Assembly: GCF_029960785.1 (NCBI RefSeq)
Contig: NZ_JASBQE010000071.1
Coordinates: forward strand, 1-63,815
From: Polyangium sp. 15x6
GTDB taxonomy: Bacteria > Myxococcota_A > Polyangia > Polyangiales > Polyangiaceae
DNA length: 63,815 nucleotides
Direction of reading: 5' to 3'
Shown here: piece after piece, positions 1 through 63,815 of the stretch
Layout: each line of letters opens with the position of its first letter
Numbering within the stretch: the stretch's first letter is position 1
The notes under the pieces: model-generated
What the model saw: the letters and a program-made list of their open reading frames with translations, nothing else
Databases searched by the model: none
What the model was told of the DNA's origin: nothing
Made by a program: the position numbers and the translations under genes

Positions 1-1
1 C

Positions 2-1774
2 TCGTCGCCGCGCCGCGCCGCCACGCATCGCACGCCGCCCGCGCCGAGCGCGCGCGCTCCCTCGCGCTCGCGCCGCTTCCTCGGCCTCGCCGCCGTCGTC
101 ACGCTGGGCCTCGCGACGGCCGGCGTCTTCCTCGCGCGCAAGGCCAGCACCGCCCCGCCCCCCGTGCTCGCGCGCACCGCGCTCACGCCGGCTCCGACGG
201 CCGTCACCGCCCTGCCTTTGCCGACGTTCGCCAATGAAGAGGCGCGCGCGGCGTATCGGGAAGGGCTCCAGGCCTTGCGAGACGGCGCCTGGAGGACGGC
301 GTACGCCGCGTTCGCGCGCGCCACGCAGGCCGATCCGGGCCTCGCCGCCGCCTGGCTGCGCATGGCCATCGTCATCTGGGACGCCGACGTCACGACCGCG
401 CGGGAGCATTTTCGCCGCGCGATCATGGGCCGCGCGACGCTCGAACCGTACGACCAGGCGCTCCTCGACGCGCACGAGCCCCTCATCCAGCGCACGCCGA
501 GCGATCTGCGCGAGTCCGTCCGGCGCCTCGCGCTCGCCTCCACGCGGTTCCCGGGCAACGCCGAGCTCGCGAACTACTATTCGATGTTCGCGCTCGGCTA
601 CCTGCCGCCGAGCGACGCCCTCCGGCTCATCGATCGTTGCCTCGAGCTCGATCCGCTTTATGGCGATTGCTTGCAGTGCCGGGCGCGCGTCCTCATCCGT
701 CGCACCGGGCAAGTCGAGGAGGGCCTCGCCGCGCTCGAGCGCTGTATCGAGGCGACCCCGGCCGCCTCCGATTGCCTCATGGATCGCGGCGACACGAACC
801 TCGCGCTCGGCCGGTGCTCGCTCGTCGAGGCCGGGGCGCGCGAATGGATCGCCAGGGTCGGCGTGGCGCCCGTCGCCCACATGCAGCTCGCGGCCGCGCT
901 GTATGCGCGCGGCGCGCCCGAGGCGGCCGTGAAGACCGCCGTCGAGACCGCCGCGGCGCAGTTCCGCGCGCAGGGGCTCGAAGCCGAGGCCTCGAAGCAC
1001 CTCATCCTGCACGAGATCGCCGCGGGCAGGTTCGAGCAAGCCGAGCGCATGCTCCGCGACCACCAGCGCCTCGTCGCGAACGATCCGGCCGCGGGGGCGC
1101 ACGGCTGGGCGGCGATCACGCTCGTCCAGGTGCTCGAAGAAATGGGCCGCGCCGCGGACGCGGGCCGCGAGGCCCAGAGCTTCCGCGCGCGCCGCGGGGC
1201 GCTGATCGCCGAGCCGCTCAGCGGAGACTTTTCCTTGCACCTCCTGCGCGCCGAGCTCGCCGCGGGGCTCATCACCCGGGAGGCGTTCGAGGCCGAGCGC
1301 GTGGCCTGGGTGAAGAGCCACGCCGACCCCCAGCATCGCCTCGGCGTCTGGATCTCCGGATACGCGCTCGTCACCCGCGACGCCGAGGACGCCAAGGCCG
1401 CGCTCGCCGTGATGCCGCCCGACGCCTTGGCCAAGGAGCGGAGCTTTTCCCTCCACTTCGGCCTCGTGCTCGACAGCGCGCTCGGCCAGACGTACTGGCT
1501 GGCGGGCGACCCCAAGGCCGCGCTGCCGCACCTCGCGGCCGCCACCGTCTCGTGCAGCGGCCTCATCGAGCCCATGATGCCCACGCAGCACATGCGGCAC
1601 ACGAAGAGCCTCCACCAGCTCGGCCTCGTCCGCGAGGCCCTCGGCGATCGCTCGGGCGCTTGTGACGCCTTTGGCCGCGTCCTCGCGCGCTGGGGCACGG
1701 CGCGCGCCTCGCGCACCGCGGCCGAGGCCCGCGCGCACGTGAAGGCGCTCGGGTGTGAATCGAAGGCCGGTTGA
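2..1774 (+). CDS. Serine/threonine kinase-TPR receptor, C-terminal part only (5' truncated)
   Basis: The reading frame is open from base 2, so the gene begins outside the window and its kinase domain is not visible. What remains is a basic/proline linker, one membrane segment (FLGLAAVVTLGLATAG, about residues 26-41 of the visible part) and a tail of about 540 residues rich in TPR-like helix pairs. The tail aligns by eye with the tails of the next two kinases: it starts with an LPLP motif, then A-YREGLQALRDG, then the paired pattern RCLELDPLYGDC and RCIEA-P-ASDC, and ends ...ALGC. By family logic the tail is periplasmic and senses or binds a partner. The stop is 3 bases before the next start, so the two genes are probably co-transcribed. 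Assignment as a kinase rests on the paralogues. Confidence 0.8.
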   Translation, partial: SSPRRAATHRTPPAPSARAPSRSRRFLGLAAVVTLGLATAGVFLARKASTAPPPVLARTALTPAPTAVTALPLPTFANEEARAAYREGLQALRDGAWRTAYAAFARATQADPGLAAAWLRMAIVIWDADVTTAREHFRRAIMGRATLEPYDQALLDAHEPLIQRTPSDLRESVRRLALASTRFPGNAELANYYSMFALGYLPPSDALRLIDRCLELDPLYGDCLQCRARVLIRRTGQVEEGLAALERCIEATPAASDCLMDRGDTNLALGRCSLVEAGAREWIARVGVAPVAHMQLAAALYARGAPEAAVKTAVETAAAQFRAQGLEAEASKHLILHEIAAGRFEQAERMLRDHQRLVANDPAAGAHGWAAITLVQVLEEMGRAADAGREAQSFRARRGALIAEPLSGDFSLHLLRAELAAGLITREAFEAERVAWVKSHADPQHRLGVWISGYALVTRDAEDAKAALAVMPPDALAKERSFSLHFGLVLDSALGQTYWLAGDPKAALPHLAAATVSCSGLIEPMMPTQHMRHTKSLHQLGLVREALGDRSGACDAFGRVLARWGTARASRTAAEARAHVKALGCESKAG

Positions 1775-1777
1775 CGC

Positions 1778-4378
1778 ATGGCCGAATCCACGCGGTTTCT
1801 GAGCGGCGAGACCTTCGGCCGGTACGTCGTCGAGTCCCTCCTCGGCGAGGGAGGCATGGGCGAGGTGTATCGCGCGCTCGACACGCGCCTCGGCCGCAGG
1901 GTCGCGCTGAAAGTCCTGCGCAGGGACACAGACCTCTCCGAGGACGCGTGGGCGCACGAGGCCTCGCGCATGCTCCGCGAGGCGCGCGCGGCCGCGGGGC
2001 TCTCGCATGCCGGCATCGTGGCCATCTACGACGTCGGCGAGCTCGACGGCACGGCGTTCATCGCCATGGAGATCGCCGAGGGCGAGCCGCTCCGCGCGCT
2101 CGTCGGCGGGGACGCGGGAGACGCGCGCAAGATCCTGATCCTCCACGACGTCGCGCGCGCTCTCGCCGCGGCCCACCAGGCGGGCCTCGTGCACCGCGAC
2201 GTCAAACCCGAGAACATCGTCGTGAGCCGCTCGGGCACCGTGAAGGTGCTCGATTTCGGCATCGCGCGTGGCCTCGATCGCGAGACCGATCCGGGCGCGC
2301 GCACGCTCGAGGCCGAGCCCGCCGAGTCCCTGTTCCACGGCACCCCCGCGTACACGGCGCCCGAGCAGCTCACGGGCGAAGCGCTGGATGCGCGCTCCGA
2401 TCAGTTCGGCTGGGGCGTCGTCGCGCACGAGCTCTTCGAGGGCGAGCTCCCATTCCGCGCGGACAAGGGCCCGGCGGCCCTCATGAGCTCGATCCTCGCC
2501 GACGAGCCCAAGCCCATGACCCGCGCGCCCGAGGCCATCCGGCCCCTCGTGAAGCGCGCGCTCGCCAAAGACCCCGCGGATCGATTCCCCTCGATGGCCG
2601 CGCTCGCCGACGAGCTCGCGCTCCTGTCGCTCGAAGCCGACGCGGCCCCCGAGCCTCCTCTCCCGACGAACCCTCCCGGAAGGGCCCCTTTCCCCGCGGA
2701 CCGCGCGCTCGCCCTCGTCGCCCTCGTCGCCGTCCTCGCCGCCTTCGCGTGGATCGTCGTTCGTCGTGAAAAGCCTTCCGACGCCGCGCCCGTCTTGCCT
2801 GCGGCATCGGCCGCGCCGCCGCCCAGGATTGCGATCACCGATCTCCCGCTCCCGACCACGGACAGCCCCGAGGCGCTCGTCGCGTATCGCGAGGGAGTCC
2901 AGGCCGTGCGGGATGCCTCCTGGGCGACGGCGCGCTTCGCCTTCGAGCGGGCCCGCAAGGCCGATCCTTCGCTCGCGCTCGCGCACCTGCGTTATGCAAT
3001 GGTCGCGATGGACACCGAGGACCTCAACGCCTCGCGCGAGGCCTACCGGGTCGCCTTCCTCTTGCGGTCCTCGCTCAGTGACCGGGATCGCTCCCTGCTC
3101 GACGCGCTCGAACCCTTTTTGCAGCGCGACCCGCCCGACGTCGCCGAGATGCGCCGCCGCTTCGCGGAACTCTCGGCCCGGTACCCCGGCGACGCCGAGC
3201 TCGTGTACTGGGAGTTTTTCCCGATCCCCCAGCGCAAGCCGGCCGATCTCCTCGCGTTCACCGAGCGTTGCCTCGCGCTCGACGATCGATATGCCGATTG
3301 CTTGCAGATCCAGGCCCGCGCGCTCATCGCGCTCGGGCGGCACGAGGAAGCGCGGCGCGCGCTCGATCGGTGCGTCGAAGTCGCTCCCACCGCGGGCGAC
3401 TGCATGTTCGACCGGGCGGCCGTGGAGATCATGTCGAACCGATGCGTGGGCCTCGAAGAGGTCACGCGGAGCTGGGTCGCGCGCGAGCCCGATCTCGGCC
3501 GGGCGCACAGCTATCTCGCGTGCTCGCTTTATGGGCAGGGCCGCGAGAACGCCGCCGTCCGCGCCGTCGTGGACACGGCGACGCAAAAGCTCCGCGCCTC
3601 GGGATTCCAGGTGGAGGCCTTGACGCTCGACTTCGGCTTTGCCGCGGGCACGGGGGATTTCGAGTCCGCGCTCCGGATCGCGCGACAACCGGGCGTCGTC
3701 GGCGACATCGACCACGAGGCCGGCCCTACGGCCAGACACGTCTTTCTTTTGATGGAGCTCGGGCGCACCGCGGACGCGGGCCGCGTCGCGCAGGACTTCC
3801 TCGCGCGGCAGACCGCCTCGCTCCGCTCGGCCACCATGGATTGTATCGTCGATCCCGAGCCCTCGTTTTATGCCGCCGCGCATCGCGCGGGCCTGCTCTC
3901 GGAGGCCGAGCGCGCCTCCCATCGGGAGTCCTGGATACGCCGCTGCGTGCAGGAGGGTGACGCCGCAGGCGCCTGGTACGGCGGGTATGCCCTGCCCGTG
4001 ACGACGCCCGACGAGGCGCACGAGGCCCTCGCCGCCATGCCCCGCTCCTCGCTTCCTGAAGGCATCCCTTACTACCGCGCCCAGTCTGCCGCCGCCCTGC
4101 GCGGAAAAGTACGTTTCCTCGCTGGCGACATGGACGGGGCCCTCCCGGACCTCGTCGAGGCCTCCTCCCATTGCGGCATGTTGCTGGATCCGGTTCATTA
4201 TCTGCAGAACCAGCATCGCCTCGGCGTCGCGCGTGAAATGCGCGGTGAAAAGGACCTCGCGTGCGAGGCGTATCGGGCCGTCCTTTCGCGGTGGGGTGAG
4301 TCGAAGGACTCGATCACCGCGCGTGATGCCGCGCGTCGGGCCAAGGCGCTCGGCTGCGAGCCTCGGCCCGGACCCTGA
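1778..4378 (+). CDS. Membrane serine/threonine protein kinase with periplasmic TPR tail
   Basis: 866 aa. It has a complete Hanks-type kinase domain: glycine loop GEGGMGEVY (from residue 23), Lys45 in ALKVL, HRDVKPEN (His139, Asp141), DFGIAR (Asp159) and a TAPEQ activation-segment end. A single membrane helix (LALVALVAVLAAFAWIVV, about residues 305-325) is followed by a 540-residue TPR-like domain with paired cysteines (RC-LALDDRYADC; RCVEV-PTAGDC) and a final LGC. The kinase end should be cytoplasmic and the tail periplasmic, as in PknB-like receptors. It would phosphorylate Ser/Thr of unknown partners. The start at 1778 is 3 bases after the upstream stop with only a weak ribosome site, which suggests translational coupling. 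It is a paralogue of the genes on both sides, consistent with tandem duplication. Confidence 0.93.
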   Translation: MAESTRFLSGETFGRYVVESLLGEGGMGEVYRALDTRLGRRVALKVLRRDTDLSEDAWAHEASRMLREARAAAGLSHAGIVAIYDVGELDGTAFIAMEIAEGEPLRALVGGDAGDARKILILHDVARALAAAHQAGLVHRDVKPENIVVSRSGTVKVLDFGIARGLDRETDPGARTLEAEPAESLFHGTPAYTAPEQLTGEALDARSDQFGWGVVAHELFEGELPFRADKGPAALMSSILADEPKPMTRAPEAIRPLVKRALAKDPADRFPSMAALADELALLSLEADAAPEPPLPTNPPGRAPFPADRALALVALVAVLAAFAWIVVRREKPSDAAPVLPAASAAPPPRIAITDLPLPTTDSPEALVAYREGVQAVRDASWATARFAFERARKADPSLALAHLRYAMVAMDTEDLNASREAYRVAFLLRSSLSDRDRSLLDALEPFLQRDPPDVAEMRRRFAELSARYPGDAELVYWEFFPIPQRKPADLLAFTERCLALDDRYADCLQIQARALIALGRHEEARRALDRCVEVAPTAGDCMFDRAAVEIMSNRCVGLEEVTRSWVAREPDLGRAHSYLACSLYGQGRENAAVRAVVDTATQKLRASGFQVEALTLDFGFAAGTGDFESALRIARQPGVVGDIDHEAGPTARHVFLLMELGRTADAGRVAQDFLARQTASLRSATMDCIVDPEPSFYAAAHRAGLLSEAERASHRESWIRRCVQEGDAAGAWYGGYALPVTTPDEAHEALAAMPRSSLPEGIPYYRAQSAAALRGKVRFLAGDMDGALPDLVEASSHCGMLLDPVHYLQNQHRLGVAREMRGEKDLACEAYRAVLSRWGESKDSITARDAARRAKALGCEPRPGP

Positions 4379-4414
4379 CGGACCGCGCCGGGCGTGCTGT
4401 TCCGCACAGCGTTG

Positions 4415-4950
4415 CGCTCTTCGGGCCCCCCTGAGGGGCATGAACCGCAAGACAAAGCGCACTCCGGGCCCCCCGAGGGGGCATGCACCGCAACGTCGAG
4501 CGTGCCGAATGCCCTCCGAGGGTAGGGCAACGCTTGTCGTTGCGGTGCGTGCCCCTTCGAAGCCTCCTTTGGTGCGTAGGCTAACCGTCGAGGGGCACCC
4601 CCGGAGGGCCAGGGAGCGCTTCCTGCTTCGGTTGGCATGCCTTCGAGGGGTCGATGGGCGCAACGCGTTGCGAGGGTCGGGCCTCGGAGGCCTCCCTCAT
4701 CGCAAGCGGGAGCGATGTTCGGGCCTCGTGAGGCTGGCCATCTCACATCTCCGAGCCCTTTTCGACCCTTCGAAGGGGTCTCGCACGCTTCGTCTTGCGT
4801 ATCGGACCCCTCGGGAGGCACCTCGCACGCAATGCGAAGCGGTCGGGGACCCTCCGGGGGGGGTCGAGGGCGGTCGCGCTTGCGTAGGCGCATGCCGGCG
4901 AGGGGGTCGCGGATGGGAGGAGGACGTGGCTTTGCTCCCCTCGGACCGTA
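4415..4950. repeat. Degenerate ~43-bp tandem array of palindromic units (array 1)
   Basis: The 793-base gap between two kinase genes has no convincing gene. It holds about 13 diverged units, each with a GC-rich inverted repeat such as CCCTCCGAGGG, GGCCTCGGAGGCC or ACCCTTCGAAGGGG. The centres fall near 4433, 4475, 4518, 4559, 4604, 4645, 4687, 4730, 4772, 4815, 4858, 4900 and 4942, so the spacing is 41-45 and usually 42-43 bp. One unit contains GCAACGCGTTG, which recurs in the array near 22 kb. Open frames cross the block in all frames, as expected for such GC-rich DNA. Function is unknown. The 4951-5171 remainder should contain the promoter of the next kinase, but I see no clear -35/-10 pair. 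Confidence 0.75.
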
Positions 4951-5171
4951 CGCCCTCCTTTGCTGCGAGTGGTTCGCCCTCCCGCAATGGGGCCCAAACG
5001 CATTTCGCCCTGCGCACGTGCGCCGTCCATTGAAGCGCCTCGGCATGGAAGTCCGGTAGCGCCCCGTGCTCTCGACGTGGACGCACGGGCCTGTGAGCCT
5101 GGCGCGGACCCTGACGAACCGCGCCATCGTCCCTGGGCGGGAGGGCCTGGACGGGCTACGATGTTCCGGCC

Positions 5172-7895
5172 ATGCGTTTCTCGCCGGGGGAGTCCTTCGA
5201 CCGCTACGTCATCGAGTCGCTCTTGGGCGAAGGTGGCATGGGCGAGGTGTACCGCGCCGAGGACACGCGCCTGCGCCGCAAAATCGCGCTCAAGGTGCTG
5301 CGCCGCGGCGACGAGGCCGACAGCGACACCTGGGGACGCGCGGTCGCGCGCATGCTGCGCGAGGCGCGCGCGGTCGCGGCGCTCTCGCATCCGGGCATCG
5401 TCGCCATCTACGACGTCGGCGAGCAAGACGGCGCCCCGTTCATCGCGATGGAGCTCGTCCTTGGCCGCCCTTTGCGGGCCCTCGTCGGCGGGGACGAACC
5501 CCTCGGCACGCGCCTGCGGATCCTCCTCGAGATCGCGCGGGCCCTCTCGGCCGCGCATCAGGCGGGCCTCGTGCATCGCGACGTCAAACCCGAGAACGTC
5601 GTCGTGCGCGCCGACGGCGCCGTGAAGGTCCTCGATTTCGGAATCGCCCGCAAGCTCGCGCGCACGAGCGCCGATCCCCTCGGGCCCACGGCCGACGGCG
5701 CGCTCTCCACGATGACGGCCGAAGGCGCGCTCGTCGGCACCCCGGCGTACATGGCGCCCGAGCAGCTCCGCGGCGAGGAGATCGACGCGCGCGCCGACCA
5801 GTTCGCCTGGGGCGTCGTCGCGTACGAATTGCTCGCGGGCAAGCTCCCGTTTCGCTCGGACAGAGGCGCCGTCAGCCTCATGGCCTCGATCCTGAGCGAC
5901 GAGCCGCCCCGGCTCACCAGCGTGCCCGACGGCGTCTGGCAGATCCTCGCGCGCGCCCTCGCCAAGGAGCCCGAGGACAGGTTCGCCTCGATGGACGAGG
6001 TCGCCCAGAACCTCCACGTGTTCGTCACCGCGGAGGACACGCGGACCATCACGAGCCGCCGCAACGTCGTCCTCGTCTCGACCGGCGACACCCGCGCGCC
6101 CGTCGCCGCCTCGATCCCGCCCGCGACGCCCCCGCGCAGGCCCTGGGTGATCGCAGCGTCCCTCGTCGCCCTGCTCGCGGCCGGCGGCGCCACGTTTGCC
6201 CTCCGCAAGTCTCCGACCGACGTGCAAACGCCTCCGCCTTCCTCGGCGGCCGCGCCTCCGCAGCCCGCGCCCACGGCCGTCACCGATTTGCCCCTTCCGC
6301 CCACGGACAGCGCGGCGGCGCGGCTCGCATTTCGTGAGGGGCTCCAGGCGATCCGGGACGCCACGTGGGACACGGCGATTGCCGCGTTCGATCGGGCGCG
6401 CAAAGCCGATCCGGGCATGGCCGCGGCGCACCTCCGGTATGCGGCGCTCCAGACCTCGTTCGACATCAACGCGGCCCGCGAGGCGTTTCGCAAGGCGATC
6501 GGCCTCCGCGCCGCGCTCGCCGAGCGCGACCAGGCGTTCCTCGAGGCGCTCGAGCCGATGATCCAGAACGATCCCAGCGATTGCGCCACGTCGGCCCGGA
6601 GGTTCGAGGCCCTCGTGACGAAATGGCCCGGCGACGCGGAGCTCGTCTTCTGGCAGGCGCGCCAGCAGCTCAACGCCACGAAGAGCGGCGATCCCGAGCG
6701 GGTCCTCGCGCTCGCGAATCGTTGCGTCGAGCTCGACCCTCAATATGCCGATTGCTGGCAGACGAAGCAGTTTGCCCTGAAGCCCCTCGGCCGGAACGAG
6801 GAGGCGCTCGTCGCGCTCGAAAAATGCATCGAGGTCTCGGCCGGCGCGGTCGATTGCTTGAACGACAAGATCAAGATCGTCTCGTCGCTCGGCCAGTGTG
6901 ATCTCGCGGCGGAGACGGCGCGGCGGTGGATGGCCAAGGAGCCCTCCTCGCCGAAGCCGCACCTGATGCTCGGCGGCGCGCTCTACGGCGCGGGCGAGCC
7001 CGAGGCGGCCGTCCGCGCCGCGCTCGACCAGGCCGAGCGGCGTTTCCGGGCGGCGGGTCTCCTCTGGCAAGCGGAGGATCTCGCGGCCCGCCGCGCGGCT
7101 GCGTTCGGCGAGTTCGCGACCGCGGCCCGCGTCGCCGATTCGATGGCTTCCATGACCCCGCCGCTGCCGCACGACGAGCTCATCCTGTATGGTTTGCGGA
7201 CGTTTGCGCGGGTCGAGCTCGGCGACATCGAGGGAGCGGCCGCGGTCGCGGACGAGTTCCTGGCGAAGAGCGCTCTCCGGGCGTCGTACTACGAGCCCGA
7301 CGGCGTCCTCGATCCCACCGTGTACATGCATTCGCTCCGGCTCCGCGCCGGCAAGGTATCGCGCGCCGAATACGAGGCGGCGCGGTCTTCGTGGCTCGCG
7401 AAGCAAGACCTCGGAAGCGCCTTGCGGCGGAAACGGGCCTGGGAGGCGGCGTATGCCTTGCCCGCGTATTCGCCCGAGCTCGCGCGGGAGGCCCTCGCCA
7501 AGGAGGAGGAGCTCGTGCGGCTCCCCTCCGGCGAGCTCGACACCGGAGAAGCCAGCGGGTCCGGGGCGCTCGGTCACGTGCGCCTCCTCGCCGGCAGGGA
7601 AGTCGATGCGCTTCCCTATCTGGAGAAGGCCACGCGGGTCTGCCCCACACCGGGGAACGCGCTGCGGTACGTCCAACAGCAGGCGCGCCTCGGCTTCGCC
7701 CGTGAGGCGAAGGGCGACAAACCCGGCGCTTGCAGCGCGTATCGCGGCGTCCTTTCCCGCTGGAGCAATCCAAAGGAATCGGCCACGGCGCGCGACGTCG
7801 AGAAGCGAGCCAAGGGCCTCGGCTGTGGTTTCCTCGCGGAGGGGGGGCTCGCGGGGCCTCGTTCGCCGCGGACATCGAATCCGAACGCTGGCTGA
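5172..7895 (+). CDS. Membrane serine/threonine protein kinase with periplasmic TPR tail
   Basis: 907 aa, the third paralogue of this cluster. The N-terminal kinase domain shows GEGGMGEVY (from residue 19), Lys41 in ALKVL, VHRDVKPENVV, LDFGIAR and MAPEQ, so all catalytic residues are present. A basic/proline linker leads to one membrane helix (WVIAASLVALLAAGG, about residue 320) and then an LPLPPTDSAAA junction and a TPR-like tail. The tail has the same cysteine spacing as its neighbours (RCVELDPQYADC; KCIEVSAGAVDC; a final LGC). Separation from the second kinase by the 43-bp repeat block suggests its own promoter. It probably signals an envelope stimulus to the cytoplasm; the ligand and substrates cannot be told from sequence. 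Confidence 0.93.
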   Translation: MRFSPGESFDRYVIESLLGEGGMGEVYRAEDTRLRRKIALKVLRRGDEADSDTWGRAVARMLREARAVAALSHPGIVAIYDVGEQDGAPFIAMELVLGRPLRALVGGDEPLGTRLRILLEIARALSAAHQAGLVHRDVKPENVVVRADGAVKVLDFGIARKLARTSADPLGPTADGALSTMTAEGALVGTPAYMAPEQLRGEEIDARADQFAWGVVAYELLAGKLPFRSDRGAVSLMASILSDEPPRLTSVPDGVWQILARALAKEPEDRFASMDEVAQNLHVFVTAEDTRTITSRRNVVLVSTGDTRAPVAASIPPATPPRRPWVIAASLVALLAAGGATFALRKSPTDVQTPPPSSAAAPPQPAPTAVTDLPLPPTDSAAARLAFREGLQAIRDATWDTAIAAFDRARKADPGMAAAHLRYAALQTSFDINAAREAFRKAIGLRAALAERDQAFLEALEPMIQNDPSDCATSARRFEALVTKWPGDAELVFWQARQQLNATKSGDPERVLALANRCVELDPQYADCWQTKQFALKPLGRNEEALVALEKCIEVSAGAVDCLNDKIKIVSSLGQCDLAAETARRWMAKEPSSPKPHLMLGGALYGAGEPEAAVRAALDQAERRFRAAGLLWQAEDLAARRAAAFGEFATAARVADSMASMTPPLPHDELILYGLRTFARVELGDIEGAAAVADEFLAKSALRASYYEPDGVLDPTVYMHSLRLRAGKVSRAEYEAARSSWLAKQDLGSALRRKRAWEAAYALPAYSPELAREALAKEEELVRLPSGELDTGEASGSGALGHVRLLAGREVDALPYLEKATRVCPTPGNALRYVQQQARLGFAREAKGDKPGACSAYRGVLSRWSNPKESATARDVEKRAKGLGCGFLAEGGLAGPRSPRTSNPNAG

Positions 7896-7995
7896 CGTTT
7901 CGCCGCGCTGCGCGCGCGGGACGGTGGGCGCGCGCCGGCTTGCCACGTAAGATGCGCCGTCCCTTCGCTCTCGAGCTGCCCCCTAGAGACCGCTC

Positions 7996-9630
7996 ATGAC
8001 CGCCACCCGAAGAGCCCCCGACGAGCCTACCGCCTCGGACCCCGAGCAGATCCTCCGCGCCGCCACGCGGCTCCAGCTCGAGCTTGCCAGGGTCTCTAGC
8101 GTCCTGCGCGAGCGCGGCGGCGATCTCGCGCGGGACCTGCCGGACGACATCGACGCCCTGAACGCGCAGCTCGGGAGCTTCCGCGCGAGCCTCGACACGG
8201 AGAGGCGCGAGCAGGAGGGCGCGATGTCGCGCGAGGCGCAGGCCGCGCTCTTCGAGGTCGGCAAGGCGATCACCTCCTCGCTCGATCTCAAGACCGTGCT
8301 GAACCAGTGCATGGACTCCGTGATCGAATTGACGAAGGCCGAGCGTGGGTACCTCGTCCTCGCCGATCACCAGGGCAACCTCGTCGTCCAGGTCGCGCGG
8401 AACCTCGATCAGGACACCATTCGCAGCATGGAGTTTGCGTATTCGAGCTCCGTGGTCGAGGAGGTCTTGAGGAACGAGCGCAGCGTCCTCACGAGCAATG
8501 CGCAGACGGACGAGCGATTCGCGCTCCAGCGCAGCGTGGCGATGTTCCGGCTGACGAGCATCATGGCCGCGCCGCTCCGCATCCGGGGCAAGGTGATCGG
8601 TGTGCTCTACGTCGACAACCGCGCCTTCACCGGGCAGTTCTCCCAGGCGAAGCTCGATTTGCTGGAGGCGTTCGCCGGGCAGGCCGCGATCGCGATCCAC
8701 AATGCCAAGCTCTTCGGGCAGACGGACGAGGCGCTCAAGCAACGCCTCCTCGAGCTCGAGGGCCTCTACAAGGAGCTCGCCGTGGCTCGCGAGCGCGCGG
8801 AGAATGGCCTCGCGGCCGTCGAGCGCGAGATGCAGATCGGCCGCGTCCTGCAGTCCGAGTTCCTCCCGCGCGAGCTGCCCTCCTTGCCCGGCTGGCAGAT
8901 CGCCTCGCGCTTCATGCCGGCGCGCAAGCTCTCGGGCGATTTCTACGACGTCTTTCAGCTCGCCTCCGGCGAGCTCGCCGTCGCGATCGCCGACGTCTGC
9001 GACAAGGGCGTCGGCGCCGCGCTCTTCATGTCCCTCGTCCGCGGCCTGCTCCGCGCCTTCGCGCAGCGCGCCACGAATCCGAACGAGGCCCTCACGGCGA
9101 TCACCCAGACGAACGATTACCTCGCCGAAAACCATGGCCGCACGGCCATGTTCACGACCCTCTTCTTCGGGCTCCTCGATCCGGAGAGCGGCGAGCTCTC
9201 CTATATCAATTGCGGGCACGACGCGCCGATCATCCTCGGCGCGACGGGCGAGGAGAGGCGCCTCGAATCCACGGGCCCCGCGCTCGGCGCCATTCGCGAC
9301 GTCGAATTCGAGACGGGCCGCGTGATCCTCCTCCCGGGCGATTCCCTCGTCGCCTTCACGGACGGCGTGAGCGACGCGCTCGACCCGTCCGAGAGCCCGT
9401 TCAGCGAGGAGGCGTTCCTCTCGATCCTGCGCGGCGGCGCGCCCTCCGTCACGGCCATGCTCGGCGACGTCGTGGCCGCGCTCCGGAACCACATCGGCAG
9501 CGCCGCGCAGTTCGACGACATCACCCTGCTCGCGCTCCGCCGCAATCCCCCGCGCCGCGAGTTCCCGACGGGCCAGTACCGCATGCTCGAACCGATTGCG
9601 CAGGCCGTGGGAAAGCGCAACCGACGCTGA
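7996..9630 (+). CDS. GAF domain-PP2C (SpoIIE/RsbU-type) phosphatase
   Basis: 544 aa. Residues about 85-240 resemble a GAF domain (SLDLKTVLNQCMDSVIEL, then VIGVLYVDN). A coiled-coil linker (about 240-290) follows, and then a PP2C/SpoIIE domain with the expected metal aspartates in SGDFYDVF, ADVCDKG and FTDGVSDAL, plus YINCGHDAP. RsbU-type enzymes dephosphorylate anti-anti-sigma (STAS) proteins or Ser/Thr-phosphorylated partners in response to a signal bound by GAF. Its position 100 bases after a kinase gene suggests it may oppose the kinases, which is inference. No membrane segment is visible, so it should be cytoplasmic. The start is ATG at 7996. Confidence 0.9.
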   Translation: MTATRRAPDEPTASDPEQILRAATRLQLELARVSSVLRERGGDLARDLPDDIDALNAQLGSFRASLDTERREQEGAMSREAQAALFEVGKAITSSLDLKTVLNQCMDSVIELTKAERGYLVLADHQGNLVVQVARNLDQDTIRSMEFAYSSSVVEEVLRNERSVLTSNAQTDERFALQRSVAMFRLTSIMAAPLRIRGKVIGVLYVDNRAFTGQFSQAKLDLLEAFAGQAAIAIHNAKLFGQTDEALKQRLLELEGLYKELAVARERAENGLAAVEREMQIGRVLQSEFLPRELPSLPGWQIASRFMPARKLSGDFYDVFQLASGELAVAIADVCDKGVGAALFMSLVRGLLRAFAQRATNPNEALTAITQTNDYLAENHGRTAMFTTLFFGLLDPESGELSYINCGHDAPIILGATGEERRLESTGPALGAIRDVEFETGRVILLPGDSLVAFTDGVSDALDPSESPFSEEAFLSILRGGAPSVTAMLGDVVAALRNHIGSAAQFDDITLLALRRNPPRREFPTGQYRMLEPIAQAVGKRNRR

Positions 9631-9673
9631 TCCAGGCGTTGAAAAACGCGGGCGACGCGGGTAGCCTGCGAGC

Positions 9674-10576
9674 GTGTTCGTCGTTGGTGGGAGACGCCTC
9701 TACGGCAAGGTCGAGCAGGTAGGCAGCACCTACATCGCGACGACGTTCGCCTTCCTTCAGTTCCTGCCGCTCTTCCCCGTGCAGTCGCACATCGTCGTCG
9801 CCGAGGGCTCGGCCGACACGCACAAGGTCGTGCACATCAAGATGCACTGGAAGAGCGTGGCGACGGGGTATCTCCGCGCCTACGGCATCGCCGCGAGCCT
9901 CCTCGCGCTCGTCCCGGGCCTCGCCATGGCGGGCACCTCGAAGGTGCCGACGGCGTATGTCGGCGCGGGCCTCGTGGTCCTTTGCGCGGGCCTGACCACG
10001 GCGGCATTCTCGATGATCGGCCGCCTGAGCCGCGAGGAGAAGGCGCAGCGGCTCATCTACGCGCGTTTCCTCGGGCATCCCGTGCATCCTTCGGTGCTCG
10101 ACGAGGACATGCGCGGCGCAATCGCCCAGAAGCTGCGTGATTTCCTGGAGGAGCGCGCGGCGGCCGTGATGACGGGCTCGAATTACCGCAAAGGCGGCCC
10201 CGTGAAGGCCGGTTATCGCGTGCTCGCGCTCGAGCCGTCGATGCGGGATCGCGAGTATCTCGAAGCGGCGTTCACGCTCGCTTGCATCGACACGTCGCTC
10301 TCCGTGGGCCCGATGCGCGCCGACGCGGAGCGCGTGCACGGGGCGCTCTGGAACAAGCTGCTCGCGGAGCACCCGGACGTCCTCGATGTCGTGCGCGACG
10401 CCGAGGTCGTGCAGCGGTCGTGGGTGAGCAATGTGCTCGGATATGTCCCGCTCGTGGCGGCGATCGGCATCTGCTGCGTGATGCTCATGCGCAACGGCTC
10501 CGTCTTCAAGTGGAAGCCGAGCCCGAGCGAGAAGAAGCCCGAATACGGCTTCGTGCCCGAAGAGCTTTTGCGCTGA
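9674..10576 (+). CDS. Conserved membrane protein of unknown function
   Basis: 300 aa from a GTG start at 9674. The N-terminus (VVGGRRLYGKVEQVG, then FAFLQFLPLFPVQ) is short and compact. Hydrophobic stretches lie near residues 75-95, 97-117 and 252-268, with a soluble central helical region between the second and third. I do not recognise a family. The YLRAYG and SYVPL-like hydrophobic pieces suggest an inner-membrane protein. It follows the phosphatase by 43 bases on the same strand and may be co-transcribed. An alternative start is possible because no strong ribosome site precedes the GTG, but the first residues look conserved-like and in frame. Confidence 0.75.
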   Translation: MFVVGGRRLYGKVEQVGSTYIATTFAFLQFLPLFPVQSHIVVAEGSADTHKVVHIKMHWKSVATGYLRAYGIAASLLALVPGLAMAGTSKVPTAYVGAGLVVLCAGLTTAAFSMIGRLSREEKAQRLIYARFLGHPVHPSVLDEDMRGAIAQKLRDFLEERAAAVMTGSNYRKGGPVKAGYRVLALEPSMRDREYLEAAFTLACIDTSLSVGPMRADAERVHGALWNKLLAEHPDVLDVVRDAEVVQRSWVSNVLGYVPLVAAIGICCVMLMRNGSVFKWKPSPSEKKPEYGFVPEELLR

Positions 10577-10689
10577 GCGCGGCGCTCGAAAAGCTCGACG
10601 TCCCGGCCTTCGTGAATGGCCTCCTCGACCTCGACGCCCGCCTTCGGCGCCGGCATCGAGCGGGTCTCGCTCCCGCGGACCAATGGAAG

Positions 10690-10718
10690 TTGACACTTTG
10701 CGGCCGTTGCTCTCCAAT
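10690..10718 (+). promoter_or_regulatory. Candidate sigma-70-type promoter, possibly leaderless
   Basis: TTGACA (10690-10695) matches the -35 consensus exactly. After 17 bases comes TCCAAT (10713-10718), which matches TATAAT at four of six positions. Transcription from it would begin at or next to the ATG at 10725, which has no visible ribosome site, so the mRNA may be leaderless. This is a sequence match only. Confidence 0.4.
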
Positions 10719-10724
10719 AGTCGC

Positions 10725-13547
10725 ATGAGGCGATTCACGCGTGCTTCCTTGTTGTCTCTCGGCCTCGCGATATCGTTCGTGGGGGTCTCCGGTTGTGCGG
10801 ACAGTGGACCGAACAACACCGGGGGCACGGCAGGAGGAGGAGGAACCGGCGGGCAAGGCGGCGCCGCGGGGCAAGGCGGCACAGGCGGGCAGGGCGGCGG
10901 CCAGGGCGGACAAGGCGGCGCCGCTTGCACCGACGGCGAGACGCGCGCCTGTTATGACGCCGATCCGGCCACCGCCGACAAGGGCGAATGCAAGCAGGGC
11001 ACGCAGACGTGCACAGGCTCGGTCTGGGGCGCGTGCACGGGCCAGGTCTTGCCTGCCTCCGAAGCGTGCGACGGCAAGGACGAGGATTGTAATGGCCAGG
11101 TCGACGACGGCATCGCGGACGTGACCTGCGGGCTCGGCCAGTGCCAGGTGAAGGTCCCGGGCTGCGTGGACCAAACGGTCCCCGAATGCACGCCGCTCCC
11201 GCCTGCCGCCACCGAGGCCTGCGACGGCGTCGACGACGATTGCGACGGCACGATCGACGAGGGCTGCTCCTGCTCCGACGGCGCGACGCAGTCCTGTTAT
11301 TCGGGCGGCGCGGGCACGCAGGGCATCGGCGTTTGCAAGGCCGGCACGCAGACGTGCGCGGGCGGCGCGTGGGGCGCTTGCGAGGGCGAGACCGTGCCCG
11401 GCGTCGAGACCTGCAACGGGTCCGACGACGATTGCGACGGGAAAACCGACGAGGACCTCGGGCAGCTCAACTGCGGCGCCGGCGCCTGCTTCGTCACCGT
11501 CGCGGCCTGCGCGAACGGCGTGCCGCAGACGTGCACGCCGGGCAATCCCAAGGCCGAGACGTGCAACGGCGTCGACGACGATTGCAACCTGCTCATCGAC
11601 GACGGCCTCGGCACCCTCACCTGCGGCATCGGCGGTTGCCAGACCACGGTGCAAGCGTGCCTCGGCGGGCAGGCACAGACGTGCATGCCGGGGCTCGGGA
11701 CGGCCGAAATCTGCGACGGCGTCGACAACGATTGCGACGGCAACACGGACGAGGGCAACCCCGGCGGCGGCGCGGGCTGCATGACGGGGCTCTCGGGCGC
11801 CTGCGCGCAAGGGACGCAGGTCTGCAACGGCGGCGCGATCCAGTGCATGCCCACGGTCCAGCCCGTGGCCGAGTCCTGCAATGGCAAGGACGACGATTGC
11901 GACGGGCAAGTCGACGAGCAGAACCCCGGCGGCGGGAGCGCCTGCAACACGGGGCAGCTCGGCGTCTGCGCGGCCGGCACCACGGCCTGCCAGAACGGCG
12001 CCCCCGTCTGCACCCCGAACAGCCAGCCCACCGTCGAGACCTGCGACGGGTTCGACAACAACTGCAACGGCGCGGTCGACGAGCAGAACCCCGGCGGGGG
12101 TGTGTCCTGCCAGACCGGCAAATCGGGCATCTGCGCGGCCGGCACCACGTCCTGCCAGAACGGCCAGACCGCGTGCGTCCAGACGAACCAGCCGAGCCTG
12201 GAGATCTGCGACGGGCTCGACAACAACTGCAACGGCACGGTCGACGAGGGCAACCCGGGCAGCGGCGGCGTGTGCCCGACGGGCAAGCAGGGCGTCTGCG
12301 CCGCCGGCACCTACCAGTGCCAGAGCGGCGCGCTCGTCTGCGTGTCGACCACGATGGCCTCGACCGAGGTCTGCGACAACAAGGACAACGATTGCGACGG
12401 GGCCGTCGACGAGAACAACCCGGGCGGCGGCATGGCCTGCGCGACGGGCCAGCAGGGCGTATGCAGCGCCGGCACGTCGACGTGCACGAACGGGGGCATC
12501 GTTTGCACCCCGACGACCCTGCCCTCGGCCGAGACCTGCGACAACAAGGACAACGACTGCGACGGCGTGGTCGACGAGGGCAACCCGGGCGGCGGCTCGG
12601 CCTGCATGACGGGCCAGCCGGGCGTCTGCAGCGCGGGCACGCAGCTCTGTCAAAACGGCACGATCTCGTGCGTCGCGACGACGATGCCCACGACCGAGAC
12701 CTGCGACAACAAGGACAACGACTGCGACGGCCAGGTCGACGAGAACAACGCGGGCGGCGGCGGCGCGTGCACGACGGGCCAGCAGGGCGTCTGCGGCGCG
12801 GGGACGTACGTTTGTCAGAGCGGCACACTTTCGTGCGTGGCCACGAAGATGCCGTCGGCCGAGATCTGCGACGGGCTCGACAACGATTGCGACGGCTCGG
12901 TCGACGAGGGCAACCCGGGCGGCGGCGTGGCTTGCGGCACGTCGTATGCCGCGCCCTGCACGAACAACACCACGATTTGCCAGAACGGCGTGCTCGTCTG
13001 CAGCGTGTCGAACGTCTTCGAGGAGACGTTCGCGACCGCGACGGCGGCGAATGGCTGGAACGGCTGGACGCTCGGGACCGAATGGCAGATCGGCACGGCC
13101 ACGTCCTCCACGGGGCACGACGACGGGTATGGCGACCCGTCGACGGATCACACGCCGACGGCCGACAACAAGCTCGCCGGCGTGGTCATCGGCGGCAACG
13201 CCAGCATCGCCTCCACGCACGCGATGTATTACCTGACGAGCCCCATCATCAACACCGCCGGCGCAGGCTCGATCGTCCTCGATTTCTGGCGGTGGCTCAA
13301 CAGCGACTACTCGCCGTACATGACGAACGCCATCGAGGTCTACAACGGGGCGAGCTGGGTCGTCGTCTGGCAGAGCTCCTCGACGTCCATCGAGGATGGA
13401 TCCTGGAAGAACATCGTGCACGACATCACCACGCACAAGAATGCGAACCTGCGCGTGCGCTTCGGGTTCGCGATCGGCGAGATCGACGAGCTCTACAAGA
13501 TGTCTTCCTGGAACCTCGACGACGTCGTCGTGCGCCGCTGCCAGTGA
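10725..13547 (+). CDS. MopE-like lipoprotein with 12 cysteine/aspartate metal-motif repeats
   Basis: 940 aa if translation starts at ATG 10725, which places a lipoprotein signal peptide at the N-terminus with lipobox VSGC. A Gly-rich spacer (GGTGGQGG-type) follows. Then come 12 copies of a repeat built on C-D/N-G-x-D-D/N-D-C-D/N-G-x-x-D-E, for example CDGVDDDCDGTIDEG and CDGLDNDCDGSVDEG. This is the putative metal-binding motif known from MopE and many myxobacterial surface proteins. Cysteines are paired between repeats and probably form disulfides. The last 190 residues (starting near EETFATATAANGW) form a beta-rich module that looks like a MAM/jelly-roll carbohydrate- or adhesion-type domain. 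The likely location is the outer membrane surface. An in-frame upstream start at 10683 would bury the signal peptide and is less likely. Confidence 0.88.
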   Translation: MRRFTRASLLSLGLAISFVGVSGCADSGPNNTGGTAGGGGTGGQGGAAGQGGTGGQGGGQGGQGGAACTDGETRACYDADPATADKGECKQGTQTCTGSVWGACTGQVLPASEACDGKDEDCNGQVDDGIADVTCGLGQCQVKVPGCVDQTVPECTPLPPAATEACDGVDDDCDGTIDEGCSCSDGATQSCYSGGAGTQGIGVCKAGTQTCAGGAWGACEGETVPGVETCNGSDDDCDGKTDEDLGQLNCGAGACFVTVAACANGVPQTCTPGNPKAETCNGVDDDCNLLIDDGLGTLTCGIGGCQTTVQACLGGQAQTCMPGLGTAEICDGVDNDCDGNTDEGNPGGGAGCMTGLSGACAQGTQVCNGGAIQCMPTVQPVAESCNGKDDDCDGQVDEQNPGGGSACNTGQLGVCAAGTTACQNGAPVCTPNSQPTVETCDGFDNNCNGAVDEQNPGGGVSCQTGKSGICAAGTTSCQNGQTACVQTNQPSLEICDGLDNNCNGTVDEGNPGSGGVCPTGKQGVCAAGTYQCQSGALVCVSTTMASTEVCDNKDNDCDGAVDENNPGGGMACATGQQGVCSAGTSTCTNGGIVCTPTTLPSAETCDNKDNDCDGVVDEGNPGGGSACMTGQPGVCSAGTQLCQNGTISCVATTMPTTETCDNKDNDCDGQVDENNAGGGGACTTGQQGVCGAGTYVCQSGTLSCVATKMPSAEICDGLDNDCDGSVDEGNPGGGVACGTSYAAPCTNNTTICQNGVLVCSVSNVFEETFATATAANGWNGWTLGTEWQIGTATSSTGHDDGYGDPSTDHTPTADNKLAGVVIGGNASIASTHAMYYLTSPIINTAGAGSIVLDFWRWLNSDYSPYMTNAIEVYNGASWVVVWQSSSTSIEDGSWKNIVHDITTHKNANLRVRFGFAIGEIDELYKMSSWNLDDVVVRRCQ

Positions 13548-14569
13548 TGATTCGATCCCTCCGCGGGCCAATCCTCCTCGGGGCCTTTTTCCTCGCGACC
13601 GCGTGCACGAGCCGGGGGCCCACGCCCGAGGTCGGGCCCTCCGCGCCGCCGCCCGCGCCGCTGCCGGTCGTCCCGAATCCGCCGTCGATCGCCCCGCCGC
13701 CGCTCGAACCCAAAAAGCCCGCGCCGCCCACGCCGGTGGAGCCTTCGCCCGCGCCTTTGGACGCGCCCCCCGAGACGAGCGCATTGCCGGCGCGCGTGGA
13801 CGGCATGCTCCTCGTGCCCGCGGGTCCTTTCACGATGGGCGCCGACAGCGGCGGCGAGCCCGACGAATGGCCAGCGCACACGGTGACGCTGCCGGCGTAT
13901 TACCTCGACGAGTTCGAGGTGACGAACGGCGCGTACGCGCGCTGCATCGAAGCCAAGCTCTGCCCGCCGCCCGAGCCGAGCAACGCGGACCGCAATGGCG
14001 TGGGCCCGGACAAACGCTTCCGGGGCCCGAAGCAACCCGTGAGCAGCATCTCCTGGGAGAGCGCGCGCGCTTATTGCACGTTCGTGGGCAAGCGCCTCCC
14101 GCGCGAGGCGGAGCTCGAGAAGGCGGCGCGCGGCGAGAGCGGCCGGCTCTATCCCTGGGGGAACTCGCCGCCCGGGCCCGAGCGCGCGGTCTTCGCGGTC
14201 AGCGTGACGGCGGATGTCGGGACACACCCCGCGGGGCGCGGGCCTTACGGGCACCACGACCTCGCCGGCAACGTCTGGGAGTGGGCCGAGGACGTCTACG
14301 ACCCGTTCGCGTACAGGCGCCCCGGCGCCGCCGAGGGCCGTGGCGGCACGTGCGAGGAGACCCTCGAAGCCTACGCGGAGCTCCGTCGCAAGCGAAAGCA
14401 GGGTTTTACCGGGTCGAACGAGATCCCCACCGAATGCGAGCGGGTCCTGCGCGGCGGCGGATTCAATTATCACGCGACCGGCCTGCGCTCGACGAACCGC
14501 GTCCACCACCCGGCGCGCTACCGGATGGTGATGAGCGGATTCCGTTGCGCGCGGGACGCCGCGGGGTAG
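13547..14569 (+). CDS. Lipoprotein with formylglycine-generating-enzyme-like domain
   Basis: 340 aa. The ATG overlaps the TGA of the upstream gene (TGATGA), so the pair is translationally coupled. A lipoprotein signal (LATAC) is followed by about 70 residues of Pro-rich linker and then an FGE-sulfatase (SUMF1) fold: MLLVPAGPFTMGADSGGEP, YYLDEFEVTNGAYARCI, RLPREAELEKAARG, DLAGNVWEWAEDVY and RVLRGGGFNYHA. True FGE enzymes have two cysteines just after the RGGS stretch; here that segment reads FNYHATGLRST, with no cysteine. Formylglycine formation is therefore unlikely and a binding role is more plausible. It probably sits at the cell envelope with the MopE-like partner. Confidence 0.88.
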   Translation: MIRSLRGPILLGAFFLATACTSRGPTPEVGPSAPPPAPLPVVPNPPSIAPPPLEPKKPAPPTPVEPSPAPLDAPPETSALPARVDGMLLVPAGPFTMGADSGGEPDEWPAHTVTLPAYYLDEFEVTNGAYARCIEAKLCPPPEPSNADRNGVGPDKRFRGPKQPVSSISWESARAYCTFVGKRLPREAELEKAARGESGRLYPWGNSPPGPERAVFAVSVTADVGTHPAGRGPYGHHDLAGNVWEWAEDVYDPFAYRRPGAAEGRGGTCEETLEAYAELRRKRKQGFTGSNEIPTECERVLRGGGFNYHATGLRSTNRVHHPARYRMVMSGFRCARDAAG

Positions 14570-14668
14570 GTCAGCCCCGGGACATCCGCGATCGGAAGGC
14601 CGCCCCATGGTGTAGGATGGACCGGGGCCCGACGTCGCTCGGCGTTCGGGCTCCGGGACCACGTCACC

Positions 14669-15298
14669 ATGACCGCGGAGGATCGGGGCGATCTCGAGCG
14701 CGAGCTCCTGACCCGCCTTGCCACAGGAGATCGAAGGGGCGTCGCGACGGCCGTGCTCGCGGCGTACGGGCCCGAGATCTACGCGTTCCTCGCGGCCCTG
14801 CACCACAACGAGAGCGACGCCGAGGAGGTCTTCGCCCGCTTCGGCGAGGCGCTCTGGCAAGGCCTGCAGCGCTTCGAGGGCAAGGGCTCCTTTCGCACCT
14901 TCGCGTACGCCGTCGCCCGACGAACCTCGGTCCGCTTCCGCAGAGACGCGGCGCGTCGACGCAAGCGCGAGGAGGAGCTCGACAGCGCCGAGATCTCGGG
15001 CGTCATGGCCGAGGTTCGCGAGCGCACGGCCGCGTACCTCCGGACGACCGTACGGAGCCGCCTCGCCACGCTCCGCGCCTCGCTGCCCGAGGAGGACCAG
15101 GTGCTGCTCATGCTGCGCGTGGATCGCAAGCTGCCCTGGGAGGAGCTCGCCGTGGTGCTGCGCGGCGAGGACGAACCGCCCCTCACGGCGGAGGACAAAC
15201 GCCGCGAGGGGGCGAGGCTGCGCAAGAAGTTCCAGCACCTGAAGCAGCGCCTGCGCGAGATGGCCCGTCGCGCGGGCTTGCTCGACGAGGACGGGTGA
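14669..15298 (+). CDS. RNA polymerase sigma factor, ECF-like
   Basis: 209 aa. Region 2 is recognisable in EIYAFLAALHHNESDAEEVF and the segment GKGSFRTFAYAVARR. A basic linker (RRDAARRRKREEE) separates it from a region 4-like helix-turn-helix (LPEEDQVLLMLRVDRKLPW, then EELAVVLRG). The region 4 part carries an insertion (GEDEPPLTAEDKRREG) and a long basic C-terminus, unlike standard ECF factors, so it belongs to a divergent subgroup. The kinase gene starts 5 bases downstream. Such sigma factor-kinase pairs are typical of myxobacteria and planctomycetes, where the kinase is thought to control the sigma factor by phosphorylation. The exact target promoters are unknown. Confidence 0.82.
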   Translation: MTAEDRGDLERELLTRLATGDRRGVATAVLAAYGPEIYAFLAALHHNESDAEEVFARFGEALWQGLQRFEGKGSFRTFAYAVARRTSVRFRRDAARRRKREEELDSAEISGVMAEVRERTAAYLRTTVRSRLATLRASLPEEDQVLLMLRVDRKLPWEELAVVLRGEDEPPLTAEDKRREGARLRKKFQHLKQRLREMARRAGLLDEDG

Positions 15299-15303
15299 GC
15301 GTG

Positions 15304-16239
15304 ATGTCGTCGCAGAGCTCCGCCAGGCTGGAGACCATGCTCGCGTCGAGCGGCTCGTCGGAGGACGCGTCGGACGACTCGTTCTTGCGCGAGATCGCGC
15401 GCATCGACGACGTGCCCGTGCCCCGCAAGCGCGAGGAGCGCGCGGGCAAACTGCTCGCGGATCGGTACGTGCTCGTCGCGCTGCTCGGCAGCGGCGGGCA
15501 AGGCGCGGTGTGGGAGGCGGAGGACACGCGCACGGGCGAGCGGGTCGCGGTGAAGGTGCTGCGCTCGATGTCGGCGACGTGCGCGGCGCGCGCGCAGCGA
15601 GAGATCGCGGCGTTGCGGCTCTTGCGCCTGCCCGGCGTGGTGCGCCTCGTCGGTGAGGGCCTGCAAGGCGACAGCCCCTTCCTCGTGACCGAGCGCATCC
15701 TCGGCCGGCCCTTCCCCGGCGTGGGCGTCCCTTGCTCCTGGGAGGAGCTCGAGCCTGTGCTCGTCGGCCTCCTCGAGACGCTCGCGCGTATCCACGCCGC
15801 GGGCATCGTCCATCGTGACCTCAAGCCCGACAATGTGCTCGTCGGGCCGGACAAGCGGCCTGTGGTCCTCGATTTTGGCCTCTCGTCGCCGTCCGCCACG
15901 TCGTGGGAGCCGATCACGGACGCGGGGCAGATCGTCGGCACTCTCTCGTACATCGCGCCCGAGCAGTTCCGCGAGCAACGCGCCACGGCGCGCACCGATC
16001 TCTATGCCGTGGGAATCATGGCCTACCTCGCGCTCACGGGGCGCGTCCCTCACGAGAAGCGCGACAAATGCGCGTTCATCCTCTCGCGCCTGAACGAGCC
16101 CGCGACGAGCTTGCGCACGCTCGTCGCGGGTTTGCCCGCGTCCGTGGCGCTCGTGCTCGATGAGCTCGTCGCCACGAACCCCGCGGATCGACCGCGTTCG
16201 GCGGCGGAAGTCATCGAGAGATTGAATCAGAGGGTCTGA
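15304..16239 (+). CDS. Soluble serine/threonine protein kinase
   Basis: 311 aa from ATG 15304; a GTG at 15301 is also possible. The kinase domain fills residues about 55-305: LLGSGGQGAVWEAED, the lysine in VAVKVLR, VHRDLKPDNVL, DFGLSS and YIAPEQ. The N-terminal 50 residues are acidic and Ser-rich (SSGSSEDASDD) and may be autophosphorylated. No membrane segment or C-terminal sensor domain is seen, in contrast to the 0-8 kb kinases. It lies 5 bases after the sigma-factor gene and probably acts on it or its partners. The 3' end overlaps the convergent gene by 13 bases. Confidence 0.9.
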   Translation: MSSQSSARLETMLASSGSSEDASDDSFLREIARIDDVPVPRKREERAGKLLADRYVLVALLGSGGQGAVWEAEDTRTGERVAVKVLRSMSATCAARAQREIAALRLLRLPGVVRLVGEGLQGDSPFLVTERILGRPFPGVGVPCSWEELEPVLVGLLETLARIHAAGIVHRDLKPDNVLVGPDKRPVVLDFGLSSPSATSWEPITDAGQIVGTLSYIAPEQFREQRATARTDLYAVGIMAYLALTGRVPHEKRDKCAFILSRLNEPATSLRTLVAGLPASVALVLDELVATNPADRPRSAAEVIERLNQRV

Positions 16240-16835
16240 GAGACGTAATAGGTGACCTGGCCGCTTCCGGGGCTACCGGCGCTCACCGTGCCCGAGCCGA
16301 CCGTGAATGTACCGCTCGGCGAGAGGTTGGCCGGCGTCGCGCTGGTTGGGATCGATTGATACCATTTGACCCCCGTGATGGCGGTACCGTTCGTGAAGAT
16401 GCGCAGGTGCACGTTCCCGTTGTCGTAGAGGTATCCCGAGCTCAGATCTCCCGTGAGCCCGGCCCAGGTCACCACGGCGGGGAGCGCGAACTGCTGCGTG
16501 TTGCTGTACGCGGGCGGCGTGCCGGTCCCGTCCGTGTACGAGAAATGCAGATCCTCGACGCCGAGGTATTGCAGGTTGCTCGCGTTGACGTACCAGTACT
16601 CCTCATCGGGCCGGAAACCCGTGGGGGACGAGCTGCCGAACACGAGGATTTTACCGAACTCCGCGTGGTTGTCGTAGTCGATGGTGTAGGACCGCCAGAT
16701 CCCGTCACCGGGGTCGAGCTGGGCGAGCTCCGCCGAGGCGACATTCTCTTCGCCTCCAGCGGCATCGACCGCGCCGCAGCCGACCGCGAAGCTCATCATG
16801 ACCATGGAGCCGAGCAACGTGACTTGATGCTTCAA
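16227..16835 (-). CDS. Small secreted lipoprotein of unknown function
   Basis: 202 aa, starting at a TTG (16835). That start is chosen because GGAGG (16841-16845 on the plus strand, as CCTCC) lies 5 bases upstream and because it gives a clean signal peptide, LKHQVTLLGSMVMMSFAVGC, whose lipobox is AVGC. Longer starts at 16883 and downstream Mets give poorer signals. The mature part is rich in Gly, Ser, Thr, Tyr and aromatic residues (DYDNHAEFG, YWYVNASNLQYLG, HLRIFTNG) and looks like a beta-sandwich. No family is recognised. It ends inside the convergent kinase gene by 13 bases. Confidence 0.75.
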   Translation of the reverse strand: MKHQVTLLGSMVMMSFAVGCGAVDAAGGEENVASAELAQLDPGDGIWRSYTIDYDNHAEFGKILVFGSSSPTGFRPDEEYWYVNASNLQYLGVEDLHFSYTDGTGTPPAYSNTQQFALPAVVTWAGLTGDLSSGYLYDNGNVHLRIFTNGTAITGVKWYQSIPTSATPANLSPSGTFTVGSGTVSAGSPGSGQVTYYVSQTL

Positions 16836-16936
16836 GGAAACCTCCGAGCAAAGACGATGTGCGTACATCGTGGTCGAAATCACGGAGGCTCGTCAACAGG
16901 ACGGAGTTGGCGTGCACACCGAGCGCGGAGGATATT

Positions 16937-17617
16937 TCACGCGGCGACGGCGCAAAGCGCGTTCACCGTCACCACGGCGTGGCCCGAGAGATCGGGCGCG
17001 CCGACGGCGCAGAGGTACGTCAGCGCGTACGTCCCGCCGACATTCGCGTCGGGGACGCTGTAGGGGCCTTCGTTTCGCGTGTGCGGGCTCAGCACGTTTG
17101 GCGTGTGCGTCGGGACGCGGTCGAAGAGGTGCCACGTCTCCAGCGTGCCGCCCGCGATGGGCGTCACGACCAGCACGCCGACGCGCCGGCTGCCCTGGGT
17201 GATGTCGTAGATGCCGAGGTCGACCTGCTTGGGCCGGCTCGGCATCGCGGCGGAGATGCTGCCGGCGTCGTTCGAGGCGAGGCGGCTGCAACGGGCCTCG
17301 ATGTACGCGACGCCGCAGCCCGTCGAGAGTGCAAGCCAGGCGAGGCAATCGTTCACGTTGAAGTCGGGCGGCGGCGCGCCCGTGCCCCGGAGCGACAGGC
17401 CCACGGGTGTGCCCAGGAACGCGCAGCTCGGGCGGATGTACGCGGCGTAACCGGAGCCGACGGGCGCGCTCGTGTACAAAAACCAGTGCTCGTAGCGGGT
17501 CTCCCCGTCGATCGCCTCGACCACGAGGCGCCCGACCTCGAGCAGCGGCGCGCTCGGGACGCACGGATCGCGCTGGAAAAGAATGTACTGACCTGCGCCG
17601 ATGTGCCCACTGATCAT
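16937..17617 (-). CDS. Hypothetical protein, beta-rich, cysteine-containing
   Basis: 226 aa from ATG 17617, chosen because AGGAGAG lies 7 bases upstream; a longer frame to 17680 has no such site. The protein begins MISGHIGAGQYILFQ and has no clear signal peptide, which is odd for its many cysteines (PSCAFLG, NDCLAWLALSTGCG, CAVGAPD). The repeated mention of Gly, Ser and aromatic residues suggests a compact beta fold. I do not recognise it. The downstream neighbour on the same strand (16227-16835) is separated by about 100 bases. Confidence 0.65.
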   Translation of the reverse strand: MISGHIGAGQYILFQRDPCVPSAPLLEVGRLVVEAIDGETRYEHWFLYTSAPVGSGYAAYIRPSCAFLGTPVGLSLRGTGAPPPDFNVNDCLAWLALSTGCGVAYIEARCSRLASNDAGSISAAMPSRPKQVDLGIYDITQGSRRVGVLVVTPIAGGTLETWHLFDRVPTHTPNVLSPHTRNEGPYSVPDANVGGTYALTYLCAVGAPDLSGHAVVTVNALCAVAA

Positions 17618-17716
17618 GGCGAACTCTCCTCGGAAGAACGAACCAAAGGTCCTGGGCCGGACGGACGGCCCCCCAGCCATCTCCGAGAGAGAGTTCCCGC
17701 TGCGAGCCGATGTGAC

Positions 17717-17749
17717 GAAAAAAATGCACCGGCCGGAACGTACGGCCGG
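17717..17749 (-). terminator. Rho-independent terminator
   Basis: Read on the minus strand, a 7-bp GC stem (CCGGCCG / CGGCCGG, loop of 7) is followed after TGCA by a run of seven T. It sits 120 bases after the end of the 17870-18112 gene, which is transcribed in this direction. Such a T run is rare in this GC-rich window, which supports function. Confidence 0.6.
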
Positions 17750-17869
17750 GCGCGACGGGAGATGTGGGCCGTCCGGTCGCCGCGTCCCCTCGCGCGCTCC
17801 TCACGGAGCCGCGCGAAAAACTGCCACGGGACGGACGACCGGCGCGGCCTCCGGGTCAGGCGACCCGGG

Positions 17870-18112
17870 TCACGAGGCCTTGGTGGCCTGGATGTGCTTC
17901 GCGAGCAGCGTGCGGAGCGTCGTGACGTATTGCTTGTTCTGGTCGTGGATCTGCTGGAAGCAGCGCTCGGCCTCTTGATCCCCGGCCTGGCGTGCGTCCT
18001 GGATGTATTGCTCCAGCGCCGAGTTCCCCTGAAGCAGCTCGTGCATCTCCGCGACGATGTCGTATTCGAGGTTCGAAGCGCCCGTCTGCTTTTGCTGCGT
18101 CTGTGTGGCCAT
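17870..18112 (-). CDS. Small helical protein of unknown function
   Basis: 80 aa from ATG 18112, preceded by AAAGGAG with a 5-base gap; an in-frame Met at 18151 is less likely. The sequence is strongly alpha-helical, polar and free of cysteine except one (ERCFQQIHDQNKQ), with a pattern like a helical hairpin (LEYDIVAEMHELL, EQYIQDARQAGDQEAE). It could be a ferritin-like or coiled-coil regulator. No family is recognised. The terminator at 17717-17749 lies downstream and the gene has its own ribosome site, so it is probably a separate unit. Confidence 0.75.
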   Translation of the reverse strand: MATQTQQKQTGASNLEYDIVAEMHELLQGNSALEQYIQDARQAGDQEAERCFQQIHDQNKQYVTTLRTLLAKHIQATKAS

Positions 18113-18207
18113 GCGCACTCCTTTCGAGTCGAGCTCGGGGTAGCAGCGCACGTGCCACGGGCGGGCGCCCGGCCGGGCTCGTCACGCCCGGCGGGCGGGG
18201 TCGGGCG

Positions 18208-19692
18208 TCACTTGCAGAGGCCGTTCTGGCAGGTCGTGGCCGCCGGGCAGTCGGCGTCGCTCGCGCATTGCATGATCGTGCAGTTGCCGTTCAGGCAGAG
18301 CTGGGGCGCGGGGCAGATCAACGAGCCCGGGGTGGCGTCGTCGACCACGCCGTCGCAGTCGTTGTCGATCCCGTCGCACTTCTCGTTGCTCGGCGTGCAG
18401 CCGCCGGGCGAGCAGACGCCGTTCGGCGTGCAGATCTGGCCGAGCGGGCAGTTGGCGTTGATCTGGCAGGGCTGCGCCACGCACGAGCCCATGATGCAGG
18501 TGCCGCCGTTCGGGCAGAGGAGCAGCCCACCGGGCGTGACCTCGTCGACCTGGCCGTCGCAATCGTCGTCGAGGTTGTTGCAGTACTCGGCCTTGGGCGC
18601 GCACATGCCGCCGCACTGGCCATTGACGCAGAGGGTGCCGTCGGCGCAGATCGTGTTCTCGTCGATCGAGCCGTTGCAATTGTCGTCGACGCCGTTGCAG
18701 GCCTCGGCCTGCGGGACGCAGCCGTTCGGGTTGACGCACGTCCCGGTCGCCGGATCACAGACGTGGCCGGCGGGGCAATCGGCGTCGACCATGCACATCC
18801 CGAACGCGCACATGCCATTGACGCACGCGCCGCCCATCGGGCAGAGGATCGCGCCCGGCGTGACCTCGTCGACCTGGCCGTCGCAATCGTTGTCGTAGCC
18901 GTCGCAGAGCTCGGGCGTGGGCGTGCACATGCCGCCGCACTGGCCGTTGACGCAGGCGGTGCCGTCGGCGCAGAACGCGTTGTTGTCGGGGATGCCGTTG
19001 CAATCGTCGTCGAGGCCGTTGCAGGCCTCGGGCGCCGGGACGCAGCCGCCCGGGAGGCAGACGCCGAGCATCGGGTTGCAGAGCTGGCCGGCGGGGCACT
19101 CGGCGTCGGTCATGCATTGCACGACCACGCAGGCGCCGGCCACGCAGGCGCCGCCGTTCGGGCAGAGGATCGCGCCGGGCGTGGGGTTGTCGACCTGGCC
19201 GTCGCAATCGTTGTCGATGCCGTCGCATTGCTCGGGGAGCGCGCTGCACACCGGCTTCGGGATACACATCCCCGACGCGTCGCAGAAATGGTCGGGGGGA
19301 CAGTAGTCGCACACGAGCTGGCACTGGCCGTTCGCGTCGCAGTAACTGTTCGGCGGACACGGCGTCATGGGGCCACATTGCGTCATGCCGCCGCACATGC
19401 CGTTTTGACAGACGCTCCCGTCGGCGCAGATGACGGGCCCGTTTGCGTTCGCGTCGATCTTGCCGTCGAGATCGTCGTCGATACCGTTGCAGACCTCGGG
19501 CTTGGGGCCGTCGTTCTGCGCGACGCAAACGCCGTTCACGCAGGACTCACCGGCGGCGCAATCGGAGGCGACAGTGCACTGCTCGTTGCCGCCGATGAGG
19601 ACGTGATCGATACACCCGGCGAACGGCGCGATCGCGAAGAGGGCGCCGAGGGGGAGGAGGGCCTTGAGGAAGGAAGCGCGAAGGTTTTTCAT
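18208..19692 (-). CDS. MopE-like lipoprotein with 7 metal-motif repeats
   Basis: 494 aa from ATG 19692, chosen to give the lipoprotein signal MKNLRASFLKALLPLGALFA with lipobox FAGC; the longer frame to 19800 lacks a signal. The mature protein consists of about 7 C-x-G-x-D-D-D-x-D-G-x-x-D cores (CDGIDNDCDGQVD, CNNLDDDCDGQVDE and relatives). These alternate with long cysteine-rich modules of the type CPNGG-CV-G-C, giving over 60 cysteines. This is the same motif class as the 10725-13547 protein but with a different spacer module. The likely location is the surface or periplasm, with calcium or disulfide stabilisation. It stands alone on its strand between small genes. Confidence 0.85.
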   Translation of the reverse strand: MKNLRASFLKALLPLGALFAIAPFAGCIDHVLIGGNEQCTVASDCAAGESCVNGVCVAQNDGPKPEVCNGIDDDLDGKIDANANGPVICADGSVCQNGMCGGMTQCGPMTPCPPNSYCDANGQCQLVCDYCPPDHFCDASGMCIPKPVCSALPEQCDGIDNDCDGQVDNPTPGAILCPNGGACVAGACVVVQCMTDAECPAGQLCNPMLGVCLPGGCVPAPEACNGLDDDCNGIPDNNAFCADGTACVNGQCGGMCTPTPELCDGYDNDCDGQVDEVTPGAILCPMGGACVNGMCAFGMCMVDADCPAGHVCDPATGTCVNPNGCVPQAEACNGVDDNCNGSIDENTICADGTLCVNGQCGGMCAPKAEYCNNLDDDCDGQVDEVTPGGLLLCPNGGTCIMGSCVAQPCQINANCPLGQICTPNGVCSPGGCTPSNEKCDGIDNDCDGVVDDATPGSLICPAPQLCLNGNCTIMQCASDADCPAATTCQNGLCK

Positions 19693-19821
19693 GGCGTGAT
19701 CGTCTCTCTCGTGGGTTGCGGGGCGCGCGCGGCCGTTCGTCCACGCGAAGGACGCGCGGCGCGGCTGTCCGTGTCTTCGTCTGCCTTCGTGGCCGGCCAT
19801 CGGCCGATCCGTGAGGAAATG

Positions 19822-20640
19822 TTAAGGGCTCGTCGGGCAGGCTTTCCGGACGCGATCGGCGAGGGGCGAGCCGGGGCTCTCCGAAAGGAATCGGGCCGCC
19901 TCGGCGCGGGCTTCGTCGGCGCGGCCGAGCTTGCATAACGCGAGCACGCGCGCCGCGGCGCGTTCGGCGCGCAGCGATTGGCCCTCCGCGCTCGCCGAAT
20001 TCTCGTCGAGCAAACGCAAAGCTTGCTCCGGATCACCCTCCTGCATGGCGCCGTGCACGGCGCGGAGGCGCCGCGTCTCGGCGAGCAGCGGGTCCGTGGG
20101 CGCGGGGGAAGGCTCGTTCGTGGCGACGGTCGGCGCCGTCCGCCGAGGCTGGGCATTCACCGCCGGCGTATTCGGGAGCGCGGGCGCCGGGGAAGGCGGC
20201 GGGTCGTTCACGGGGGCGACCGTGGGCGGCTCGGCCTCCGCGGGCATCTGCGCGGGCGGGGTTTTTCCCGGCTGCGCAGGGGCTTCGAGGTGCGTCGCCG
20301 CCGGAGGCGTCTCCATGCGCGTCGCCGTCGGACCGAGGATCGCCACGGCGGAGGCGGCGCCGCCCACGAGGACGGCGAGCATTCCTTTCCACGCGAGGCT
20401 GCCGAGGGAAAACACCGCGCCCGTCTTGGCGGCGGACGCGAGCTTCGTCGCGGAGGCGGCCTCGCCGAGCTTCGCCGTCGCGGCGTCGGCGACACGCTCT
20501 CCCCCGACCGAAGCGGCACCACCTGCGGCAATGGCGGCCGCGAGCGCGCGGCGCACGCGGGCGCGGTCTTCGGGCGAGGGATCGTCTCCGTCGCGCCCTG
20601 CAAGAAGGATGGCCCGCGCTTCGGGGCCGAGCTCGCTCAT
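19822..20640 (-). CDS. Membrane-anchored anti-sigma-type regulator with TPR-like tail
   Basis: 272 aa from ATG 20640, which overlaps the stop of the sigma-factor gene (ATGA). The N-terminus is Glu/Arg-rich (PEARAILLAGRDGDD), followed by a hydrophobic segment (WKGMLAVLVGGAASAVAIL, about residues 85-103), a Pro-rich linker and a helical TPR-like tail (LRAVHGAMQEGDPEQALRLL, LALCKLGRADEARAEA). The layout matches membrane-anchored regulators that hold a sigma factor with the N-terminus. I see no zinc-binding anti-sigma (HxxxCxxC) motif. The role is inferred from the coupling to the sigma gene, not from homology. Confidence 0.7.
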   Translation of the reverse strand: MSELGPEARAILLAGRDGDDPSPEDRARVRRALAAAIAAGGAASVGGERVADAATAKLGEAASATKLASAAKTGAVFSLGSLAWKGMLAVLVGGAASAVAILGPTATRMETPPAATHLEAPAQPGKTPPAQMPAEAEPPTVAPVNDPPPSPAPALPNTPAVNAQPRRTAPTVATNEPSPAPTDPLLAETRRLRAVHGAMQEGDPEQALRLLDENSASAEGQSLRAERAAARVLALCKLGRADEARAEAARFLSESPGSPLADRVRKACPTSP

Positions 20641-21269
20641 CGGAGCCTCCACGTATCGCGCGCCCGCTCCCGGGCGACCGCTTGCTCGAAATCACGCCGC
20701 GCCGCCCGCAGCCGCGCATAAATGGTGTTCACGTTCTCCCCGAGCGCGTCCGCAATCTCGGGCGCGGTCATCTGCTCGAGCTCGGCCAGCACGAGCACGG
20801 TGCGCTTGTCGAATTCGAGCTCGTCGAGCAGCTTGTGCAAGAGGCGCGCGCCTTCGAGCCGCGCAGCGTGCTCGTGCGGGCCCTCGGCGCGCTCATCGGG
20901 CACCGAATCGACGTCCACGGCCTCGGCCTTCCCGCAAGCATGCGGGCTCTTTCGCCGGAGCGCGCGGCGATGATCCCGCGCGACGCGGGTGACGATGGAG
21001 CAGATCCACGTCTTCAGCGAGGAGCGCCCCTCGAACTGGCCGAGGCGGCGATAGACGACGAGGAAGACCTCCTGGACGGCGTCGTCGACGAGCGCATCGG
21101 GGACGCCGAGGCGGCGGACGTTGCGGAAGACGAGGTCGAAATGCTCTTCGTAGACGGTCTCGAAGGGCGGCACGGCCACCGCCTCGCCGCCCCCCGAGCG
21201 CGCCGCGGCCGTGGGCTCGGGGGCGAGCGGCGAGGGGAGGGCAGCATGGAAGGACGCGGAAGGAGGCAA
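20637..21269 (-). CDS. ECF-type RNA polymerase sigma factor
   Basis: 210 aa if the TTG at 21269 is used (AAGGA five bases upstream); GTG at 21179 would give 180 aa and still keep all domains. Region 2: YEEHFDLVFRNVRRLGV, DDAVQEVFLVVYRRLGQF and SSLKTWICSIVTRVARDHRR. Region 4: LDELEFDKRTVLVLAELEQM, then TAPEIADALGENVNTIYARL and RAARRDFEQAV. These match ECF factors of the RpoE/SigE type. It shares 4 bases with the regulator gene downstream. The upstream partner (21316-22446) is secreted and could be the output or sensor. Confidence 0.88.
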   Translation of the reverse strand: MPPSASFHAALPSPLAPEPTAAARSGGGEAVAVPPFETVYEEHFDLVFRNVRRLGVPDALVDDAVQEVFLVVYRRLGQFEGRSSLKTWICSIVTRVARDHRRALRRKSPHACGKAEAVDVDSVPDERAEGPHEHAARLEGARLLHKLLDELEFDKRTVLVLAELEQMTAPEIADALGENVNTIYARLRAARRDFEQAVARERARDTWRLR

Positions 21270-21315
21270 GCTTGTCCTTGGTGGCCAGCGCCGTGAGGTT
21301 CCGTGAACCAAAATC

Positions 21316-22446
21316 TCAAAACCGGACCTCGACGCCCAGCTCGGCCCGCCCGAGGACGGGCGAGGCGCGGTGCACGGCGCCGAGGCCCGAGACGACGAGC
21401 TCCGGGTGGACGACGGGGACGGCGGCGCCGAGGCCGACGACGAGGGCGGCGGGGCGGGCGAACGTCCAGGCGAAACGTCCTCCGGCGGAGACGGCGAGCC
21501 AGGCGGCGGCGCCCTGGCCGGGGGAGGAGACGCCGGCGCTCGAGCTCTGGATGCGGCCGGCCTCGAAGGAGACGCAGGGGCCGAGCTCGAAGGGGCGGCG
21601 CTGGAAGAAGGCGGCGCAGGCGCCGACGTGGGCGAGGGTGAGGTCGATGTCGCCGGAGGCAGAGCCGAGGTTGGGGAAGGAGAAGGTGCGGGTCGGGAGG
21701 AAGGAGATGCCGGCCTCGAGGCGGTACCGGCCGACGAAGAGGGAGAGGGCGGCGCCAAAGCCGACGGTGGGCGTGGGGAAGGTGCCGGCGTCGGCGAGGG
21801 CGCGCGCGAAGAGGGCCATCGGCGGAGGCGGCGGTTGTTGGCGCGCAGACGGAGGGACCGTCGAAGGTGCAACGCGTTGAGGTTCGGGTCGTGGGGGGGA
21901 GGGCTTGGGGGTCGAATCGATTGGGGTTCGGGTCGTGGGAGGGACCGTCGAAGGTGCAACGCGTTGAGGTTCGGGCCGTGGGGGGGAGGGCTTGGGGGTC
22001 GAATCGATTGAGGTTCCGGTGGTGGGGGGGACCTCCGGAGGTGCAACGCGTTGAGGTTTCGGGGGTGGGGGGGACTCCGGCGGGGGCCCCGCGAGCACGT
22101 CCGGCTCGATCATCATGGCGATGATCAGGGCCGCGGCCTCGCCGAGGGCGGCGCAGGAGGCAGCCTCGACCTCACGCGTGCGTGGTCCCTCTTCGCCCCG
22201 CGTCTCCAGACGAACGCGATACCGGCCCGCGTCGCGCTTGACCTCGGCCGTCACGTCGAGCGGCTCCGTCTGCGAACCTCGCCCCCCGAGGAGCCGATCG
22301 ACCTCGGCCGAGATCGCCTCGGCCGTGGGACACCCCTCCGGGGCGGACCATCGCAGACGGACCCCGCCCGACGCGCGCGCATCGGCGGTGAGGCCGAGCG
22401 ACGCGAGGAGGGCGAGGATCAAGGAAGGGGCCCGGGCCCGAAGCAT
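21316..22446 (-). CDS. Secreted/outer-membrane beta-barrel-like protein with proline-rich repeats
   Basis: 376 aa from ATG 22446, giving a signal peptide (RARAPSLILALLASLGLTADARA). After about 95 residues (VRLRWSAPEGCPTAEAI) comes a Pro-rich block of about 85 residues in which a 29-residue unit (PEPQRVAPSTVPPTTRTPID, then STPKPSPPR) occurs almost three times. The last 190 residues have alternating hydrophobic/polar strands ending in RAELGVEVRF, typical of an outer-membrane beta barrel. I recognise no family. The 29-aa repeat is encoded by two 43/44-bp units of a DNA repeat found elsewhere in the window. It is adjacent to, but 46 bases from, the sigma gene downstream. Confidence 0.75.
   Translation of the reverse strand: MLRARAPSLILALLASLGLTADARASGGVRLRWSAPEGCPTAEAISAEVDRLLGGRGSQTEPLDVTAEVKRDAGRYRVRLETRGEEGPRTREVEAASCAALGEAAALIIAMMIEPDVLAGPPPESPPPPKPQRVAPPEVPPTTGTSIDSTPKPSPPRPEPQRVAPSTVPPTTRTPIDSTPKPSPPRPEPQRVAPSTVPPSARQQPPPPPMALFARALADAGTFPTPTVGFGAALSLFVGRYRLEAGISFLPTRTFSFPNLGSASGDIDLTLAHVGACAAFFQRRPFELGPCVSFEAGRIQSSSAGVSSPGQGAAAWLAVSAGGRFAWTFARPAALVVGLGAAVPVVHPELVVSGLGAVHRASPVLGRAELGVEVRF
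21850..22090. repeat. 43/44-bp tandem repeat inside a coding sequence (array 2)
   Basis: Units beginning TTGAGGTTCGGG or TTGGGGTTCGGG start at 21877, 21921, 21964, 22008 and 22051, so spacing alternates 44, 43, 44, 43. The units carry GACCGTCGAAGG or ACCTCCGGAGGT palindromic cores and GCAACGCGTTG. Because 43+44=87=3x29, the repeats keep the reading frame of the minus-strand gene. Confidence 0.85.
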
Positions 22447-22462
22447 GGGGTCACGTACGGCA

Positions 22463-22999
22463 TCAAGGCGTGGGCTGGCTCGAGACGACGAGGCCAGGGA
22501 TCGCGTGCCGTTCGGCGAGATCACGGCACGTGACGAGCACCTTTGGATTCAGCCAGGTGAGCTCGCGCTTGATCGCCTCGGCGAGCGCGGAGGCCGCGGC
22601 GGGCGTTGGCGTGCGATCCTCTTCGAGCCAGAGCACGACGGGTACCTTTTGCTTACATCCCAGGAGGGAGCGCAAGAACGGGCCGAGGTCGTCTCGGTCG
22701 AGGGGGGTTCGCTGACATGCCCACGCCATCGCGGCGATGGAGTCACGCACTTTGCACGCGATCTCCTTCGCGAGATCGCCGCTCGTGAGCCGCTGCTTGT
22801 TCTCGATTCGATAGTCCCGGAAGTCCTTGACCTCGATGAACCAGGTCGCGCCGAGGAGCAGGCCCACGAAGTCGACGGCCCGGGTTCCCTCGAACCGCCT
22901 CAAACCATCCCGAAACGCCGTATGGTCGTCCCACTTGAGGACCTTCCAGTCGTCCCCGAAGGAGAAGGAGAGACGCCCCTCGACGTGAAGCGCGCTCAC
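22463..22999 (-). CDS. Predicted PD-(D/E)xK-type nuclease partner of an AAA ATPase
   Basis: 178 aa. It starts at GTG 22999, whose GTGA overlaps the stop of the upstream ATPase gene. The sequence contains a possible nuclease core: Asp43 in VDFVG, then Glu56 and Lys58 in FIEVKDFRDYR (a D-x(12)-E-x-K pattern), preceded by a beta strand and followed by helices. A second part is mixed alpha/beta (VVLWLEED, VLVTCRDLAERH). The family is not recognised, so the nuclease reading is inferred from this motif and the gene pairing. Similar ATPase-nuclease pairs occur in anti-phage systems. It ends 16 bases upstream of the secreted-protein gene and may not be linked to it. Confidence 0.6.
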   Translation of the reverse strand: MSALHVEGRLSFSFGDDWKVLKWDDHTAFRDGLRRFEGTRAVDFVGLLLGATWFIEVKDFRDYRIENKQRLTSGDLAKEIACKVRDSIAAMAWACQRTPLDRDDLGPFLRSLLGCKQKVPVVLWLEEDRTPTPAAASALAEAIKRELTWLNPKVLVTCRDLAERHAIPGLVVSSQPTP

Positions 23000-24045
23000 G
23001 CGGTGCCCCCCGCGTCTTCGTCGAAGAGCCTCCGCTCGAAATCGTAATGCTTCGTGAACTCGTCGAGGATCGGATTGTCCGGCAGCTCGGCGAGCGTGCT
23101 GCCCGGCGCGATCTGCACCGGGTCGTGCTCTTCTTTTCGGTGAAAAGCGAAGAAGCGGATGGGGACATCCGGGCACCGGCCGTACTCCGAGAGGAGCGAG
23201 AGCTTGTGGGCCAGCAGATAATCGTGCGTCGTGACGAAGATCTGCACGCCGCGCTTTCCGAGCTCGAGCAGGATGTCCACCACGAGCGAGACGAGCCGGG
23301 GATTGAGGTTCGCCTCCGGTTCGTCCCAGAAGAGAATGCCGTTCGTCGTGAGAGATCCATTGAGGACGAGGTGCGCGAGGCAAGCGATCTTGCGCAGGCC
23401 CTCCGCGACGAGGTGGGCTTCCATGGAGCCGTCCTTGCGCTCGAGGTAGAATCGCCCGCCCTGAAGGGCGACTTTTCCCCCGAGCGCGGCCTCGATGGGC
23501 GCGATCAGCGCCTTGGCCTGCTCGGAGCGGGGTCCGCGCAGCACGGCCCGGCCGAGGGCGACGCAGGCATCGTAGTAGGTCTCGTCGAAGGAGAGCTCTC
23601 GATCCTGATACGCGGCGATGAACCCCTCGTACATGGCGAGGATTTCACGCGTCGGGAGGAAGATGGTCGGCTCTTCGCTCTTCCAGGTCGCCGCGCGCAC
23701 GTCGAGCTTCTTCTTGCCGCGGGTATACAGCGTCAGCCGTAAATCCCCGGAGCTGCCCTCGATGTCGATGTCGCCGTGCCCTTGGCCTTTGCGTCGACGC
23801 ACGAGGCGTCCGAGGAATCCGTCGTCGGGCCGGAACACCTTGGCGAGCTTTTCATGCATGCGGGCGTCGAGAGGGATCGTGCTCTCCGCGCTCTCCATGA
23901 CCTTGATGGGCGCGTAAAGCGCCTTCATGGCGTGCGACTTGCCCGCGGCGTTCGTCCCCAGGAATACGTTGATGCCGGCGCAGGGTTGGAAAGCGACGTC
24001 TTTGAACGCGCTGAACTCCGTCAACCGGACCGCCTGGATTTTCAT
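22996..24045 (-). CDS. AAA (ABC-type, OLD-like) ATPase
   Basis: 349 aa. Walker A is GTNAAGKS (residues 30-37), the Walker B region is ILFWDEPEAN (Asp241, Glu242), and His274 lies in VTTHDYLLAH as the switch histidine. LVAEGLRKIACLAHL occupies the place of an ABC signature. This is the AAA_21/SMC-like ATPase form found in many anti-phage and nuclease-coupled systems. The N-terminus begins MKIQAVRLTEFSAFKDV, typical of the group. It overlaps the nuclease-like gene by 4 bases, so the two are coupled, and it is divergent from a membrane-protein gene 63 bases away. No TOPRIM or HNH domain is fused. Confidence 0.85.
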   Translation of the reverse strand: MKIQAVRLTEFSAFKDVAFQPCAGINVFLGTNAAGKSHAMKALYAPIKVMESAESTIPLDARMHEKLAKVFRPDDGFLGRLVRRRKGQGHGDIDIEGSSGDLRLTLYTRGKKKLDVRAATWKSEEPTIFLPTREILAMYEGFIAAYQDRELSFDETYYDACVALGRAVLRGPRSEQAKALIAPIEAALGGKVALQGGRFYLERKDGSMEAHLVAEGLRKIACLAHLVLNGSLTTNGILFWDEPEANLNPRLVSLVVDILLELGKRGVQIFVTTHDYLLAHKLSLLSEYGRCPDVPIRFFAFHRKEEHDPVQIAPGSTLAELPDNPILDEFTKHYDFERRLFDEDAGGTA

Positions 24046-24108
24046 GGGAGCGCCCCGAGCCTACTCGTGGTGGAGCCCGCGCGCATCCGGGTTCATCATG
24101 CCCCACGG

Positions 24109-24984
24109 ATGAGCCGGCCGAAGACGAGCAGCACGCGCCTCGCGCGCCCATCCCCCTCGGGCCTGCCCTCGCGCGAAGCCCTGCTCCGGGATCTCGGCCG
24201 CGCGCCCGACGAGCGCCCCGTGTTCTCCTTGCCGTCGCCACTCCTGCCCTGGCTCGCCCTCGTCCTCGGCGTCGCGGTCGCGCTGCTCGCGCCTGGGCTG
24301 ATGCGCAAGGGTCCCGGGGGCGCCACGCTCTGGGCCGCGCTCGTCCTCGCGACCCTCGTCATCGTGCTTTTCCCCCGCAAGCTCATCGTCGGCGAGGATG
24401 GGCTCTTGCTCGTCTGGGTCGGCGCGCGTTTCATCCCCTATCGCGACATCGCCTACGTCGAGACCTCCGACGGATTCTACTTTCGCAACCCCGGCATCAA
24501 CATCGCCCTCCGCTCGGGCCGCGCCATCGATTTCGCGACCAGCGTCTTCAAGGAGCGCTGGGCCGAGCGCGACGCGCTCCTCAGCCTGATCCGCGCCAGC
24601 ATCGAGGCCGCAAGCGCACGCCGCCCCGCCCGCGCACCCGACGCCCTCGGTCGCAGCGGCAGGCCCTACGACGCCTGGGCGCGCGCACTGCGAGCGATCG
24701 GCTCCGGCGCCCACGAGGGCATGCGCACCTCGCCCATCCCCGCCGACGAGCTGCTCCGCATCGCCGAGAGTCCAGCCGCGCCGGTCGTCGATCGCACCGC
24801 CGCATTCATCGCGCTCGCAGCCTCCCACGACGACGAGAACTTGCGGCGCTTGCGCATCGCCGTCGATCTGACGGCCGCGCCCGATACCAAGGCCGCCCTG
24901 CAAGCAGCGCTCGCGGCCGAGGGCAACGAGGCTTCGATCGCCGAGGTCCTCGCCTTGGCCGAGGCCCAGGCGACGCGGTCCTGA
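24109..24984 (+). CDS. Membrane protein with PH-like domain
   Basis: 291 aa from ATG 24109. Two membrane helices (LLPWLALVLGVAVALLAPG and ATLWAALVLATLVIVLF, about residues 45-85) are followed by a beta-rich segment (LIVGEDGLLLVWVGARFIPY, RDIAYVETSDGFYF) typical of bacterial PH-like domains. A charged alpha-helical C-terminal half follows (PDALGRSGRPYDAWARALRA). It probably sits in the inner membrane with the soluble part in the cytoplasm. No enzymatic motif is present. It is transcribed divergently from the ATPase-nuclease pair, and a functional link is not shown. Confidence 0.75.
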   Translation: MSRPKTSSTRLARPSPSGLPSREALLRDLGRAPDERPVFSLPSPLLPWLALVLGVAVALLAPGLMRKGPGGATLWAALVLATLVIVLFPRKLIVGEDGLLLVWVGARFIPYRDIAYVETSDGFYFRNPGINIALRSGRAIDFATSVFKERWAERDALLSLIRASIEAASARRPARAPDALGRSGRPYDAWARALRAIGSGAHEGMRTSPIPADELLRIAESPAAPVVDRTAAFIALAASHDDENLRRLRIAVDLTAAPDTKAALQAALAAEGNEASIAEVLALAEAQATRS

Positions 24985-24986
24985 GA

Positions 24987-25314
24987 GCGGGGCTTTGCCC
25001 CGCACCCCAGCAGGGGGCTGTCCGCCCCCTGCACCCCGGACCAGCGCAAGCGCTGGACTCGGGGTCGATGAACTGCGCGATGCGCAGTTCATCGAACAGA
25101 GGCCGTGGCAAGACCACGAAGGCCTCGCCCATCGAGACAGCAGCGCTGCCGTGCGTGCTGGGGACGCCTTCCCTGTCGACAGCGCGCATCGCGCGCTGTC
25201 GCCCCGGGTCCAGCGCTTGCGCTGGTCCGGGTCCAGGGGTGGACAACCCCTGGTCGGGGTCCGGGGTGAAACCCCGGCGCTACGCCGCCCCAGCACCCTC
25301 GGATCTCGCGATCC
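24987..25314. repeat. Cluster of ten short-loop hairpins
   Basis: A 393-base gap without a gene contains consecutive inverted repeats: 24987-25003, 25011-25031, 25041-25056, 25065-25095 (14-bp perfect stem, 3-base loop), 25104-25118, 25178-25200 (10-bp stem, 3-base loop), 25210-25225, 25233-25253, 25261-25277 and 25301-25314. The first lies 2 bases after the stop of the upstream gene and could act as a terminator, but no T tract follows. Confidence 0.8.
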
Positions 25315-25377
25315 ATCGGCGTCGGAAACCGGGCGAAACCCTCCCGAGGGCGCGGGCCTTCCTTCATAGTGGCCCGC

Positions 25378-27081
25378 ATGCCTTCGAGCCGCATGCGTCC
25401 CTCGGTGCTCGCCCTTGCGAGCGCCGCAGCTCTCCTCGCTTCTTGCTCCGATCCTGCCGAGCTTCCGGTCCCGCCTGCGCCTTATGCGCCGCCTCCGAGC
25501 TCGGCCGTCGTCGAGGAGGGACCGGTGCGCATTCGCCGCGACGTCTTCCTCGTCCCCGGCGTCACGCCGCCGCCGAACCCCCTGACCGGCGGCGCGACGC
25601 CCGCCGAATACAACGCCGTCCGCGTCGTCCGGTACCGCGTCGACGTTGATCCGCCGGCGCCTGCCCGCGCGGTCGCCGTCCTCATGCCCGGCTTCCTCGG
25701 CGGCGCGAGTAGCTACGATCCCATGGCGCGCGCCATCGTCCGAAGGTCCAAGGAGGGCGAGGCCTTCGAGGCGTGGGCCATCGATCGACGCTCGAACCTG
25801 CTCGAGGATCACCACGGCCTCGACGTCGCCGAGTTCCGCAAGGACCCCGAGATCGCGAAGCGTTACTACTTCGAGGACGAGCCTGCCGAGGGCAAGACGT
25901 TCGCGGGCTTCCTCGATCAGGCCTCGGTCGATTACGCCTCCGAGTGGGGCCTCGACACCACGATCGGCGACCTCCGCCGCGTCGTCGAGCTCGTCGCGAC
26001 CGAGGAGCGCAAGGCGCGCGTCTTCCTCGTCGGCCACTCGCTCGGCGCCACGATCGTCGAGGAGTACGCGGCCTGGGACTTCGACGGCAAGCCCGGCTAC
26101 GGCGAGCTCGCGGGCCTCGTCCTCGTCGACGGCGTCGCGCGGCAGGAGGGCGCCGAGGCTCCGACGATCACCGAGGAGGACTACCTGAAAGGCTCGTCCC
26201 AGGGCCCTAACAACTACCTCACCCCGGGCCTCGAGACGATCCGCAAGACCACGCGCTACATCGCGCTCCCCTTGCTCGGCCTCAACGTCTACCCCGTCGC
26301 CGCCATCGCCGGCATGCGCGCGCTCTGGTCGCCGACCGCGATCACCGAGGATTCCTACCGCGACAACGCCTTCCGCACGCTCCTCTCCATCACGGACATC
26401 CCGCGCATGACCAACCGCGCGGCCATGGGGTTTGCCATGGACGACGCCTCGAACGGCGTCTCCTTCGCGGCCGTCTCTTGCGGCGAGAGCAAGGGCGGCG
26501 CGCTCGCCGAGTACGACAGCCTCTTCGGCACGAAGCTCCTCCACCCCTCCGATCCTACGGCCACGTACGATTGGGTGGAGTACGACGCCACGAACCCTCG
26601 CGAGCACACCTCCCTGGACGACATCTCGCGCACCTGGTTCGAGGGCCCCTCGCTCGACTTCGCCGAGTGGTACTTCCCGGCGCGCCTCTCGCTCGACGCC
26701 CAGGCCGCGGCCACGCTCGTCCTGAAAGAAACGGACTGGCCCCGCGCGAATCACGGAATGCGCGCGATTCACGGCGGTTCCATGGACCTGCCGATTTTTG
26801 CCGCCGTCGCTGGTCTCGTCGGCGACACCGCCGCGCTCGACCCGCTCCGCGCTCTCGTTCAGAACGTTCCCATCGGACCGGGCCGGCCCCTCGCGGGCAA
26901 ATCCCGCACGGAGCCCGACACGTTCGTCGTGCTCGACATCGTCGACCTCACGCACATCGATCCCCTGGCCGGAACCGACGACGGTCAGGGCGACGTAACG
27001 AAATGGTACGACTCGCTCACCACGTGGATGACCACGAACAGCCCCGCGGGCGGCGTGGTCCTCGCTCCATCGGCCCCGTGA
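25378..27081 (+). CDS. Alpha/beta-hydrolase lipoprotein
   Basis: 567 aa from ATG 25378; GTG 25369 is also in frame. A lipoprotein signal (VLALASAAALLASC) is followed by a Pro-rich spacer. The hydrolase fold is seen in AVLMPGFLGGASSYDPMARA and the nucleophile elbow VGHSLGAT. The Asp/His of the triad are probably in the later NHGMRAIHGG and THIDPL segments, but I cannot assign them with certainty. Such lipoproteins are lipases or esterases of unknown substrate. The gene ends 2 bases before the ATG of the RND adaptor gene, so it may belong to the efflux operon. Confidence 0.85.
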   Translation: MPSSRMRPSVLALASAAALLASCSDPAELPVPPAPYAPPPSSAVVEEGPVRIRRDVFLVPGVTPPPNPLTGGATPAEYNAVRVVRYRVDVDPPAPARAVAVLMPGFLGGASSYDPMARAIVRRSKEGEAFEAWAIDRRSNLLEDHHGLDVAEFRKDPEIAKRYYFEDEPAEGKTFAGFLDQASVDYASEWGLDTTIGDLRRVVELVATEERKARVFLVGHSLGATIVEEYAAWDFDGKPGYGELAGLVLVDGVARQEGAEAPTITEEDYLKGSSQGPNNYLTPGLETIRKTTRYIALPLLGLNVYPVAAIAGMRALWSPTAITEDSYRDNAFRTLLSITDIPRMTNRAAMGFAMDDASNGVSFAAVSCGESKGGALAEYDSLFGTKLLHPSDPTATYDWVEYDATNPREHTSLDDISRTWFEGPSLDFAEWYFPARLSLDAQAAATLVLKETDWPRANHGMRAIHGGSMDLPIFAAVAGLVGDTAALDPLRALVQNVPIGPGRPLAGKSRTEPDTFVVLDIVDLTHIDPLAGTDDGQGDVTKWYDSLTTWMTTNSPAGGVVLAPSAP

Positions 27082-27083
27082 TC

Positions 27084-28322
27084 ATGCCTCTCCTCGCGAC
27101 ACCCCGAAGGCTCTCGGTCTGGTTTTCCCTCGGCGTCACGCTCTTCGTGCTCTTGCTCTTCGGCTGTTCGAAGAAGGAGGAGGGCGGCCCTCCCGCGGGC
27201 GGCAAGGGAAAGATGGCGTTCCCCGTCGATCTCGCGCCCGTCTCCGGCGAACGCGTCGAGTACACCGTCACCGCGGTCGGCACCGTCGACGCGTACGAGC
27301 GCGTGCAGGTCACGGCGCGCGTCGCCGGCGTGATCGAGCACGTGCGCTTCGCCGAGGGCGACGTCGTCAAGAAGGGCCAGGTCCTCGTCGAGATCGACCC
27401 GGCGCGCTTCAACCTCGCCGTCCGCAGCGCCAAGGCCACGCTCGAGCGCGCGCAGGCGTCCGCGGCCGAGGCGCAGCAGAACCTCGAACGCCGGGAAAAA
27501 GCAGGCGTCGACGGCGCGGGCGTCTTCTCGAAGGAGGACGTCGACAGCTGGCGGACGCGCGCGCGCACCGGCGCGGCGCAGGTCGCCGAGGCCCGCGCCG
27601 CGCTCGACGAGGCGAACCTGAACCTGCGCGACGCGTACGTGCGAGCGCCCATCGAGGGCAAGATGCAGACGCGCACGGTCCAGACCGGCCAGTTCGTCCA
27701 GCCCGGCACGGTGCTCGGCACCGTCCTTCGCCGCGATCCCTTGCTGCTCCGTTTCCCGGTCCCCGAGGCGGACGCGCCGCGCCTCTCGGCCGGCATGAAC
27801 GTCTCGTTCAAGGTCACGGGCATCGAGCACGACTTCACCGCGAAGATCACGCTCGTCGCGGACGCCGCGGATCCCGCGACGCGCATGGTCCCGATCGTCG
27901 CGGAGGTCGCAGACGAGAAGAAGGACGCGCTCCGGCCCGGCGCGTTCGCCGACGTCACGGTGCGCGTCGGCGCGACCGAGAACGCGCCCGTCATCCCGCA
28001 GACCGCGATTCGCCCGAGCGAAAAGGGATTTCTCGCGTTCGTCGTGGAGAGCAACGTCGCCCACGAGCGCGTGCTCACGCTCGGCATGCGCACGGCCGAC
28101 GGGCGCGTCGAGGTCCGCAAGGGCCTCTCGCCCGGCGAGATGCTCGTCGTGCGTGGGGCCGAACCTCTGCGTGACGGCACCACGGTGCGCGTCGCGCCGC
28201 CGGGACAAGGCCCCGGCAAAGGACCGCCCGGGGCGCAGAGCGCGGCCGCGCCGCCGGCCGCCACGAGCGCGCCGCCTTCCGAGGGCGTCGGCGCGCCTTC
28301 GAAGGGAGGGAGCGCGCCATGA
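27084..28322 (+). CDS. RND efflux membrane-fusion (adaptor) lipoprotein
   Basis: 412 aa. The signal ends at lipobox LLLFGC, followed by SKKEEGG. The HlyD/AcrA order is visible: VEYTVTAVGTVDAYERVQV barrel-sandwich part, ARVAGVIEHVRFAEGDVVKK lipoyl half, coiled-coil hairpin (ATLERAQASAAEAQQNLERR and LDEANLNLRDAYV), second lipoyl half (VRAPIEGKMQTRTVQTGQFV), then a beta-barrel and MP domain. The C-terminus is a long Ala/Pro/Gly tail. It links the inner-membrane pump to an outer-membrane channel that is not in the window. The last four bases overlap the pump gene (ATGA). Confidence 0.93.
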   Translation: MPLLATPRRLSVWFSLGVTLFVLLLFGCSKKEEGGPPAGGKGKMAFPVDLAPVSGERVEYTVTAVGTVDAYERVQVTARVAGVIEHVRFAEGDVVKKGQVLVEIDPARFNLAVRSAKATLERAQASAAEAQQNLERREKAGVDGAGVFSKEDVDSWRTRARTGAAQVAEARAALDEANLNLRDAYVRAPIEGKMQTRTVQTGQFVQPGTVLGTVLRRDPLLLRFPVPEADAPRLSAGMNVSFKVTGIEHDFTAKITLVADAADPATRMVPIVAEVADEKKDALRPGAFADVTVRVGATENAPVIPQTAIRPSEKGFLAFVVESNVAHERVLTLGMRTADGRVEVRKGLSPGEMLVVRGAEPLRDGTTVRVAPPGQGPGKGPPGAQSAAAPPAATSAPPSEGVGAPSKGGSAP

Positions 28323-31300
28323 GCCTGACCGAAGCGTGCCTGCGCAAGCCCGTCCTTGCGTGGATGATGATGGCCGCGACGATCGTCTTCGGCATCGTCG
28401 CCGCGACCCGCATCGGCATCAGCCAGTTCCCCGACGTCGACTTCCCGACCATCAACGTCAACGTCTCCTGGGAAGGCGCCGCGCCCGAGGCCGTCGAGCA
28501 CGACATCGTCGAGCAGATCGAAGAGGCCGTCGTCCAGGTCGAGGGCGTCAAATCCCTCACCTCCTCGTCACGCCAGGGCGGCGCCTCGATCACGGTCGAG
28601 CTCGACCTCTCGCGCAACGTCGACTCGGCGCTCCAGGACGTGCAGGCCAAGGTCTCGCAGGCCCAGTCGCGCCTGCCGCGCGACATCGACCCGCCCGTCA
28701 TCTCCAAGTCGAACCCCGAAGATCAGCCCATCATGTGGATTGGTCTGTCGGGTCCGTACTCGCCCCAGACCCTCTCCGACTACGCCCGTTACCGCGTCAA
28801 GGAGAAGCTCCAGACCGTGCCGGGGATCGGCGAGGTCATGCTGGGCGGCTACCTCGAGCGCAACGTCCGCGTCTGGTTCGACGCCGACAAACTCGCGGCC
28901 AAATCGCTCACCGTCACGGACGTGATCGCGGCGCTGCGACGCGAGCACGTGGAGCTGCCGGCGGGGCGCCTGGAGACCACGGGCCGCGAGGTCAACGTGC
29001 GCGTCCTCGGCGAGGCGCTCGACCTCGACACGCTCCGCCGCATCGTCGTGCGGGAGCAGGCGGGCGTCCCGACGTACATCGAGGACGTCGCGATCATCGA
29101 GGACGGCTTCGAGGACGTGCGGCGCATGTCGCGCGTGAATGGCCAGCCCGCGCAGGGCATGGGCATCAAGAAGCAGCGCGGCTCGAACGCGGTGGCCGTC
29201 GCGAACGGCGTGAAGGGGATGCTCGACGAGATCCGGAAGACCTTGCCCGAGGGCATGGAGCTCCAGATCAACTTCGACTCGACGCGCTTCATCGAGCAGT
29301 CCGTCCACGAGATCGAGCTCGAGCTCATCCTCGCGGTCGCGCTCACGGCCCTCGTCTGCTGGCTCTTCCTCGGCTCGCTCTCGAGCACGCTGAACGTGAT
29401 CCTGGCGATCCCGATGAGCCTGCTCGGGACGATCGCGGCGATCTACTTCCTCGGCTTCACGCTGAACACCTTCACGCTCCTCGGCCTCTCGCTCGCGGTC
29501 GGCATCGTCGTCGACGACGCGATCATGGTGCTCGAGAACATCTTCCGGCACGCCGAGCAGGGCAAGGATCGCGTGCGCGCCGCGCGCGAGGGCACCGCCG
29601 AGATCACGTTCGCCGCGCTCGCCGCGACGGTCGCCGTCATCGCGATCTTCATCCCCGTCATCTTCATGGAAGGCGTGATGGGGCGCTTCTTCCTCCAGTT
29701 CGGCGTGACGCTCTGCATCGCCGTGGCCCTCTCGTACGTCGAGGCCATCACGCTCGCGCCCGCGCGCTGCGCGCAGCTGCTCACGACCTCGCGCGAGGGC
29801 CGCAGCAAGATCGGCATCTTCGTCGATCACGCCTTCGACAAACTCTCCGCCGGCTACGGCTGGCTCCTCGCGCGGGGCCTCAAGATCCCCTCGCTCGTGC
29901 TCGTCGCTTCCGTGGGCCTCTTCGTGGGCGCGGTCTTCGCGTTCCAGGCGCTCCCCGGCGAGTTCGTCCCGTCGCAGGATCAGAGCCGCCTCATGGTCCG
30001 GCTCACGACCGCCGTCGGCTCGGACATCCGCGAGACGGACAAGATCGTGACGAAGGCCGAGGCCATCGTGAACAACGCGCCCGAGGTGCAGCGCACGCTC
30101 GTGGTCGTCGGCGGCTTCGGCACGGGCGCCGTGAACAGCGGCATGATCTTCGTGACGCTCAAGCCCCGGAACGAGCGCAAGGCGACGCAGAACGAGTTCG
30201 CCGCCGTCCTGCGCAAGGAGCTCAATGCCATCCCGGGCATACGCGCCATCGTGCAGGACCTCTCGCAGTCGGGCTTCACCGCGTCGCGTGGCTTCCCCGT
30301 GGAGTTCTCGATCCGCGGGCCCGAGTGGGGTGAGCTCGTCTCGCACAGCGAGCGCATCAAGGCCGAGCTCCAGGCAGCGGGCCTCGTGGTCGACCTCGAC
30401 TCCGACTACCAGCTCGGCATGCCCGAGCTACGGATCGTGCCCGATCGCGCGCGCGCCGCGGATCTCGGCATCTCGGTCGAGGAGATCGCGACGACCCTGA
30501 ACGCGCTCGTCGGCGGCACGCGCGTGGGCAAGTACAGCGCGGGCGGGCGACGCGTCGACGTGCGCATGCGCCTGCTCGCCGATCAGCGCTCGCGGCCCGA
30601 GGATCTCTCGCGCCTCAAGGTCCGCGCGAAAACGGGAGAGCTCGTTCCGCTCTCGACGCTCGTGAAGTACGAGGAGCAGCCCGCGCTCCAGGCGATCACG
30701 CGCCGCGATCGCGAGCGCGCGATCACCCTCTTCGGCAACGTCGCGCCGGGCAAGTCGCAGAGCGAGGCCCTCGCGCTCGTGGAGAAGCTCGGCAAGGACG
30801 TACCGACCGGCTACCACGTGGTGCTCGGCGGCGCGTCGGTCGCCTTCCGCGAGTCCATGGGTGGCCTCATCTTCGCGCTGATCCTCGGGATCATCGTCGC
30901 GTACATGGTGCTCGCGTCGCAGTTCAACTCGTTCCTGCACCCGGTGACGGTGTTGACGATCCTCCCGCTCTCCGTCGCGGGCGCCGCGTTCGCGCTGCTC
31001 CTCATGAAGCAGACGCTCAACATCTTCAGCATGATCGGGATCGTCCTCTTGATGGGGATCGTGAAGAAAAACTCGATCATCCTGGTCGATTACGCGACGG
31101 AGCTCCGAAACCACGGCAAGAACGCCCTCGACGCGATGCTCGAAGCGGGCCCGGTTCGTCTCCGGCCCATCCTGATGACATCCATCGCGACCCTGATGGC
31201 GGCGGTCCCTTCGGCGCTCGCGCTCGGCGAGGGCAGCGAGGTGCGCGCGCCCATGGCGATCGCGGTCATCGGCGGCCTCGTGATCTCCACGGGCCTGAGC

Positions 31301-31420
31301 CTCCTCGTGGTGCCGGCGTTTTACGTCGTCGCCGACCGCATCGCGACGCGCCTCGCGCGCTTCCGTCGCGCGTCCTCGCCGCCGCTCGCCGAGCCGGTCC
31401 CGCCTCCGCCTCACGCTTGA
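28319..31420 (+). CDS. RND-family efflux pump (AcrB-like, HAE type)
   Basis: 1033 aa, typical length. It begins MSLTEACLRKPVLAWMMMAA and has the repeated six-helix halves and porter domains (QFPDVDFPTINVNVSWEGAA). The proton-relay residues are present: adjacent aspartates in GIVVDDAIMVLEN and the lysine in GIVKKNSIILVDYA. The family also shows GSDIRETDKIV and LPGEFVPSQDQSRLMV segments. It exports hydrophobic compounds, drugs or signals across the inner membrane using the proton gradient with the adaptor encoded upstream. The start overlaps the adaptor stop. No outer-membrane channel or regulator gene lies next to it. The exact substrate cannot be inferred. Confidence 0.95.
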   Translation: MSLTEACLRKPVLAWMMMAATIVFGIVAATRIGISQFPDVDFPTINVNVSWEGAAPEAVEHDIVEQIEEAVVQVEGVKSLTSSSRQGGASITVELDLSRNVDSALQDVQAKVSQAQSRLPRDIDPPVISKSNPEDQPIMWIGLSGPYSPQTLSDYARYRVKEKLQTVPGIGEVMLGGYLERNVRVWFDADKLAAKSLTVTDVIAALRREHVELPAGRLETTGREVNVRVLGEALDLDTLRRIVVREQAGVPTYIEDVAIIEDGFEDVRRMSRVNGQPAQGMGIKKQRGSNAVAVANGVKGMLDEIRKTLPEGMELQINFDSTRFIEQSVHEIELELILAVALTALVCWLFLGSLSSTLNVILAIPMSLLGTIAAIYFLGFTLNTFTLLGLSLAVGIVVDDAIMVLENIFRHAEQGKDRVRAAREGTAEITFAALAATVAVIAIFIPVIFMEGVMGRFFLQFGVTLCIAVALSYVEAITLAPARCAQLLTTSREGRSKIGIFVDHAFDKLSAGYGWLLARGLKIPSLVLVASVGLFVGAVFAFQALPGEFVPSQDQSRLMVRLTTAVGSDIRETDKIVTKAEAIVNNAPEVQRTLVVVGGFGTGAVNSGMIFVTLKPRNERKATQNEFAAVLRKELNAIPGIRAIVQDLSQSGFTASRGFPVEFSIRGPEWGELVSHSERIKAELQAAGLVVDLDSDYQLGMPELRIVPDRARAADLGISVEEIATTLNALVGGTRVGKYSAGGRRVDVRMRLLADQRSRPEDLSRLKVRAKTGELVPLSTLVKYEEQPALQAITRRDRERAITLFGNVAPGKSQSEALALVEKLGKDVPTGYHVVLGGASVAFRESMGGLIFALILGIIVAYMVLASQFNSFLHPVTVLTILPLSVAGAAFALLLMKQTLNIFSMIGIVLLMGIVKKNSIILVDYATELRNHGKNALDAMLEAGPVRLRPILMTSIATLMAAVPSALALGEGSEVRAPMAIAVIGGLVISTGLSLLVVPAFYVVADRIATRLARFRRASSPPLAEPVPPPPHA

Positions 31421-31869
31421 CGCGACGAGTCTCGGGTGGAAACTCCACCGACCGCCGCTCGCGTGGGCTTGCGCCCTCCCGTCCCGGCAGAAAAATCGAT
31501 CGAAGCTGTTGCCGTTTGGGAGGCTCGGCTTTAGGTGCGCCGCGAGGACTTCATGCTGCAAAGAGTATTCCGCAGCCTGGACGGTGGGGGGTTCGCCTCG
31601 GGCGACACGAACGTGCACAAAGCGCTACGCGGGAGGGTTGCTTCTTCTGCACATCGTGTAGGATTGGCGCATGCCGACCGCTGGGGGCCGAGGGTGTCAC
31701 GCTGCCGCGATCCGAGAGACGATCGCGCCGCGCACACTCGGTGCCGGGGCAAACGCGGCGCTCCCTTCGCGCCTCGCCCCTCTTCGCCACCCACCGGCAA
31801 CCTTCTTTTCTTGCCTCCGGGGCAAGGTTCCCTGGAAAATCTGAAAAATCGGCTTTCGGGAGATGAACG
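31421..31869. other. Gene-free stretch after the efflux pump
   Basis: 449 bases. A 6-bp hairpin (GGTGGA, loop AAC, TCCACC) at 31435-31449 could end pump transcription, but no T tract follows. The segment near 31490-31560 has locally lower GC. I see no convincing gene; open frames here are short and overlap on both strands. Confidence 0.6.
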
Positions 31870-32109
31870 ATGAGCGCCAAGAACCGACCTCACGCCCCGG
31901 CCGTCGCTGTTGCTCCTCGCGAAGCGGCGTTTCAGGATGCAGTGGTCCTCGTTCGTGAACCCTTCGTCATCGACCGGACGGTGGCCATGCAGGCCATCCG
32001 GTACACGAAGGAGCTCCTGTCCGGCTCTTTCGCGCCGAACACACAACGCGAGTCCGTGCCATCCTCCAACCCGTCGACCTCGAGGCGACGGACCGCGAGC
32101 GGCCGCTAG
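31870..32109 (+). CDS. Possible small protein upstream of the phosphoesterase
   Basis: 79 aa from ATG 31870, preceded by GGGAG with an 8-base gap. The middle (REAAFQDAVVLVREPFVIDR, TVAMQAIRYTKELLSG) looks like a real helical segment, while the ends are Ser/Arg-rich. It ends 43 bases before the phosphoesterase start and may be co-transcribed with it. There is no recognised domain. It could also be a chance open frame in GC-rich DNA. Confidence 0.45.
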   Translation: MSAKNRPHAPAVAVAPREAAFQDAVVLVREPFVIDRTVAMQAIRYTKELLSGSFAPNTQRESVPSSNPSTSRRRTASGR

Positions 32110-32152
32110 AACTTCCGAAGCGGTCCGCGCGTCGACGTAGCGCTGGGACCGA

Positions 32153-34579
32153 ATGTACATCCTCCACCTGTCGGATCTTCACGTCACGGAGTCCGGGCAA
32201 ACGCTCGACGACGTGTGGATGCACCCGGCGCAAGCGCTGGGCACGCTGCACCCGGCCCCCTTCGACTTCGTCGTCGTCAGCGGTGATCTCACGCAGCGCG
32301 GGAGCGCCGCGGAGTACGACGAGCTGCTCGAGTTCGCGGAGCACCGCGTCCTGCCGCTCGTCGTGAACCGCGAGCGCGCGCGCGTCGTGTTCGTTCCGGG
32401 CAATCACGACGTCGACTGGGGCGCCGACATCGGCGAGCCCGTGCGCGTCACCTCGCTGCGCACCGCGCACGACTTCGACCTCCTCGAGCAGGAGATGCAG
32501 CGGCTCAAGCGCTCGCCGGATCTCTCGGATCTGCGCATCGACGTGGGCCGCTACGGACACCTCGACCTCGTCAAGCTGCGGGCGGGCGCGGAGTACAACA
32601 AGCGCTTCGCGAACGTCCAGCGATTCTTCGACCGTTTCTACGGCGAGTCCTTGGATGGACGCGGCCGCGCTTTCGATCTCCTCGACTCGAACGAGCGCGA
32701 GCACTGGTCGGCGCACGTCTTCCCCCAGGAAAAGGTCGCGTTCTTCGGCTTCAACTCCTGCCACCGGAACGACAAGTACTGGACCGGCGCCGCCATCTCC
32801 ACGCGCGCCGTCTCCGCCGCGCGCGACTTCGCGAACGGCCTCGATCGGGACACGCTGCGCGTCGCCGTCTGGCACCATGGCTTCACCAGTGAACGCGGGC
32901 GCCCCGATTACCTTACGCTGCAGGACGTAGGCACCCTCTACGCCGCGGGCTTCCGCATCGGCTTCCACGGCCACACGCACCAGGAGAGCTCGAAGCTCGT
33001 CGAGCTCTTCAAGAGCCGCTTCGTCATCATCTCCACGGGATCGCTCGGCTCGGCCGCGCACGAGCGCCCCGGCGCCGTGGGCAACCAGTTCTCGGTCGTG
33101 CGGCTCAGCCCGAGCACCGTCAGTGTCGAGGTGTACGAGCGCGACGGCGAGGCCGGCGAGTACGCGCTCGAGCCGAAGCGCAAGTACTTCGAGGTGAACT
33201 GGGAGCCCGTCGCGCAGGCCGAGCGCTTCGTGAAGGCGCGCGAGCACACGCGGATCTGGAGCGTCGGGGACGACGGCATCGCGCTCGTCGAGGTGGAGCT
33301 GCGCGACTTCGTGGCGCCCGTCGAGACGCCGATCGCCGTGCTCGAGCCGCCCTACAACAACGTCCAGGCCGAGCCGCGCGCGACCACGTGGCGCGGCCGT
33401 CGCGAGGTGAAGGAAGAGCCGCTCGGCGGCGGCCGCGTGCGCTTCATGTTGCAGGGCGCCGACAAAACCGAGCGATACCTCACGTGGAGCTACCACCTCT
33501 CGAACGCGGTCGCGCTCACGCAGGCCGAGCTGAATCTGCTGGAGAAACGTGATCGTTGGTACCCCAACTTGATCGACGGCTACGACGTCCGCTCGCACGT
33601 CGTCCGCTTCGAGTCGGACCACCTCACGCTGGCGCTCGTGTTCGCGGAGAGCTCTGGGGCGACGATCGAGGACGCGTATCCGATGGTCGAGCGCTGCTAC
33701 GAGCAATTCGGCGAGGAGCGTTGGGAGCCCGTGGAGTTCGAGCAGGAGCGGTGCCGCTCGCACTTCATCGTGGGCAAGACGCACGTGGAGCTCAAGATCC
33801 CGGGGCCGATCGTGGGCTACCGGTACTCGCTCGCGTATCGACCGGGCGGCGCCGGTAAGGAGTACCCCGAGGCCGCGAAGTGGACCGCGCGCGCATTGCT
33901 CGAGCGCTGCTGCGGCAAACCGATGTCGAACCACTCGCTCTCGGCGAAGCTCACGGAGGCCGTCGGCAACTCGATCTACAAGATCGCCACGGCCTCGCCG
34001 TGGGGCGTGCAGACCGCGCCGATCGTGCGGAGCGGACTGCTCTCGGAGCGCGGGTCGTGGATGGGCATGATCTGGGACGCGAACCTGCGCGTGCTCTGCC
34101 CGGCGTTCGGCCAGTTCTGGCCGCAGTCCTGGGCCGCGCGCTTCACCTGCGGCAGCGGCGTCGCGGGCCACGCCTTCCGCTTCAACATCGCGGCGGCGTG
34201 GCATCGCGACGCGCACGCGACGACGAGCATCATCTACCAGCCGAGCCCGGATCATCACCGCCTCTTCGCGCGGCACTACCGCTGGATCCTGTGCTTCCCG
34301 CTCAGGCTCGCGCCGGAGGAGGAGTCGTCGCTCGGCGTCGTTTGTCTCGCGAGCGAGGAGGAGAACACCCAGGTCGAGCGCGCGCTCGGCCACCTCGCCC
34401 GCGCGATCTGCACCGAGACGATGGATCCCGAGGCCACGAAGCTCCGCCTGATGCTCCAGACCGTCATCAACGCCGTGTTCTGGACGTGCGTGACCGATCC
34501 GAACCACGGGCTCAGCGAGAGCGAGGGGCGTTATGCGCGCCACGTGCTGAACGCGCTCCTCTCGTCGGCGACCGACTAA
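32153..34579 (+). CDS. Large metallophosphoesterase with C-terminal GAF-like domain
   Basis: 808 aa. The first 290 residues are a calcineurin-like phosphoesterase with all metal ligands: Asp8 and His10 (LHLSDLHV), Asp45 (SGDLTQ), Asn84-His85 (GNHDVDWG), His241/His242 (VWHHGF), and His272, His274 and His276 (GFHGHTHQ). The middle (about 300-620) is beta-rich and unassigned. Residues about 630-770 look like a GAF domain (GSGVAGHAFRFNIAA, then ILCFPLRLAPEEESSLGVV, CLASEEE). The combination is unusual; phosphoesterase plus a small-molecule-binding domain suggests hydrolysis of a nucleotide or cyclic-nucleotide messenger under control of a ligand. No signal or membrane segment is seen. It is convergent with the transporter and overlaps it by 4 bases. 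Confidence 0.85.
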   Translation: MYILHLSDLHVTESGQTLDDVWMHPAQALGTLHPAPFDFVVVSGDLTQRGSAAEYDELLEFAEHRVLPLVVNRERARVVFVPGNHDVDWGADIGEPVRVTSLRTAHDFDLLEQEMQRLKRSPDLSDLRIDVGRYGHLDLVKLRAGAEYNKRFANVQRFFDRFYGESLDGRGRAFDLLDSNEREHWSAHVFPQEKVAFFGFNSCHRNDKYWTGAAISTRAVSAARDFANGLDRDTLRVAVWHHGFTSERGRPDYLTLQDVGTLYAAGFRIGFHGHTHQESSKLVELFKSRFVIISTGSLGSAAHERPGAVGNQFSVVRLSPSTVSVEVYERDGEAGEYALEPKRKYFEVNWEPVAQAERFVKAREHTRIWSVGDDGIALVEVELRDFVAPVETPIAVLEPPYNNVQAEPRATTWRGRREVKEEPLGGGRVRFMLQGADKTERYLTWSYHLSNAVALTQAELNLLEKRDRWYPNLIDGYDVRSHVVRFESDHLTLALVFAESSGATIEDAYPMVERCYEQFGEERWEPVEFEQERCRSHFIVGKTHVELKIPGPIVGYRYSLAYRPGGAGKEYPEAAKWTARALLERCCGKPMSNHSLSAKLTEAVGNSIYKIATASPWGVQTAPIVRSGLLSERGSWMGMIWDANLRVLCPAFGQFWPQSWAARFTCGSGVAGHAFRFNIAAAWHRDAHATTSIIYQPSPDHHRLFARHYRWILCFPLRLAPEEESSLGVVCLASEEENTQVERALGHLARAICTETMDPEATKLRLMLQTVINAVFWTCVTDPNHGLSESEGRYARHVLNALLSSATD

Positions 34580-35829
34580 CCCACGAGCAGCAAGTACCCG
34601 ATCGCCACGACCATCGAGACGACCGTCACGGGCAAACCCGCGCGGAGGTACGTGACGAACCCGATCTCGTCCTCCGCGTGCGCGGCCTCGACGACGATGA
34701 TGTTCGCGACGGAGCCGAGGAGCGTGAGGTTGCCGGCGAGCGTCGTGGCCATCGCCGTCACGGTCCAGGCGAGCGTGGGATCGGGCAGCGTGCGGATCAT
34801 CGGCTCGGCGAGCAGGATGAAGGGCACGTTGCTGACGACCTGACAGCCGAGCGCGAACATGGCCGAGAGCGAGGCCATGGCGGCGCCACGTTCGGCCGGG
34901 ATGAACGGCCGCGCCGCGGCGAGCGCCTCGTCGACGAGGCCCGTGCGCTGGAACGCGGCGGCCACGATGAAGAGCGCGCCGAAGAAGACGAGCACGGTCC
35001 ACGTCACGCTCGAGAAGAGCGACGCGGGATCACGCCTTCGAAGGACGAGCAGCGCGGCGGCGCCCGTGAGCGCGGCGAACGCGAGGTTCGCGCCAGCGAG
35101 GAACGCGATCGAGACGCCGAGGAGCACGACGAGCGCGAGAGCGAGCTCGCTGCGTGATCGTGGGGCTGGGCTTGCGTCCGCGTCGATCGACGCGGCGCTC
35201 GTGGGCCGAAGTTGCTTGCGGAAGAGCAAGTGCAGCGTTGCCGCCGTCACCAGGAGCGCGAGGAACCCGGCCGGACCTCCGCGCATCAAATAACTCCGGT
35301 ACGACAATCCCGACAGGTGCGCGACGAGCATGTTCTGCGGGTTTCCCGCGAGCGTCATCGCGCTGCCGGCGTTCGCCCCCATCGCCAGCGCGAGCAGGTA
35401 CGGCACGCGTGGCAGGCCCGCCTTCCGCGCCGTCGCGTCGACCACGGGCGCGAAGAGCACGCAGACTGGATCGTTCACCAGCACGGCCGAGAGCACGCCC
35501 GAGGCGATCGTCGTGCCGTACAAGAGGCCCACCGGCGAGGGTCTTCGCTGGAGCAGGAACGACGCCGCCATCTCGAAGAAGCCGGCCTCGGCGAGGGCGG
35601 CGGCGAGCAGCATCATCCCGAGGAGCAGCCCGATCGTGTTCGGCTCGACCGCGGCGAATGCGGCCTTCGTGTCGATGCCCCAGCGCGGCTCGATCGAGGC
35701 GAGCACGACCATCAGGCACGCGCCCGTGAGCGCGCCTGCGGGCCTCCCGATCGGCAGGAGCGACAGGCGCCGGAAGGCGATCAGCACGTAGGTCGCGGTG
35801 AATACGACGAGCGTCGGCAGGTGGCTCAT
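34576..35829 (-). CDS. Anion transporter of the ArsB/NhaD/SLC13-type (CitMHS-like) superfamily
   Basis: 417 aa with about 11 hydrophobic segments. Characteristic pieces are NTIGLLLGMMLLAAALAEAG, VNDPVCVLFAPVVDATAR and MGANAGSAMTLAGNPQN; the second half repeats the pattern with GNLTLLGSVANIIVVEAA, as expected from the internal duplication of this superfamily. The N-terminus has no cleavable signal. It should move a small anion (arsenite, citrate, sulfate or Na+/H+ type) across the inner membrane, but the substrate cannot be read from this sequence. It overlaps the phosphoesterase gene at the stop codons; no arsR or regulator gene is seen nearby. Confidence 0.85.
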   Translation of the reverse strand: MSHLPTLVVFTATYVLIAFRRLSLLPIGRPAGALTGACLMVVLASIEPRWGIDTKAAFAAVEPNTIGLLLGMMLLAAALAEAGFFEMAASFLLQRRPSPVGLLYGTTIASGVLSAVLVNDPVCVLFAPVVDATARKAGLPRVPYLLALAMGANAGSAMTLAGNPQNMLVAHLSGLSYRSYLMRGGPAGFLALLVTAATLHLLFRKQLRPTSAASIDADASPAPRSRSELALALVVLLGVSIAFLAGANLAFAALTGAAALLVLRRRDPASLFSSVTWTVLVFFGALFIVAAAFQRTGLVDEALAAARPFIPAERGAAMASLSAMFALGCQVVSNVPFILLAEPMIRTLPDPTLAWTVTAMATTLAGNLTLLGSVANIIVVEAAHAEDEIGFVTYLRAGLPVTVVSMVVAIGYLLLVG

Positions 35830-36032
35830 GCGGGGGGTCTTCGGGGCTTCTTTCTGACGGGAGAGGAGGCGCGGCTGTCACGGGGTCGTGCCGGCGTCGA
35901 GAGTGTGCTCGAAAGCGGAGCGTGATGGCTCGGCAGTGGAAAAAAGCGGCCGAGCAGCGACTTCGGGTTTGTCCTTCTGGAATCTTTGCGCGGGGCGTAC
36001 GGGCGCCCCCGACCTTGTCACGCCCCGGGCCT

Positions 36033-36043
36033 TACGCTACGTA
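36033..36043. promoter_or_regulatory. Palindrome upstream of ribA (candidate operator)
   Basis: TACGCTACGTA (half-sites TACG and CGTA, 3-base centre), within the longer CTTACG-CTA-CGTAAG of 36031-36045. It shares half-sites with the palindrome at the predicted start of transcription. Confidence 0.4.
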
Positions 36044-36086
36044 AGCCGTCCCCGGAGATCCCGAGGTTCTGGGAGCGCCCGGGGGA

Positions 36087-36095
36087 TGCTATATA
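36087..36095 (+). promoter_or_regulatory. Extended -10 promoter of ribA
   Basis: TGCTATATA fits the extended -10 form TGnTATAAT. A -35 near 36067 (TTCTGG) is poor. Transcription would start near 36102, leaving a leader of about 22 bases with GAGGAG (around 36111-36117) before the ATG at 36124. Confidence 0.5.
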
Positions 36096-36105
36096 CGTCC
36101 ACGTA
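36094..36105. promoter_or_regulatory. Palindrome overlapping the ribA start of transcription (candidate operator)
   Basis: TACGTCCACGTA is an inverted repeat (TACGT-CC-ACGTA) that overlaps the -10 and the predicted +1. With the upstream palindrome at 36033-36043 it could form a repressor-type pair. No FMN riboswitch is seen. Confidence 0.4.
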
Positions 36106-36123
36106 AACGCTGAGGAGAGCGAG

Positions 36124-36807
36124 ATGTACGTCCCCGACATGGTGATACGGCCTCGACTCGAGATCCTGGCGAAGGCCCCGGTGCCGACGCAGACGGGTTT
36201 GTTCGAGATGATCGTGTTCCGGTACGGTGAGCAGACCGCCGAGAGCGGGCTCTCTCCGGACCATGTGGCCTTGGTGATGGGCGATGTGCGTGGACGGTCG
36301 TCCGTCCTCGTGCGGGTGCACTCGGAGTGCCTGACGAGCGAGGTCTTCGGCTCGCTGAAATGCGACTGCCGCGGTCAGCTCGAGGCGGCGCAGGCCGAGA
36401 TCGCGCGGCGGGGGCAGGGCGTTGTCGTGTACCTGCGCCAGGAGGGCCGGGGCATCGGCCTCTCGAACAAGATCCGCGCATACGACCTGCAAGCGCGGGG
36501 GCACGACACCGTGGACGCGAATCGGCTGCTCGGACTGCCGGACGACGCGCGGGATTACGCGCCGGCCGCGGCGATGCTCGAGCACCTCGGCGTGGCCTCG
36601 ATCCAGCTCATGACGAACAACCCGCTCAAGGTGCAGGCGCTGCGGCAGCTCGGGACGCGGGTCGAGGCGCGCGAGCCCTCGATCGTCGAGACGAACCCGT
36701 TCAGCCAGGGGTATCTGGAGGCGAAGCGGGTGCGGATGGGGCACTCGCTGCCGCCGCTGGATGCGGCGCTCCTCGCCTCCGCCGACAACAACATCGACGC
36801 CGAGTGA
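36124..36807 (+). CDS. ribA: GTP cyclohydrolase II
   Basis: 227 aa from ATG 36124, chosen for the GAGGAG ribosome site; longer frames begin upstream in the promoter region. Zinc cysteines sit in SECLTSEVFGSLKCDCRGQL, and substrate-binding segments in VYLRQEGRGIGLSNKIRAYD, DTVDANRLLGLPDDARDYAP and LMTNNPLKVQALRQLGTRVE. The enzyme opens GTP to the first committed riboflavin precursor. Length and motifs match the bacterial single-domain RibA. It lies divergent from the transporter and convergent with glmU, so it is probably a single-gene transcript. Confidence 0.95.
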   Translation: MYVPDMVIRPRLEILAKAPVPTQTGLFEMIVFRYGEQTAESGLSPDHVALVMGDVRGRSSVLVRVHSECLTSEVFGSLKCDCRGQLEAAQAEIARRGQGVVVYLRQEGRGIGLSNKIRAYDLQARGHDTVDANRLLGLPDDARDYAPAAAMLEHLGVASIQLMTNNPLKVQALRQLGTRVEAREPSIVETNPFSQGYLEAKRVRMGHSLPPLDAALLASADNNIDAE

Positions 36808-36810
36808 CGT

Positions 36811-38235
36811 TCAGCCGCCCGACGGCTTCTTCGTCACGCTCGCCTTGAGCCGCGCCTTGAGCTTCGAGGCGTAGCCCTCTTTGTTCTCCTGCTTCAGCCG
36901 GGCGATGGCGAGCGCGTCGTCGGGCACGTCGCGCGTGATCGTCGTGCCCGTGGCCACGTACGCGCCCACGCCGATGCGCACCGGCGCGATGATCTGCGTA
37001 TCGCTGCCGATGAACGCGCCCGCGCCGATCTCGGTGCGGTGCTTCTTGAATCCGTCGTAATTGCAAAAGATGGTCCCGGCGCCGATGTTCGCGCCCTCGC
37101 CGATGTCGCCGTCGCCGAGATACGCGAGGTGATTGGCCTTGGCCCCGCGGCGGACGACGGTCTTCTTCGTCTCGACGAAATTGCCGATGTGCGCCTCGGC
37201 CTCGATGCGGCTCTCCGGGCGCAGGTGCGAAAAGGGTCCGATCTGCGCATTTTCGCCGATCGTCGAATCGCTCGCGATCGAATAAGGTTTTACCAGGGCC
37301 GACGGCGCGACCTCCACGTCCGTCAGCACCGAGCCCACGTCGATCCTCGCATTCGCGCCGACGCGGGTTTTTCCGCGCAGAACCACGTAATGCTCGATCA
37401 CGGCGTCCGGCTCGACGACCACGGTCGCGTCGATCCGCGCCGTCGCCCGCACCGTCGCGCCCGCGCGCCGGATCCGGTCCGCGATGCGCCCGTAAAGAAT
37501 GTCCTCGGCCGCGGCGAGCTGCGCCCGTTCGTTCACCCCCACGAGCGCCGACGCGCTCTCGGCCTGCACGGAGGCGACCCCGCCCGCCTTCGCCGCGACG
37601 GCCACGATATCCGTCAAATAAAGCTCGCCCTGCGCATTGTTCGGCAAGAGCCCCGCCACCGATTCTCGCAAAAAGCTCGCCCGCGCCACGTACACGCCCG
37701 TGTTCACCTCGCGCACGCGCCGCTCCTCTTCCGTCGCGTCGCGATGCTCCCGCACGGCGAGGATCTTTCCTTCGGCGTCCCGGAGCACGCGGCCGTAGCC
37801 CGTCGGATCCTCGGTCATCGCCGTCAGCATCGCGAGCGGCGCGCCGCCCTCGATCGAGCCCGCGAGCCGCACGAGCTCGGCCGGATCGAGCAGCGGCGTA
37901 TCCCCGCAGAGCACGAGCACCCGCTCGGCCGATGGATCCAGCGTCGGCAGGGCCGATCGCACCGCGTCCCCGGTCCCGCGCTGGGCTTGCTGCACCGCCG
38001 TCCGCACGCGATCGCCGAACGCCTTCGTCAGATGCGCGGCGAGTTCGTCCCGGCCATACCCCACGACGACCACGACGTCCCCGCATCCGGCGGCGAGCGC
38101 GGCCTCGATGGCGTAGTCGACCATCGGCCGGCCGCAGAGCGGGTGAAGCACCTTGGGCTTCGTGCTCTTCATGCGCGTGCCTTGCCCGGCGGCGAGGACG
38201 ATGGCGGTGAGGGAGGATCCAGCTTGGGTCGTCAT
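36811..38235 (-). CDS. glmU: Bifunctional N-acetylglucosamine-1-phosphate uridyltransferase/glucosamine-1-phosphate acetyltransferase
   Basis: 474 aa from ATG 38235; a GTG at 38253 is also in frame. The N-terminal half has the nucleotidyltransferase motif LAAGQGTRMKS and KPKVLHPLCGRPMVDY, then LCGDTPLL. The C-terminal half is a left-handed beta helix of hexapeptide repeats with HIGNFVETKKT and NYDGFKKHRTEIG, which carry catalytic acetyltransferase residues. It makes UDP-GlcNAc for peptidoglycan and lipopolysaccharide. The C-terminus is slightly longer than in E. coli (KARLKASVTKK). Convergent with ribA at a 3-base gap. Confidence 0.95.
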   Translation of the reverse strand: MTTQAGSSLTAIVLAAGQGTRMKSTKPKVLHPLCGRPMVDYAIEAALAAGCGDVVVVVGYGRDELAAHLTKAFGDRVRTAVQQAQRGTGDAVRSALPTLDPSAERVLVLCGDTPLLDPAELVRLAGSIEGGAPLAMLTAMTEDPTGYGRVLRDAEGKILAVREHRDATEEERRVREVNTGVYVARASFLRESVAGLLPNNAQGELYLTDIVAVAAKAGGVASVQAESASALVGVNERAQLAAAEDILYGRIADRIRRAGATVRATARIDATVVVEPDAVIEHYVVLRGKTRVGANARIDVGSVLTDVEVAPSALVKPYSIASDSTIGENAQIGPFSHLRPESRIEAEAHIGNFVETKKTVVRRGAKANHLAYLGDGDIGEGANIGAGTIFCNYDGFKKHRTEIGAGAFIGSDTQIIAPVRIGVGAYVATGTTITRDVPDDALAIARLKQENKEGYASKLKARLKASVTKKPSGG

Positions 38236-38554
38236 CGGCGCCGAACCTAGCACGGCCTCCCGAGACCCCCCAGCGAACGGCGAAACGCCTCCCGGACGCC
38301 CGCGGACGGACGCGGCCGCCGCCGGAGCGCGTGCGCCATAACATTGTCGCAGCCATTGAGGGCCGTTGAAATGGGAAAAGGCCGTCCTGTCTGCAACAAT
38401 GAATGCGAGGTTGGTCTCGTCGGGTGGTCTCTGTGGTGACCGGATAGCGTCGAAACCGTGCCGATGCGAGGTCTTTTCGAGGGGATTTGGACCTTTTTGA
38501 TGATCTCTCCGTCAGGCGCAGTGTATGCACGGAGAGAAGGACGGAGGGAACCTC
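38236..38554. other. Divergent intergenic region glmU/lipoprotein
   Basis: 319 bases between divergent genes, with lower GC around 38340-38520. It should hold both promoters, but I find no pair good enough to name. GGAGGG at 38543-38548 is the ribosome site of the downstream lipoprotein. Confidence 0.5.
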
Positions 38555-39874
38555 ATGACCCGTTTCGCGCACGTATCGCTCGCGTCTCTCGTTCTCGTGT
38601 TCGCGTCGGCCTGCAGCAGCAGCAGCTCCGAGGCCCCGGCGCCGGCAGCGGTCAACGTCGAGGCCGAGGCGGTCGTCAACGCGGATCTCGGGGCGGAGGC
38701 GCTGGTCGAGGAGCACGACGAGGGGACGGTCGCCTGGCGCATCGACACCGACGGCCAGGTGAAGGCCGCGGTCACCGCCACGGCGACCGGGCGCGTCAAG
38801 GAAGACGTCAGCGGCTCGCTCATCTACAAGGTCGAGGGGAGCGAGCCGAAGACGGTGCCGCTCGTGCTCGACGCCAAGACGGGCCTGCTCGTCGCAGCCG
38901 GGCCGAAGCTCGAGGCCGATCTCACTGAGGTCAATTACACGGTGACGGTCTCGGGCAAACCCTGGGTCGGGGTCATGCACGTGCCCGTGGGCGGCACGGC
39001 GGAGCTCGTGGCGGGCGCCAAGGTGACGGCCGAGGCAAAGCTGCCCGACGAGACCGTGGGCCCGCACGGCGGCACGATCCAGATCGTGGGTGAAGATCGG
39101 CTGGAGATGGTCGCGGACGCGGACTCGGGCGAGACGCGCGTGTACGTGCTCGACGTGGACCTCAAGCCCGTGCGGATCGAGTCGCGCAAGCTCAGGATGG
39201 GCTTCGTCGCCGAGAAGACCACGTTCGTGAATTTCGACCCCGAGCCGTCGGGCTTCTATTTTTCGGCGAAGCTCGGCGCCTCCGCGGCGCTGCTCAATCC
39301 GCTGCGCGTGACGGCGTCGCTCAGCATCGGCTCCGTCACGCATGCGGCGATCTGGGGATATCGTCCGGGCATTCGCGTGTACGCCCCGAGCGCTACGGTC
39401 AAAATCGCGGCCGCGCCGCGCATCCGTTTCAGCCTCCGGGGCGGCTTCGACAGCGACGTCGATTGCTACGGCCGCGCTCACGTGAAGGTGCACCACCGGC
39501 ACGACCATGACCACGACCGCGACCACGACCACGACCACGACGACCGCAGGAAGGGCAACAACGGCCGGCATTTCGGCCAGGATGGGACGTTCGCCCGCGA
39601 CAGCGGCGGCTTCAAGCGGGACGACGCCGAGCACCCCGGCAGCAGCAAGGCGAAGGGCGGCGGCGACGACGATCGCGGCCGCAGCGCGAAGGGCGGTTAC
39701 GATCACGGCAGCAGCGTGAAGAGCAGCGGCCCGAGCTCGAAGGGCGGCGGCGACCGCAAGAGCGGCGGCGGCGACGCGAAGGGCGGCGGCGACCGCAAGA
39801 GCGGCGGCGGCGGCTCGAAGAGCGGCGGCGGTGACGCGAAGGGTGGCGGCGGTGGCAAGGGCGGCAAAAAATAA
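38555..39874 (+). CDS. Lipoprotein with His/Asp-rich and Gly/Lys-rich tail
   Basis: 439 aa from ATG 38555 (ribosome site GGAGGG). The lipoprotein signal ends VFASAC. Residues about 20-300 form a beta-rich soluble domain of unknown family (TVAWRIDTDGQVKAAVTATA, YFSAKLGASAALLN). Then comes a run alternating His and Asp (HHRHDHDHDRDHDHDHDD), likely to bind metal ions, followed by about 110 residues of Gly, Ser, Lys and Asp in repeats of the form GGGDRKSGGGDAK. The repeats are encoded by a 36-39 bp tandem sequence. It may store or buffer metal at the envelope or bind a surface; this is inference. It is a single gene. Confidence 0.75.
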   Translation: MTRFAHVSLASLVLVFASACSSSSSEAPAPAAVNVEAEAVVNADLGAEALVEEHDEGTVAWRIDTDGQVKAAVTATATGRVKEDVSGSLIYKVEGSEPKTVPLVLDAKTGLLVAAGPKLEADLTEVNYTVTVSGKPWVGVMHVPVGGTAELVAGAKVTAEAKLPDETVGPHGGTIQIVGEDRLEMVADADSGETRVYVLDVDLKPVRIESRKLRMGFVAEKTTFVNFDPEPSGFYFSAKLGASAALLNPLRVTASLSIGSVTHAAIWGYRPGIRVYAPSATVKIAAAPRIRFSLRGGFDSDVDCYGRAHVKVHHRHDHDHDRDHDHDHDDRRKGNNGRHFGQDGTFARDSGGFKRDDAEHPGSSKAKGGGDDDRGRSAKGGYDHGSSVKSSGPSSKGGGDRKSGGGDAKGGGDRKSGGGGSKSGGGDAKGGGGGKGGKK

Positions 39875-40043
39875 CCGCCTCGCGAGACGAATGTAGGGTT
39901 TTCGCCTTCGTTCTGTCAGGTTCTCGTCACGATTGCACGAAATCCAACGACGCAGTGCGAGACGCGCATTGCGTCATGCCCGAAAATGCCCTTCCCTCCT
40001 CTTGCCCGCGATTCTGGGGTCGGGTAAAGATGGGCCTTCCCTC

Positions 40044-40871
40044 ATGAAGGCCAAGCTTGTTTCGCTCTGGAACTGGTTCGAGATCATGGGTGTCGTGGCC
40101 GTGTCGACGGGCGCCGTCGCGGCGGTGTTCGTCACGACCGCACCATTCGATCGCGTCCGCAAAATCACGGGCAGATTCTTCCGCATTTGCGGCACGATGC
40201 TCGTCCGCCTGAATCCGCTCTGGAGCGTGAAGGTCTCCGGCTGGAAGCGGCCGCCGAACAGCGGGCCTTTCATCGTCGTCGCCAATCACCAGTCGATCGC
40301 CGACATCCCGGCGATCAGCTATTTGCCGTGGGAAATGAAATGGCTCTCGAAGGAGAGCAATTTCAAGGTCCCGGGCCTCGGCTGGATGATGAGCATGGCC
40401 GGCGACATCCCGCTCCGCCGCGGCGAGCGCGAGAGCGCGAAATCGGCGATGGAGCGCTGCAAATGGTACCTCGACCGCGGCATGAGCGTGATGATCTTCC
40501 CCGAAGGCACGCGCTCCTCCGACGGCGAGATCAAGCCCTTCAAGGACGGCGCGTTCCGCCTCGCCCTCGAGACGGGCATCCCCATCCTGCCGGTCGCGGT
40601 CGCCGGCACGCGCCACGCGATTCCCAAGAACTCGTGGGTCTTCGGCGTGAAATGCCAGGCCCGCATCGAGGTCCTGCCGCCCATCGACGTGAAAGGCATG
40701 ACGATGGACGACCTCGAAACCCTGCGCGAGCGCGTGCGCGGCGATATCTCGTCGGCCTTCGAGCGCCTCGGCAAGTGGATGCCGACGCTGCCCTCCGAGG
40801 AGGAAAGCGGCGAAAGCGAGGCTCCAAAAGCCACGGCCCAGGCCGCGTTCGAAGCCTCGCCTCCCGCCTGA
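40044..40871 (+). CDS. 1-acyl-sn-glycerol-3-phosphate acyltransferase
   Basis: 275 aa from ATG 40044. The PlsC family motifs are NHQSIAD (H-x4-D, catalytic) and FPEGTRS (glycerophosphate binding), plus GDIPLRRGERESA and RHAIPKNSW. A hydrophobic N-terminus (IMGVVAVSTGAVAAVFV) suggests membrane anchoring. It adds the second acyl chain to lysophosphatidate in phospholipid synthesis. A gene symbol of the plsC type is likely, but paralogues exist in this phylum. It ends 3 bases before the convergent holA gene. Confidence 0.92.
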   Translation: MKAKLVSLWNWFEIMGVVAVSTGAVAAVFVTTAPFDRVRKITGRFFRICGTMLVRLNPLWSVKVSGWKRPPNSGPFIVVANHQSIADIPAISYLPWEMKWLSKESNFKVPGLGWMMSMAGDIPLRRGERESAKSAMERCKWYLDRGMSVMIFPEGTRSSDGEIKPFKDGAFRLALETGIPILPVAVAGTRHAIPKNSWVFGVKCQARIEVLPPIDVKGMTMDDLETLRERVRGDISSAFERLGKWMPTLPSEEESGESEAPKATAQAAFEASPPA

Positions 40872-40874
40872 GTC

Positions 40875-41933
40875 TCACCGACACATCGAAATCAACATCG
40901 TCTCGAGCACCGCCTGCGGCGAGCGTTTCGAGCCCTTGAGCGCTCGATCCGCCTCCGCGAGCAGGCGCACCCACGCGGGGAGCGTCCCCCGCGGCAGCGA
41001 TTTCAACGTCTGCGCCGTCTCCTGCGCCTTGAACGGCGGGATGCCCGCGCGCGCGGCCGCCTCGTTCACGTTCGCCCCCGCCCGCAGTGCCGAATCCATC
41101 TTCACCATCTTCCGCACGTTCGACGCCACGAGCCCGAGCAGCGGCAGCCCCCCGTCCTTCGAATCCACGACCTCCGCGAGCACCGCGAGCGCCTTGTCGA
41201 GCCGCCGCCGCGTGAGCGCGTCGACGAGGTCCCACACCGAGCCCGGCCGGACCTTCATGACCATCGTCACGACCGCGTCCTCCGTGATCGGCTTGCCCTC
41301 GCCGACGAACAAGCTCAGCCGCTCGATCGCGTCCGCCACGTAGCCGAGCTCCGGCCCGGCGATCTCCGCCAGGTGATCGGCCACGTCCGGCGCGATGTCG
41401 TGCCCGCGCTCCTTGGACATCTGCCGCACCACGGTCGGCAGCGCCTTGCGGCTCACGGGCTCGCAGTTGACGAGGAAGTCCTCCTTCTTCGCCGCCGTCA
41501 CGATCTTGCGTTGCGCGTGGAGCTTCGTCGCCGAGAGCACGAGCACCGTGCTCGAGGCCGGCGCCTTCGCGTACTCGGCGAGCGCGTCGAGCGGACTTCC
41601 GTCCTTCACCCCGCGCTTGCCCTCCGCGGCGCCTTTGCCGCCGTCGTCGTCGTCGCCCTCGCCCTTCTTCTCCCAGCGCTCGAGGCCACGCGCCAGGACG
41701 AACCTGCGCTTGGCCATCATCGGCACCATCTTCGCGGCCGAGAGGACCGCGTCCACGTTCGACTCGCCGGCCGTGAATTTGTCCTCGTTGAACCCCGCGA
41801 TGCCGCCCTTCATCGTCGCTTCCTTGAGGGCGTGCACGACCTTGTCGGCGAGGTACCGCTCCTCGCCGAGCACGAGGTAGACGGGCCGCAAGTTCCCTTT
41901 CGTGGCTTCCTGGATGGCTTGCTCGGGCGTCAC
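40875..41933 (-). CDS. holA: DNA polymerase III subunit delta
   Basis: 352 aa from a GTG start at 41933, with GGAGAG 4 bases upstream. The N-terminal domain has PVYLVLGEERYLADKVVHAL and MAKRRFVLARGL, and the rest is helical (PDVADHLAEIAGPELGYVAD, LTRRRLDKALAVLAEVV), matching the delta clamp-loader subunit. A short acidic/lysine insert (KKGEGDDDDGGKGAAEG) is unusual and may be an exposed loop. Delta opens the beta sliding clamp within the clamp loader. It is convergent with the acyltransferase and divergent from the DUF2071 gene. Confidence 0.93.
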   Translation of the reverse strand: MTPEQAIQEATKGNLRPVYLVLGEERYLADKVVHALKEATMKGGIAGFNEDKFTAGESNVDAVLSAAKMVPMMAKRRFVLARGLERWEKKGEGDDDDGGKGAAEGKRGVKDGSPLDALAEYAKAPASSTVLVLSATKLHAQRKIVTAAKKEDFLVNCEPVSRKALPTVVRQMSKERGHDIAPDVADHLAEIAGPELGYVADAIERLSLFVGEGKPITEDAVVTMVMKVRPGSVWDLVDALTRRRLDKALAVLAEVVDSKDGGLPLLGLVASNVRKMVKMDSALRAGANVNEAAARAGIPPFKAQETAQTLKSLPRGTLPAWVRLLAEADRALKGSKRSPQAVLETMLISMCR

Positions 41934-41987
41934 GGGTCTCTCCGTTCGTCCCTTCGGAGGGGCGCGTCAAGCGCGGGAAGAGGTACC

Positions 41988-42731
41988 ATGTTCCCCGCCA
42001 TGATCGACCGCCTCTCTCCGGCCCTACGTCCGCCGGGCCGGCCCGCCGGCTTCCAGCGATGGCGAACCCTCTTGTTCCTGCACTGGGAGGTGCCCGCGGA
42101 GGCGATCACGAGGCTCTTGCCTCCCGAGCTCTCGGTCGACACGTTCGAGGGAAAAGCGTGGGTCGGGGTCGTGCCCTTCACGATGCGCGACGTCGCGCCG
42201 CGCTGGTCCCCGTCCGTCCCGGGGATCTCGCATTTCCACGAGCTCAACGTCCGCACGTACGTGCATTTTCGCGGCAAGGATCCGGGCGTCTGGTTCTTCA
42301 GCCTCGACGCAGCCGCGACGATCGCCGTGGCGGTCGCGCGCGCCGGCTGGCATTTGCCCTACCACCGCGCCTCGATGAAGCTCGACATCGCGGAGAATAC
42401 CGTCGACTACCGGAGCAAGCGCCTCTTCCCCGGCCCGACGCCGGCCGAATTCGAGGCGCATTACCACATCGGAGAATCGATCGGCTCCGCCAAACCCGGA
42501 ACGCTGACGCATTTCTTCGCCGAGCGATACATCCTGTATGCCCGCACCCGCTCGGGTTTGTCGCTCGGGCGCGTGCATCACGTGCCGTATCCGCTCCACG
42601 AGGTGAAGGTCGAATCGTGGCGTGACGGAATGGTCGCGGCCGCGGGGCTGCCAGAGCCCTCCGGCGAGCCGCTCGCGCTCTACAGCCCCGGCGTCGACGT
42701 CGACGTCTACAAGCTCGTGCCCATCGTTTGA
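41988..42731 (+). CDS. YqjF family protein (DUF2071)
   Basis: 247 aa from ATG 41988, with GAAGAGG seven bases before it; a second Met at 42000 is possible. Typical family segments: FLHWEVPAEAITRLLPPELS, VGVVPFTMRDVAPRW, FHELNVRTYVHF and GVWFFSLDAAATIAVAVARA. Family members are cytoplasmic, about 240 residues, and of unknown biochemical role. The gene is alone on its strand and ends 4 bases before the convergent histidine kinase. Confidence 0.9.
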   Translation: MFPAMIDRLSPALRPPGRPAGFQRWRTLLFLHWEVPAEAITRLLPPELSVDTFEGKAWVGVVPFTMRDVAPRWSPSVPGISHFHELNVRTYVHFRGKDPGVWFFSLDAAATIAVAVARAGWHLPYHRASMKLDIAENTVDYRSKRLFPGPTPAEFEAHYHIGESIGSAKPGTLTHFFAERYILYARTRSGLSLGRVHHVPYPLHEVKVESWRDGMVAAAGLPEPSGEPLALYSPGVDVDVYKLVPIV

Positions 42732-42735
42732 GCCC

Positions 42736-44466
42736 CTACGACCTCCGCGCGCGCCGCCCCTTCGAGCGCTCGAGCAGCCCCTGGAGCACCTGCGGATCGA
42801 GCGGCTTCATGAGCTGGTGATCGATCCCCGCCTCCTCGGCCTTGCGTCGATCCGCCTCCTGCCCGTATCCGCTCACGCCGATCAGGAGCGCCTGCGACGT
42901 CGGCCGCGTCGCCCGCAGCCGCCGCGCCACCTCGAACCCGTCCATGCCCGGCAAACCGATGTCGAGCAGCACGACGTGCGGACGGAACGTCGCCGCGAGC
43001 GACACGCCCTCCTCGCCGCTCTGCGCCGCCCGCACGTCGTAGCCCCAGAGCCCGAGCAGCTCGGAGAGCATGTCCGCCGCGTCCGCATTGTCTTCCACGA
43101 CGAGCGCCCGCTGCACGCTCCCCGGATCCTCCTCCGCGGCTTGCGCCTTCGCGCTCGGCGCGTCGCAGAGCACGTGCGGCAGCCGCACCACGATCTCCGA
43201 GCCCTTGCCCACGCCCTCGCTCCGCGCCTCGACCGTGCCCCCGTGCATCGCGATCAGGCTCTTCACCAGCGTGAGGCCGATCCCGAGCCCGCCCTGCGAT
43301 CGATCGAGCGCGCGTTCACCCTGCACGAACAGATCGAACACCCGCGGCAGGAGCTCCGCCGGCATCCCGATCCCGTTGTCCTTCACGGTCGCCGTCACGC
43401 ACGCCTTGTCCTGCACGACCGAGAGCGCGATCTCGCCGCCGCGCTCCGTGTACTTCGCCGCGTTGTTCAGGAGGTTCACGATCACCTGCTCGAGCCGCGT
43501 CGGATCCCCCTGCACGAGCACCGGCGCCGCCGGGAGCGAGACCCGGAGCGTGTGGCCCGAGGCGTCGACGAGCGGCCGCGCCGCGTCCACCGCGCTCCGC
43601 ACGATGGTCCCGAGATCCACGAGCTTCGTCTGCAGCGTGATCGTCCCGCGCGTGATGCGCGAGACGTCGAGCAGGTCGTCCACGAGCCGCGAGAGGTTGC
43701 GCGCTTGCCGCTCGATCACGCTGCGGAAGCGCTCGACCCGCGCGTCGCCGTGCGTCGCCACGCGGATCATCTCCGCCGCCGTGAGGATCGGCGCGAGCGG
43801 ATTGCGGAGCTCGTGCCCCAGCATCGAGAGGAACTCGTCCTTGCGCCGATCGGCCTCGCGGAGCGCCTCGTTCGCCTTCACGAGCTCGGCCGTCCTCGCG
43901 GCGACCCGCGCTTCGAGCTCGTCGTTCGCCTGCCGGAGCGCCGCCTCCGCGGCCTTGAGCGGCGTCAGATCGGTCGCGACCACGGTGAACGTCGGGTCCT
44001 CCTCGCCCGCGTCCCGGATCGACAGCATCACCGGCAGCGGCGCCGCGCTCGCTTGCTGAAGCGAGATCTCCCCTTTTGCGCTCCCGCCCTTGGCCGCCGC
44101 GAGCAGCGCGTCGAACGTCCCCGCCTCCGCGGGCCCGACGCACTCGCGCAGCGAGGCGCCCAGCACCTTGCCGAGCGGGCGGCCGAGCATCTCGGCGAGC
44201 TGGCGGTTGGCGAACAGGATCGTCCCGTCCCCGCTGATCGTCATCGCGCCTTCGTTCAGCGTCTCCAGCAGCGTCCGGTGCGCGTGGTCGGCGCCTCTCA
44301 GCACGAACACCCGCGGCGCGCCGTCGGCGGAGACCACGAGCGCGTCCACCTCGCCGGCGCGGATCGCGGCCAGCGTCGCCTCGGCCTCCTCGACGCGCAG
44401 GAGGAGGTCGTGCGCGACGATCGGGGCCTCCGGCTTCGCGGTCACCTCGTCGTCCTTCTTCGTCAT
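42736..44466 (-). CDS. Hybrid histidine kinase of the Kai operon (PAS-HisKA-HATPase-REC)
   Basis: 576 aa from ATG 44466, which overlaps the stop of the second kaiB (ATGA). Order: N-terminal helix (LLLRVEEAEATLAAIRAGEV), PAS domain (TLNEGAMTISGDGTILFANR) followed by PAC (DPTFTVVATDL), coiled coil, HisKA with the phospho-histidine in LGHELRNPLAP, HATPase_c (NNAAKYT, DNGIGM, GGLGIGL) and a C-terminal receiver with phospho-acceptor Asp in VVLLDIGLPGMDG. It should be an output or input kinase for the KaiC/KaiB system. No separate response regulator is next to it. Confidence 0.93.
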   Translation of the reverse strand: MTKKDDEVTAKPEAPIVAHDLLLRVEEAEATLAAIRAGEVDALVVSADGAPRVFVLRGADHAHRTLLETLNEGAMTISGDGTILFANRQLAEMLGRPLGKVLGASLRECVGPAEAGTFDALLAAAKGGSAKGEISLQQASAAPLPVMLSIRDAGEEDPTFTVVATDLTPLKAAEAALRQANDELEARVAARTAELVKANEALREADRRKDEFLSMLGHELRNPLAPILTAAEMIRVATHGDARVERFRSVIERQARNLSRLVDDLLDVSRITRGTITLQTKLVDLGTIVRSAVDAARPLVDASGHTLRVSLPAAPVLVQGDPTRLEQVIVNLLNNAAKYTERGGEIALSVVQDKACVTATVKDNGIGMPAELLPRVFDLFVQGERALDRSQGGLGIGLTLVKSLIAMHGGTVEARSEGVGKGSEIVVRLPHVLCDAPSAKAQAAEEDPGSVQRALVVEDNADAADMLSELLGLWGYDVRAAQSGEEGVSLAATFRPHVVLLDIGLPGMDGFEVARRLRATRPTSQALLIGVSGYGQEADRRKAEEAGIDHQLMKPLDPQVLQGLLERSKGRRARRS

Positions 44467-44855
44467 GGATCCACCGCCGGGTTCGGAGAAACGCCGAGAC
44501 CCACGAGGACACGCTCGATGTCGGACAGCGAGCCGATGATACGCTGCACGGGCAGCGGCCGCTCCCGCACCAGCGTCGGCGCGGCGACGATCTGCGCGTC
44601 GCGCGCGAGCCACGGTTCCTGGTTCAGGTCGTGCACCTCGAGGTCGAAGCGACCGGCGAGGTGCTCGTCGCAGAGCTTCCGCACGTTGCGGATCGCCCCA
44701 CGCGATCTCGGTGAATTGCCGACGACGTAGAGCCGGAGGACGTACGTCTCCCGGGGCACGTCGACGAGCGCCTGCGCCCAGAAGTCGTCCACGTCCCCGA
44801 CGACCGCCGAGGGGGTTTTTCCGTTGCGCCCGTCGTCGTGCTCGCTTCCCCCCAT
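44463..44855 (-). CDS. kaiB: KaiB-family protein, second copy
   Basis: 130 aa. An N-terminal extension of about 35 residues (Asp/Gly-rich) precedes a KaiB thioredoxin-like domain: YVLRLYVVGNSPRSRGAIRN, HDLNQEPWLARDAQIVAAPT and ERVLVGLGVSP. KaiB binds KaiC and can switch fold in cyanobacterial clocks. AGAGGA lies 6 bases before ATG 44855. It starts 10 bases after the first kaiB stop and shares ATGA with the kinase. The second copy differs in the basic extension and tail, so the two KaiB proteins probably have distinct roles. Confidence 0.9.
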   Translation of the reverse strand: MGGSEHDDGRNGKTPSAVVGDVDDFWAQALVDVPRETYVLRLYVVGNSPRSRGAIRNVRKLCDEHLAGRFDLEVHDLNQEPWLARDAQIVAAPTLVRERPLPVQRIIGSLSDIERVLVGLGVSPNPAVDP

Positions 44856-44865
44856 GGTCGTCCTC

Positions 44866-45177
44866 TCAACGAGGCCGGATGTCGAGACCCACGAGCACGC
44901 GCTCGGCGTTGGACAGGTCCCCGATGATCTTGCGGATCGGCTCGGGCAGCCGCCGTACGAGCGTCGGGATCGCCAGGATCTGATCCCCTTCCGCGAGCTG
45001 CGGGTGCTGGAGCAGATCGATGATCTCGATGCGATATTTCCCGGCGAGGTGCTCCTCGCAGAGCCGCTTCAGGTTGCCCAGCGCGAGGAGGGATTTCCTC
45101 GTCTGGCCTGCGACGTAGAGACGTAATTCCCAGATCTCGGGGTTCACGTCGTGGTGGACGTCCACGGGGCTCGTCAT
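44866..45177 (-). CDS. kaiB: KaiB-family protein, first copy
   Basis: 103 aa, close to the standard KaiB length. [40 protein letters not shown] and [19 protein letters not shown] match the KaiB core. Its start overlaps the kaiC stop (ATGA). Binding to the KaiC hexamer is expected, but no kaiA partner is seen. Clock function is not proven: many bacteria have kaiBC without rhythmic behaviour. Confidence 0.93.
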
Positions 45178-46931
45178 CCGGCACCACCTCCATTCTGCTG
45201 CTTGTTCGGGTCCGCCTGCCGAAGACGGGCCATCTGTTCACGGTCGCGGCCGAGGACCAACTCGCGACGTTTGTCCTGCTCCAGGATGGCCATGACCTCC
45301 TGCTCCTCTGCCTCGAACTCGGCCCGCAGCGCGAGGATCTGCGCCTCGATCTGGGCGCGCTTCCGCGCGAGATCGCGCTGCTTGCGGTCCATCTCCTGCT
45401 GCCGCGCGATCGCATCGGCGCGCTCTTTCGCTTCCTGCGTCTGCCGCGCCGACCCCGTGAGGACCCCCGCGGGCCCCACGTAGACGTCGAGCAGATCGAT
45501 CCCGTGCGAGCCCAGGTGGAACTCGCGCACCTGGTTCGAGTGCGACATGCCCCTCGATTTGAGCACGTAGAGCCCGCGGTTGCGCTCGCCGCTGCCCTCG
45601 AGGAACTGCACGAGCAGCCACGTATCCATGAGCGACGAGATCCCCACGTCCGTCTCCTCGAGCGCGCCGCTGCCGGCCGTCAGGCTCGTGAAGACCGCGG
45701 TGATCCCGCGGCTCTTCAGAAAGTCGACGAGCCGCATGAGCATCGCGCGCACCTCGGCGTTCGTCGCCACCATCTCGAAATTCGTCACGGGATCGATCAC
45801 GACCACGCTCGGATCGAAGGCCTCGACGAGCCGGTGGATGTTCGCGAGGTGCATCTCCAGCCCGAAGAGCGTGGGGCGGGAGGCGTGGAACTGGAGCCGG
45901 CCCTGATCGAGCCAGGGCTTCAGGTCGACGCCGATCGAGCGCATGTTGCGCACGAACTGGCCCTGCGACTCCTCGAAGGCGAAGTAGAGGCAACGCTCGC
46001 CGCGGCGGCAGGCGCTCTGGACCGCGTGCGCCGCCAGGCTCGACTTGCCCGTGCCCGGCGTCCCCGAGATGAGCACGCTCGACCCGCGGAAGATTCCCTT
46101 TCCGCCGAGCATGGCGTCGAGGCGCGGCACGCCGGTCGACATGCGTTCGTCGGAGGCGATGTGCGTGAGCCCGAGCGAGGTCACGGGCACGACGGAGATG
46201 CCTCCGGCGTGGATGAGGAACGGATATTCGTTCGTCCCGTGCATCGTCCCGCGGTATTTGACGACACGCAGGTATCGCGTCGCAAACCGCTCGTGCACGC
46301 GTTGTTCGAGCAGGATCACGCAGTCCGAGACGTATTCCTCGATTCCGTGCCGGGTGAGGGTGCCGTCGCCCCGCTCGCCCGTGATGATTGCGGTGACGCC
46401 GCGATCTTTCAGCCAGCGGAAAAGCCTCCGGAACTCGGAGCGCAGGATGCCTTCGTTGCCGAGGGCCGAGAAGAGGGTCTCGAGCGAGTCGATGACCACG
46501 CGCTTCGCCCCGACCGACGCGATCGCGTATTCGAGCCGCACGAAGAGGCCATTGAGGTCGTAGTCCCCGGTCTCGAGGATCTCGCTCCGCTCCACGTGCA
46601 CGTAGTCGATCGCCAGCTTCTTGCTGGCGACGAGCCCGTCGAGGTCGAAACCGAGGGAGGCGACGCTCTGCGTGAGCTCGACCGCGGTCTCCTCGAACGC
46701 GATGAATACCCCTGGCTCGCCATGCTCGGTCGCGCCGCGGACCAGGAACTCCAATGCAAAGAGCGTCTTGCCCGCCCCGGCGCTGCCGCATACCAGCGTG
46801 GTGCGCCCCCTCGGGAGTCCCCCGACCGTGATTTCATCGAAACCCTTGATACCGGTCGGGACCTTTTGCAGAACGTTCGTCGATTTTGTTATTGTCTCGC
46901 CAACAGGCGTCTTCGACTCGTATGTGTCCAT
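45174..46931 (-). CDS. kaiC: Circadian-clock-type ATPase KaiC
   Basis: 585 aa, two RecA-like domains. [10 protein letters not shown] (residues 49-56) and catalytic FEE (Glu80, Glu81). [11 protein letters not shown] (residues 290-297) and FEE (Glu320, Glu321). In CII the segment [13 protein letters not shown] aligns with the cyanobacterial autophosphorylation loop: Thr427, Ser432 and Ser433 fall where T426, S431 and T432 do in Synechococcus, and all are phosphorylatable. After residue 490 comes a charged coiled coil ([16 protein letters not shown] and more) absent from the 519-residue cyanobacterial protein. It starts a four-gene operon; GGGAG precedes ATG 46931. Confidence 0.95.
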
Positions 46932-47201
46932 ACGAACCCAGCTCCCAGCCGAAATGATTTCAATCGTTCGGACGCAGGCCGACCCGGCGTCGAACTTGCT
47001 CCTGGCCGCCTATGGATCCCGCACCGGCTCCATCTGCGGCATATCCTTTCCTGGAATCGACCCTATCGCACAGAACGGATCATCGTGCAATACAGGATAC
47101 AGGTTGTCACGGCCACCCATCCCCCATCCGTCATCAACGCTGACGATATCGTAGGAGGACGAGGCAATGTTGTCGAAAGAAAATCGCTCGAGCTGTGTGG
47201 C
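46932..47201. other. Leader and promoter region of the Kai operon
   Basis: 270 bases between the acyl-CoA dehydrogenase stop and kaiC, of lower GC than its neighbours. A GGGAG ribosome site lies before kaiC. Weak -35/-10 candidates exist (TTGCAC, 17 bases, GATAGG, minus strand) but are not convincing. GAAATGATTTC near 46951 is a small palindrome. Confidence 0.45.
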
Positions 47202-48359
<1,158 letters not shown>

Positions 48360-48502
48360 GCGCGGGACACTAGCACGAGAGGCTGCCGCAACGTCCCCAT
48401 CCAACGCGCGGGGCTACGCCCGGACAAGCTGGGCTCCGCCCCCATCCCCGCGACGAACCTTCCCACTCCGGCCGGGCACGCCCTTCGCAACGGGTCCGGG
48501 CG

Positions 48503-48661
48503 ATGCTGGTCTTCTGGGGACTCACCATCGGCGCCTTCCTCGCCTGGCTGCTCGCCGCGACGGGCGTCTACGAAGCGGGCCCGTGGATCCACGTCCTGCT
48601 CGTCATCGCCATCGCCTTCGCCGTGACGGGCCTTCTCTTCCGCCCGATCGGCCGGCGTTGA
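48503..48661 (+). CDS. Small membrane protein, lmo0937/DUF5670-like
   Basis: 52 aa, short and easily missed. The sequence starts MLVFWGLTIGAFLAWLLAAT and continues through YEAGPWIHVLLVIAIAF to LLFRPIGRR. Two hydrophobic helices are separated by a turn with Gly-Pro. This is the pattern of the lmo0937 family of small stress-related membrane proteins, which I recall as often about 50 aa; identity by memory only. Codon use is as GC-rich as its neighbours. No clear ribosome site is visible. Confidence 0.6.
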   Translation: MLVFWGLTIGAFLAWLLAATGVYEAGPWIHVLLVIAIAFAVTGLLFRPIGRR

Positions 48662-48703
48662 GGGAAAACCATTCCCCGCGCAGCGCGTCACATCTCTTGT
48701 CCC

Positions 48704-48810
48704 GAGGGGGACGCCTCGCGTCCCCCTCTCGGCCAGGCAAAGCCCGGCCGATTCACCCCCCGAGGGAAGATCGCTTTGCGATCTTCCGAGCATCGACCGG
48801 GTCGATGCTC
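48704..48810. repeat. Cluster of perfect short-loop hairpins
   Basis: 48704-48728: stem GAGGGGGACG/CGTCCCCCTC, 5-base loop. 48731-48750: imperfect. 48765-48787: stem GGAAGATCGC/GCGATCTTCC, loop TTT. 48788-48810: stem GAGCATCGAC/GTCGATGCTC, loop CGG, directly adjacent to the previous one. They lie between the small membrane gene and the hydrolase gene. Confidence 0.8.
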
Positions 48811-48823
48811 TATACCCGCGCCC

Positions 48824-49705
48824 GTGCGCCCCGAAAGCCTGTTTTTCCGACCGGATGACCTCGCCCCGAAGGGCCCGCCCGGCCGTTCCCCCGTGACCGT
48901 CCGCTGGCTCGGCACGGCGGGCTTCGAGATCACCTGCGAGGGCCACGTCCTCCTGCTCGATCCCTACGTCACGCGCGCCTCGCTCACCCGATGCATCACC
49001 TCCCCGCTCGCCCCGGACCTCGGCGCGATCGGGCGCTACATCGGTCGCGCGGACGCGGTGATCGTCGGCCACACGCACTTCGACCACGCCCTCGACGTAC
49101 CCGCCATCGCCAAGCGCACCGGCGCGCGCGTCTTCGGCTCCCGCTCCGCGGCCGCGCTCTGCCGCGCCGCGGGCGTGCCCGAGGCCCGCGTCGAGGTGGT
49201 CGAGCGCGAGCCCGGACAAACCCCGATCGTCCGCGAGGTCGGCCCGTTCCGCCTGCGCTTCGTCCCGAGCGCGCACTCGCGCTTCGCCCTCGGCCGCGTG
49301 CCGTTCCCGGGCGACATCGACGACTGCGACGCCGTCCCCGTCCGCGCCGAGGGCTACCGCTGCGGGGCCGTCTTCCGCGTGGAAATCGAGGCCGCGGGCC
49401 GCACGATCGTGCACCTCGGCAGCGCCGAGCTCTTGCCCGACGAGCCCGCGCCGCGGCACGTCGACCTGCTCCTGCTTTGCGTGGCGGGCTGGCGCAGCGG
49501 CGTCGACCTGCCCGAGCGCGTGATGCGCGCGGTCTCGCCCGAGGCCGTGCTCCTCTCGCACTGGGACGATTTCTTCCGTCCGCTGCACGAGCCCGTGCGC
49601 GTCCTGCCGGCCGTCGGCATGGGCTCGCTCGCCGAGCGGCTCACGCGCGCGTCGAAGGACGTACGCGTGGGCGCGCTCCCGCTGCTCGGCGACCTCTTCC
49701 TTTGA
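48824..49705 (+). CDS. Metallo-beta-lactamase-fold hydrolase (UlaG-like)
   Basis: 293 aa if the GTG at 48824 is used; GTG 48893 (TVRWLGTAGFEITCEG) would give 270 aa and keeps the whole domain. The signature is LLLDPYV, GHTHFDHALDVP (HxHxDH metal-binding motif), PSAHSR and LLSHWDDFF. The fold hydrolyses phosphodiester, lactone or similar bonds using two metals, and the exact substrate is unknown. No signal peptide is visible. It lies after the hairpin cluster. Confidence 0.85.
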   Translation: MRPESLFFRPDDLAPKGPPGRSPVTVRWLGTAGFEITCEGHVLLLDPYVTRASLTRCITSPLAPDLGAIGRYIGRADAVIVGHTHFDHALDVPAIAKRTGARVFGSRSAAALCRAAGVPEARVEVVEREPGQTPIVREVGPFRLRFVPSAHSRFALGRVPFPGDIDDCDAVPVRAEGYRCGAVFRVEIEAAGRTIVHLGSAELLPDEPAPRHVDLLLLCVAGWRSGVDLPERVMRAVSPEAVLLSHWDDFFRPLHEPVRVLPAVGMGSLAERLTRASKDVRVGALPLLGDLFL

Positions 49706-49729
49706 CCTGAAACTTTGACTTGAAAAGGC

Positions 49730-50704
49730 CTACTCGCGGGCCCGGATCGCCGCGTTTCCGTCGGGCGCGTGATAGACCTCGATGAGCCGCGACGTCACGA
49801 GGTGCTCGAGCATGCGGCGGCGCGCGTCGGGCGACGGATCGAGCCGGTTCGACTGCCAGCGCGTCACGAAGTAGTTCGCCCCGACGTAGCCGTTGCGCAG
49901 CCTGCGCTCGGCGGCGCGTAGCTCCTCGATGAACACCGACTCGTCCTCCGACGGCTCGTACGAGGGCGGCGCTGCTTCGGGCGCGTCCGGGTCGGCATCG
50001 TGCGCGTCTTCGCACTCGTCGTGCGTCGGTTCGCGGGGCGTCGGTTCGCGGAGCGCCGACCCTGCGGGCGGCGTGGGCACGGCGGGGGGAATGTCCTCGC
50101 TCGCCCAGCGCGGCTCGGGCCCGGGCGGCGCGGGCGCGCCGGAGCCCTCGGTATCCTCGAAAAACGAGATCCCTTCGAGCAGATCGATGTGATCGAACGC
50201 CGCCTTGCGCAGCCGCGTCGACAGCCCCGCGCGCCCCCACGTCGACACGTAGGCCTGGCGGCCGAGCTGCCGCACGCCTTCCACGGCCGGCGCGTGATCG
50301 GAGTCGCCCGAGACGAGGACGAGCACGTCGAACGCGTTGACGGCCGCGAGGCGGAGCATGTCCGCGACCATCGAGGTGTCGACCTCTTTTTCCTGTGTAT
50401 ACCGGTTCTCGGCTCCGCAGGCCGCACACTGGAACATCGTCGTTTTGCGGGGGAAACGCTTCACGAAAAAGCCGGGCTGCACTTCGAGCATGTCGAGGAA
50501 GCCCGCGAGCTTCTTCTGCCCTTCGGTCACTGCGGCCGAGCCGATCTCGATGCCGGTATAGTAATAGGCGCCCCAAAGCAGCGATCCGCCCACCCGCTCG
50601 ACGAGCCAGCGCGAGAGCCTGGGAAACGCGAGCCTCCGGCCTCCCGCCTCGTCGCGCCAACCGGAGTGGAAATTCTTGCCGTCGAAGAAAATACAGACGC
50701 GCAT
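49730..50704 (-). CDS. NYN domain protein (LabA/DUF88 family), possible RNase
   Basis: 324 aa from ATG 50704, the first residues being MRVCIFFDGKNFHSG. The NYN (PIN-like) core has catalytic aspartates in FFDGKNF, KEVDTSMVADML and LVSGDSDHAPAVEG; a zinc-like pair CAACGAEN precedes the second. Residues about 180-270 are a Pro/Glu/Asp-rich linker and the C-terminal part is helical (EELRAAERRLRNGYVG). LabA-type NYN proteins occur with KaiC in cyanobacteria, where LabA modulates clock output, so location 3 kb from the Kai operon may be meaningful (inference). It is divergent from the VWA-FHA gene. Confidence 0.88.
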   Translation of the reverse strand: MRVCIFFDGKNFHSGWRDEAGGRRLAFPRLSRWLVERVGGSLLWGAYYYTGIEIGSAAVTEGQKKLAGFLDMLEVQPGFFVKRFPRKTTMFQCAACGAENRYTQEKEVDTSMVADMLRLAAVNAFDVLVLVSGDSDHAPAVEGVRQLGRQAYVSTWGRAGLSTRLRKAAFDHIDLLEGISFFEDTEGSGAPAPPGPEPRWASEDIPPAVPTPPAGSALREPTPREPTHDECEDAHDADPDAPEAAPPSYEPSEDESVFIEELRAAERRLRNGYVGANYFVTRWQSNRLDPSPDARRRMLEHLVTSRLIEVYHAPDGNAAIRARE

Positions 50705-51034
50705 CACACCGCCGCTCGAAACAAAGAAAACCGGCGCCCCTCCGAGATGCCGATCACCACCATTGATCGATCTCATCACCCGATCGCGGGGGCGGGGTGT
50801 CTTAATCCGAGGTTCCGCGTCCGGTCAACCCGCTTTCTCGGCCGAAAAAAACGGTTTGCGTGATGCAGGACGCCCGCCCACCGGGCTCGCTCACGCTTTC
50901 GCCGCCATCGCAGTGTTATGGTCGGCCGTACCCTCGCCCGACGGCGCGGCGCTCCGTCCCGCTTGCGTGTCTTTGGCAGCCCCCAAACGATCTCGACTCG
51001 CGCTCTTGCCTCTGCTGGGTATTCTTGGGGGCGC
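50705..51034. other. Divergent intergenic region
   Basis: 330 bases between the NYN gene and the VWA-FHA gene. A GGGGGCG site lies before ATG 51035. The coding frame of the VWA protein is open further upstream, but the residues there do not look like protein. No named regulatory site is visible. Confidence 0.45.
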
Positions 51035-52657
51035 ATGCCCGGTCCTGCCCTCGATCTTTCGCTCGCGCTCGATGTCCGGAGTGTCCCTCCGGGCACCACG
51101 CAGCGCGCGCACCTCGTCATCGAGGTTTCGGCCGCGCTCCCCGAGGACGAACGGCACGAGCGGCCGCCCCTCGCGCTGGTGTTCGCGATCGATGTCTCCG
51201 CGTCGATGTGGGGTCAGCCGATGGAGCAAGTCGTGCGCTCGCTCGAGCGGATGGTGGAGCTGCTCGATCCCACCGATCGCGTGGGGATCGTGTCGTTCTC
51301 CGAAGGCGCGGAGGTCGTCGCGGAGCTCGAGCAGCTCGACGCGCCCGCGCGGCGAAGGCTCGCGGGCAGCTTGCGGCGCATCGATCCCGAGGGCGGCACC
51401 GACATGGAGAGCGGCCTGCGCACGAGCCGCAGCGCGCTCGGTCCGCGCGTGCCCGCGGAGCGACGTGGCATCCTCCTGCTCAGCGACGGCGATCCGACGC
51501 TCGGGGATCGTCGCCCCGAGGCGCTCGCCGAGATCGCCGCCTCGTTCCGCGAGGATGCGACGGTCTCCACGCTCGGCTACGGCGAAGAGCACAACGAGGA
51601 CATCCTGCGGCGCATCGCGGTCGCGGGCGGCGGCCAGTATTATTACGTGCGTGATCCGGCGCTCTGCGCGACCGAGCTCGCGCTCGCCGTGGGCGCGACG
51701 GGCGACGCGGTCGCCGAGGGCGTGTCGGTCGACATCTCGCCTGCGCGCGGCGTCGACATCATCCGCATCGCGGGCGACGTGCGCGTGCGCAAGACCATGG
51801 GCGCGGCGCGCGTGGAGCTGCCGGACCTCCAGCCGGGCGAACACGCGTCGCTGATCGTCGAGGTCGCGATCGAGCCCGGCGCCTCGGCGAGCGGGGCCTT
51901 CGACGTCGTGCGCGCGCGCCTCGCGCATCGCCGCCCGGGCGCGGCGGACGTGCACGTCCTCGAGCGCGCGATCGGCATCGACGTGCAGGCCGGGGAGCCC
52001 GAGCGCGACCCTTCGGCGCGCGCGCGGGTGCTCGTCGCGCTCGCCGAGGAGGCGCGCAGCGCGGCGCGTGCGCTCGCCGATCAGAGCTCGTTCGAGCTGG
52101 CGGCGGCGCTGCTCCGGCGCGCCGTGGACGGCATGCGCGCCGAAGCCGACCTGGAGGCAGAGGACGGCACGCCGCTCGGCGAGACGATCGCGCAGCTCGC
52201 CGAGGAGGCGGAGGTCCTCGCGAAGAAGCCGAACCCTGCGGCGTATCGCCTCTTCCGCAAGGCCCAGGCGGGCCGCGCCGCGGCGGCTTCCCGCCGCGCG
52301 GGCGCGAGCCTGGCGGGCCCGCTCAGCCGCCGCGCCATGGCCACCGTCGCGGGAAACCTCCCCCGCGCCCGCCTGCTCGTCGTGCAAGGCAATGGCCCGA
52401 AAGACGGGTATCGCCTCGAAGGCACCACGAACACGATTGGCCAGACGAACCAAGCGCAGATCCGCCTCGAGGGCAAGGACGTCTCGCGCGAGCATTGCTC
52501 GATCGTGGGGCAGGACGGCAGATTCTGGCTGACCGACCTCGGCGGCGGCAGCGGCACGTTCGTCAATGGCAAGAAGATCACGGCGCCGGCGGCGCTCAAG
52601 CCCGGGGACGTGATCGGGGTCGGGGACGTCGAGCTCAAATACGAAGAAGAACGATAG
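51035..52657 (+). CDS. VWA domain-FHA domain protein
   Basis: 540 aa from ATG 51035 (GGGGGCG just upstream). The VWA domain (residues about 35-230) has the metal-dependent adhesion motif DVSAS, the threonine in GGTDMESG and the aspartate in LLLSDGDPTL. A helical bridge follows (LADQSSFELAAALLRRAV), and then an FHA domain at the C-terminus: IGQTNQAQIRLEGKDVSREH, CSIVGQDGRFWLTDLGGGSG, TFVNGKK. FHA domains bind phosphothreonine, which fits a genome rich in serine/threonine kinases. No signal peptide is seen. It may be part of a kinase signalling or secretion-related complex. Confidence 0.88.
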   Translation: MPGPALDLSLALDVRSVPPGTTQRAHLVIEVSAALPEDERHERPPLALVFAIDVSASMWGQPMEQVVRSLERMVELLDPTDRVGIVSFSEGAEVVAELEQLDAPARRRLAGSLRRIDPEGGTDMESGLRTSRSALGPRVPAERRGILLLSDGDPTLGDRRPEALAEIAASFREDATVSTLGYGEEHNEDILRRIAVAGGGQYYYVRDPALCATELALAVGATGDAVAEGVSVDISPARGVDIIRIAGDVRVRKTMGAARVELPDLQPGEHASLIVEVAIEPGASASGAFDVVRARLAHRRPGAADVHVLERAIGIDVQAGEPERDPSARARVLVALAEEARSAARALADQSSFELAAALLRRAVDGMRAEADLEAEDGTPLGETIAQLAEEAEVLAKKPNPAAYRLFRKAQAGRAAAASRRAGASLAGPLSRRAMATVAGNLPRARLLVVQGNGPKDGYRLEGTTNTIGQTNQAQIRLEGKDVSREHCSIVGQDGRFWLTDLGGGSGTFVNGKKITAPAALKPGDVIGVGDVELKYEEER

Positions 52658-52703
52658 TGGAAAGGCCCGCCGGGGCCTCGAGCGTTTCCGGCTTTTGCTT
52701 CCC

Positions 52704-53753
52704 ATGCGCCTCGATTCTCGCCCCGCCTTCTTCATCGCCGCTCTCACGCTGACCGCCGCGTGCACCTTCGCCGCGTGCACCTCCTTCGAGGACAAACCCA
52801 CCGGCGGACAGGCCGTGCCGAGCACCACGGAGGCCGCTCCCGTGGCGTCCACGATGCCCGTGGTCGCGGAGACGGTCGCGGAGGCGGGGACGGAGGCGGA
52901 CGCGGGGACGGACGCGGACGCGGGCGCGGATGCGGAAGCAGACGCAGCCACGGCGGCGATTGCGGACGCGGGCGCGGATGCGGAGGTCGATGGCGGATCC
53001 CCGCCGGGTTGTCCTCCCGAGACGATCAAGATCGGCCGCTACTGCGTCGACCGCTGGGAGGCGCACCTCGCCACGAAGACGGCGGACGGCGTCGTGACGC
53101 CCTGGCCCCATTACGATCGCCCCGAGAAGGGCACGTTTTACCTCGCCATGAGCGCGCCCGACGCCTACCCGCAGGCCTACATCAGCCGCGTCGAGGCCGC
53201 CGAGGCTTGCGCGCACGCGGGCAAACGCCTGTGCAGCCGCGCCGAATGGACACGCGCTTGCAAGGGCCGCATGGGCTATCGGTATCCATACGGCAACAAG
53301 GGCCAGCGCGGCGCTTGCAATACCGGCAAGCTCCACCTCCTCGAGAAGTTTTACGGCCGGAGCCGCGGCGCCTGGACGTACGAGGTCTTCAACGACCCGA
53401 GGCTCGACCGCGAGCCCGGCTTCCTCGCGAAATCGGGCGAGTATGCGACCTGCGGCAGCGACGAGGGCGTCTTCGACATGGTCGGCAACCTGCACGAGTG
53501 GGTGAGCGACGCCGTCGACTCCGATATCGAGGACGTCCTCGCGCGGGACGAGGTCGAGCGGAAGAAGCAGCCCTGGAAAGTGGGAAATGGCATCTTCATG
53601 GGCGGGTTTTTCAGCACCACCCTGGAGCACGGCCCGGGCTGCTCGTTCACCACGGTCGCCCACGAGCCGGCCTACCACGACTATTCGACGGGATTCCGCT
53701 GCTGCATGGACGCGCCCGGGGTCGAGAAGAAGCCGCGTAAAAAGAAGCGCTAG
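52704..53753 (+). CDS. Lipoprotein with degenerate FGE/SUMF1-like domain
   Basis: 349 aa from ATG 52704. The lipoprotein signal ends near LTAACTFAACTS. An Ala/Asp/Glu/Gly-rich repeat (EAGTEADAGTDADAGADAEA) covers about 40 residues. The C-terminal domain shows the family pieces CPPETIKIGRYCVDRWEAHL, GKRLCSRAEWTRACKG, FDMVGNLHEWVSDA, MGGFFSTTLEHGPGC and YSTGFRCC. The second catalytic cysteine of true FGE is not clearly present. The likely role is binding rather than cysteine oxidation. It overlaps a convergent small lipoprotein by 4 bases. Confidence 0.85.
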   Translation: MRLDSRPAFFIAALTLTAACTFAACTSFEDKPTGGQAVPSTTEAAPVASTMPVVAETVAEAGTEADAGTDADAGADAEADAATAAIADAGADAEVDGGSPPGCPPETIKIGRYCVDRWEAHLATKTADGVVTPWPHYDRPEKGTFYLAMSAPDAYPQAYISRVEAAEACAHAGKRLCSRAEWTRACKGRMGYRYPYGNKGQRGACNTGKLHLLEKFYGRSRGAWTYEVFNDPRLDREPGFLAKSGEYATCGSDEGVFDMVGNLHEWVSDAVDSDIEDVLARDEVERKKQPWKVGNGIFMGGFFSTTLEHGPGCSFTTVAHEPAYHDYSTGFRCCMDAPGVEKKPRKKKR

Positions 53754-53935
53754 TCCGACTTGGTATCGGGCGCGGCCGTGCCGTCCGGCGTGGCCGCCCC
53801 GGGCGCTTCGTTCGTGGCGGGGGCGATCGGGCCCGTGGGCGTGCTGGGCGGTTTGTCCTTGGGCAGAGGCTCGCGGCAGGCGGCGGCGAGCGTCAGGGCG
53901 GCGAGGAGCAGGGTCTTCGGGACGACGGGTCGCAT
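53750..53935 (-). CDS. Small lipoprotein, Pro/Ala/Thr-rich
   Basis: 61 aa: MRPVVPKTLLLAALTLAAAC is a clear lipoprotein signal (lipobox AAAC) and the remaining 41 residues are a low-complexity tail (PSTPTGPIAPATNEAP). GGAGG is only one base from the ATG, which is unusually close, so the true start may be slightly different. Such short proteins are often outer-membrane anchors or structural spacers. Function is unknown. Confidence 0.65.
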   Translation of the reverse strand: MRPVVPKTLLLAALTLAAACREPLPKDKPPSTPTGPIAPATNEAPGAATPDGTAAPDTKSD

Positions 53936-53989
53936 ACCTCCGATGTGACGAGACCCGCCTGCCTCGTCAATCGGGCAACATCGACGATT

Positions 53990-54796
53990 TCAGGGCACCG
54001 GAGACGCCCCGGGCGGCGCGGCCGGCGGCGCGGCGAGCGGGACCGCGGCGCCGGGCGGAGGCGGGGGAGGGGGCGTGCTCGGCGCGGGCTTGCGAGCGCG
54101 CTCGTCCTCGACCAGCTTCACGAGCTGTTTTTGCAGCGACATGCGCAGATCGATCCATTGCTCGTCGGCGTACTCCTTGGCGCTCTTCGCGTAGATCGTC
54201 GCGTACGTCTCGCCGCGCGTGTCTTCCTCGGAGAGGTGGCCGTAGAGGTACCCATTGCGCACATCCACGACGAACGCCTCGACGTACCCTTTCACCTCGG
54301 TATCGATGAACGGCACGAAGAGCACGGGCAAAAGCAGCGCGGTCGTGGCGATGAGCGGATTGGCGCCGAGACTTCGATAGCCGTGATCCACGATGACGAG
54401 CACGTCCGTGTTCGCGCGCGCCGCGAGCAAGCGCAGCTTTTTCAGCGAGACCTCGCGCGGCGGCTCGTAGGGATACCCATTCCCTTCGGAGAGCCGCCGC
54501 TGGCCCGTGACGAGCAAAGACGGAATTCGATAGACGCTGGTGACGCCGGGCAGTGTGCCGAGCACTTTCTCCAGGTCTCCCGCGACGTCCGGGTCGAGCG
54601 TGTAATAGGCGAGCCGGATCGCGCCGGCGGGCATCTGGGGCCGGGCTTCGAAGGCCTTGCGGATGTCCTCGTCGTCGATCTCGGCCTCGCGATCCATCTC
54701 GAAATGGGTGTTTCGGGAAGGCGTGTAGCTGGCGCCGCAGCCCTCGAGGGCGGTGAGCGCGAGGGCGCACAGGGCGAGAGGGGCGAGGCGACGCAT
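53990..54796 (-). CDS. Lipoprotein of unknown function
   Basis: 268 aa from ATG 54796, preceded by AAAGGA at a 7-base gap. The signal ends ALEGC. The next part is a mixed alpha/beta domain (RLAYYTLDPDVAGDLEKVLG, then TDVLVIVDHGYRSLGANPLI) with a hydrophobic stretch in TTALLLPVLFVPFIDT, and it ends in a Pro/Ala tail (STPPPPPPPGAAVPLAAPPA). The family is not recognised. It should sit on the outer or inner membrane, facing the periplasm. It is divergent from the STAS-like gene. Confidence 0.78.
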   Translation of the reverse strand: MRRLAPLALCALALTALEGCGASYTPSRNTHFEMDREAEIDDEDIRKAFEARPQMPAGAIRLAYYTLDPDVAGDLEKVLGTLPGVTSVYRIPSLLVTGQRRLSEGNGYPYEPPREVSLKKLRLLAARANTDVLVIVDHGYRSLGANPLIATTALLLPVLFVPFIDTEVKGYVEAFVVDVRNGYLYGHLSEEDTRGETYATIYAKSAKEYADEQWIDLRMSLQKQLVKLVEDERARKPAPSTPPPPPPPGAAVPLAAPPAAPPGASPVP

Positions 54797-54920
54797 CGGG
54801 AATCCTTTCGGTGGCGGGAGAACGGGGCCCGCCGGGCGAGCTTACACGTACATCTTCGCGAAGGGCCATGCCTCGATCCCCCTTCCGTTCCGCCGAGATT
54901 CATGCTCACCATGGGCGAGC

Positions 54921-55364
54921 ATGGCCGACGCCCTGTCCGAACGTGGGCAATGGAAAGAGTCCTGGAAGACGGACGCCTGGGAGCTCCTCATGACGAGCCC
55001 CGCGCACGGCGTGTTTTTCACCCGCGTCTCCGGGCATGCGGACCTCGACTGCGCGCTGCACGTGATGCGCGCGTTCGATCGCCTCGCCTCGATCACGCTG
55101 GGCGACATCGAGGTCTTCCACGACTGGGAGCACGTCACGGGCTACGACAGCATCGTGCGGCAGGAATTCGTGCGCTGGGCGCAGGAGCACCCGAAGCAGG
55201 GAGAAGCGCACATCCTGGTGAAGTCGCGTCTCGTGGCGATGGGCGTCTCGGTCGCGAACGTCGCGCTCGGCGGCAGGCTCAAGGCCTATGCCGACCGCGC
55301 CAAATTCGAGCGGGCCCGGACCGAGACGATCGCCGGCAAGCGGAGGGCCTCGATCCCGGGCTAG
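54921..55364 (+). CDS. STAS/SpoIIAA-like protein
   Basis: 147 aa from ATG 54921 (GGGCGAG just before). The core (GVFFTRVSGHADLDCALHVM, then GDIEVFHDWEHVTGYDSIVR) and the C-terminal HILVKSRLVAMGVSVANVAL resemble STAS/SpoIIAA-like proteins that I recall from myxobacteria; this is recalled, not searched. Such proteins can be regulated by PP2C phosphatases of the kind encoded at 7996-9630. No signal peptide. It ends 4 bases inside the convergent small gene. Confidence 0.65.
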   Translation: MADALSERGQWKESWKTDAWELLMTSPAHGVFFTRVSGHADLDCALHVMRAFDRLASITLGDIEVFHDWEHVTGYDSIVRQEFVRWAQEHPKQGEAHILVKSRLVAMGVSVANVALGGRLKAYADRAKFERARTETIAGKRRASIPG

Positions 55365-55570
55365 AGCGGTCGTCCCCCCGTCTTCGTTTCCTCTTCGGGT
55401 TTTTTCTTCCTACCTGCATTCCGCTTCGCCAAACGCCTCATCCTCGCCTTCTCCGCGGCGTCGCTCACCGGCTTGCGGATCTGCTCGACGTGCTCCTCCG
55501 TCGCTTTGGTGCGCTCCAGCGCGCCGAGGACGAGCTCGACGGTATCCACCGTGCCGAGCGACTGGCCCAC
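55361..55570 (-). CDS. Possible small basic protein
   Basis: 69 aa from ATG 55570. MGQSLGTVDTVELVLGALER is followed by a charged helix (TKATEEHVEQIRKPVSDAAE) and a Lys/Arg-rich C-terminus (KRNAGRKKKPEEE). Codon use is typical for this genome. It may be a DNA-binding or regulatory peptide, or a remnant of a longer gene. No ribosome site is obvious. Confidence 0.45.
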   Translation of the reverse strand: MGQSLGTVDTVELVLGALERTKATEEHVEQIRKPVSDAAEKARMRRLAKRNAGRKKKPEEETKTGGRPL

Positions 55571-55955
55571 CGCTCAACCGGCGCATCGGGGCCCATCTGT
55601 CCATTCCGGCGAAGCGCCTGTTCCCGCCCGGCCGGTACACCGTCCGCTGGTGAGCGGGACGCGAATCAATGCTCGCCCGTCAAGGGGCCAGTACCTTTGC
55701 AGCCCGTGGCGGTCGACGCGCGGAGGACCTTTCGGGACATCCGGGCGCAGCCGCGGAAAGGCGCGCCGCGCGTGCGGGGTGCCTTGAAGTGGCGGTCTCG
55801 CCGCAAACCGGCCGGGAAAGTCCGCAAAGCTTGGGGTGATCCGAGGGGGTGAACGACCCATCGTCGACTCTCCTGGCGATCTCGGCGTTCGGCTTCATGA
55901 AAGATACAGAGGGGAGCGAGAGGCGAAGGCGCCGTGAGCTCGTGAGGATATCGCC
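55571..55955. other. Gene-free stretch
   Basis: 385 bases between a small minus-strand gene and the cysteine-rich secreted gene. Open frames on the minus strand cover parts of it, but they have no family signature and no ribosome site. The last 20 bases (GTGAGGAT) hold the ribosome site of the next gene. Confidence 0.5.
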
Positions 55956-56561
55956 ATGAGATCGAACATATTCGCCATTGCCGCACTCGGAGCCACCCTC
56001 GTGGCATTGGGGGCGCATCCATTGTTCGCAGCTCCTTCCGATAGGTGTGCCCAGGGAGCCCCGCTGCGGTGGTACAAGCTGGGCCATGCGGAGGTCACCC
56101 ATCGGCTGCGTCTGGAGTTCTCCAGGCATCACTCGTGCGCCGGGATCGAGTCGTTCGCTCGCAGCGTGCGGTTCGATCCCTTTGTCGGGCCCTCCGTCAA
56201 CGTGTACAGCGTGTATGGATCGTGCCAGCTGCGTGGTATCATCGATGCGATGAGCGACATGGTTCGCGACGTGATGAAGGAGTGCGAGGTCCGGTGTTTT
56301 CACGCCGGCCAGGAGATCGGTCGGCAAAAAGCTCGGCAATACTGCGAGGTCGCTACGTCTCCCGCAGAATCAATGATCCCGATCGTGGCATTGGAGCCCG
56401 TCCTGCCCCTCTGTCGTCCAAGGGAGGTCGAGGCGTGCCGCGCCGCATTCATGGCCCATGTCGAGGCCGATCCCGGGTGCCGCAGCACGTGGAGCTCGCA
56501 TGACGAAGACCTGCTCGACAAGTTCTGCAGCTCGTCTGGCCTGCGCGAACCCCGTCCATAG
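55956..56561 (+). CDS. Cysteine-rich secreted protein of unknown function
   Basis: 201 aa. Signal peptide MRSNIFAIAALGATLVALGA, then HPLFAAPSDR (cleavage after AAP or nearby). The mature part contains about 10 cysteines distributed over 175 residues (HHSCAGIES, SCQLRGI, KECEVRCFHAGQEIG, LCRPREVEACRAAFM, DPGCRS), likely disulfide-bonded. GAGGA is 8 bases from the ATG. GC content and codon use are lower than in the rest of the window, so it may have been acquired by transfer. The family is not recognised. Confidence 0.75.
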   Translation: MRSNIFAIAALGATLVALGAHPLFAAPSDRCAQGAPLRWYKLGHAEVTHRLRLEFSRHHSCAGIESFARSVRFDPFVGPSVNVYSVYGSCQLRGIIDAMSDMVRDVMKECEVRCFHAGQEIGRQKARQYCEVATSPAESMIPIVALEPVLPLCRPREVEACRAAFMAHVEADPGCRSTWSSHDEDLLDKFCSSSGLREPRP

Positions 56562-56790
56562 GACCGCCATACCGCGAACAGCGCACGTCGAGGAACTCAT
56601 CCGGCGGAGCTCGCCGATGCCGAGGGAGACGGGCTTCAAGGCGCTGGTCCATTGTTCGGTGATGGCGATCATCTCACCTCTCTTTGAGGTCGTTCAGGGA
56701 CCGCATGAGGCGCACGTTGGCGAACCCGGTGTTTGCGCGCAACGTCGAGGTGGTGTCGAGGATCGGGTCCCAGGTCGACGCCGATGACCG
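56562..56790. other. Intergenic stretch with a possible gene scrap
   Basis: 229 bases. On the minus strand a short frame reads DPILDTTSTLRANTGFANV, then RLMRSLNDLKER, and stops at 56674-56676. It looks like the tail of a coding sequence with normal codon use, but there is no start. It may be a truncated gene next to the transposase remnant. Confidence 0.35.
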
Positions 56791-57177
56791 ATGTACACCG
56801 GAGGAGCCGCGGTCGCCCCTCGAGCCCCTGCGACGTGGAAGACACCAGGCATTGAACAGCTATCGCTGTTCGGGCAGATGGAGGCTCCGTCGGGTTTTGA
56901 CGCGGGCAAGATGCGCCGCAAGCCGTGGGCGTGGCTCTTGCGGCATGTGTTTGCGATTGACGTGACGGTGTGCCCCGAATGCTCGGGCAAGATGCGCTGG
57001 CGGGCGGTGGCGCTCACGCCCGAAGCGATCGCGGCGGGACTGGCTCGAGTCGGGCTCTCCCCACGCGGGCCGCCGAGGAGGCCGAGAGCACCGAGGGGCC
57101 AGCTCTCGCTGCCGTTTCCGCACGGACGCCGGCCCGTGCGCGAGGGCAGCGCGTCGGATCAGATGTCGTCGAAATAA
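56791..57177 (+). pseudogene. C-terminal remnant of an IS91-type transposase
   Basis: 128 aa open frame. The piece KPWAWLLRHVFAIDVTVCPE, CSGKMRWRAVALTPEAIAAG resembles the zinc-ribbon-like C-terminus of IS91/ISCR transposases (family recalled, not searched). The catalytic Y/HUH part is missing, and the N-terminus (MYTGGAAVAPRAPATWKT) is only partly related. The end overlaps the 3' end of the minus-strand gene at 57159. Its counterpart N-terminus is found at 58833-59078. Confidence 0.7.
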
Positions 57178-57411
57178 TGAACATTACCATCCGGATCCGT
57201 CCAGGTCTCGATCGGTCCGGACGCCGCCGCCTTGATGTCGTCCACGGTCGGCAGGTCCTCTTCTGCCGATGCCGAGGCCGCGGCGGCAGCTCTCCTTCTT
57301 CTTCGCGGGCCCTCTTTTGTCCTTGCTCTTCTGCTTCTGCTTCTGCTTCTGCTCCGCTTCGGCGTTCTCCTCCGCCTCCGCTTGGGCTTGCGCTGGCGCG
57401 TCGCGGGCCAA
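57159..57411 (-). pseudogene. Frameshifted small gene of unknown function
   Basis: Read in one frame from 57411: LARDAPAQAQAEAEENAEAE followed by QKQKQKQKSKDK and then a stop after 75 codons. In the frame shifted by +1, after AAAAASASAEEDLPTVDDIK, it ends in a well-formed tail, GPIETWTDPDGNVHYFDDI. The tail looks like coding sequence and the N-terminal part has the same codon bias, so a single-base insertion near AAGAAGAAGGAG may separate them. A programmed frameshift is less likely. The gene lies between the alkylation-repair gene and the transposase remnant. Confidence 0.4.
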
Positions 57412-57442
57412 CCTTCCACCTTGCTGCTGCCTCGGTCGGCGC

Positions 57443-58168
57443 TCAGGCCCCGCGCCGCGCCCCCGCCGCGAGCAGTGCCCGCCGGTCTCGCTCCGGCAGA
57501 TGCTTCACCGCCTCGCGCATCGTGATCCCCGACGCCCGCGCGGCGCGGGGACCGAGCCAGCCGACCACCCGCTCGGGCGTCTTCTTCGTGGTCTCGCGCA
57601 GCACCCACCCGATGGCTTTCCGTATGAAAAACTCCTTCTCTTCGAGCATTGCGTCGGCATAGCGCCCGAACCGCTCGAAATCGCCACCGCCCGATCGCAG
57701 CGGCACGAGCAACGCCAGCAGCGCCGCGCGGCGGATCCAAAAATTCTCGTCCTGGGCCCACCTGTCGAGCGTGCGCCCGAGCTTCGGGTGGTGCGTGACG
57801 AGCGCGCCGACCACGTTGGTCGCGATGGGATCGACGAGCGCCCAGGTCCGCGCCTCGCGGAGCAGCCGCTCGAGGAGCGCGGCGTCGTTGGCCTCGAGGC
57901 GGTCCACGTAGAGGGTCAGAAGCTCGATGGCGCAGAGCCGCCGCTCGTGGACGGGCTCGGCCCAGAGCGCGCTGGCGACGTCCAGGAGCACCGCGCGCTC
58001 GAGCCCGGGGCGCTCGCGCCGGAGCCGCTTCGCGATCGCGCGGACGGCGGGCACGCCCGCGCCGAGGTGCTCGAGCTCGCTCTTCAGGTAACGCTTCTCC
58101 TGCGCCGCGCGCGCGGGCGTGCCCGCCGCCCGCAGCGCCTGGTCGATCTCGGACACGATCTCGCGCAT
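57443..58168 (-). CDS. DNA alkylation repair protein, AlkD-like
   Basis: 241 aa from ATG 58168; longer upstream frames have no start support. All-alpha HEAT-like repeats, with EKRYLKSELEHLGAG, TWALVDPIATNVVGALVTHH, DENFWIRRAALLALLVPL and EEKEFFIRKAIGWVLRETTK. The aromatic and acidic residues (Trp/Asp in ALVDPIA and WIRR) match those that contact alkylated DNA in AlkD. It removes N3- or N7-alkylpurines without base flipping, by family knowledge. It is isolated between mobile-element remnants. Confidence 0.88.
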   Translation of the reverse strand: MREIVSEIDQALRAAGTPARAAQEKRYLKSELEHLGAGVPAVRAIAKRLRRERPGLERAVLLDVASALWAEPVHERRLCAIELLTLYVDRLEANDAALLERLLREARTWALVDPIATNVVGALVTHHPKLGRTLDRWAQDENFWIRRAALLALLVPLRSGGGDFERFGRYADAMLEEKEFFIRKAIGWVLRETTKKTPERVVGWLGPRAARASGITMREAVKHLPERDRRALLAAGARRGA

Positions 58169-58419
58169 GAGGCATTCTACACAGGACGCCCCGCAGCCAG
58201 CCACGGCGAGGTGTGAGGGGGAGCTGCGGCACCAGAACACGCGATCTCGCGACGATGCTGCTCGCTCGTTCCAGCCGGCTCTTCGCCTGAGCGCTGGCGC
58301 CGGGGCCGGTCCAGCAGGCGCCTGCCCACGTCGAGGAGGTGCCCGCGCAGGGTGTCGTCGTCGAGGGCTGCGAACTCGGGAGCGCCGCCGGCCATCGCGA
58401 GGCCCGTGCGGCACCGACA

Positions 58420-58830
58420 GGAAAACCCGAGGAGCGGGGGCGGGCGCGAGACAGCCGTCGAAGATGAACCCGAGGAGCGGAGAGGGACCCGAGAGCGGTC
58501 ATGATCGCCATCCCCAGGAGCAGGATCGGAGCCGGTGCGGGACCCGAGGGCAGACCTGAGGAACGGCTTCCGGTGCGAGGTCGGACTTGGAGGCAGACCC
58601 GGGGAGCGGTTCCGCGTGCGATGTCGGACCAGGAGGCAGACCCGAGGAGCGGTTCCGGGTGCGATGTCGGACCAGGAGGCAGACCCGAGGAGCGGTTCCG
58701 GGTGCGATGTCGGACCAGGAGGCAGACCCGAGGAGCGGTTCCGGGTGCGATGTCGTACCAGGAGGCAGACCCGAGGAGCGGTTCCGGGTGCGATGTCGGA
58801 CCAGGAGGCAGACCCGAGGAGCGTTCCGGG
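58420..58830. repeat. 43-bp tandem repeat array (array 3)
   Basis: Ten units start at 58420, 58463, 58506, 58549, 58592, 58635, 58678, 58721, 58764 and 58807, each exactly 43 bp apart. Units 5-9 are nearly identical (GGCAGACCCGAGGAGCGGTT, then CCGGGTGCGATGTCGGACCA, then GGA). The first four are diverged and the last is cut at the transposase remnant. 43 is not a multiple of 3, so all six frames stay open and spurious proteins appear. Confidence 0.95.
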
Positions 58831-58832
58831 TC

Positions 58833-59078
58833 GTCATCCCGGATCTCGCGCCGGCCGCGCCGATCCCCGCGCTCCTTGTGCGGGAGGTCGAGGCGTCTCT
58901 CCGGTGCGGGCTCCTCGAATATGGGGGCATTCGTGTGGCGTGCGAAGGTTGCGGGTCCGAGCGATTGGTGAGTTTCAGCTGCAAGCGACGCGGGTTCTGC
59001 CCTTCGTGCCTGGGGCGACGGATGAGCGACGGCGCGGTGTACCTGACCGAGCGGATCCTGCCCGAGCGCCCAAGATAG
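58833..59078 (+). pseudogene. N-terminal remnant of an IS91-type transposase
   Basis: 81 codons ending in a stop at 59078. The segment REVEASLRCGLLEYGGIRVA, then CEGCGSERLVSFSCKRRGFC and PSCLGRRMSDGAVYLTERIL matches the zinc-finger N-terminal part of IS91-type transposases (C-x2-C, C-x6-C-x2-C). The stop truncates it before the catalytic domain. Its missing C-terminus-like part lies upstream at 56791-57177 on the same strand, the reverse of a normal gene order. Confidence 0.75.
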
Positions 59079-59219
59079 AGGACGGGGACCTCAGGGCGGG
59101 AAGTGGGTCTCCGCGCGGTGTGGAAGGACACGGTTGACCGCCGCACGAGATGCGTGCTACGCCCCCGAGGAGGCGGAAATCCTGGTTTATTTGTCCTGGG
59201 TGCTGGTCGAATAGGCAAG

Positions 59220-60038
59220 ATGAGCGACACGAGCGATTGCAAGCCTGGACGCGCCCCTTATCACGTTCGGCTGCTGTACGCAGAGGAGCGCGAGGTCAAT
59301 GAGGTCGCGCTGCAGGAGAGATTGACGCAGCGGCTGTGGGGTGCCCGGGTGTCCCCGCGCGATCGGCACGGAGTGGTCGGAGTCCACGGTCCGATTACGC
59401 TGACAATCGAAGGCCGAGCGGTCCCCGCGTTGTCCGGAATCACCACCAAAGCGATCGAGCCCTACGCGGTCGGCGAGTACCAGCAGAGCTGGGAGTGGGG
59501 CTGGCGAGCCGCGTCCGCGATCGGCAGCCACGCCCGCTTCGCGATCGATTTCGGGGAGCTCACGTCGATGATGCTCGCGACGCCCGATCGAGTGCGCCTG
59601 CTCTTGGAGTCAATCGCGAGCCTCGTCGAGGCACAACCGCCGCTCGCGATCCACTGGTGCACGACCGGCAAGTTTGAAGAACCGGGAGCGTTTCTCGCCA
59701 AGCTCGCGGGCGCTGATCGCGTGCGCCGCGCAATCAACGTGAGGCTCTTCGAGCTGCCGGACGGCGAGCTCGTCATGGATACGCTCGGATTATGCGCGCT
59801 CGGGATGCTCGATCTGCAGGTCCACTTCAAGGACCTCGACTTGGAGGAGGTCGGCCACTACCTCTATGACACGGCGGTAGAGCACATCGCGGCGGGGCCG
59901 AGAGTCCACGTACCGTGCGCGTGCCCAGTTGGCGACGGCGACACGATCACCGGGCCAGGCGGGCGTGCCGCGATCGGGCGTTACGAGATGGCGATGATTG
60001 CCCCGCGCCGCGGTGTGCTCGACATCGCCGCGCTCTGA
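59220..60038 (+). CDS. DUF4261 domain protein
   Basis: 272 aa from ATG 59220. The family-like segment LFELPDGELVMDTLGLCALG, then MLDLQVHFKDLDLEEVGHYL and IHWCTTGKFEEPGAFLAKL suggests DUF4261 (recalled). The protein is cytoplasmic by composition and has no catalytic motif that I recognise. It follows IS91 debris and has little codon bias difference. Proteins of this type are reported in polymorphic toxin/immunity-type contexts, but there is no such partner here, so function remains unknown. Confidence 0.65.
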   Translation: MSDTSDCKPGRAPYHVRLLYAEEREVNEVALQERLTQRLWGARVSPRDRHGVVGVHGPITLTIEGRAVPALSGITTKAIEPYAVGEYQQSWEWGWRAASAIGSHARFAIDFGELTSMMLATPDRVRLLLESIASLVEAQPPLAIHWCTTGKFEEPGAFLAKLAGADRVRRAINVRLFELPDGELVMDTLGLCALGMLDLQVHFKDLDLEEVGHYLYDTAVEHIAAGPRVHVPCACPVGDGDTITGPGGRAAIGRYEMAMIAPRRGVLDIAAL

Positions 60039-60081
60039 GCGTCGCTCACCGGCTTGCAGGGATGAACACGCAGACGCGTGC

Positions 60082-60492
60082 TCACGGGCACGCAACCGAT
60101 CCAGGGCAGCGCGTCGTCGACCGCGGACAAGGGATGGGCAGGCAGGCGCAGCCGCCGCCCACCACAATGAATATGGAGCAGTTCGTCCGGCTGCCGGGAA
60201 CGCACCGCGCCCCGGCGCCGCCCCAGCGGGCGCAGGGGTCAGGTCGCCTCACCGGAATGGGGAGCCGCTCCGTGAGAGCCGCCTCCACCTCGGAATCTCC
60301 ATCTCTTTCGATGAGGGCGCCTTTGTCGCTCGCGATGTCATCGTCGCGGTCCGAGGACAGGCTCCCTTCTTCTTGTGCCAACAGGCTCCCTTCCTGAGCC
60401 TCAGGATCCAACCCCACGTCACCACGATCGCAGGAGAACGAGGAGAACCCCAGGATGCCGAATGTACCCAACAGCAGTGCCGATAGCCGCAT
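60082..60492 (-). CDS. Small cysteine-rich lipoprotein
   Basis: 136 aa from ATG 60492, preceded by GGGAGG six bases away. The signal MRLSALLLGTFGILGFSSFS ends in C (lipobox SFSC). The mature region is acidic, then Arg/Pro-rich, and ends with a cysteine cluster (CARWGGAGARCVPGSRTNC, GGGCACLPIPCPRS). The family is not recognised. It may be a surface-anchored small protein. It is separated from the next gene by about 200 bases. Confidence 0.7.
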   Translation of the reverse strand: MRLSALLLGTFGILGFSSFSCDRGDVGLDPEAQEGSLLAQEEGSLSSDRDDDIASDKGALIERDGDSEVEAALTERLPIPVRRPDPCARWGGAGARCVPGSRTNCSIFIVVGGGCACLPIPCPRSTTRCPGSVACP

Positions 60493-60689
60493 GGCACACC
60501 TCCCTGCACCTACATGGGCAACATAAGCCCGCGGGGGCCTGGCGGCGCGCGTCGATGTGCGAATATGCTGGCACGCTTGCTCATTTCAGCGGGTGCCGCG
60601 GGAGGCGGACCCGGGGAGGGGTTCGCGCGCCGACCGTCATCCAGCCGCGGTGAGGTGAATGGGGGTCACGAGGCGGCGTCCAAGGAGGC

Positions 60690-62036
60690 ATGCTTGCCTT
60701 CTCCACGCTTGGTCCGCATTTTCGCCGCCCGCTTTTCGCGGGTCTGTTTTCCGCGATCGCCATCACGCACGCGTCCATCGCGCTGGCCGATCCGATCGAA
60801 TTGAGCGCGCCGATCGACGTCGGCGCGACGCTCCCCGCGATATCCGAGCCTCCGGGGGGCCAGGGCGAGTTCCTCGACGAGCGTCGCGACGACTACGCGG
60901 TCGCGGTGCACGGCTCGTCGATGCTCGTCACGTGGGTCGAAGGCGTGCGCGATCTCCACGCCGCGATCGTGGACGCCGAGCAGGGCGTCGTCGTCCCGCG
61001 GTTCCTCGTCTATTCGGGAGAGACGCGACTCTACGCGGTGCGCGCGGTCTTCGCGGACGGCGCGTATCGCATCGCGGTCGGAGACCTCGATGGTCTCAAC
61101 GTCGGCACACGTCTGTTCGCGGTCGACGAAGCGGGGACGGTGGGGGACCCCGAAACATACGGGCTCGCGGAGCAGGGCCTCGTCGAGTGCAGCCCGCTCG
61201 CGCTCGAGGCGCGGAGCACCGGCCTCGTGCTCTCGTGCACGAACGGTCCCGTCGCCGCGATCCCGAAGGCAGGGGAGTCGAGCACGTTGTTCTGGCCGAC
61301 CGGCTCGCCGCTCGTCGACATCGCATGTCGGGCCGCTCCGTGCGTCGCGGGCTTCCAGCTGAACGATTCGGATCCGACGCTGAACGTCGCGCTGGCCACG
61401 CTCGACGACGCGAACACGAATCCGAAGCCGACGTTCCTCGGCTTCCGCGACGCGACTTACGCGCGCATCGCGGTGGCGCTCACCGGCGTCGGGGCGCTCG
61501 CCGTCTCGTGGTCGTACATCCTCCCGCCCGGCGACCAGAACGGAGAAAACCGCGAGCATATCCACGGGTGGTTCCTCGCCGCGGACGGCAAGATCCGCAC
61601 GCTGGACAATCTCGCGGAGGCGCCGGGGATCCGCGACCCACGGCTCGCGACGAACGGCACGAGCATCGCGCTCGCGTATCGTACGAACGGCGGCAGCGCG
61701 TCGATCGTCGCGCTCGACGCCGACGGAGCGCCCCGCGGAGAGACGGCGGTGATCACGACCCAGCCATCGCTCGATATTCGTCTCGCGGCGTCGTCCGACG
61801 GCTCGTACGCGCTCGCGTACGACGACGGCGCGAAGCTGTTCGTGCGAACGGCGCGTCTCGACCCGCGGGGCGAGGACCCCGGACCGGGCGGCGGGACCAC
61901 GACACCGACGGAGACGAGCAGCGGGTGCGCGGTGGCCGGGGCGTCGTCCTCGGCGGGCGCCGTGCTCGTCGTCGCGTTCGGCGCCTCGCTCGTCGTGCGT
62001 CGACGGCGACGGGGCGTTGCTCCCCTGCCGGTCTGA
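60690..62036 (+). CDS. Secreted beta-propeller-like protein with MYXO-CTERM-like tail
   Basis: 448 aa. The signal peptide is in MLAFSTLGPHFRRPLFAGLF, then SAIAITHASIALADP. The mature part has repeating strand-loop units of the form VAVHGSSMLVTWVEG, YRIAVGDLDGLNVGTRL and IALAYRTNGGSASIVALDAD, compatible with a beta-propeller. The C-terminus is a Gly/Ser/Thr linker, one Cys (SSGCAVAG), a hydrophobic stretch (SSAGAVLVVAFGASLVV) and RRRRR: the layout of MYXO-CTERM sorting signals used for surface anchoring in myxobacteria. AGGAGG is unusually close (1 base) to the ATG. Confidence 0.82.
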   Translation: MLAFSTLGPHFRRPLFAGLFSAIAITHASIALADPIELSAPIDVGATLPAISEPPGGQGEFLDERRDDYAVAVHGSSMLVTWVEGVRDLHAAIVDAEQGVVVPRFLVYSGETRLYAVRAVFADGAYRIAVGDLDGLNVGTRLFAVDEAGTVGDPETYGLAEQGLVECSPLALEARSTGLVLSCTNGPVAAIPKAGESSTLFWPTGSPLVDIACRAAPCVAGFQLNDSDPTLNVALATLDDANTNPKPTFLGFRDATYARIAVALTGVGALAVSWSYILPPGDQNGENREHIHGWFLAADGKIRTLDNLAEAPGIRDPRLATNGTSIALAYRTNGGSASIVALDADGAPRGETAVITTQPSLDIRLAASSDGSYALAYDDGAKLFVRTARLDPRGEDPGPGGGTTTPTETSSGCAVAGASSSAGAVLVVAFGASLVVRRRRRGVAPLPV

Positions 62037-62054
62037 CGCCCGATCCCGGCGCCT

Positions 62055-63815
62055 TCAGGGCTCCGCGTCCTTGCAGCACCGCACCCCCGTCGAATAATCG
62101 AGGTAACTCCGCGGATGGGCCGTCACCACCGCGTCGCAGCCCGACCGCGTCGATCGCGCGTAAAACCCGCCCGCGAACGCCCCGTTCCCCTCGTCCACCC
62201 ACTCATCGAGGTTCCCGACCATATCGTAAATCGCGTCGTTCCCCCAGCGGCTCCGGCACGCCGGCGTCGCGCCCGTCCTCCGGAACAGCGGCGTATCCCC
62301 GGCCCGCACGTGGTTCAACCGGGGATCGAGGTGCCCGATCGACGCATTGTCGTGCAGAATCGCCGCCGGGTGCGCCTCGCGGAACACGTTGCACGTCCCC
62401 TCCACGTACGTATCCCCGTACGGAAACGGCGTATCGTCCTGACCCCGGCAAGCCAGCACGAACTCCGGCAGCGTGCACAGCCGCTTCCCGGCCGCCGCGC
62501 AGGCGCTCTCCGCCACGAGCCCCGTCAAATACCCGTTCGGCCGAGCCAATCGCCGCGGCACGGCCATCACATCGAGCTTCTGCCCCCGCTGCCATCCCGG
62601 CAAGAGCGGAAGCGGCATCGCCCGCGCGTGCACGCTGCCCATGCGGCTCCGCCCCGTCGACCAATCCCCCAGCGTGATCTCCATCAAATTCGGCGTCACC
62701 GGGAAATCCGGCGAGAGCGCCTCCCCGCTCGCCGCGTCCACGAGCGTCGCCTCGAACCGGTCCACGCAGAGCTTCCCCTGCACGAGCACCATCTCCGGCG
62801 GACACGGCCTCGGCGCCGTCGCCTTCACCTCCTCCGCCTCCTCCCGAGCCTCCGCGCTCGCTCGCTCCACGGCCGCCGCGAGCCCCCGCACCAGCCCCAC
62901 TTCCGGCACCACGTCTCGCCCCTCGGCGCGCGTCCCGAACCATCGCAGCGACCCATCCGCCGCCCACCCCGGCTCCCCGACCACGCACGTCCCCGGCGCC
63001 GAAAGCGCCTCCACCTCGGCGAACCCTCCAGGCTTCATCGACGGATAAAATCGCGGCCCCGGCGACCCGTCCTGACAAGTCCCCGCCGCCACCCCTTCCG
63101 GCCAGGCCGCCGCCCCGACCTCCTGTCCCTCCTCGTCCAGCCAAACCGCGTACCGCCGCCCCTCATCCGACAGAATCGCCCCGCCCCCCGGCAGCCCCGA
63201 CAAACGCACCCCCAGCTCCCCGGCCCGCACCTTCAGCGACGTCTTCGCCACCGGCCCGAGCCGCCCTGCCGCGTCCACCACGAACGCCACCACCTCCTCG
63301 TCCGAGCCCACCCCCACACCCGCCACGATCGCCCCGCCCGCGGTCCGCTCCACCGCGGCAAACCCTGGCCGCACCGGCGACGCCGCGCTCCGCGCCCGCC
63401 CATTCGAAAGCGCCGGCGCCCCCACCTTCCCCTCCTCGGACAGCCCCGCCACGTGCAGCCGCCCCCCGGACAGCTCCACCAACATCCCCTTCGCCTTCCC
63501 CCCCACCATCACCGCGCCGTCCGGCCAGACCCGACCCCGCCAAACCTCAGCCGTCCCGCCCGTCGGCCAAACCCGCCCCACATCCCCCCGCGCCACCCAC
63601 ACCGCCCCCCCGATCCTCCCAATCCCCGCCACGGACCCTGCGCCCCGCCCCCCTGCAAAAATCTCCTCCTTCGACAAACCCTCCCGCACCCCATCCCCCG
63701 AAAGAACCCGCACCCGCCCCCCGGCCAGCGCCACCCCCGTCCCATCCGGCCAAACCCTCGCCCAATACACCCGCCCCCGCCGCGCCGGAAACGCCGCCCC
63801 TTCCTCCCGCAAACT
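62055..63815 (-). CDS. FGE/SUMF1-like protein with repeat-rich N-terminus (5' truncated)
   Basis: At least 585 codons are visible; the coding frame is open to the end of the window, so the N-terminus and any signal peptide are missing. The first 300 residues show repeated RVWPDG-TGGRV-like units (VYWARVWPDG, GGRVRVLSGDGV, GDVGRVWPTGGTAEV), suggestive of a beta-propeller. From about residue 345 the FGE-like domain reads RPCPPEMVLVQGKLCVDRFE, AGKRLCTLPEFVLACRG, IYDMVGNLDEWVDE and GGFYARSTRSGC. It is the third protein of this type here. The catalytic cysteine pair is not clearly conserved. It is convergent with the MYXO-CTERM-like gene. Confidence 0.82.
   Translation of the reverse strand, partial: SLREEGAAFPARRGRVYWARVWPDGTGVALAGGRVRVLSGDGVREGLSKEEIFAGGRGAGSVAGIGRIGGAVWVARGDVGRVWPTGGTAEVWRGRVWPDGAVMVGGKAKGMLVELSGGRLHVAGLSEEGKVGAPALSNGRARSAASPVRPGFAAVERTAGGAIVAGVGVGSDEEVVAFVVDAAGRLGPVAKTSLKVRAGELGVRLSGLPGGGAILSDEGRRYAVWLDEEGQEVGAAAWPEGVAAGTCQDGSPGPRFYPSMKPGGFAEVEALSAPGTCVVGEPGWAADGSLRWFGTRAEGRDVVPEVGLVRGLAAAVERASAEAREEAEEVKATAPRPCPPEMVLVQGKLCVDRFEATLVDAASGEALSPDFPVTPNLMEITLGDWSTGRSRMGSVHARAMPLPLLPGWQRGQKLDVMAVPRRLARPNGYLTGLVAESACAAAGKRLCTLPEFVLACRGQDDTPFPYGDTYVEGTCNVFREAHPAAILHDNASIGHLDPRLNHVRAGDTPLFRRTGATPACRSRWGNDAIYDMVGNLDEWVDEGNGAFAGGFYARSTRSGCDAVVTAHPRSYLDYSTGVRCCKDAEP

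What the first reader, a model, noticed from the sequence alone, without database searches (positions are those of the whole stretch)
21850..22090. The same repeat family inside a coding sequence, where two DNA units make one 29-residue peptide repeat
Units here alternate 44 and 43 bp, and carry the palindromes ACCTCCGGAGGT and GACCGTCGAAGG plus GCAACGCGTTG, which also occurs in the array near 4.66 kb followed by AGG-TCGGG. Because 43+44=87 bp is 29 codons, the repeat stays in frame and creates the Pro-rich block (PEPQRVAP...). This looks like a mobile or expanding DNA repeat domesticated as protein.
Basis: partly seen in the sequence, partly recalled or inferred. Interest (0 to 1): 0.75.

Follow-up and report, generated by a model that had tools for sequence, protein, structure and literature searches.

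The report
Intergenic DNA repeat translated inside protein
A short DNA repeat that normally lies between genes in the soil bacterium Polyangium also sits inside a gene, where its copies are read in two or three reading frames to make a proline-rich linker that is predicted to be floppy.

Summary
The array (21851-22087) forms the linker of a 376-codon gene (21319-22446, minus); successive units start 44, 43, 44 and 43 bp apart. The same DNA family makes tandem arrays with 43-bp units elsewhere in five of six Polyangium genomes searched; 13 of 14 of those arrays show no sign of being coding. All six orthologues carry the array in the same linker, but the reading frame changes from unit to unit: two frames in the window species and its closest relative, all three in the other four (P. 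fumosum runs 1-2-0-1-2-0). So it evolves as DNA, and the peptide is whatever the frame gives. 33 homologue loci outside the genus lack it. A second gene (PilZ-like) carries the family in one species of six, with 42-bp units that keep one frame.

I found no report of this in a limited open-access library. The coding case is a new variant of intragenic repeats. The shared period is stranger and unexplained. Function, expression and mobility are not shown.

The parts
21319..22446 (-). 376-codon gene (stop codon at 21316-21318): signal-like N-terminus, small alpha/beta domain, Pro-rich linker, C-terminal beta-barrel
   Evidence: ORF and translation; orthologues over 1-376 or 3-376 in 5 of 5 congeners; no Pfam or NCBIfam hit
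21871..22087 (+). Five repeat units of the 43-bp family (start spacings 44/43/44/43), written on the G-rich strand; a partial unit extends left to 21851
   Evidence: R1 hits 29-42 bits
21847..22086 (-). Pro-rich linker, residues 121-200, predicted disordered (block pLDDT 43-55)
22108..22365 (-). N-terminal alpha/beta domain, residues 28-113, conserved WSAPEGCP motif
21322..21819 (-). C-terminal OmpA/OmpX-like beta-barrel (predicted), residues 210-375
   Evidence: AF2 model; Foldseek to the OmpA transmembrane domain 1bxw, TMt 0.70, 13% identity
20637..21179 (-). Downstream ECF sigma factor gene
   Evidence: Pfam Sigma70_r2 and r4_2
4380..5060 (.). Diverged intergenic array of the same 42/43-bp period class, unrelated sequence; between 25-nt direct repeats 4365-4389 and 5101-5125
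58420..58840 (.). 43-bp array of unrelated sequence (6.6 copies at 94% in its core, 58549-58831); also found in G004
   Evidence: no spanning coding frame

Best explanation
The Pro-rich block is an intergenic-type tandem DNA repeat that became part of a gene. Polyangium carries a dispersed repeat family (core AACGCGTTGAGGTTCGGGTCGTGGGRGGGA, unit 43 bp) whose arrays mostly lie between genes. Before the six species split, one array occupied the linker between an alpha/beta domain and an OmpA-like barrel, where homologues outside the genus carry other low-complexity sequence (timing inferred from presence in 6 of 6). Its C-rich strand, the coding one, is Pro-rich in every frame and has fewer stops than the other strand, so units can be gained, lost or converted with little damage as long as the downstream frame is restored. 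The array keeps changing by DNA-level turnover (slippage, unequal exchange, perhaps conversion with other arrays of the same genome), and selection holds the domains and the overall frame, not the peptide repeat. Shown: family membership, multi-frame reading, conservation of the site in the genus, no hit in 33 homologue loci outside it. Inferred: the turnover mechanism, ectopic conversion, expression, and the linker as a tolerated flexible spacer.
For: Other arrays in the same genome match the gene array at E 7.8e-23 (C52) and 2.1e-20 (C60). R1 gives 84 matches at E<=0.01 in 6 of 6 genomes: 20 arrays, of which 6 are the orthologous gene. Unit frames: window species and G004 0-1-0-1-0; P. fumosum (G003) 1-2-0-1-2-0; G005 1-1-1-2-0; G002 0-0-1-2-0; G001 0-1-2-0. 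The last unit is in frame 0 in 6 of 6. In P. fumosum units 2-5 are 91-95% identical as DNA but read PHDPNRSAHR, PRPEPKRVSV, PTTQTEARIG and PHDPNRSAHR. 0 R1 hits in 33 loci of non-Polyangium homologues. pN/pS is 0.12-0.43 (N domain), 0.32-0.70 (barrel) and 0.39-1.41 (linker; 12 of 15 pairs 0.73-0.95). One open frame with coding support of at least 20 on both sides of the array in 6 of 6 orthologues. Any stop on the C-rich strand in 7 of 12 other family arrays, on the G-rich strand in 11 of 12; Pro 13-41% in every C-rich frame. Second case: a PilZ-like gene in 1 of 6 species, units of exactly 42 bp. Gene arrays resemble intergenic arrays of their own genome more than those of other genomes (0.779, 12 pairs, against 0.696, 60 pairs; label-shuffle p 0.0008).
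Against: On ectopic exchange: gene arrays are on average as like each other (0.795) as they are like same-genome intergenic arrays (0.779). The own-genome excess rests largely on one lineage (G003 plus G005, identical consensus), and their unit type also fits arrays of other genomes (G002 C121 0.86, G000 C52 0.81), so the p value overstates it (C36 was not entered and G001 C6 gave no units). The first and last P. fumosum units are only 65-86% like the others. No empty-site orthologue inside the genus, so direction of transfer is unproven. No expression data. The G000-G004 linker pN/pS is 0.39, so selection on the peptide is possible in that pair; linker pN/pS values compare protein alignments across shifted frames and are rough. 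The consensus of the window gene's own unit shows no dyad symmetry beyond chance (z -0.2). Some of the 33 homologue loci hold only part of the gene.
Confidence: 0.82

Rival explanations
1. A peptide repeat selected as such (PEPQRV...), with DNA similarity following from codon choice.
For: In G001 a PilZ-like protein has a regular 14-aa repeat in one frame; G000 and G004 share a 29-aa repeat; Pro-rich or other low-complexity linkers recur in the homologues whose sequence I read.
Against: Four of six species read successive units in three different frames while the DNA stays alike; arrays without coding support have the same DNA.
Confidence: 0.05
2. Classical mobile element: the unit or array transposes like a Rickettsia palindromic element or a MITE.
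For: Dispersed copies in five of six genomes besides the gene; some units form perfect 22-bp palindromes and several arrays have dyad symmetry beyond chance; the unrelated-sequence array at 4.4-5.1 kb lies between 25-nt direct repeats, and its flanks abut in three species.
Against: No clean insertion of an array of this family was seen at the few flanks compared: the C60 array sits in a 2.5-kb segment, also holding an ORF, that is absent from G005. Arrays are tandem, not single elements. Terminal repeats and transposases were not searched for.
Confidence: 0.25
3. Arrays arise in place by a fixed-step tandem duplication (about 42-43 bp, near four helical turns) that does not care about sequence; this family is one sequence lineage among many, spread further by recombination.
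For: Of 24 TRF rows with period 30-60 not divisible by 3 in 1.6 Mb of Polyangium, 22 are 43 bp. Sequences of 17 of these rows with a 43-letter consensus, plus 6 others, are at chance similarity (best match 20.1 of 43 against 19.9 shuffled; 4 of 243 pairs at 28 or more, 3 of them within one locus). Some PilZ-like orthologues without the family show 14-residue (42-bp) repeats of unrelated sequence by eye.
Against: Common descent with fast divergence could also keep the period. Intergenic rows of 21, 27 and 18 bp are also frequent (20, 17, 14 against 22). The pooled autocorrelation of all intergenic segments has 42 and 129 but not 43 among its top 25 lags. 1.6 Mb is a sample; no mechanism is known for such a step.
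Confidence: 0.35
4. Two separate genes with an intergenic array between them, joined by chance.
For: The simple gene caller called only the barrel part.
Against: Open through the linker with coding support on both sides in 6 of 6 species; several homologues outside the genus hold both domains in one ORF.
Confidence: 0.02

Closest known systems
Rickettsia palindromic elements (RPE) and other intragenic MITE-like repeats (ERIC, YPAL, RU-3)
   Same: A palindromic repeat found between genes is also found inside genes and translated (PMC2229807, passages; PMC10969869, passages).
   Different: Those are single elements of about 100-200 bp, fused in frame. Here short units in tandem are read in several frames, and no transposon ends were identified.
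PARCEL (Palindromic Amphipathic Repeat Coding ELements)
   Same: Tandem palindromic DNA coding for repeats in membrane-targeted proteins (PMC2996958, abstract and passages).
   Different: PARCELs are 75-nt, 25-residue units with a conserved amphipathic peptide. Here 43-nt units are not a multiple of 3, there is no conserved peptide, and most arrays show no coding support.
REP/BIME and mycobacterial MIRU repeats (recalled, not compared by a call)
   Same: Dispersed short units, tandem arrays, mostly intergenic.
   Different: Sequence and machinery were not compared here; no Rfam hit in the window.

Membership tests
Polyangium 43-bp GTGGG repeat family (defined here) | Units match profile R1 and repeat in tandem | tested here: met
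   5 units, 29-42 bits; four of these units are in the model, but independent BLAST to C52 and C60 gives E 7.8e-23 and 2.1e-20
Rickettsia palindromic element / MITE | Terminal inverted repeats and target-site duplication | tested here: inconclusive
   Palindromes within units; no clean insertion of this family among the few flanks compared; terminal repeats not searched for systematically
Rickettsia palindromic element / MITE | In-frame fusion giving one conserved peptide | tested here: not met
   Two to three frames used in each of the six orthologues
PARCEL | 75-nt unit, 25-residue amphipathic motif | tested here: not met
   42-44 nt units, Pro-rich, predicted disordered
REP/BIME | Linked REP-associated tyrosine transposase | not tested
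   No search for such genes was made
OmpA-like barrel proteins | Eight-stranded barrel fold | tested here: met
   Predicted model only: eight main strands, 1bxw TMt 0.70 at 13% identity; no sequence family hit

The most novel reading that the evidence does not exclude
Polyangium has a sequence-independent process that lays down tandem DNA with a step of 42-43 bp (about four helical turns), giving by extrapolation from the sample (18 loci in 1.6 Mb) about 150 mostly intergenic arrays of unrelated sequence per genome. Inside genes the same process is filtered by the reading frame: 42-bp units, 43/44 alternation, or cycling through all three frames. The gene in this finding is one such case.
Probability: 0.35. 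Interest if true: 0.8.

Novelty: new variant of a known kind. Interest (0 to 1): 0.66.

Why it matters
It shows protein sequence being produced by the mechanics of a DNA repeat: neighbouring near-identical units give different peptides because the unit is not a multiple of three, and the protein family persists because the linker seems only to have to stay open. That gives a natural test of how much freedom disordered linkers have and of how non-coding repeats become coding. If the shared 43-bp period across unrelated arrays holds genome-wide, it points to a replication or packaging step in these large genomes for which I found no description in the library searched.

Tried and rejected
Relating the 4.66-kb array by sequence: no R1 hit. 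Dyad symmetry as the mark of the whole 43-bp class: strong for some family arrays, absent in the consensus of the window gene (z -0.2), and over the sampled rows only p 0.08 against 59 rows of 3n period, in a set of 29 that also held 41- and 37-bp rows. DNA folding as a general explanation: z from -4.8 to +2.7 across 7 stretches. Rfam: no hits in the window. The R1 census is a lower bound: only 150 of 8,000-10,000 first-look candidates per genome were scored, and BLAST found two more family arrays in G005, at 11525730 and 11547172, that R1 had not listed. My gene caller leaves out the linker of the gene under study, so its 22 of 22 'intergenic' rows needed the both-sides test. There 0 of 22 sampled rows pass at 20 on both sides; three overlapping rows at L238 reach 29/19, antisense to a strong gene, and three rows of period 43 pass at 15. 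One of the 14 other family arrays passes (G001 C6, which led to the PilZ-like gene). Rows dropped before counts: one search used only consensi of exactly 43 letters (17 of 22 rows); one search left out C36 and got no units for G001 C6. Sampling was not random: G005 was sampled from 0.1 to 8.7 Mb of 13.2 Mb; the G000 contigs were taken from those listed, and the G001 contigs from those with family arrays, but no sampled stretch holds a family array known.

Literature: ten searches. bore on tandem repeats in myxobacteria or bacteria and on 43-bp arrays, on units read in three frames, on Rickettsia elements, on MIRU. None of the listings showed a 43-bp class in myxobacteria or tandem units read in three frames in a bacterium; subscription journals are mostly missing. 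PMC3577435 was checked (passages) and is not relevant. Foldseek listed barrel proteins of pathogens among its matches; these are fold matches only.

Full report
What is there. The gene at 21319-22446 (minus) encodes 376 residues. Its linker is written by five tandem units, best seen on the opposite, G-rich strand, starting at 21871, 21915, 21958, 22002 and 22045, that is 44, 43, 44 and 43 bp apart. The periodicity is far beyond chance.

The family. BLAST of the array against its own genome (13.4 Mb, 275 contigs) finds further arrays at C52, C60 and C164, plus weak hits at C36. A sequence-only profile, R1, was built from 22 real units. They fall into 20 arrays: the orthologous gene in 6 of 6 genomes and 14 others in 5 of 6 (G004 has none). 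This is a lower bound. In the other family arrays that could be phased the unit is 43 bp, with single 42-bp exceptions in G005 and G002 and an irregular end in G001 C1; G001 C6 is the coding 42-bp case below.

Read in several frames. The coding strand of a unit begins CCACGACCCGAACC. In frame 0 it gives PRPEP, in frame 1 PTTRT, in frame 2 PHDPN. Frames along the linker are: window species and G004 0-1-0-1-0; G003 1-2-0-1-2-0; G005 1-1-1-2-0; G002 0-0-1-2-0; G001 0-1-2-0 (the first G001 unit is). The last unit is in frame 0 in 6 of 6. In P. fumosum, units 2-5 are 91-95% identical as DNA and give three different peptides in turn; units 1 and 6 are 65-86% like the rest. A peptide repeat under selection would not do this. 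The linker also has a higher pN/pS than both neighbouring domains in 14 of 15 pairs; the exception is G000-G004 at 0.39. These linker values are rough, because they compare protein alignments across shifted frames.

Homologues. Of 59 genomes searched (own included), 43 have a match to the protein. In the five congeners the match spans residues 1-376 (3-376 in G001) at 75-87% identity. Outside the genus identity is at most 48% among the listed matches. The linkers I read there are of other kinds, for example PT/AT or GADP runs, and R1 finds nothing in 33 such loci, some of which hold only part of the gene. So the array was in the gene before the six species split, or was lost elsewhere. Inside the genus there is no empty site to show the entry itself.

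Protein. AlphaFold2 (12 sequences; mean pLDDT 74, pTM 0.46) gives a small alpha/beta domain, a low-confidence linker and a C-terminal barrel. The barrel matches OmpA (1bxw TMt 0.70) and OmpX (1qj9 TMt 0.69). An ECF sigma factor gene follows downstream. The function of the protein is unknown.

A second gene. I asked of each array whether one open frame runs through it with coding support of at least 20 on both sides. The window gene and its 5 orthologues pass. Of 14 other family arrays one passes: G001 C6, in a protein with a weak PilZ match (21.0 bits, cut-off 22.5). There the six units are exactly 42 bp and all in one frame, giving a 14-residue repeat. This array was not used to build R1, and it matches the C52 array at E 3.8e-28, 77%. 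The protein is present in 6 of 6 genomes, but R1 finds the family in G001 only (1 of 6); the other linkers have unrelated Pro/Ala-rich sequence, some with 14-residue repeats visible by eye. So the family is in two unrelated genes, and three ways of coping with the frame are seen: 42-bp units, 43/44 alternation, and cycling.

Exchange between arrays. The gene arrays of G003 and G005 share their unit type with the intergenic arrays of their own genomes (0.74-0.88) and are less like the gene arrays of the other four species (0.67-0.77). They are, however, also like G002 C121 (0.86) and G000 C52 (0.81). Over all pairs, same-genome gene-intergenic similarity is 0.779 (12 pairs) against 0.696 for different genomes (60 pairs), label-shuffle p 0.0008, while gene arrays compared with each other average 0.795. 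This fits some conversion between arrays but does not prove it, and it is in effect one lineage.

A wider class. In 1.6 Mb sampled from three Polyangium genomes (G005 800 kb, G000 400 kb, G001 400 kb), 22 of 24 TRF rows with period 30-60 not divisible by 3 have period 43; the other two are 59 and 31. The 22 rows form 18 loci, lie in at most 1% called coding sequence where the sampled DNA is 85% called coding, and are convergent 7, tandem 8, divergent 3. Among rows with under 20% coding, 43 is the commonest period (22), followed by 21 (20), 27 (17), 18 (14) and 42 (10); at TRF score 100 or more it is 43 (22), 42 (10), 21 (9); 85-86 (12 rows) and 127-130 (7 rows) also occur. Of 305 intergenic segments of at least 200 bp, 42 have a periodicity peak at z>5, and 14 of those are at exactly 43; the pooled spectrum of all segments, by contrast, is led by multiples of 3 and has 42 and 129, not 43, in its top 25. 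The sequences are unrelated: the mean best match is 20.1 of 43, against 19.9 for shuffles, with 4 of 243 pairs at 28 or more, 3 of these within one locus. The window itself holds three such arrays (4.4-5.1, 21.9 and 58.5 kb). For the one at 4.4-5.1 kb, flanking matches abut, overlapping by 27-35 bp, in G003, G004 and G005; G002 has about 1.6 kb there, and in G001 the flanks lie about 7 kb apart (coordinates only). In other genera, G048 (300 kb) has 41 bp three times, 43 in two adjoining rows and 34 once; G023 (300 kb) has 37 twice plus single 47 and 31; G024 and G036 (100 kb each) had none, nor had 137 kb of homologue loci. Coding status was not tested in those genera.

Reading. The coding array is best seen as a non-coding repeat captured by a permissive linker and still evolving as DNA. 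How arrays arise and why the step is 43 bp is not known. A fixed-step duplication near four helical turns is the boldest reading that the data allow; common descent with rapid divergence is the main alternative.

Limits. No expression data; the genome could not be scanned whole; the sample was not random; the gene caller is simple; only open-access papers were searched.

Noticed in passing
Polyangium samples L133-L172, L193-L212, L233-L252: Intergenic tandem arrays of unrelated sequence share a 43-bp period (22 of 24 non-3n TRF rows of period 30-60).
   Followed up: partly
window 4365-5125: 736-bp segment with a diverged 42/43-bp array between 25-nt direct repeats; flanks abut in three other species; as RNA, 4400-4900 folds far more stably than shuffles (z -8.3).
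   Followed up: partly
L114:3928-4135 (G000 C36): Family-like array in which the G-rich spacer appears inverted relative to the palindrome arms, as if the hairpin loop had flipped.
   Followed up: partly
L277:1859-2093 (G001 C6): PilZ-like protein whose linker carries this repeat family in one species of six, in 42-bp units.
   Followed up: yes
L112:3844-6347 (G000 C60): 2.5-kb segment carrying a family array and an ORF, absent at the same site in G005.
   Followed up: partly
L191:10726-10955, L225:13888-14198, L227:3869-4136 (G048): Three 41-bp arrays in another family of the order; perhaps each lineage has its own preferred step.
   Followed up: no
window 11885-12927: 165-bp tandem repeats (a multiple of 3), 6.3 copies, probably a coding repeat.
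   Followed up: no
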